A stretch of DNA of 24,378 bases from a virus. Both the position numbers and the translations under genes were made by a program. The DNA is taken from positions 1-24,378 of the IMG/VR virus record IMGVR_UViG_3300021368_001163; one strand, 5' to 3'. The notes beneath the pieces were generated by a model. That model was not told where the DNA came from. It did not search any database and worked only from the letters and a program-made list of their open reading frames with translations. The stretch's first letter is position 1; the number at the start of each line of letters is the position of its first letter. Below are positions 1-24,378 of the stretch, piece by piece.

Positions 1-1198
1 ATCTTGACCATAAGTTGCCGTCTTGTGATGCACGGTTTATTACAATGTAATCTTTTTCTTTTGGAAATCCAATTGCTTTTCCGTAGGGTAATCTGTCAAA
101 GCCGTTAGCATCAAATTCTACTTCTACATCATCAGTAAATTCAGTAGGCACGTTAAGCTCTGTCTCAGCAATAAGAGTAATTTTGTCGCCTACCCCTTCT
201 ACATAAAAAGCTCCTTCTGCGTACTTTGCAGGTTCTACTTGTCCTGTAAAGTAAATTTTCATACCGTTTGATAGTTCGACGCCGTTACTTGCTTTATAAT
301 TTTTCTTTCCTATAATTTCTTGCTCAACATCTATAAACGTTGCTTCTGTAATATCTTTTACAACAATTGTTCCGCTGGCTTGCAAGTCGTTGGATGCAGT
401 ATAATACAACACGTCTGGCGTATCAGTTCCTAACTGTAGTGTGCTAACTCCTTTTTCTAAACCTTGTACATCAACTCCTTCTAGTACAATTATACTAGAA
501 CTATCTAGATCAAATCCTTCGTCTAATGTTCGTTTTGTTTTAATAGTAAAAGGAAGATTTGGTGTATCGATATCAAATCGATATGTTATACCTCTGTAAA
601 GTGTTATTGTTGGGTTATTAGTCAATCCATCTGGAGAGAAAATATAAGTATTATTATCTACATTATCTCCGATACGTACAGTGTATGTACTTTCAACTTC
701 TATTGTATTTCCTGGTACACCAAAACTTTGTGGTCCATTAGGTAACCAGTAGTATTCTCTAAAATTAGTAATTTTATCCCAATCAATATGTGGATCCCAA
801 GCATAGTATTCTTGTTGGTTGAACACACTATGATCAATAGTGCCTTTGTTAAAATAATCTAATTGATTTACATAGTCATTATAGTCTTTATAAAAAGTTA
901 CATTTCCTAAATTATCTTTAACAATTGATGCAGGTTCTAATTGATAATTTTCTCTTGATGCTGAAACATCGTTTACATAATTATCACTAGCTGTAAATGC
1001 TTTTGCAGACTTTCTTCCTATGTAGCCATTAAGTTTTTCTACTACTCCTGGTTGTATAAGTTGGTCAATAGTAGATGATAAAAACTTTTTATTTGCTGGT
1101 GTTCTAAAATATTTAGGAAGATGATTCTCACTTTTTCTTTTAGAACTTCCATCGCTATTTGGAAGTGGCTGTTCTGATTGATCATTGGTGTAAGCCAT
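1..1198 (-). CDS. Large virion structural protein, N-terminal part (partial)
   Basis: The minus-strand frame is open from an ATG at 1198 to the window edge, giving about 399 residues with no stop. It begins MAYTNDQSEQ and continues with HLPKYFRTPANKKFLSSTID and a segment reading YRGITYRFDIDTPNLPFTIK. The latter is a pattern I associate with large structural proteins of marine T4-like phages. The ATG overlaps the gp6 stop by one base (TAATG), so it is the last gene seen of the baseplate operon and probably translationally coupled to gp6. Its position next to gp6 suggests a baseplate wedge or tail-fibre-attachment role, roughly where gp7 or gp8 would sit in T4. I cannot assign it to a T4 gene by sequence. 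The C-terminus lies outside the window. Confidence 0.75.
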   Translation of the reverse strand, partial: MAYTNDQSEQPLPNSDGSSKRKSENHLPKYFRTPANKKFLSSTIDQLIQPGVVEKLNGYIGRKSAKAFTASDNYVNDVSASRENYQLEPASIVKDNLGNVTFYKDYNDYVNQLDYFNKGTIDHSVFNQQEYYAWDPHIDWDKITNFREYYWLPNGPQSFGVPGNTIEVESTYTVRIGDNVDNNTYIFSPDGLTNNPTITLYRGITYRFDIDTPNLPFTIKTKRTLDEGFDLDSSSIIVLEGVDVQGLEKGVSTLQLGTDTPDVLYYTASNDLQASGTIVVKDITEATFIDVEQEIIGKKNYKASNGVELSNGMKIYFTGQVEPAKYAEGAFYVEGVGDKITLIAETELNVPTEFTDDVEVEFDANGFDRLPYGKAIGFPKEKDYIVINRASQDGNLWSR

Positions 1199-4100
1199 TA
1201 GTAACTAGATCCTCCGCTTGAACTAGATGAACTTGAAGAACTTGAAGTGCTTGAAGTCGAGCTATAAGTAGTTGTAGCAGAACTTGTTGTAGTTGTAGAA
1301 CTACTTGTACTTGTTATGCCTGTGTTTGTGCTTGCTACTGTTGTTGTAATTGCACCATCTGCTTTAAGACGTGAAGCTGTGATGTTATCAATTATAGATA
1401 TGTCTGCTACTGTTGCTCCGGATATAAAAATTTCGTCCGATTCAGATTTAACTTCAAACAAACTACCAAATGCTTGACTTTGTTGTTTAGGTACAACAAC
1501 AAATGTAACTATGTTAGGTGCTAACTTTTGCATAACAAACGCACTTAGCTCTGAGAAGTAAAATGTCTCGCCAAATTCCCAGTTATCTAAAGCAAAAAAT
1601 TCATTCACTGCTGATATAACTTTTGATTTGACGTCATTGTCATTTATAACAATGTCTGGATTTTTAACAATTTTAAAATCTGCTTGCAATTCCGCCTCTG
1701 CTTTATCACCAAATAGTATCTTGTACTTAACTGGATGGTAAATTATTTCATCACTAAGCGATTTAATGTTGTTAAGAGTTGTGCCATAATTTAAAAATAA
1801 TTGATCGCTACTAGGAGATAATGGTTTAGTTGCAGTAGTACCTTCAAGGTATTGTCTAAACGAATTATCATAAGCTCTAGTTAACATGTAAGTGTCAACT
1901 ATATTACTTACGCTTGGATCAATGCGTGTGCTTTCATCTGCCGCATGAACATAATGAAACTTAATTTTATCCCTACCAACTCTTGCTCTATAAATGTTGC
2001 TAATATTTGTAGATCCAGTTGCTTTATTTAATACCTCAAAAATATCTTCATCCGCAAAGTAAAATATTTGTCCGTCATCATAAGCAGATAGTGCACCTAG
2101 TACACTTTTATTTTGAAATGTTAATATATTAAGCACACTGTTAGGCTTATAATACCATTCTTCAACACCGTCTATACTAGTAATTTTTTCCGAAAATATA
2201 AATTTTTGTAAAGGATTATTTGTTTCATTTACAATTTCATCAAACAATTCAGGATCATCAACTACACCGTCATCGTCTTCATCAAAGAAACTGACTTGAA
2301 CTTTTTTACTGTTCACATATCCTTCAGTATCTCTAAAATCTTCTGTAATTTCCCAATCATAATCAACTGTGAATGGAGAAGTGTTATTTGTTGGATCTTT
2401 TACGTTAATGCTTAAAACACTGATTTTGTCTTTAATAATTTTTCCGGTTCTATTATTATATACTTTGTCACTGTTATCAAAGTAGAATCTTACTTCTTGG
2501 TCGCTTTCAAATAGATATCTGCCACCTCTATAAGTAATATTGTATGTTTCTCCGTCTGTGTTGAAGATTAACAACCAACTACTATCTAATTGTTGGTTAG
2601 TATTATCTCCTGTTTTACCAATACTGAAATCACTTGCACTATTAAGGTTTGTCGATGTAATGATTCGCCATTCGCCTATGTTGACATCGAAACGCAATCC
2701 AAAGGTTCTAAATGCAAATATTTGTTCTATCAATTGTGTCGATACTGCACTTTGTAATAATCCAGCTATTCTTGGAATAACTTGTACTAATTTGCTTCCT
2801 GCAGGAATAATATCATTAATAGACACAGGACCATCGCCTGTATCTGCATCAACGACTGTACCGTCACCTGTAACACTGATAACTTTTACCCACTTGTAAT
2901 CTATAGATCCTGGATGATCTGCAGGTCCGTCCATAAGTTTATTATCTTGATCTTTCATAAAATGCTTGCCTGTAGGCGGTATAAATTTTAGCAATGTGCC
3001 AGGCTTAATTAGTTTTAATGTACTTGCTGTAAATGTTCCTAATTGCGCTCTTACTCCTGAGGTATTTGTAAAGTATCCAGTGTTTAAATTTGTATCTGTG
3101 GTACTACTGTTCCATGTAAGGTTTAAATCGCCAACTAATGTCTTTGGAAATTTGGTAAGATAATAATTTTTAAGTTTTCTATTTTGTAATATTGGTTCAA
3201 TTATGTTAGCAATCACTCCTTCAATATCTGTCTTGGTGACAAAACTAAACCCAACTTTTGTATCAAGATATTCTCTTGTTAATATTCCGTCTGTTGCATA
3301 TAAATTTGTTTTACTGTATCTTCCTGAGGGGTCGATCAAATCTAAATAACGACTTATTCCGCTTGCAGTTCTATTAACACTTTTTACTTTGATAATTTCT
3401 TGATTGCTTGTCAAAGGTGCAATTTGATAGTCTTCAGCAGTAACCATTCTATTTTGTGTGTAAAAGTTTGCTGGCGCATTTCTTTTAATACTTGCATTAG
3501 TTTCGCTTACAGAAGAATTATCTACAGTATATTTCAAAACAAAAACCATTGTTAGTGTTTCTGTCTTACCTGATCTTGAAACATATGGGACATTTATGCT
3601 TACACCACGCATGTCATTTGGTTCAATTATGAGTCTTTCGTTTTTACTAGTTCTATAATAAACCTTGAAGTTTCCTTGTGGTAAGTTTCCAAAAGTACCA
3701 TCAGAAAATATCAAACTGATTCTATTACTTGCTCTTGTCAATACGCTATAAATGTTTCTTATACTTTTACTAAGGCTATTGTAAATTACATTATTACCTT
3801 CTACTGCTTCTACTTTTGTCCATAGATCTTGTTCTAAACCAAATTCGTCTACACTATATAACCAAACATCTGTATTGTTTACATCTGTAGCGTCTATGCT
3901 TACAACTTGATTAGTGCTAGGTGCACCTACAGTAAAAGAACCGTTATCTAATGTACCTTGTCTAAAATGTGCAAAGTACCCAGTGTTTGAACTACTAGGT
4001 CCTTTACCATCGTTTCTATACAAGAATGCTAAGTTATTTCCTGGAAACGGTGCTTCTTCTACAATTGATCCGTTATCAATATCGGTACTTACAATTTCAA

Positions 4101-4734
4101 ATCTACTTGTGATTCCGCTGACTGTTTTGTTAAATCCAAATGCAGGCACTGTGCTGTTTGTGCTGTTTAATCTATATTGTTCTGTTGCAATGTTGTTTAC
4201 AGTATCCTTTTTGACAGGTCTACCAACTGTACCATTTACAGGAAGAGCGGCATTTAATACTTTTGTAAATTGTTCTTGCCAATTAGAATTGCTTGGATCA
4301 TTCCAAACAATAGTTTGATTTTCTAAATTTAAATTATTTGAATCTCTCACAGATTCAGTGGTTGACACACTTTCAACTTTTAATAGTCCATTTGCGGCAA
4401 TATTACGCTTGGGGTTGTAGCTTAGTGTACGTGCTAATCTTAGCACACTTTCTCTGCGTTCTGCTAATTCTAAAAAGTTTTCTCTAGCATTTAGGTCTGA
4501 ACGGAAAGCAAAGTTTTGACCTAAAAATGCTATAAGATCTATTAGAGCAAGGTATTCTGATGATTCAATGTAATCGTTAAAATCTTCTGGATAGTTCTGG
4601 CGTAGATAGTTTATCATTGTTCTACGCAAATTGTCAAAATCGTAAGATTTGAAGTCTGCATTTCTATAACTTTGATAGATGCGCTTCCAATCTTCTGCTA
4701 CTAATAATCTATTTTGTCTGTCGGTTGCGGACAT
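1198..4734 (-). CDS. 6: Baseplate wedge protein gp6
   Basis: This 1178-aa protein carries the N-terminal region typical of marine T4-like gp6: KRIYQSYRNADFKSYDFDNL, then YLALIDLIAFLGQNFAFRSD and LNARENFLELAERRESVLRL within the first 100 residues. In T4, gp6 dimers form the inner ring of the baseplate that joins the wedges around the hub. T4 gp6 is about 660 aa, so this one is much longer, with a large middle region (about residues 550-900) and a final stretch of about 50 residues that is nearly all Ser and Thr, ending SSSSGGSSY. It follows gp25 after a 59-base gap that holds a late-promoter-like element, and a GGAAA ribosome site lies just before the ATG. Family assignment is firm; the role of the extra regions is unknown. 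Confidence 0.9.
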   Translation of the reverse strand: MSATDRQNRLLVAEDWKRIYQSYRNADFKSYDFDNLRRTMINYLRQNYPEDFNDYIESSEYLALIDLIAFLGQNFAFRSDLNARENFLELAERRESVLRLARTLSYNPKRNIAANGLLKVESVSTTESVRDSNNLNLENQTIVWNDPSNSNWQEQFTKVLNAALPVNGTVGRPVKKDTVNNIATEQYRLNSTNSTVPAFGFNKTVSGITSRFEIVSTDIDNGSIVEEAPFPGNNLAFLYRNDGKGPSSSNTGYFAHFRQGTLDNGSFTVGAPSTNQVVSIDATDVNNTDVWLYSVDEFGLEQDLWTKVEAVEGNNVIYNSLSKSIRNIYSVLTRASNRISLIFSDGTFGNLPQGNFKVYYRTSKNERLIIEPNDMRGVSINVPYVSRSGKTETLTMVFVLKYTVDNSSVSETNASIKRNAPANFYTQNRMVTAEDYQIAPLTSNQEIIKVKSVNRTASGISRYLDLIDPSGRYSKTNLYATDGILTREYLDTKVGFSFVTKTDIEGVIANIIEPILQNRKLKNYYLTKFPKTLVGDLNLTWNSSTTDTNLNTGYFTNTSGVRAQLGTFTASTLKLIKPGTLLKFIPPTGKHFMKDQDNKLMDGPADHPGSIDYKWVKVISVTGDGTVVDADTGDGPVSINDIIPAGSKLVQVIPRIAGLLQSAVSTQLIEQIFAFRTFGLRFDVNIGEWRIITSTNLNSASDFSIGKTGDNTNQQLDSSWLLIFNTDGETYNITYRGGRYLFESDQEVRFYFDNSDKVYNNRTGKIIKDKISVLSINVKDPTNNTSPFTVDYDWEITEDFRDTEGYVNSKKVQVSFFDEDDDGVVDDPELFDEIVNETNNPLQKFIFSEKITSIDGVEEWYYKPNSVLNILTFQNKSVLGALSAYDDGQIFYFADEDIFEVLNKATGSTNISNIYRARVGRDKIKFHYVHAADESTRIDPSVSNIVDTYMLTRAYDNSFRQYLEGTTATKPLSPSSDQLFLNYGTTLNNIKSLSDEIIYHPVKYKILFGDKAEAELQADFKIVKNPDIVINDNDVKSKVISAVNEFFALDNWEFGETFYFSELSAFVMQKLAPNIVTFVVVPKQQSQAFGSLFEVKSESDEIFISGATVADISIIDNITASRLKADGAITTTVASTNTGITSTSSSTTTTSSATTTYSSTSSTSSSSSSSSSSGGSSY

Positions 4735-4759
4735 ATTGCTTTCCTTTTTTATACAACAA

Positions 4760-4767
4760 TATTTATT
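4760..4767 (-). promoter_or_regulatory. Late-promoter-like element upstream of gp6
   Basis: The minus strand reads AATAAATA, one mismatch from the T4 late consensus TATAAATA. With T4 geometry (element at -13 to -6) transcription would start near 4754 and give a 20-nt leader containing AAGGAAA before the gp6 ATG at 4734. It lies in the only sizeable gap in this part of the operon. AT-richness makes chance matches likely, so this is moderate evidence. Confidence 0.45.
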
Positions 4768-4793
4768 GTTTTTTGTTAAGTGCGTATATTATT

Positions 4794-5243
4794 TTACCCA
4801 CTAAACAAACCGTTGTTTTGATCAAAGGTAAAACGCATTTGCTCAACAATGTTGTATGGTAGGAACACAAGTTCTGCTTCTATTTGTATGCCATTTTCGT
4901 ACTGATCAACTGTAACAGATCTTGCATTTACACGAGGATCATAGTTAACAATTTCTGTTACATTTTCTACAATAATTTGTTTTAGTCTTTCTGTCATAGG
5001 CTCATATAATATGTCCCATATGATTGTACCAAAATCAGGATTACTTAAAAGTTCGCCTTGCCTAATATGAAAATGATTTATAATATCTTGTTTGATAATT
5101 TGAAAATCGTAAAGTTGAAATCCTATTTGGTCTGGATCAACAGTAGAAAACCCTTTATAGGTTTTACTGCCAATTCCGTAATCAGGTTTAGCACTTGATT
5201 TTACTTGGATATCTTGATATAAACGTTTTTCTTGTGTGCTCAT
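4794..5243 (-). CDS. 25: Baseplate wedge protein gp25
   Basis: This 149-aa protein is a GPW/gp25-family baseplate wedge subunit, close to the T4 gp25 length (132 aa). Diagnostic stretches are DIINHFHIRQGELLSNPDFG around residue 55 and IIWDILYEPMTERLKQIIVE after it, followed by the family's C-terminal beta segment with NYDPRVNARSV. gp25 folds like a small lysozyme-related domain without enzymatic activity and anchors the sheath-initiating face of the baseplate. It lies between gp5 and gp6 in the same late operon. The start at 5243 keeps the normal N-terminus; the gap to gp5 is only 11 bases. Confidence 0.92.
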   Translation of the reverse strand: MSTQEKRLYQDIQVKSSAKPDYGIGSKTYKGFSTVDPDQIGFQLYDFQIIKQDIINHFHIRQGELLSNPDFGTIIWDILYEPMTERLKQIIVENVTEIVNYDPRVNARSVTVDQYENGIQIEAELVFLPYNIVEQMRFTFDQNNGLFSG

Positions 5244-5254
5244 GCTGTATTTAC

Positions 5255-7207
5255 CTATGTACTTTGACCGTCTTGTTGTGCATCAAATTCAGCTTCAAAT
5301 GCCGCTGTTTCAGCATCAATAGCAGATTGTTCTTCTGCAGTTACTGGTGCAGGAGTTGTATCAAATGTATCAGCTTTATATTTAGGCTTTACTATGTCTT
5401 GTCCTGTTGCCGGATCTACTGTAATTCTTCTGGTTTCTTTGTATGCAAATCCATCTTCGTCAATACCTTCTACTTCCACAGTCCTTGCTATTATTTGGCC
5501 GTCAGCATTTTTGCTAACCCCTATCTGTTTAGGTTCAGTTGCTTCCGGAATAACCTTTCCGTCATTGCCTACCAGTACTGCTTTGCCGCCGCTTGTTATT
5601 GACTCTGACGTAGTAGTGGTTGTAGTTGTTGTGGTAGTAGTTGTACCGTCGTCGGTAGTTGTAGTTGTAGTTGTAGATGCAGGCTGTGTTTGCCCATTTT
5701 CTGACAATGTTGCGTTTGGTGTTTCTTCTGTGCTATCTGCTACAGGATCATCATCTACTATGCTTTCTTCCTCAACCGGCGCACATTGCTTAAATGTATC
5801 ATCTGGTGTTTTTTCTTTACTTTTATCATCACTGTTGCCGTTGGCTGTTCCTTCTTTGATTTTTTCAGGATCGCTATCGCTTTTTTCTTGAATATGTTCT
5901 AGTGGGTTCTTGTTTTCGTGACCTGTCCATGATCCTTTTTTAGGTACTCTTGTAGGCACAGGTGCATTACCTGCCTTAGGTGCCTCCGGTCCATTCATGT
6001 CAATACGAGTTGCTGTTTCTCTATGCGTAGCAGAATTAATGCTACTCATTCCACCGCAGGTTAATTTACCATCAGCTCCGACTTTTACTTCCCAATTTGC
6101 CGCTGTTTCAGTCATCATTTGATTACCAGCTTTTATGTTAACATTTCGTCCTGCTTCTATGTTAATATCTCTAGTGGCTTTAAAGTTGAAATCATTTTCT
6201 GTGTGAATGCTTACACTGTCTTTTGCATAGATATCTATTTTACCATTGGCTGTCATTTCAATCCAACTATCACCGCTTCCATGTGCAATGTAAATTAAAT
6301 CTTCAGAATTGTGTAATAATATTTGATGACCTGTGCGTGTACGTATTCTAAAAAGCTCATTGAAAGGAATAGTAGGATCACCGCCTTTGTCTAATGTAGT
6401 ATATTCCATAGGCACAGCGTTTTCACCTCTAGCTGGTCCTTTTCTAAATAATGTAGGATCACCGTCATCCATAACAAGTGTTGTACCCATTAATCTAGAA
6501 CTTTTAACATTTATTTGCTTGCCTTTTTCGCCTGTTGGCACTGTAGGCTTGCCATCTCGTCTATCTAACGGACCTGGCGAACTCCATCCAAAAACCATAC
6601 TAGGAAGATCTCGTCTTGCACTAGATGTTGTAGTTCCTCTCACCACATCGTCTGCTAATCCAGCGCGATCTAAAACGGCACATGCATCAGGATTACAAGG
6701 TTTCAAATATTGTGTTGAATTGTTACCTATTGCTTCTTCAGTTTTTTTGTTGTATTCGCCTACTGGTCTAGGTTTAGTTTGATCTTCAGAATTATAAGTT
6801 GTGCTTGCATTTCCTGGGACCATAAAGTTCATGTTTTGATCTTGTATGCAACCTATCCAATATCCTCTTCCTCTGTTGCCTTCTGCAAATATAACTAAAA
6901 CTTTTGTTCCTATATCAGGCGGAACTGCCCAAAATCCGTAGCTTTTCTGTGTATAGTCATATCCTTCGTTTTCACTTGTAGCATTAAATGGTGTTACACC
7001 GTAAAAAGGGCTTAGATAACTTACAGGAACAACTTCTCCTGTGGCATCTGATGTGTTACCTTCACTGTTTGTTTTTAAAAGTTCAACTTCTATTGATCCC
7101 ATATATTCTGAATCAAGATGGTTTCTAACTATGGCAAGAAACGGACCTGGACCTTCTACCTTTTTAGGTGCGTCTTGTAGGTGAGGACTTCTTGTAGTAG
7201 TAGACAT
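5255..7207 (-). CDS. 5: Baseplate central spike protein gp5, without lysozyme domain
   Basis: This 650-aa protein is the gp5/VgrG-like tail spike. Residues about 20-130 form the OB-fold: GPFLAIVRNHLDSEYMGSIE at the start and SYGFWAVPPDIGTKVLVIFA further on. Residues about 285-400 show the repeating beta-helix pattern, including IEMTANGKIDIYAKDSVSIH and NIEAGRNVNIKAGNQM, that forms the trimeric needle. T4 gp5 carries a lysozyme domain between these parts; I see no such domain here, as in other marine relatives. Unusual features are a Lys/Glu/Asp-rich linker (about 420-480), a run of Thr broken only by DDG (512-533), and about 115 further residues ending in an acidic Ala/Glu segment. A GGAGA ribosome site precedes the ATG. 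Assignment is firm; the C-terminal extension has no recognised function. Confidence 0.88.
   Translation of the reverse strand: MSTTTRSPHLQDAPKKVEGPGPFLAIVRNHLDSEYMGSIEVELLKTNSEGNTSDATGEVVPVSYLSPFYGVTPFNATSENEGYDYTQKSYGFWAVPPDIGTKVLVIFAEGNRGRGYWIGCIQDQNMNFMVPGNASTTYNSEDQTKPRPVGEYNKKTEEAIGNNSTQYLKPCNPDACAVLDRAGLADDVVRGTTTSSARRDLPSMVFGWSSPGPLDRRDGKPTVPTGEKGKQINVKSSRLMGTTLVMDDGDPTLFRKGPARGENAVPMEYTTLDKGGDPTIPFNELFRIRTRTGHQILLHNSEDLIYIAHGSGDSWIEMTANGKIDIYAKDSVSIHTENDFNFKATRDINIEAGRNVNIKAGNQMMTETAANWEVKVGADGKLTCGGMSSINSATHRETATRIDMNGPEAPKAGNAPVPTRVPKKGSWTGHENKNPLEHIQEKSDSDPEKIKEGTANGNSDDKSKEKTPDDTFKQCAPVEEESIVDDDPVADSTEETPNATLSENGQTQPASTTTTTTTDDGTTTTTTTTTTTTSESITSGGKAVLVGNDGKVIPEATEPKQIGVSKNADGQIIARTVEVEGIDEDGFAYKETRRITVDPATGQDIVKPKYKADTFDTTPAPVTAEEQSAIDAETAAFEAEFDAQQDGQST
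5609..5674 (-). repeat. Poly-threonine coding tract in gp5
   Basis: Twenty-two codons encode seven Thr, then Asp-Asp-Gly, then twelve Thr. Thr codons are mixed (mostly ACT/ACA/ACC with an ACG), so it is a low-complexity protein tract rather than a pure DNA microsatellite. Such tracts often change length by slippage. Confidence 0.85.
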
Positions 7208-7228
7208 TAAAATTCTCCAACTATAGTA

Positions 7229-9784
7229 TTAGGTACTTGCATTTTCTGTTTTTCCACCTTCTGCATTTGTTTCAGTAGTTTCTAATTGCTTTTCTGGATC
7301 GTCCGAACTGACTGCTCCTGTTTGTGCTGTTGGAGTTTGCTTGGTATCGCTATCTTGTTTAGGTCTTCTAATTGTTTGAAGTTCTTGTGTGAACTGTCCG
7401 TTACTAAATTTATTATTAACAAACAAAACTTGGTATACGCCGCTAAACTGTCCTACCGCCGCGAATCCTCCTCCTGGAAATTCCATGTAACTTCCAGCAT
7501 AATCTATCGGTGTCCTAAAATTAATATCAATGTCAACTTCTCCGTTTTGATAATTCATTGTGCCATCTGTTGTCATGTTAAAAGTTGCAGGGGCGGCTGA
7601 ATAATTTCCCATTCCGCTATCTGCAATATAAAAAGGATCTCCCCAAATTGTAAAGTCAATGCCTATCAAATCTGCAGGACTATTTACTAGTGCTTCATTA
7701 AAGTTTCTAGCTACAACACTTTCTGGATGAACCATTGGTCCTCCAGCATCTTTTGTGTTACCTGCATTAGGCGAGGCCCCTACTGGATCTGCATTTACAG
7801 TATTTGTATCTTCTTGACTAGATCCCAAAACAGCAGGTTTATTTCCTGCGCTCTTACTTGTGCTTGCCGCTGTCTTTGCATCACCTGTTTTTTGTCCATA
7901 ATCTCCGTTAATAGCAGTAAAGAAAGCCGCATTAAAATTAATATCAAAATTAATTATATCTGTATTTTGTCCTGTATAGATGTAATTATATTCTCTTGCA
8001 GATATGTTCTTTAGTTGTTGAATGCCTTTACTAGGTTCAGTTGACGATCTAAATTTGCTGTGGTGTACCTTGTATGGTACAACTCTATAAACATTTATTC
8101 TAGCTGGCTTTCCTGTTTTGTCTATATTTGAATCATCAGTAACTTGGTATACATTAGTTTCTACTCTAAACCAATCTACCATGCCATTACTATCAGGCTC
8201 TGCATCAACAATCTTTCTGCCAAATTCACTTAATATTACAACTTCTTCAATAATATCCTCAATCTTTTTTCCTGAACTTACTGTCATTATTCTTGCATCT
8301 TCTGAAGGTTGTACTTTACATCTTGCAATTTTTCCTGGTGTGTCTTCGTCTTCGCAGTCACCTGCTTTACCCATTGGTTTTTTGCCTGCGTCTAATCTTG
8401 ATTTTACAATAGGACTCATGCCTATTGCATTAATGTTTTCTTCAGTATCTGCATATGTTCTAATTGTTTCACCTAGATCAGAACGTTTTACGCTTATTCC
8501 TAAATCACTTTCTAGTTTTTTCAATTCAGCTTCAAATTCAGCTGTGGTCTTCCCGCCATTTAAAACACCATTTGCACTTTCATACAATCTTTGTAATTCT
8601 TCTTCTGTAAATTCTCTAATTTGCAATTCATTAGGATTACCATTGCCAGCTGTAGTAGCACTTCCACCGCCTTCTTCTTGCTTTGCAAAAGCGGCCGCTT
8701 CTTCTGCACTAGATTGTGTTGTAGGAAATAAGATTACATACTGATCAGCTTTTGCTTTATTTTTTGCTTTAACTTGTTCTAATTCTTTGTTGTTAAGATT
8801 TGACGTTAAACTTTGAAAGCCCCATTGTAACATTTCAGCAACAGTTCTGCCATGGAATGTTGCGTCATTCCTTGTAGTTTGTGCTTGGTCAGCCAGTGCA
8901 ACTTCGTGAAATGGAATTGCTTCCACTGCATATTGACTTCCTCCCTCAGTTACTTCAAATTCAACATTTACTAGTTTTAGAGGAAATATTCTTCTAGCAT
9001 TGGTCATATTCATTTGACGTCCTGCACTATCAAATCCTTTAAAGTCAACACTAAGGACAAAAGGAGCTTCAATGTAGTTTTTATGTCCTGCACTTAATGC
9101 CGCTATTTGTAGAGCTTGTAAAAACAGGCCCATACTATAGGGTTCTGTTACTTGAAATGATATGCTTACAGCATTTGTTTGCCTAGTTTTAGGATTCGGA
9201 GCAACAATAGTTTCTATATTAACATCATCAATAAAATATTCAGTTTTGCCGTTTCTTTCAAAAACAGTTCTGCTTCCTCGTAACGGACCACCGCCACTTC
9301 TAAGGATAGTTATTAAAGGATCTCTATATCTATATGTTAGGTCAGGAAAATTTAATTCGAAATTTGTAAGACACCCTAGTGTAAAAACATAATTGTAACT
9401 TGCAAAACTTTCAAGAATATTTCGTTTTCCAAAGCCTCCGCCAAATTGAAATCCTTGGAACCCTCCTCCTACTGCACTCATTAGACTGCCCCCTCCCATT
9501 AAGGGTGGCATTTTGTAATCTAAAACTTGGTTTAGGCCGCCATATGCTAAATCTAGTTGTCCTAGTGCAGGACCGGTAATTCCATTTACTGTGTTGGTCA
9601 TGTCAAGTGTTGCGCCCTTAACTTGATCTAAAGCACCTTCAACTGCACTTGCAACTCCACCTACACTAATTTTACCAGATTCTGTAAATTTACTAGCTAC
9701 TGTAGAAGCGGCATTTTCTGTTGCTTCTGCAATATCTTTACCTTTTGATTTGAGCCTTGCACCTATATTTTGTGGTAATGGCAT
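7229..9784 (-). CDS. Baseplate/tail structural protein of marine T4-like phages, 851 aa
   Basis: The gene lies between gp53 and gp5 in the baseplate operon, so a structural role is very likely. The N-terminal 120 residues are Gly/Ala-rich with amphipathic stretches and a Gly-Gly cluster (GGGFGKR). Residues about 125-310 look like a compact domain, with ASYNYVFTLGCLTNFELNFP and AVSISFQVTEPYSMGLFLQA. A second folded region (about 560-650 and 700-810) is separated by Gln/Glu-rich and Ala/Thr/Ser/Gly-rich linkers. The C-terminus is a charged, Thr/Glu-rich tail. The 1-base gap to gp53 suggests translational coupling. By position it could take the role of T4 hub protein gp27, since gp5 must sit on a hub and no other gp27 candidate is seen here. 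That is inference, not sequence similarity I can show. Confidence 0.7.
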   Translation of the reverse strand: MPLPQNIGARLKSKGKDIAEATENAASTVASKFTESGKISVGGVASAVEGALDQVKGATLDMTNTVNGITGPALGQLDLAYGGLNQVLDYKMPPLMGGGSLMSAVGGGFQGFQFGGGFGKRNILESFASYNYVFTLGCLTNFELNFPDLTYRYRDPLITILRSGGGPLRGSRTVFERNGKTEYFIDDVNIETIVAPNPKTRQTNAVSISFQVTEPYSMGLFLQALQIAALSAGHKNYIEAPFVLSVDFKGFDSAGRQMNMTNARRIFPLKLVNVEFEVTEGGSQYAVEAIPFHEVALADQAQTTRNDATFHGRTVAEMLQWGFQSLTSNLNNKELEQVKAKNKAKADQYVILFPTTQSSAEEAAAFAKQEEGGGSATTAGNGNPNELQIREFTEEELQRLYESANGVLNGGKTTAEFEAELKKLESDLGISVKRSDLGETIRTYADTEENINAIGMSPIVKSRLDAGKKPMGKAGDCEDEDTPGKIARCKVQPSEDARIMTVSSGKKIEDIIEEVVILSEFGRKIVDAEPDSNGMVDWFRVETNVYQVTDDSNIDKTGKPARINVYRVVPYKVHHSKFRSSTEPSKGIQQLKNISAREYNYIYTGQNTDIINFDINFNAAFFTAINGDYGQKTGDAKTAASTSKSAGNKPAVLGSSQEDTNTVNADPVGASPNAGNTKDAGGPMVHPESVVARNFNEALVNSPADLIGIDFTIWGDPFYIADSGMGNYSAAPATFNMTTDGTMNYQNGEVDIDINFRTPIDYAGSYMEFPGGGFAAVGQFSGVYQVLFVNNKFSNGQFTQELQTIRRPKQDSDTKQTPTAQTGAVSSDDPEKQLETTETNAEGGKTENAST

Positions 9785-9785
9785 T

Positions 9786-10082
9786 TTATAATCCTAATAA
9801 TCGTTTTAATGCAGGACCTTTTGGAACAAGTATTTCTGTTCCTGATATAAAATCATAGATTGGATCTTTTAATTTTTCAATATTACGCTGTGAAAACACC
9901 CACCATAGATTTTTATCTCCGTACATATCAAATGCAAGTAGGTCAGGTCTATATGTATACTGAGGTTCAATAGTATAAAGCACATCATCAGGTTCTGCAG
10001 GAATAGGACGTATTTGTAGCAAATCTAAGTATTGACCATTTACAACTTTTGTTTTGTAATAAGGGCTAGTAGAAGCATACAT
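9786..10082 (-). CDS. 53: Baseplate wedge protein gp53
   Basis: This short 98-aa protein has the core gp53 signature YTYRPDLLAFDMYGDKNLWW followed by VFSQRNIEKLKDPIYDFISG and a C-terminal EILVPKGPALKRLLGL. gp53 clamps adjacent baseplate wedges around the gp6/gp25 core. T4 gp53 is about 196 aa; marine relatives are commonly shorter and keep this core. Its ATG overlaps the gp48 stop by one base (TAATG), so translation is probably coupled to the upstream gene. Confidence 0.87.
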   Translation of the reverse strand: MYASTSPYYKTKVVNGQYLDLLQIRPIPAEPDDVLYTIEPQYTYRPDLLAFDMYGDKNLWWVFSQRNIEKLKDPIYDFISGTEILVPKGPALKRLLGL

Positions 10083-10993
10083 TAAATAAATCCTCCTCTA
10101 CCCTTTGCATATCCGCCTTTGACAAATGTATCTAAACTAAATCCTTGTACTTCTCGTCTTGAGTATGTTGGTATAGCAACAACTGTGATTGTGCTTCTTG
10201 TAGGTGCATAAGTGTTTACGCTTGGAACGTATATGTAATCAACATCTGGCGGCAAATCTACCGAAAAATTTGTTACCACAATAGGAACATTTTTGAATAC
10301 GTAATCACCATAGCCATTAATATTAACAATAGGTGGAGGAGTTCCTGCGTTTTGTGTTTGACCATATGCCATTTTTGTAATTGTTCTTAGATAATGAATA
10401 CAAGCTACCCAATATGCTCCCTCATCATCTCCTTCCACATAAAATTCACCTGTAATTTGTAAATTGTCAGGTTGGCTGTTCTGGTAGATGGGGAATGGAT
10501 AATTACTATGTGTAGGTTTTATCTGGCTGTATGAAGCACTATGGGCAAATATAATTGAAGGAGTATAAGGAAAAATCATTCCGTTAGTTTCGTTGAGTTT
10601 GCTTTGTAGCAACGGCTCTAAACTCATACCTGCAGGTATTGATAGTTTGACTCTCCAATCTTCGTCATCGTTTCTTGCCCAACTAGCGCCGTTAAAACCG
10701 CCACCAAATAGACTACTTAAACCGTTAACTGGAATGCCTTTGCCACGTAACATGCTCATTAGACCAGATGCGCCATTTGAAAACACATCTTCAACAGTTT
10801 GCTTGAAGCCGTTTTGCACAACGCTCTGTCCAAAACTTAAATTACTACCAGCTAAGTCACTCATCGCTTGCGATGGTGTTTTGCTATTTCTGCTTTGGCT
10901 TGATTGTGTTGGGTTTTGTGAACCAACAGGAACGTTTACCCCTTGGTTTACTCCACCTTTTGAAATGATTCCATCTTTAAATACTGTCGGCAT
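10082..10993 (-). CDS. 48: Baseplate tail-tube cap protein gp48 (gp48/gp54 family)
   Basis: This 303-aa protein matches the gp48-type tail-tube junction protein of marine T4-like phages. The first 100 residues are polar and Gly/Ser/Asn-rich. The folded part begins at about residue 105 with WRVKLSIPAG and includes GMIFPYTPSIIFAHSASYSQ, the segment ITGEFYVEGDDEGAYWVACI, and YLRTITKMAYGQTQNAGTPP, ending with LPPDVDYIYVP and a Gly/Arg-rich tail. The protein caps the baseplate hub and starts tail-tube polymerisation. It is the first gene of the minus-strand operon, with AGGAG eight bases before the ATG and a late-type element just upstream. gp48 and gp54 are related, so the exact T4 name is less certain than the family. 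Confidence 0.82.
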   Translation of the reverse strand: MPTVFKDGIISKGGVNQGVNVPVGSQNPTQSSQSRNSKTPSQAMSDLAGSNLSFGQSVVQNGFKQTVEDVFSNGASGLMSMLRGKGIPVNGLSSLFGGGFNGASWARNDDEDWRVKLSIPAGMSLEPLLQSKLNETNGMIFPYTPSIIFAHSASYSQIKPTHSNYPFPIYQNSQPDNLQITGEFYVEGDDEGAYWVACIHYLRTITKMAYGQTQNAGTPPPIVNINGYGDYVFKNVPIVVTNFSVDLPPDVDYIYVPSVNTYAPTRSTITVVAIPTYSRREVQGFSLDTFVKGGYAKGRGGFI

Positions 10994-11009
10994 ATCTACT
11001 CCTATACAT

Positions 11010-11017
11010 TATTTAGT
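11010..11017 (-). promoter_or_regulatory. 48: Late-promoter-like element for the baseplate operon
   Basis: The minus strand reads ACTAAATA here, two mismatches from TATAAATA. With T4 geometry the start would fall near 11004, leaving an 11-nt leader with AGGAG before the gp48 ATG at 10993. It overlaps by one base the -35 box of the opposing sigma70 promoter. The position is good but the match is modest. Confidence 0.4.
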
Positions 11018-11045
11018 TGACTTTTTAATGTACGTATATTATAAT
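11017..11045 (+). promoter_or_regulatory. Sigma70-type promoter for gp55
   Basis: TTGACT (11017-11022) and TATAAT (11040-11045) are separated by exactly 17 bases, a near-perfect host housekeeping promoter. Transcription would start near 11052, just before the GGAG ribosome site (11059-11062) of gp55. It lets the host polymerase make the phage late sigma factor before that factor exists. Confidence 0.8.
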
Positions 11046-11067
11046 ATGTTATAAACTTGGAGCAAAA

Positions 11068-11901
11068 ATGAAAAGAGTAAACTATCTAAACAACAAAGAT
11101 ATACTTAAAGAAATACACAAATCAAAAAGTACATTCTGTAGCTATGTAGACACAAATTATCATCAATTTGATATAATTTTACCTGACATTGAAAAAATTA
11201 ACATTAGAACAATAGCAGAAGCCAAAAGAAACAGAGCAAAAAGACTTCAGCATGCCGATTTTGATGCTAGAAAAAACGCAGGTGAAAAAATTAAACTTGC
11301 ACAGTGTGAAATAGACTATAGAAAAATGGAGAAAACTGATTTAATTTTTAGAATAATGACGTTTGACCATATACCTGACGAGCCTGGAAGGAAAAAAACA
11401 CCAAAAACTGTTGCTGACAGAAAAGTAAAGTTAAATTTTCCACCTTTTCAACATTATAAGTTTGATGACAACGATAATCTAGTGTGTGTAGGCAAATCAC
11501 ATTGGCAAGGTGGTATGGAAAACGGTTATTTTAGTTTAGATCACGGCAAAGCGACAAACAAACTTGCTATGATGTGGATGAAACTATGTGATAGGTATGC
11601 TACTAGAGGAAATGTACGTGGATACACATACAATGACGAAATGCGCGGTCAAGCAATACTGCAATTAGCACAAATAGGGTTACAGTTTGACGAATCTAAG
11701 TCACAAAACCCATTTGCATATTATACTGCGGCTGTAACAAACAGTTTTGTACGTGTAATTAACATTGAAAAGAGAAATCAGAACATTAGAGACGATATTT
11801 TAGAAATGAACGACATGAATCCTAGTTATACAAGACAAGCGGCCGGAGATTGGGACAATCAAATGAAAAGAGAGACAGCAAACCAGGAAAATCCAAAATA
11901 A
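11068..11901 (+). CDS. 55: Late-transcription sigma factor, gp55-like
   Basis: The C-terminal 120 residues carry the gp55 sigma-2-like region: GYTYNDEMRGQAILQLAQIG, then FDESKSQNPFAYYTAAVTNS and FVRVINIEKRNQNIRDDILE. In T4, gp55 replaces sigma70 on host RNA polymerase and recognises TATAAATA late promoters, several of which occur in this window. At 277 aa the protein is longer than T4 gp55 (185 aa), because of a Lys/Arg-rich N-terminal extension of about 110 residues and a middle segment. The C-terminus is polar (RETANQENPK), and I do not see the short hydrophobic sliding-clamp-binding tail known from T4 gp55. The gene has its own sigma70-type promoter. Assignment is good; the N-terminal extension is unexplained. 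Confidence 0.82.
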   Translation: MKRVNYLNNKDILKEIHKSKSTFCSYVDTNYHQFDIILPDIEKINIRTIAEAKRNRAKRLQHADFDARKNAGEKIKLAQCEIDYRKMEKTDLIFRIMTFDHIPDEPGRKKTPKTVADRKVKLNFPPFQHYKFDDNDNLVCVGKSHWQGGMENGYFSLDHGKATNKLAMMWMKLCDRYATRGNVRGYTYNDEMRGQAILQLAQIGLQFDESKSQNPFAYYTAAVTNSFVRVINIEKRNQNIRDDILEMNDMNPSYTRQAAGDWDNQMKRETANQENPK

Positions 11902-11905
11902 ACAG

Positions 11906-11934
11906 TTGACAACGCAGTGTAAAGAAACTATACT
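11906..11934 (+). promoter_or_regulatory. Sigma70-type promoter for gp47/gp46
   Basis: TTGACA (11906-11911) and TATACT (11929-11934) are 17 bases apart, in the 65-base gap between gp55 and gp47. The predicted start near 11941 leaves a short leader with GGAAGG (11953-11958) ahead of the TTG start. It would give the recombination genes and hemC early expression independent of gp55. Confidence 0.75.
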
Positions 11935-11966
11935 TATATAGACTATGAACTCGGAAGGTTATTAAT

Positions 11967-12977
11967 TTGTTTAAAAAAGCGGCTGTCTTTACAGATATCC
12001 ATTTTGGACTGAAAGGCAATTCAAAAATACACAATCAAGATTGTGAAAACTTTATTGACTGGTATATCGATCAGGCAAAAGAAAATAATTGTGAAACTGG
12101 TATCTTCTGTGGCGATTGGCACCACAACAGAAACAGTTTAAATCTAACAACAATGGATAGTACTATCCGTTGTATGGAAAAACTAGGTGAGTCATTTGAA
12201 AAGTTTTACTTTTTTGATGGTAATCACGATTTATATTACAAAGACAAACGTGATGTAAACTCAACTGCATTTGCAAAGCATATTCCAGGCATTACTTTTG
12301 TAGATTCTGTGTACCAAGAAGATGACGTAGCACTTGTTCCTTGGCTTGTAGGTGAAGAATGGAAGAAAATTAACAAAATAAAATCCAGATATATGTTTGG
12401 ACACTTCGAACTACCAAGTTTTTATATGAATGCTATGGTGCAGATGCCAGATCACGGCGAACTACGTGCAGAACACTTTGAACATCAAGAGTATGTGTTT
12501 AGCGGACACTTCCACAAACGTCAAAAACAAGGTAAGATACATTATATTGGTAATGCATTTCCTCACAACTATGCAGATGCATGGGATGATGAACGTGGAA
12601 TGATGATACTTGATAAAGAAAATGATGCAGAACCGTTTTATATCAACTGGCCAGATTGTCCAAAGTACAGAACTGTAAAGTTATCGCAATTAATTGACGA
12701 ACAGTCTACACTTATAAAACCTAATATGTATCTGCGTGTCAATTTAGACTTGCCAATATCTTATGAAGAAGCAAGTTTTGTAAAAGAAACATTCATTAAC
12801 AACTATGGTTGTAGAGAAATAAGCCTAATTCCGCAGAAGCAACTAGAAGAAATTAACACAGAGCTCGACATCCAACAATTTGAAAGTGTTGATCAAATCG
12901 TAGCAGGTGAAATTGCCGCTATTGACTCAGATAACTTCAATAAGAAAATGCTATTGGACATTTATAACGAACTATGA
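11967..12977 (+). CDS. 47: Recombination nuclease subunit gp47 (Mre11-like)
   Basis: This 336-aa protein is the phage Mre11/SbcD homologue. It shows the calcineurin-type phosphoesterase motifs in order: FTDIHFG (residues 8-14), GDWHH (about 49-53), GNHD (about 88-91), GHFE (about 145) and SGHFHKRQ (about 178-185). These residues hold the two metal ions used for DNA end processing. With gp46 it resects DNA ends for recombination-dependent replication and host DNA breakdown. The start is a TTG preceded by GGAAGG at 8 bases; it places the first phosphoesterase strand at the very N-terminus, as in the family, and no ATG fits better. The 3' end overlaps gp46 by four bases (ATGA). Confidence 0.93.
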   Translation: MFKKAAVFTDIHFGLKGNSKIHNQDCENFIDWYIDQAKENNCETGIFCGDWHHNRNSLNLTTMDSTIRCMEKLGESFEKFYFFDGNHDLYYKDKRDVNSTAFAKHIPGITFVDSVYQEDDVALVPWLVGEEWKKINKIKSRYMFGHFELPSFYMNAMVQMPDHGELRAEHFEHQEYVFSGHFHKRQKQGKIHYIGNAFPHNYADAWDDERGMMILDKENDAEPFYINWPDCPKYRTVKLSQLIDEQSTLIKPNMYLRVNLDLPISYEEASFVKETFINNYGCREISLIPQKQLEEINTELDIQQFESVDQIVAGEIAAIDSDNFNKKMLLDIYNEL

Positions 12978-14746
12978 TACAGATTAAAGACCTAACAGTA
13001 AAAAACTTTATGAGTGTGGGTAATCAAACCCAGGCTGTAAATTTTAATCGCGAACAACTAACACTTGTGCTTGGTGAAAACTTAGACCAAGGAGGTGACG
13101 ACAGTGGGTCACGTAATGGTACTGGTAAAACAACAATAATTAATGCACTTTCTTATGCATTGTATGGACAAGCACTAACAAATATCAAACGCAACAACTT
13201 AATCAACAAAACTAACAGCAAAGGCATGTTAGTTACACTGCATTTTGAAAAGAATGGTGTAGATTATCGTATCGAACGCGGTAGATCGCCTAATGTTCTT
13301 AAGTTTTTTATTGATGAACACGAACAAGAGATGACTGACGAGTCACAAGGCGACAGTCGTAAAACACAAGAATCAATTAATGACTTGCTAGACATGAGTC
13401 ATGACATGTTTAAGCATATTGTTGCTCTAAATACCTATACTGAGCCGTTTTTAAGTATGCGTACTAATGATCAACGTGCTATTATTGAGCAGTTACTTGG
13501 TATAACTATACTTTCTGAAAAGGCCGAAGCACTAAAAGAACAAACACGTATTACGAAAGACGCAATAACAGAAGAAACTGCAAAAATCAATGCAATACAA
13601 ACAGCCAATAGTAAAATTGAAGGTACTATAGACAGTTTACGCAGTACGCAACGTGCATGGTTAGCCAAAAAACAACAAGACTGTGATAAACTAACCAAGG
13701 CAATCGATGAATTAGAGCATTTAGACATTGAAGTTGAGCTAGAATCTCATGAAAAATTGCAAAATTGGAACGAACATAATAATGCTATTTTGGCTCTTAA
13801 AAAGGAACAAAGCACTCTCGAGCCTGCACTACAACGTGCTAATAAGTCTTTGTTAAAAGTCACAAAAGACATCTCAGAATTGGAAGATGCTGTTTGTTAT
13901 ACATGCGGACAAGCATTACACGAAGACAAAAAAGCTGAGATTGTAGAGCGAAAACAAAAAGAATTAGAAGATGCACAGTCATACTTAGATGAAATTAGTG
14001 ATAAACTACAAGGTATCTTCCATGACTTACAGGAAATTGGTGATATTAACGGGCGTCCTACTACATTTTATGAAACTGCTAAAGAAGCATATCAGCATAG
14101 ACAAAATGTTGACAGCCTAAAACAATCTCTAAAGGCAAAACAGGACGAAGTAGATCCATATCAATCGCAGATTGATGAATTAAACGCAACAGCAATGCAG
14201 GAAATTGACTGGACGCCGGTAAACGACCTAACAACATTCAAAGAACATCAAGATTTCTTGTTTAAACTACTAACAAACAAAGATAGTTTTATACGTAAGA
14301 AGATTATTGATCAGAATCTTGCATATCTAAACAACAGACTAACATATTATCTTGATAAACTTGGATTACCGCACAGTGTTGTATTCCAAAACGATCTTGC
14401 TGTTGAAATTACACAGCTAGGGCAAGACTTAGACTTTGATAACTTGTCAAGAGGAGAACGTAATAGACTAATACTTGGTATGAGCTTTGCATTCCGTGAC
14501 GTTTGGGAAAGTCTATATCAAAAAATTAATCTATTGTTTATCGATGAGCTCATCGATAGCGGTATGGACACAGCTGGTGTAGAAAATTCACTAGGTGTTC
14601 TTAAGAAAATGGGTAGAGAAGGAGATAAAAATGTGTATCTTATCTCACACAAAGACGAACTAGTAGGAAGGGTCAACTATGTGATGCGAGTCATCAAAGA
14701 AAATGGCTTTACATCATATGAAAATGACATTGACATAGTAGAATGA
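12974..14746 (+). CDS. 46: Recombination ATPase subunit gp46 (Rad50/SbcC-like)
   Basis: This 590-aa protein is an SMC-type ATPase that partners gp47. Visible parts are the N-terminal beta strand MIQIKDLTVKNFMSVGNQTQ; a Walker A of the form NGTGKTT (about residue 49); two long coiled-coil arms rich in Lys/Glu/Gln (about 175-300 and 320-420); a zinc hook CYTCGQ (about 308-313); the ABC signature LSRGERNRL (about 490); Walker B LLFIDELIDSG (about 518); and the switch histidine in YLISHKDEL near the C-terminus. Arm length is that of phage gp46 (T4: 560 aa), far shorter than bacterial SbcC. All catalytic motifs are present, so it should be active. Its stop overlaps the hemC start (ATGA). Confidence 0.94.
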   Translation: MIQIKDLTVKNFMSVGNQTQAVNFNREQLTLVLGENLDQGGDDSGSRNGTGKTTIINALSYALYGQALTNIKRNNLINKTNSKGMLVTLHFEKNGVDYRIERGRSPNVLKFFIDEHEQEMTDESQGDSRKTQESINDLLDMSHDMFKHIVALNTYTEPFLSMRTNDQRAIIEQLLGITILSEKAEALKEQTRITKDAITEETAKINAIQTANSKIEGTIDSLRSTQRAWLAKKQQDCDKLTKAIDELEHLDIEVELESHEKLQNWNEHNNAILALKKEQSTLEPALQRANKSLLKVTKDISELEDAVCYTCGQALHEDKKAEIVERKQKELEDAQSYLDEISDKLQGIFHDLQEIGDINGRPTTFYETAKEAYQHRQNVDSLKQSLKAKQDEVDPYQSQIDELNATAMQEIDWTPVNDLTTFKEHQDFLFKLLTNKDSFIRKKIIDQNLAYLNNRLTYYLDKLGLPHSVVFQNDLAVEITQLGQDLDFDNLSRGERNRLILGMSFAFRDVWESLYQKINLLFIDELIDSGMDTAGVENSLGVLKKMGREGDKNVYLISHKDELVGRVNYVMRVIKENGFTSYENDIDIVE

Positions 14747-15486
14747 AACTAAGAATTGGTACAAGAGGAAGTAAACTAGCACTTGCGTATACAAAACAAG
14801 CATGTGACACTTTGTCTTGTGAAACAGAAATTGTGGAAATACAAACACAAGGTGATATAGATACCGAAACTCCTATATATGAAATGGGCGGTAAAGGTGT
14901 GTTTTGTAGTGCAATAGAAAAAGAACTGTTGGATGGTAATATTGATGTTGCTGTACATAGTCTTAAAGATATGCCGGGCTTGGAAACATCTGGCACACAA
15001 ATCACAGCAATGCTTAAACGTAATAGTCCTCACGATGTCATACTTGGAAAAGTAGGTTATGGTTGTACAATTGGTACTAGCAGTCCTCGACGCACTGCAC
15101 AATTAACAGACTTGTATAAAAATTTAGATATCAAAATAAAACCTATAAGAGGAAATATAGATACAAGAATAAAAAAACTTGACAACGGAGAATACGATGC
15201 TATAGTACTAGCTGAAGCTGGACTAAAAGCACTGGGTATTACTAGAACAACTATCAAGATACCTATTATTCCGGCTGTAGGACAAGGTATTATAGCATTA
15301 CAAACAAGATGTAATGATGAACAAACAATTGACATAGTAAAAAAGGCAAACGACAAGAAAACATATGCACAGGCAAAGATAGAAAGAGCATTACTAAAAG
15401 GATTAGGCGGAGATTGCCATACAAAACTAGCGGCACATGCTACTGGTTCTAATCCTATAACACTCAAGGCAATGTATTATGATTGA
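14743..15486 (+). CDS. hemC: Porphobilinogen deaminase HemC, C-terminally short
   Basis: HemC (hydroxymethylbilane synthase) joins four porphobilinogens into the linear tetrapyrrole precursor of haem, chlorophyll and cobalamin. The family signature is complete through domains 1 and 2: IGTRGSKLALA (5-15), GGKGVF (49-54), HSLKDMP (72-78, catalytic Asp76), GTSSPRRTAQL (111-121), RGNIDTR (136-142) and PAVGQGI (177-183). The cysteine that carries the dipyrromethane cofactor is Cys225 in GGDCHTK. The protein is 247 aa against about 310 for bacterial HemC; only 22 residues follow the cysteine, so most of domain 3 is missing. The stop overlaps the next gene by eight bases, and that gene is not a continuation of HemC. 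Its start overlaps gp46, so it is cotranscribed with recombination genes. It is probably an auxiliary metabolic gene; activity without full domain 3 is uncertain. Confidence 0.9.
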   Translation: MKLRIGTRGSKLALAYTKQACDTLSCETEIVEIQTQGDIDTETPIYEMGGKGVFCSAIEKELLDGNIDVAVHSLKDMPGLETSGTQITAMLKRNSPHDVILGKVGYGCTIGTSSPRRTAQLTDLYKNLDIKIKPIRGNIDTRIKKLDNGEYDAIVLAEAGLKALGITRTTIKIPIIPAVGQGIIALQTRCNDEQTIDIVKKANDKKTYAQAKIERALLKGLGGDCHTKLAAHATGSNPITLKAMYYD

Positions 15487-15682
15487 AGATGATGTACATG
15501 ACGAACTTGTAAAGGCTTATTTAGAATATTTCAAAGCAAACGAAAACTTTGAACAGCGTGTAAGTTACAGAACACACCGTGCAAGCAGAAGATGGTTGCG
15601 TGAAATAAGAAAACTTTGTAAATTACGTGCAGAAGAAATACATGATAAGTTTCAAACCAAGATCGAGGCAAATAAAAAATAG
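15479..15682 (+). CDS. Small basic helical protein of unknown function
   Basis: This 67-aa protein overlaps the end of hemC by eight bases and is rich in Arg, Lys and Glu. Its central part, VSYRTHRASRRWLREIRKL followed by CKLRAEEIHDKF, looks like one or two amphipathic helices. The pattern of evenly spaced Arg/Lys and Leu/Ile resembles small DNA-binding or polymerase-associated proteins of marine T4-like phages, including histone H1-like (Hc1-type) proteins. A late-transcription coactivator (gp33 type) is another possibility, since gp55 lies in the same cluster. Neither can be shown from the sequence. Tight overlap with neighbours supports it being a real gene. Confidence 0.7.
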   Translation: MIEDDVHDELVKAYLEYFKANENFEQRVSYRTHRASRRWLREIRKLCKLRAEEIHDKFQTKIEANKK

Positions 15683-15694
15683 GCTACGGTAAGT

Positions 15695-16132
15695 ATGTTC
15701 ATGCAATGGACGTACGAAGGTAAAGAAATAACTGAGATTCCTGACGGTGTAGAAGGATTTGTTTATCTTATTACCAATCTAACAAATAATAAAAAGTACG
15801 TAGGCAAAAAATTAGCTAAGTTCAAAACTACAAAGCCACCCCTCAAAGGCAAAAAAAATAAAAGACGTGGAACTAAGGAAAGTGACTGGAGAGACTATTG
15901 GGGATCTTCAGAGCATTTACTTCAGGACGTTGAAGAATTAGGCCCAAAAAACTTTACTAGAGAAATATTATATATGTGTCCAACCAGAGGCATTATGAGT
16001 TATCTAGAGGCAAAGGAACAGTTTGACCGTAGAGTGCTAGAGACAGATGAGTATTATAACGGGATTATTAATGTAAGGGTCGGCGGTTCCAAAGTTCTTA
16101 AAGAACACTTAGGCAAATTAAGCAACACATAA
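15695..16132 (+). CDS. GIY-YIG-type nuclease (Seg-like, free-standing)
   Basis: This 145-aa protein has the GIY-YIG nuclease core: GFVYLITNLTNNKKYVGKKL (about residues 20-40, with the paired tyrosines and the YVG), a Lys-rich segment KGKKNKRRGT, then DWRDYWGSSEHLLQDVEELG (about 66-86) and the Glu-bearing helix YLEAKEQFDRRVL (about 108-120), ending in NGIINVRVGGS. Proteins of this shape occur widely in T4-like phages and are annotated as Seg-like or putative homing endonucleases; no separate DNA-binding domain is visible, so it may not be a mobile homing enzyme. It is the last gene before the structured non-coding region at 16133, which could be a mobile RNA partner or simply a neighbour. Confidence 0.75.
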   Translation: MFMQWTYEGKEITEIPDGVEGFVYLITNLTNNKKYVGKKLAKFKTTKPPLKGKKNKRRGTKESDWRDYWGSSEHLLQDVEELGPKNFTREILYMCPTRGIMSYLEAKEQFDRRVLETDEYYNGIINVRVGGSKVLKEHLGKLSNT

Positions 16133-16445
16133 GGTTAGCGGGCCAGTTTGTAATACCGCTGAGAAAGAGCATCCGTATAGGAGCACTCGTACACGTTGAG
16201 CCGCGTCCGGTAGTAGGGCGGCAGGATTGACGGAGATTGAATGTTGCCAATTGAAACACTGCAAAGTACATAAAAACCGTATGCACAGGAACGAAGCAAC
16301 GGGTAGCGCAAGCGATGTCGACGTAGGTTGGGAAAGGTCAGAGCCCATTGTACAGCAGAAAACACCTACTTCCAAGTCTTGGCTGTGACGAACTCACATG
16401 AAGTTCAAGATTAGATGGGACCGTAAACAGGTTCCGTCTGACTGA
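16133..16445 (+). ncRNA. Candidate structured non-coding RNA, GC-rich
   Basis: There is no gene here. Positions 16141-16440 contain 149 G or C in 300 bases (about 50%), while the next 60 bases have 17 (28%). The segment is dense in hairpins on the plus strand: TTAGCGG/CCGCTGA (16135-16162), GCCGC/GCGGC (16200-16222), TGC-GTAC/GTAT-GCA (16260-16285), GTAGGT plus TGGG closing with CCCA and ACCTAC (16323-16369), TGTGA/TCACA (16384-16398), and a 12-bp hairpin with three wobbles, 16411-16422 with 16430-16441, around the loop GTAAACA. A GCAA tetraloop-like motif occurs at 16305-16315. Such GC islands in AT-rich genomes are typical of structured RNAs. I could not match it to tRNA, tmRNA, RNase P, or group I or II introns. 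The strand is inferred from neighbouring plus-strand genes; ends are approximate. Confidence 0.65.
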
Positions 16446-16467
16446 AACAATCTACATGAAGCAATTA

Positions 16468-16496
16468 CAATGTTACTTCGTAACATTGCTTTAATT
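16468..16496 (+). terminator. Hairpin with U-rich tail, possible terminator of the RNA
   Basis: CAATGTTAC (16468-16476) and GTAACATTG (16480-16488) form a perfect nine-pair stem with a TTC loop, followed by CTTTAATT. It lies just after the GC-rich RNA candidate and could define its 3' end. The U tract is interrupted, so termination would be weak. Confidence 0.45.
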
Positions 16497-16530
16497 CATA
16501 TCTACTACTTTCTATCAAACGAAGTGTTAT

Positions 16531-16571
16531 AGTTTGAGCGCAAGCGAAAACTTAATTCGCGTAGCGAATTA
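16531..16571 (+). other. Two adjacent hairpins upstream of the 456-aa gene
   Basis: The first hairpin (16531-16552) pairs AGTTT with AAACT-like bases around a GC/GC step, a GCAA loop and facing GA dinucleotides. The second (16553-16571) is TAATTCGC, loop GTA, then GCGAATTA, a perfect eight-pair stem. They sit immediately before a late-promoter-like element, so they end the upstream transcript or are part of the non-coding region. The 11-base word AGCGCAAGCGA in the first hairpin (16537-16547) also occurs in the RNA candidate at 16305-16315. Confidence 0.5.
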
Positions 16572-16579
16572 CATAAATA
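16572..16579 (+). promoter_or_regulatory. Late-promoter-like element for the 456-aa gene
   Basis: CATAAATA differs from the T4 late consensus TATAAATA at the first base only. The predicted start at about 16585 leaves a 23-nt leader with AAGG (16597-16600) before the ATG at 16608. Confidence 0.55.
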
Positions 16580-16607
16580 CATACAACAAAATTAATAAGG
16601 ACATCTC

Positions 16608-17978
16608 ATGAAGATTTATCAGATCACAGAAACATTGGATATTCAGAAAACCAAAGACGGAAAGTTTAAGGTAGTTGACTTAGATTCAAAAGGAACTCTT
16701 CAGACTTTTGATAATGCAGGTGATGCTGAAGAATTTAGAGATAAGAAACGTGCAGAGCTTGCTAACAAGCAAAAGCCTCCTGTAAAAAAAGATCCAGTGC
16801 AGAAGAAAAAGCCACCTGTACAGAAAAAATCTACAGTTGACAAAAAAGAACCTAGGATTGTTGATACACCAGCAAAAAAAGATCCTAATCCTAAAGGTGC
16901 CAAAAAACCATTAAACAAAGATATAAAAGCAGTTAGAGCTGATACACCATCGATGGACGAACTAAGTGAACGTGAACGTACAAGGCTTGCTAAGACTGGT
17001 AAAATAAGACGCAATGGTAAAACTTACACAAGAGCGGCAATTGAAACAGCTACTGAATTGAAAGCCCTAATGGTTGACAAAGCACCAAAAAAATTAAAAT
17101 CAATCGCAAAAGGTCCTAAAGCCGCACTAGATTTAGAAACATCTAAAAATTTCAAACTGAAAATTTTTAAATTTTTAGGACGAAAAGCCGCAGAGCAACT
17201 AGTTCTAATAGTTAACATGGCAGCAATTGACAATGCGTTAGATTCATATGCTCGTATCTGGGAAGAAGAAGTTGCAAAAGGAAAAACAAAGGAAGAACGT
17301 CAAAAACGCCTAGACGATATTCTAGCTAGTAAAAATAGAGCAGTTATCAAAGCACAGTTAGATGCTATAGAAGAAATAGCAAAAATAATTATAGGATCTA
17401 TTGCAGTTGCTCTAGCAGGAGGATTTGGTTCAGCGAAAGGAGCCGCCGCAGGAACTGCAACACAAATAGCTGTTAGAACCCTACTTCAATCTGTGTTTAC
17501 AAAATTAATGCTGGTCATAGGTGTTACTTCCGGTCTTATAGGTTGGATGGTTGCAATTATAGTAGGCGGCGCATTGATTTGGGGTGGACAAGCATTAATG
17601 ACAAGACTTCTTGATTATGTTGGTGCTCAAGATATGCTAGAAAGATGGTTAATGCCTTACTTAACACCTGCAAAATTGATGGATTGGGGTAATACAATGA
17701 ATTCAATGCAGACTATGGTGGCATTAGGAGCTGGAGCTGTTGGACTAGGAGTTGATACGGCTGTGGGTGCTGTAACATTAGGTAATGTAGATCCAGAGCT
17801 AGGACCTAAATTGTATCGTTCAGTTCAAGATGATCCTAGTGAATCAATGAATGAACAGGAAAAAATTGATTCGCAAAAACAAGCAGTGCAGGCTTTGTAT
17901 AAGAAATATCCTAAACTAGTTAAAAACTTCAAACAAGGTAAAGAAGAAGCAAAGAAAATAATGGCAAGTGTTACCTAA
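16608..17978 (+). CDS. Lys-rich protein with hydrophobic glycine-rich core, function unknown
   Basis: This 456-aa protein has three parts. Residues 1-55 look folded (MKIYQITETLDIQKTKDGKF). Residues about 55-135 are a low-complexity Lys/Pro linker with repeated KKDP and QKK motifs. Residues about 180-345 are helical, with a strongly hydrophobic, Gly/Ala-rich stretch at about 255-335 (KIIIGSIAVALAGGFGSAKG, then KLMLVIGVTSGLIGWMVAII), enough for two or three membrane-spanning helices. There is no signal peptide. The C-terminal 100 residues are mixed and end basic. A late-type promoter, AAGG ribosome site and position beside gp26 and the tape measure suggest a late virion protein, possibly packaged and inserted into the host membrane on infection. 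That role is inference. The stop overlaps the convergent gp26-extension stop. Confidence 0.75.
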   Translation: MKIYQITETLDIQKTKDGKFKVVDLDSKGTLQTFDNAGDAEEFRDKKRAELANKQKPPVKKDPVQKKKPPVQKKSTVDKKEPRIVDTPAKKDPNPKGAKKPLNKDIKAVRADTPSMDELSERERTRLAKTGKIRRNGKTYTRAAIETATELKALMVDKAPKKLKSIAKGPKAALDLETSKNFKLKIFKFLGRKAAEQLVLIVNMAAIDNALDSYARIWEEEVAKGKTKEERQKRLDDILASKNRAVIKAQLDAIEEIAKIIIGSIAVALAGGFGSAKGAAAGTATQIAVRTLLQSVFTKLMLVIGVTSGLIGWMVAIIVGGALIWGGQALMTRLLDYVGAQDMLERWLMPYLTPAKLMDWGNTMNSMQTMVALGAGAVGLGVDTAVGAVTLGNVDPELGPKLYRSVQDDPSESMNEQEKIDSQKQAVQALYKKYPKLVKNFKQGKEEAKKIMASVT

Positions 17979-18208
17979 AGCAAAGGTAATCTTGTTTTTT
18001 CGACAGTTTCAATATTGTCTTTGATAATTTTATTCAGTATTTCTAGATCTTCTGATGTAATTTTATACATCAAATCGTGATAACTAAAACTTCCTCGCAT
18101 ATACCAACCCAAGCGATACCTATCATCTTTGATACGTTTGATATCATTTTCAAATTCATTAGAAAGTTCTAAGAGATCAGATTCCTCGAGTGTAAGAATT
18201 TTAGACCG
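17975..18208 (-). CDS. -1 frame extension of gp26 (predicted frameshift fusion partner, 77 codons)
   Basis: In the -1 frame relative to gp26 the sequence is open from 18250 to a TAG at 17975-17977. Decoding from 18208 gives 77 residues: RSKILTLEESDLLELSNEFE, then a protein-like middle with RYRLGWYMRGSFSYHDLMYK, ending KIIKDNIETVEKTRLPLL. Codon use and charge pattern look like a real protein. There is no ATG, GTG or TTG in this frame before residue 33 (TTG at 18112) and no ATG before residue 37 (18100), so ordinary initiation would lose the first third. Together with the slippery heptamer this predicts a 353-aa fusion (276 residues of gp26 plus 77). By position it may correspond to T4 gene 51, which follows gene 26; I cannot show similarity. 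Alternatives are a non-canonical start such as ATT, or a 41-residue product from 18100. Confidence 0.65.
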   Translation of the reverse strand, partial: RSKILTLEESDLLELSNEFENDIKRIKDDRYRLGWYMRGSFSYHDLMYKITSEDLEILNKIIKDNIETVEKTRLPLL

Positions 18209-19035
18209 AAAAAACTCGCGTAATCCAAATCCACAGTTGTGCTGTATTGTTCATTGCACTCTTCGCCTCCGCATTGGACATCTACTGGAGGTACTTTCCA
18301 TTGATTAGCAAGTTCAAATATTTTTTCTTTCAACGCATTATAAAATTTTGAATCATTGTTTACAACAAATTCAGTTATAGATTCTAAATCAGTTTCTGAT
18401 TCTGTGCTGTTTGTAACTGATTTGATATAGGTAATTGCTGTTCGTAAATTTAAATCGCTGGTTTTGTTGTAAATGTCTTTGGTATGCTGTTGTTTTAGTT
18501 CATCAGCTAGATCGTTGTTTTGAGAAATTTGATAAAGTGTTCTTTCATACTGATAACTTTCTTGTGCAAAGTCGCTCATTTGTTTATACGTCAACGGCTT
18601 TAAATGAAATGTTAATTCGTCTATAGTAAAACTGTTTTCAGTTTCATAATCTGTATATCCGCCTAACATCTTGGTCATGCTAAGTACACTTTCGTTTTCG
18701 GCTGTGCATTTTGGACATTTCGTAGTCACAGGCATGTCGTCTCCATATGTTGCAATACGTATAGAAATTAGTATGTAATCTATATCAAATCCTACTAACT
18801 TCCATGGATCTAATATAGTAGGTATACAACTTTTTATAACTTGTACAGTTGCTTCACCACTGAACAACGCATCAGGTGTTTTGAACATGATTTCATCCAT
18901 TGCGTTCATTCCAAACACAGGAACTTGCATGTACTGACCGCCTTCTATGACAGTTTCGTCGTAGAAATTACCTTTACTTGGTAGGTCTATAAAAAGTTTA
19001 GGTTGTCTTTGATAATTTTGAAGAAAACTGCTCAT
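18169..19035 (-). CDS. 26: Baseplate hub assembly protein, gp26-like
   Basis: This 288-aa protein resembles the gp26-type baseplate protein of marine T4-like phages: FLQNYQRQPKLFIDLPSKGN at the start, VPVFGMNAMDEIMFKTPDAL (38-57) and SCIPTILDPWKLVGFDIDYI (69-88). Two cysteine pairs, CPKC (107-110) and C255/C260 in VQCGGEECNEQ, look like a split zinc ribbon. The zero-frame product ends 12 residues after the slippery site; a -1 shift there replaces this tail with 77 other residues. In T4, gp26 helps assemble the baseplate hub. The combination of zinc-ribbon protein, frameshift extension and neighbouring tape measure resembles the G/GT tail-assembly chaperone cassette of other tailed phages. It is transcribed divergently from the tape measure, with a late-type element upstream and a weak CGGAAAAA ribosome site. 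Confidence 0.78.
   Translation of the reverse strand: MSSFLQNYQRQPKLFIDLPSKGNFYDETVIEGGQYMQVPVFGMNAMDEIMFKTPDALFSGEATVQVIKSCIPTILDPWKLVGFDIDYILISIRIATYGDDMPVTTKCPKCTAENESVLSMTKMLGGYTDYETENSFTIDELTFHLKPLTYKQMSDFAQESYQYERTLYQISQNNDLADELKQQHTKDIYNKTSDLNLRTAITYIKSVTNSTESETDLESITEFVVNNDSKFYNALKEKIFELANQWKVPPVDVQCGGEECNEQYSTTVDLDYASFFGLKFLHSRNLIS
18208..18214 (-). promoter_or_regulatory. Slippery heptamer U UUU UUC (-1 frameshift site)
   Basis: The minus strand reads TTTTTTC in the gp26 frame as T TTT TTC (codons 275 and 276, both Phe), an exact X XXY YYZ heptamer. After a -1 slip the next codon is CGG at 18208 and the frame stays open for 77 codons. I see no clear stimulatory stem-loop directly downstream, and the nearest GGAGG is about 60 bases upstream, too far to act as the usual Shine-Dalgarno enhancer. 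Confidence 0.6.
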
Positions 19036-19046
19036 ATAATTTTTCC

Positions 19047-19054
19047 GATAAATA
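19047..19054 (+). promoter_or_regulatory. Late-promoter-like element for the tape-measure gene
   Basis: GATAAATA on the plus strand, one mismatch from TATAAATA, predicts a start near 19060 and a 50-nt leader with GGAGAAAA before the ATG at 19110. Confidence 0.55.
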
Positions 19055-19062
19055 GTTTATAG

Positions 19063-19070
19063 TATTTATG
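19063..19070 (-). promoter_or_regulatory. 26: Late-promoter-like element for gp26
   Basis: The minus strand reads CATAAATA, one mismatch from TATAAATA. The predicted start near 19057 leaves a leader of about 22 nt with CGGAAAAA before the gp26 ATG at 19035. It faces the plus-strand element at 19047-19054. Confidence 0.55.
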
Positions 19071-19109
19071 CAACAAAAAGTACGTAGTTAATTATTTGGA
19101 GAAAAATAT

Positions 19110-21116
19110 ATGCCTAATGATGAGGTAGTTCAGATAAGCCAACAAGAATTGACCAATTCAATTGTTGCGGCTTTAAAACAGGCAAAACTTGTCGGAACAA
19201 ATGAACAAAGAGGGCAAGGCGCTGACACTAGTATTACTTCTACTCGTAGTTTGAAAAAACTATCAGATGCAGGAGATCTTGCTGCCGAAATGTTTAAAAG
19301 CAACGGAGTTGCCGCTTCGCAAGTAACAGCAGGTTTCTTAGGCACAATTCCTGGACTAAAAGGTATAGGAAACGCGGCTAGCGGTGTTGTTGGATTTATA
19401 GAAGATACCCAAAGTGTGTTTAAGCAAATGAGTAAAGTAGGTGCTGGCTTCTACGGTGATTTAGGTGCTTTAAGAGCTGGTGCGGCACAGACAAGAATGA
19501 GTTTAGATCAATTTGGTAGCATAGTTGCCAATAACAGTGATAGACTTTTATCATTAGGAACAAGCGTAAACAAAGGCGCTATGAGATTTGCAGAGCTGTC
19601 ACGTACAATGTTTGAAGGTGATGTAGCACTAGGTATGATGAACCTTGGATACTCACTAGAAGAAGCAAATGAACTGCTAATGGATAATTCAACTTTGCTT
19701 GCACGTCAGCAAAGGATTAGTGGCATGAGCGACAAAGAAGTTACTCAAGCTACATTATCAATGGCTGAAAACCTTGCGATGATGGCAGATATATCTGGTA
19801 AAAACGCAAAAGCAGAAAAAGATAGAATGATTGATGCCGCCAGAGACGGTAAAAATCTTGCGGCAAATAGGCTTTTAGAAGCTAGAGGAATCAAAGATGC
19901 TACGCAGACGTTTAGCCAAATGCAAATTGGACTTGCGGCTCTAGGACCTGCCGCCCAAGCATTTTCAGCTGACTTGAATCAAACTGGTGTGCCGATGAGT
20001 AAAATGACCAAAGGTTTTGCGTCAATGGCTCCACAGACAGCAGATGTGATTCGCAGTATGCAAGCAGTTAGAGAATCCAATCTAACCACAGAAGAAAAGA
20101 CAAGACGTTTAAGAGAACTAGAAGCAAAAGCCATAGCCACATATGCGAAAGAAACAGGAAGTGCAACAAAACTACAAGTAGCAACAACAGGACAGATTAA
20201 TGAATATGGTGCTATGATGGCAGATATGTTGCAGAACTTTACGCCAACTTTAGAAGCAGTTGAACGCAAGATGCAAGAAGAAGGTGTTAGCAGAGAAGAA
20301 GCAACAAAACTATTGCGTGAAGAAGCAAAACAAAATCTAAAATCAATGCAACCAGGCGGTGGCACTCCAGGACAAGAATTAAACAACGCACTCAATCAAA
20401 CCACTATAACCCTAGCAAATATTGGATCAGGGTTGAATCAAACTGTTGCAGATATCATGGCAGGAAGCAAAGAATTCAGCACCGGTTTTAATAAAGCTGT
20501 AAATAGCCTTGGTGATATCACTACAAAAATTGGAAACGTTGCTGAAGATGTTATTGGAAATATTGGAGATAGAGATCAAGCTAATCAAAACAATCAAGGT
20601 CCTGTACAACAATTTACACCTTTGTTTACACCTATAAAGAAAAACGAACAAAATACTGTAAGTCAAAATCAATCGCAAAGTGTTGATCCTCAAGCAAATA
20701 TTGATGCATTATTAAATGAACAACAAAATAGATTTTTAGGAGGGCCAGTCAAAGCGTTCAAGCCATACTTAGTAGGTGAACAAGGACCAGAAACATTTAT
20801 GCCTAATATGGATGGTGCAATCATACCTAATATGAAAAACATGCTTAACAAAATGCCTGATATCGGTAAAGAAATGTCAAGCACAATGCAAAATTTTGCA
20901 AAACAAATGCAAACCACAGGAGTACCAATTACTGAAGAAGTTAGACAAGCATCAGCTCAAATGCAAGGAGGATCGGTAGAAGAAAAACTTGACATTCTGA
21001 ACCAAACCATGCTACAATTAGTTGGAATAAATAATATGCAGACACAAATTGGACAAAAACAAATTAAAGCCTTTAAGCATAGTGGCAACTTAATGGGCGG
21101 GATAGGTAGAGTATAA
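19110..21116 (+). CDS. Tape-measure-like tail protein
   Basis: This 668-aa protein is mostly helical, rich in Ala, Gln, Met and Asn, as expected for a tail-length ruler. Residues about 75-250 contain Gly/Ala-rich helices (AGFLGTIPGLKGIGNAASGV); residues about 330-415 are charged coiled-coil-like helices. At about 553-572 it has VGEQGPETFMPNMDGAIIPN, a pattern found near the C-terminus of many phage tape-measure proteins (VGE-GPE-F-P...G-I-PN). The last 60 residues form helices with EEKLDILNQTMLQL. In T4 this role belongs to gp29, but I cannot show gp29 similarity. It has its own late-type promoter, a GGAGAAAA site, and a one-base overlap with gp20 (TAATG). An alternative is another virion structural or neck protein. 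Confidence 0.7.
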   Translation: MPNDEVVQISQQELTNSIVAALKQAKLVGTNEQRGQGADTSITSTRSLKKLSDAGDLAAEMFKSNGVAASQVTAGFLGTIPGLKGIGNAASGVVGFIEDTQSVFKQMSKVGAGFYGDLGALRAGAAQTRMSLDQFGSIVANNSDRLLSLGTSVNKGAMRFAELSRTMFEGDVALGMMNLGYSLEEANELLMDNSTLLARQQRISGMSDKEVTQATLSMAENLAMMADISGKNAKAEKDRMIDAARDGKNLAANRLLEARGIKDATQTFSQMQIGLAALGPAAQAFSADLNQTGVPMSKMTKGFASMAPQTADVIRSMQAVRESNLTTEEKTRRLRELEAKAIATYAKETGSATKLQVATTGQINEYGAMMADMLQNFTPTLEAVERKMQEEGVSREEATKLLREEAKQNLKSMQPGGGTPGQELNNALNQTTITLANIGSGLNQTVADIMAGSKEFSTGFNKAVNSLGDITTKIGNVAEDVIGNIGDRDQANQNNQGPVQQFTPLFTPIKKNEQNTVSQNQSQSVDPQANIDALLNEQQNRFLGGPVKAFKPYLVGEQGPETFMPNMDGAIIPNMKNMLNKMPDIGKEMSSTMQNFAKQMQTTGVPITEEVRQASAQMQGGSVEEKLDILNQTMLQLVGINNMQTQIGQKQIKAFKHSGNLMGGIGRV

Positions 21117-22879
21117 TGAGTTGGAAGAAGTATTTTACACCTGTACCAACAGGTGATAACGTAGCAGGTAGCTACGGGCCTATCAGCGGAGCAGGCTCAA
21201 ACGGACGTCCAGGACCAGCAAGATCAAACTATTCTTCTTATCTGCCAGATGTATATGTAGGTTCACCTAATCGTGTTGAACGCTACGGTCAATACAACAC
21301 CATGGATAATGACAGTGAAGTAAATGCCGCACTTGATATCCTTGCAGAATTTTGCACACAAAAGAACGAAGAAAACGGAACTAACTTTAGTTTCCATTAC
21401 CACAAAGCCGCAACCAACACAGAAGTACAAATACTTTCACAATATCTAAGACAATGGTGTAAGATCAACAACTTTGATACACGTATGTTTAGAACATTTC
21501 GCAATGTTTTTAAATACGGAGATGCAATATTTTTAAGAGATCCAGAAACAAAAAAACTTTTTCATGTTGATCCTGCAAAACTAACAAGAATTATTGTTAA
21601 TGAGTCAGAAGGCAAAAAGCCTGAACAATATATAATCAAAGACGTAAATTTAAATTTCAAAGACCTAGTTGCTACAACACCGCATATTACACAAGGAACA
21701 ACAGGTTCACCAACAGCAAGTTCTCCAGGTGCTACATATCAAACAGGTGGTGCTAGAGGAATGGTAGGCGGTGTTAATGTACCTCCAGGATCAAGATTTT
21801 CAATTGAAGACGGCGAAATGGCAATTGATGCACAACATGTTTTACATCTTTCATTGTCAGAAGGACTTGACAACAACTATCCTTTTGGTAATTCATTACT
21901 AGAAACTATTTTTAAAGTATTCAAACAAAAAGAACTATTAGAAGATGCGATTATTATCTATCGTGTCCAACGTGCGCCAGAGCGCAGAGTATTCTACGTT
22001 GATGTGGGCAACATGCCTTCACACCTTGCAATGCAGTTTGTGGAGCGTGTTAAAACGGAAATACACCAAAGACGTATCCCATCGGCGACTGGTGGAGGTA
22101 CAAATGTCATAGACAGTTCTTACAATCCACTGTCAATTAACGAAGACTACTTCTTTCCACAAACCGCAGAAGGCAGAGGATCAAAAGTTGAAACTCTACC
22201 AGGTGGAACTAACCTAGGAGAGATTGATGATCTTAGATACTTTACTAATAAGCTCGTACGCGGCTTACGAATACCTTCCAGCTATCTGCCTACGGGTGCT
22301 GATGATGCAACATCATCATACAATGACGGCAGAGTAGGCACTGCATTTATTCAAGAATTACGTTTTAACAAATATTGCGAACGTCTACAAGGTTTAATTG
22401 TTGAAGAATTTAACCAAGAATTCAAACGTTATCTAATGGAAAAAGGCGTCAATATAGACGTTGCAATGTTTGATTTAGAATTTGAACCACCGCAAAACTT
22501 TGCGGCATACAGACAATCAGAACTAGACAATGCTCGTGTACCAACATTTACACAAATGAGTGCTATACCTTATGTGTCTAACAGATTTGCAATGAAACGT
22601 TTCTTAGGCATGAGCGCAGAAGAAATTGCAGAAAATGAAAGACTATGGCGTGAAGAAAATGATGAAAATCTTAACACGCCACCAACTGATGCAAGTGCAG
22701 AAATGAGAGGCGCAGGTATTAGTTCAGCAGGTATTAGTGCTGACATTGAAGGTGCAGAAGAAATAGCCGCAGATGGTACTACACCCGAAACAGGATCAGA
22801 AGCAACACCTCCAGATACAGTCACAGGTGGAGACGCAACCGCAGGAGCCCCGGCGGCAACAACAGACCAAACGATATAA
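21116..22879 (+). CDS. 20: Portal vertex protein gp20
   Basis: This 587-aa protein is the T4-type portal, which forms the dodecameric ring at the head vertex through which DNA is packaged and where the neck attaches. Typical gp20 segments are NTMDNDSEVNAALDILAEFC (about 61-80), FKYGDAIFLRDPETKKLFHV, SLSEGLDNNYPFGNSLLETI (about 243-262), IYRVQRAPERRVFYVDVGNM and RGLRIPSSYLPTGADDATSS (about 382-401). T4 gp20 is 524 aa. The extra length here is mostly a Gly/Thr/Pro-rich insertion at about 185-230 and an Ala/Thr/Glu-rich tail of about 70 residues. It starts by one-base overlap with the tape-measure gene. The long conserved core makes it the most useful phylogenetic marker in the window. Confidence 0.95.
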   Translation: MSWKKYFTPVPTGDNVAGSYGPISGAGSNGRPGPARSNYSSYLPDVYVGSPNRVERYGQYNTMDNDSEVNAALDILAEFCTQKNEENGTNFSFHYHKAATNTEVQILSQYLRQWCKINNFDTRMFRTFRNVFKYGDAIFLRDPETKKLFHVDPAKLTRIIVNESEGKKPEQYIIKDVNLNFKDLVATTPHITQGTTGSPTASSPGATYQTGGARGMVGGVNVPPGSRFSIEDGEMAIDAQHVLHLSLSEGLDNNYPFGNSLLETIFKVFKQKELLEDAIIIYRVQRAPERRVFYVDVGNMPSHLAMQFVERVKTEIHQRRIPSATGGGTNVIDSSYNPLSINEDYFFPQTAEGRGSKVETLPGGTNLGEIDDLRYFTNKLVRGLRIPSSYLPTGADDATSSYNDGRVGTAFIQELRFNKYCERLQGLIVEEFNQEFKRYLMEKGVNIDVAMFDLEFEPPQNFAAYRQSELDNARVPTFTQMSAIPYVSNRFAMKRFLGMSAEEIAENERLWREENDENLNTPPTDASAEMRGAGISSAGISADIEGAEEIAADGTTPETGSEATPPDTVTGGDATAGAPAATTDQTI

Positions 22880-22882
22880 ATA
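22875..22882 (+). promoter_or_regulatory. Perfect TATAAATA late-promoter element at the end of gp20
   Basis: TATAAATA matches the T4 late consensus at all eight positions and overlaps the gp20 stop codon. With T4 geometry the predicted start is 22888, the A of the next ATG. No ribosome site lies between the gp20 stop and that ATG. Confidence 0.6.
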
Positions 22883-22887
22883 CTTAC

Positions 22888-23136
22888 ATGATACTAAGAG
22901 AATTATTTTATTACGACAAAGAAACACTAGAGCCGGTAGAAGACAATCGCTACGAGCCTCAGTATGATGATTCTATTATGAACCTTGATGACACAAGGAA
23001 AACAAGACTAACATTACGCCAAATTAACCGTGCAAGGAAAGCAAGCGAGCTACATACAAATGAAAAGAACGAAGAATTAGACTTTGTTAGACAGATGTAT
23101 GGAATAGCGGCGCAAGCGGCCGCTGCCGGTGTGTAA
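22888..23136 (+). CDS. Small conserved-style protein between portal and prohead genes
   Basis: This 82-aa protein has an acidic N-terminal half (MILRELFYYDKETLEPVEDN) and a basic middle, NLDDTRKTRLTLRQINRARK, followed by an amphipathic helix ending MYGIAAQAAAAGV. The LDDTRK-RLTLR-IN-RK pattern is familiar from small proteins found next to gp20 in marine T4-like phages; its function is not known to me. Position suggests a prohead or scaffold-associated role, since the T4 slot after gp20 holds core proteins gp67 and gp68. No ribosome site is visible, so it depends on coupling to gp20 (stop 8 bases upstream) or on a leaderless transcript. It overlaps the next gene by one base. Confidence 0.72.
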   Translation: MILRELFYYDKETLEPVEDNRYEPQYDDSIMNLDDTRKTRLTLRQINRARKASELHTNEKNEELDFVRQMYGIAAQAAAAGV

Positions 23137-23894
23137 TGCCCAAATTAGATAAGACCCAATATTCAAAAGAAGAAGCCTCTCGTTTAATGGAAATTAGACG
23201 ACTGGAAAAACTTGGCAAACAAAAGAAAGAAGTGTTTGCGACAAGACACAAACCAATTGAGCTTGTTGAAGAAGAACCCATAGACATTGACAGGTTTAGG
23301 CATAATCAAAATTATGCCTTTGTGTTAGGTAATGGTAAAAGCCGCGAAACTATAGAGCCCCAAGAATTAAAAAAGTATGGTCCAATATACGGGTGCAATG
23401 CTCTTTATAGAACTTTTAGACCAGATTATTTAATTGCAGTTGATGTTAAAATGGTTTTGGAAATTAACAAAACAGGTTTTCAGAACAAAAATCAAGTTTG
23501 GACTAATCCTAATAATAGTTATAGAGGCATTCAGCATCTTAATTATTTCCAACCTAGCAAAGGTTGGTCAAGCGGTCCAACAGCTCTATGGTTATCTGCA
23601 CAACACAATCATAAAAAGATTTATATATTAGGTTTTGATTATAGAGGATTAAATGACGGACAAAAATTTAATAACATATATGCAGATACACCTAACTATA
23701 AAAAGTCTCAAGACGGTGCAACGTTCTTCGGAAATTGGTTACGACAAACAGTTTCAGTGGTAAAAGCACACAAAGAAACTCAATTTATTCGTGTAATAGC
23801 ACCAGATAATTACTGTCCTGACGAACTAAATAAACTTGAAAACTACAGTACAATTACTGTAGATGAATTCAAAAACCAGTTTGTGTTGTTCTGA
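23136..23894 (+). CDS. Rossmann-type protein resembling DUF115 / sialyltransferase-like folds
   Basis: After a charged N-terminus of about 55 residues, this 252-aa protein reads YAFVLGNGKSRETI (a Gly-Asn-Gly nucleotide-binding type loop, about 63-76), then GPIYGCNALYRTFRPDYLIA (about 85-104), and later WSSGPTALWLSAQHNHKKIY followed by ILGFDYRG (about 145-173). This order (NG-S loop, CNALY, SG...A...KKIY..G.DY) is shared by DUF115 proteins and GT42-type sialyltransferases, which modify surface sugars or flagella. I cannot tell whether it is enzymatic. Its place between portal and prohead-core genes is unexpected for a sugar enzyme; it could modify a virion protein or host surface, or act in an unrelated way. 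The start overlaps the preceding stop by one base. Confidence 0.6.
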   Translation: MPKLDKTQYSKEEASRLMEIRRLEKLGKQKKEVFATRHKPIELVEEEPIDIDRFRHNQNYAFVLGNGKSRETIEPQELKKYGPIYGCNALYRTFRPDYLIAVDVKMVLEINKTGFQNKNQVWTNPNNSYRGIQHLNYFQPSKGWSSGPTALWLSAQHNHKKIYILGFDYRGLNDGQKFNNIYADTPNYKKSQDGATFFGNWLRQTVSVVKAHKETQFIRVIAPDNYCPDELNKLENYSTITVDEFKNQFVLF

Positions 23895-23900
23895 TCTTAC

Positions 23901-23937
23901 CAAAACCTGCCGTTTTTGGCGTATTTCTACGCACATT
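23901..23937 (+). terminator. Tandem hairpins after the Rossmann-type gene, possible terminator
   Basis: CCAAAA (23901-23906) pairs with TTTTGG (23915-23920), and GCGTA pairs with TACGC around TTTC (23920-23933), followed by ACATTTTC. Both lie in the 106-base gap after a stop and before a new late promoter, a natural place to end a transcript. Stems are short. Confidence 0.4.
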
Positions 23938-23941
23938 TTCT

Positions 23942-23949
23942 CATAAATA
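23942..23949 (+). promoter_or_regulatory. Late-promoter-like element for the acidic core protein
   Basis: CATAAATA has one mismatch from TATAAATA. The predicted start near 23955 leaves a 46-nt leader with AGGAGAAAA before the ATG at 24001. Confidence 0.55.
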
Positions 23950-24000
23950 GTAAATACAATTGACAGCCTTACCATAGGTAAACATTTATAGGAGAAAAAA

Positions 24001-24378
24001 ATGGCAGATCGCAATAAATTTGAAGAAATGCTTGAAAAACTCGTTAATGAGGATAAAGCAGGCGCAGAAGAGCTATTTCACGAAATAGTTGTAGAAAAAT
24101 CAAGAGATATTTACGAAGGATTACTAGAAGCTGATCTAGAAGTTGATGAAGCTGATGATGAAGAAACAACAGAAGCTACTGATGAAGAAGTAGATGAGTC
24201 AGATGACGAAGAAGTAGATGAGTCAGATGACGAAGAAGTTGACGAAGCATCAGACGATGAAGACGTTAAAGAAGACTTTGACCTAGATGAGTTTGAAGTT
24301 GAAGGTGATCCAGCAGACGACATGATGTCAGCTATGGAGCCAGAAGGTGGCGACATGGATATGGACATGGATATGGAC
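24001..24378 (+). CDS. Acidic prohead core / scaffold-like protein (partial, gp67/gp68 type)
   Basis: At least 126 residues are visible before the window ends. Residues 1-40 (FEEMLEKLVNEDKAGAEELF, then HEIVVEKSRDIYEGLLE) form an amphipathic helical start, resembling the N-terminus of T4-like prohead core proteins. From residue 45 on it is almost entirely Asp, Glu, Ser, Thr and Ala, with EEVDESDD repeats and a closing Met-Asp run. T4 places acidic core protein gp67 and gp68 right after gp20, and these fill the prohead before proteolysis by gp21. The match is by composition and order, so gp22-type scaffold remains possible. It has its own late-type promoter and a strong AGGAG site, consistent with high expression. 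Confidence 0.6.
   Translation, partial: MADRNKFEEMLEKLVNEDKAGAEELFHEIVVEKSRDIYEGLLEADLEVDEADDEETTEATDEEVDESDDEEVDESDDEEVDEASDDEDVKEDFDLDEFEVEGDPADDMMSAMEPEGGDMDMDMDMD
24184..24231 (+). repeat. Two perfect 24-bp tandem repeats in the acidic protein
   Basis: The 24-base unit at 24184-24207 is repeated exactly at 24208-24231, encoding EEVDESDD twice; a third, diverged copy follows from 24232. Exact identity at DNA level indicates recent duplication by slippage or recombination. Confidence 0.9.

Follow-up and report, generated by a model that had tools for sequence, protein, structure and literature searches.

The gp26-like gene described here very probably undergoes -1 programmed frameshifting and, as read from its sequence, would thereby specify a short and a long form of a tail assembly chaperone. 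It lies in an IMG/VR virus record of 24,378 bases, called the window below, which comes from a marine bacteriophage related to T4. The frameshift had been proposed in the first-pass annotation of this DNA, and the proposal is now supported by a slippery heptamer present in 55 of 55 lineages, by selection acting on the second reading frame and by the distribution of start codons. Slippage itself, its ratio and the chaperone role we infer; a function as chaperone of the tape-measure protein is suggested by the protein family and by what is known of T4 and lambda.

According to the proposed mechanism, most ribosomes would keep to the zero frame and terminate 12 codons past the T TTT TTC heptamer, releasing the short form. 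A fraction would slip back one base, the two tRNA-Phe on TTT TTC re-pairing on TTT TTT, and continue in the -1 frame, producing a long form extended by 77 helical residues. Lambda gpG/gpGT and P2 gpE/E+E′ are short and -1 extended forms of tail chaperones, and the gene studied here would work alike; the likeness is one of logic, and no sequence similarity is claimed. By analogy with gpG/gpGT, the short form would coat the tape-measure protein and the long form recruit it, in a ratio set by slippage, thus possibly helping tail tube and baseplate hub assembly.

T4-like chaperone genes have been identified before (Vladimirov, Gautam and Davidson 2022, Virology 566:9-15, as cited in passages of PMC10885494 and PMC12846349). 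The relevant passage of PMC12846349 cites the same work for poly-T -1 signals in such genes, and that of PMC10885494 reports other T4-like phages in which a short gene accompanies a fused long one. The T4-like chaperone work, as cited in the latter passage, is in line with the earlier suggestion that gp26 and its extension are the form that the G/GT cassette takes in the T4 branch. A frameshifted T4-like chaperone being already recognized, the window is mostly a further example, for which the case is solid. What is added here is breadth, coverage of jumbo phages, an argument from start codons and the finding that the window's clade, unlike others, has no stimulatory stem-loop.

Slippery site and overlapping frames

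The features of the locus are listed in Table 1. The heptamer conforms to the X XXY YYZ phase, in the context AG T TTT TTC GGT. Past it, the zero frame runs for 12 sense codons to a TAG at 18171-18169, while the -1 frame (FFRSKIL...LPLL) continues for 77 codons to a TAG at 17977-17975. The long form would thus comprise the gp26 residues through FF, followed by the -1 extension. Upstream, a stop lying 12 codons ahead of the heptamer closes the -1 frame, whose earliest start codon, TTG, occupies extension codon 35 (32 codons past the FF pair). The first-pass annotation had described several of these elements (an exact, in-phase heptamer twelve codons ahead of the zero-frame stop and a protein-like -1 frame, open for 77 codons, whose first 32 contain no ATG, GTG or TTG) and was accurate on all of them. 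As the window holds 17 copies of TTTTTTC, against 14 expected, the heptamer alone is ordinary and the case therefore depends on its position and conservation.

Table 1. Coordinates of the gp26 locus and of the divergent gene next to it
Feature	Position	Strand	Remarks
gp26-like gene, zero-frame (short) product	18169..19035	-	288 aa + stop; end = FFGLKFLHSRNLIS
Slippery heptamer T TTT TTC	18208..18214	-	in phase with gp26
Dual-coding overlap	18169..18207	-	zero-frame tail (12 codons + stop), GLKFLHSRNLIS; -1 frame also reads across
-1 frame extension	17975..18214	-	FF + 77 codons + stop; predicted all-helical; WYMRG motif
Divergent neighbour, candidate tape-measure protein	19110..21116	+	668 aa; followed by gp20 portal gene

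The gp26 product matches PF12322 (T4_baseplate) with an E value of 1.7e-13 and a score of 51.2 bits, above the curated cut-off of 24.5, and phrog_150 with an E value of 9e-13. The extension alone matches no Pfam family and no PHROG significantly; phrog_634, which holds cyanophage and T4 gp51, does not recognize it. AF2 models were built from alignments of IMG/VR loci only. They gave a pLDDT of 83 for gp26 and of 85 for the extension, with predicted helices at residues 11-38, 45-51 and 54-74. The best BFVD matches of the gp26 model are T4-like baseplate hub assembly proteins. Foldseek comparison of both models with the PDB returned nothing below an E value of 1, and no solved tail assembly chaperone was clearly matched in the PDB comparison: the match to YqbN (3klu), which we take to be a prophage chaperone homologue (Z 5.8, 84 residues, rmsd 3.1), falls inside the noise range like the other PDB matches.

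The neighbour of gp26 had been called a tape-measure-like gene beginning 75 bases away on the other strand. The distance and the strand are correct, and the gene is a plausible candidate for the tape-measure protein. The 668-aa product gives a profile match to the neighbour genes of jumbo phages (E 2.5e-16), and the RaK2 neighbour is annotated as “similar to tail tape measure protein”; hhalign found no link to T4 gp29 or to the neighbours in KVP40, S-PM2, Syn9 and phiM12. The portal gene beyond it matches PF07230 (3.6e-106). The neighbour gene is divergent in the window, as opposed to downstream in lambda and P2.

Elsewhere in the window, a hemC gene for porphobilinogen deaminase (14743-15486, + strand; PF01379 E 1.3e-63) matches the profile of the C-terminal domain over only about half its length. 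It is flanked by a gp46-like gene and by a gene for a SegE-like GIY-YIG endonuclease (15695-16132, + strand; PF19835 E 1.1e-34). Porphobilinogen deaminase has been reported in deep-ecotype pelagimyophages (PMC7029224). A very acidic, repetitive ORF (EEVDESDDEEVDESDD, MDMDMD) occupies 24001-24378 (+ strand) and continues past the window end.

Conservation, selection and start codons

A scan of IMG/VR produced 80 relatives. A few truncated loci were set aside together with L021, in which the gp26 frame (L021:3001-3821) breaks after about 28 codons and is intact thereafter, probably reflecting a sequencing error. Together with the named phages given below, the relatives collapse, at less than 90% identity, to 55 lineages with a median pair identity of 32%. 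The same in-phase TTTTTTC is found in every IMG/VR relative with a readable gene end, and in contigs that extend to the end of the -1 frame, this frame measures 77-79 codons. Among the non-redundant lineages, 52 of 55 have in-phase TTTTTTC and the remaining three (HTVC008M, Cr30 and phiM12) have TTTTTTT; in all, a -1 frame of 59-79 aa follows. The heptamer and the -1 frame occur in nine jumbo-phage genomes (Atu_ph07, PA5oct, Phosso, Munch, SCTP-2, 121Q, Vibrio 2.275.O, GAP32 and RaK2), and TTTTTTC is likewise present in KVP40 and in the cyanophages S-PM2, P-SSM2 and Syn9. Aligning related loci had been suggested at the outset as a check; in every usable relative the heptamer and the open -1 frame are conserved, and their loss, named then as counter-evidence, was seen in none.

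No second in-phase TTTTTTC exists in the 15,208 gp26 codons of the same 55 lineages. Given codon usage, log10 P for the 52 occurrences of TTTTTTC is about -52 if lineages are assumed to be independent, which they are not, so that this value is an upper bound on the strength of the evidence. The second Phe codon of the site is TTC in 52 of 55 lineages, though TTT is preferred for Phe in most of these genes. The C at position 7 may be held by both frames, since it doubles as the first base of a conserved Arg codon in the -1 frame.

A one-base difference would join the two frames, as might be expected if an assembly or sequencing error, or a broken gene, had interrupted what is truly one continuous frame. 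We give this explanation practically no credence. The relatives already refute it, since dozens of independent metagenome contigs, as well as finished genomes of isolates, show the same heptamer, stop and -1 frame; conservation extends to the zero-frame tail. In the window's clade this tail is maintained in both reading frames (FFG...L.SRNLI), and the zero-frame stop falls 11-14 codons past the heptamer, as against 0-6 in other clades (usually 1-6 in jumbo phages, with Munch, at 11, the exception).

Selection was assessed over the -1 frame beyond the zero-frame stop, for 21 lineages from the window's clade. The -1 frame has a pN/pS of 0.33 and contains no stops; the other two frames, with 102 and 202 stops, give 0.86 and 1.73, respectively. 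Purifying selection on the extension is confined to the -1 frame, and the entropies of its three codon positions are 0.66, 0.33 and 1.17. From the upstream -1 stop up to extension codon 35, 18 of the 21 lineages lack any ATG, GTG or TTG. Codons 18-34, which lie past the zero-frame stop, show a pN/pS of 0.40, versus 1.00 and 1.34 in the other frames. Because purifying selection acts where most lineages lack a start codon, codons 18-34 appear to be translated and to be reachable only by a shift. We regard these start-free codons as the strongest argument that the extension has no start of its own.

Such a start is implied by several GenBank records, where the -1 frame is annotated as a separate gene: S-PM2 gp51 (beginning with an ATG that immediately follows the gp26 stop), KVP40.0327, phiM12 gp120 and Syn9 gp13. 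The -1 frame would then be a short gp51 gene, on which ribosomes initiate internally, either at a ribosome site of its own or through coupling with the end of gp26 translation; many members of the window's clade do have an ATG at extension codon 39 (WYMRG). This ATG, however, sits within the conserved domain and is rarely accompanied by a Shine-Dalgarno match, whereas conservation and purifying selection set in directly past the heptamer, ahead of any start codon in most of the clade. Moreover, the annotated starts vary in position among phages but the heptamer does not. A conserved start codon with a ribosome site ahead of the conserved extension, which the first-pass annotation had named as evidence to the contrary, was not found, and we consider a separate gene very unlikely.

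Downstream RNA structure

Folding was evaluated over 45 nt starting 5 nt past the heptamer, against shuffled sequences. In the window's clade this segment is not more structured than the shuffles (mean z -0.02; window itself -0.1). A candidate hairpin right after the site in this clade showed no covariation and failed the covariation controls. Strong stem-loops at the usual distance are present in other clades (S-PM2, z -7.3; L041, -5.5; Cr30, -4.7; P-SSM2, -4.6; L056, -4.5; Atu_ph07, -3.6) and differ in sequence, as a stimulator free to turn over would. That of S-PM2 gp26 is a 14-bp hairpin directly 3′ of the slippery site. A possible Shine-Dalgarno-like stimulator (GGAGGG), about 9 nt upstream, was suggested by eye in some cyanophages and is absent in the window.

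The T run (six at the site; seven or eight in Cr30, phiM12 and HTVC008M), combined with the failure to detect an RNA stimulator in the window's clade, might suggest that the second frame is accessed by transcriptional rather than ribosomal slippage. Six T residues are nonetheless short for polymerase slippage, and the 52 lineages with C at position 7 do not carry a longer run, even if that C serves the conserved Arg codon too. The stem-loops of the other clades also speak for ribosomal shifting, and slippage by the polymerase seems to us highly improbable.

T4 gp26 and gp51 and the extent of the probable frameshift

T4 gp26 and gp51 are listed among the hub assembly chaperones (PMC3004832). 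The two proteins (208 and 249 aa) each match the full PF12322 model, as well as phrog_150. From this shared full-length match we conclude that they are paralogues; the idea that separate genes 26 and 51 are the split form of a single gene is thus not upheld. T4 gp26 ends shortly past its FF (EFFELL), like a short form, and gp51 runs on, like a long form. T4 has the family and the logic of a short and a long product in common with the window's gene, and seems to encode as two genes, on opposite strands, what its relatives make by frameshifting.

A comparison of the extension with the gp51 C-terminus had also been suggested. It gave weak hhalign matches (P 0.001-0.2), not significant for the window-clade extension alone, and the case for a link comes from position and from the adjoining chaperone domain. 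The extensions can be chained: that of the window's clade to jumbo phages (E 5e-20), jumbo to cyanophage extensions (P 0.001-0.005; 0.001 against cyanophage plus gp51) and cyanophage extension to T4 gp51 (P 3e-6). The jumbo phages RaK2, 121Q, Munch, GAP32, PA5oct and Atu_ph07 resemble the window in gp26, heptamer and -1 extension, and most also have a divergent large structural neighbour by the portal gene. Cyanophages, KVP40, phiM12 and Cr30 share with the window an in-phase TTTTTT[CT] at the gp26 end and an extension in the -1 frame. Unlike the window's, their extension is about 60 aa long and detectably similar to the T4 gp51 C-terminus. The records consulted for them show two genes, with differing “gp51” starts in the cyanophages, KVP40 and phiM12, and several have a strong downstream stem-loop.

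A small gp26 tree places KVP40, the cyanophages and T4 on one side and the window's clade with the jumbo phages on the other. As both sides carry the slippery site, it probably predates their split. The tree also joins T4 gp26 with gp51; both are long branches, so that this grouping may be an error of long-branch attraction and the timing of the duplication is unsure. To a broader scenario we assign an even chance: the gp26 frameshift would be ancestral to the T4 superfamily, jumbo branch included, recoding in T4 would have given way to a subsequent duplication that yielded genes 26 and 51, and the window's clade would shift without a downstream RNA structure, its conserved 12-codon dual-coding tail perhaps having a job of its own.

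The probable recoding event extends through much of the T4 superfamily, and many of the “gp51” genes annotated as standing alone probably encode the tails of fusion proteins, a wrong start having been assigned. The loci provide clear sites for testing how hub and tail assembly is set by the two forms of the chaperone, with T4, and its separate gp26 and gp51 genes, as a natural contrast.
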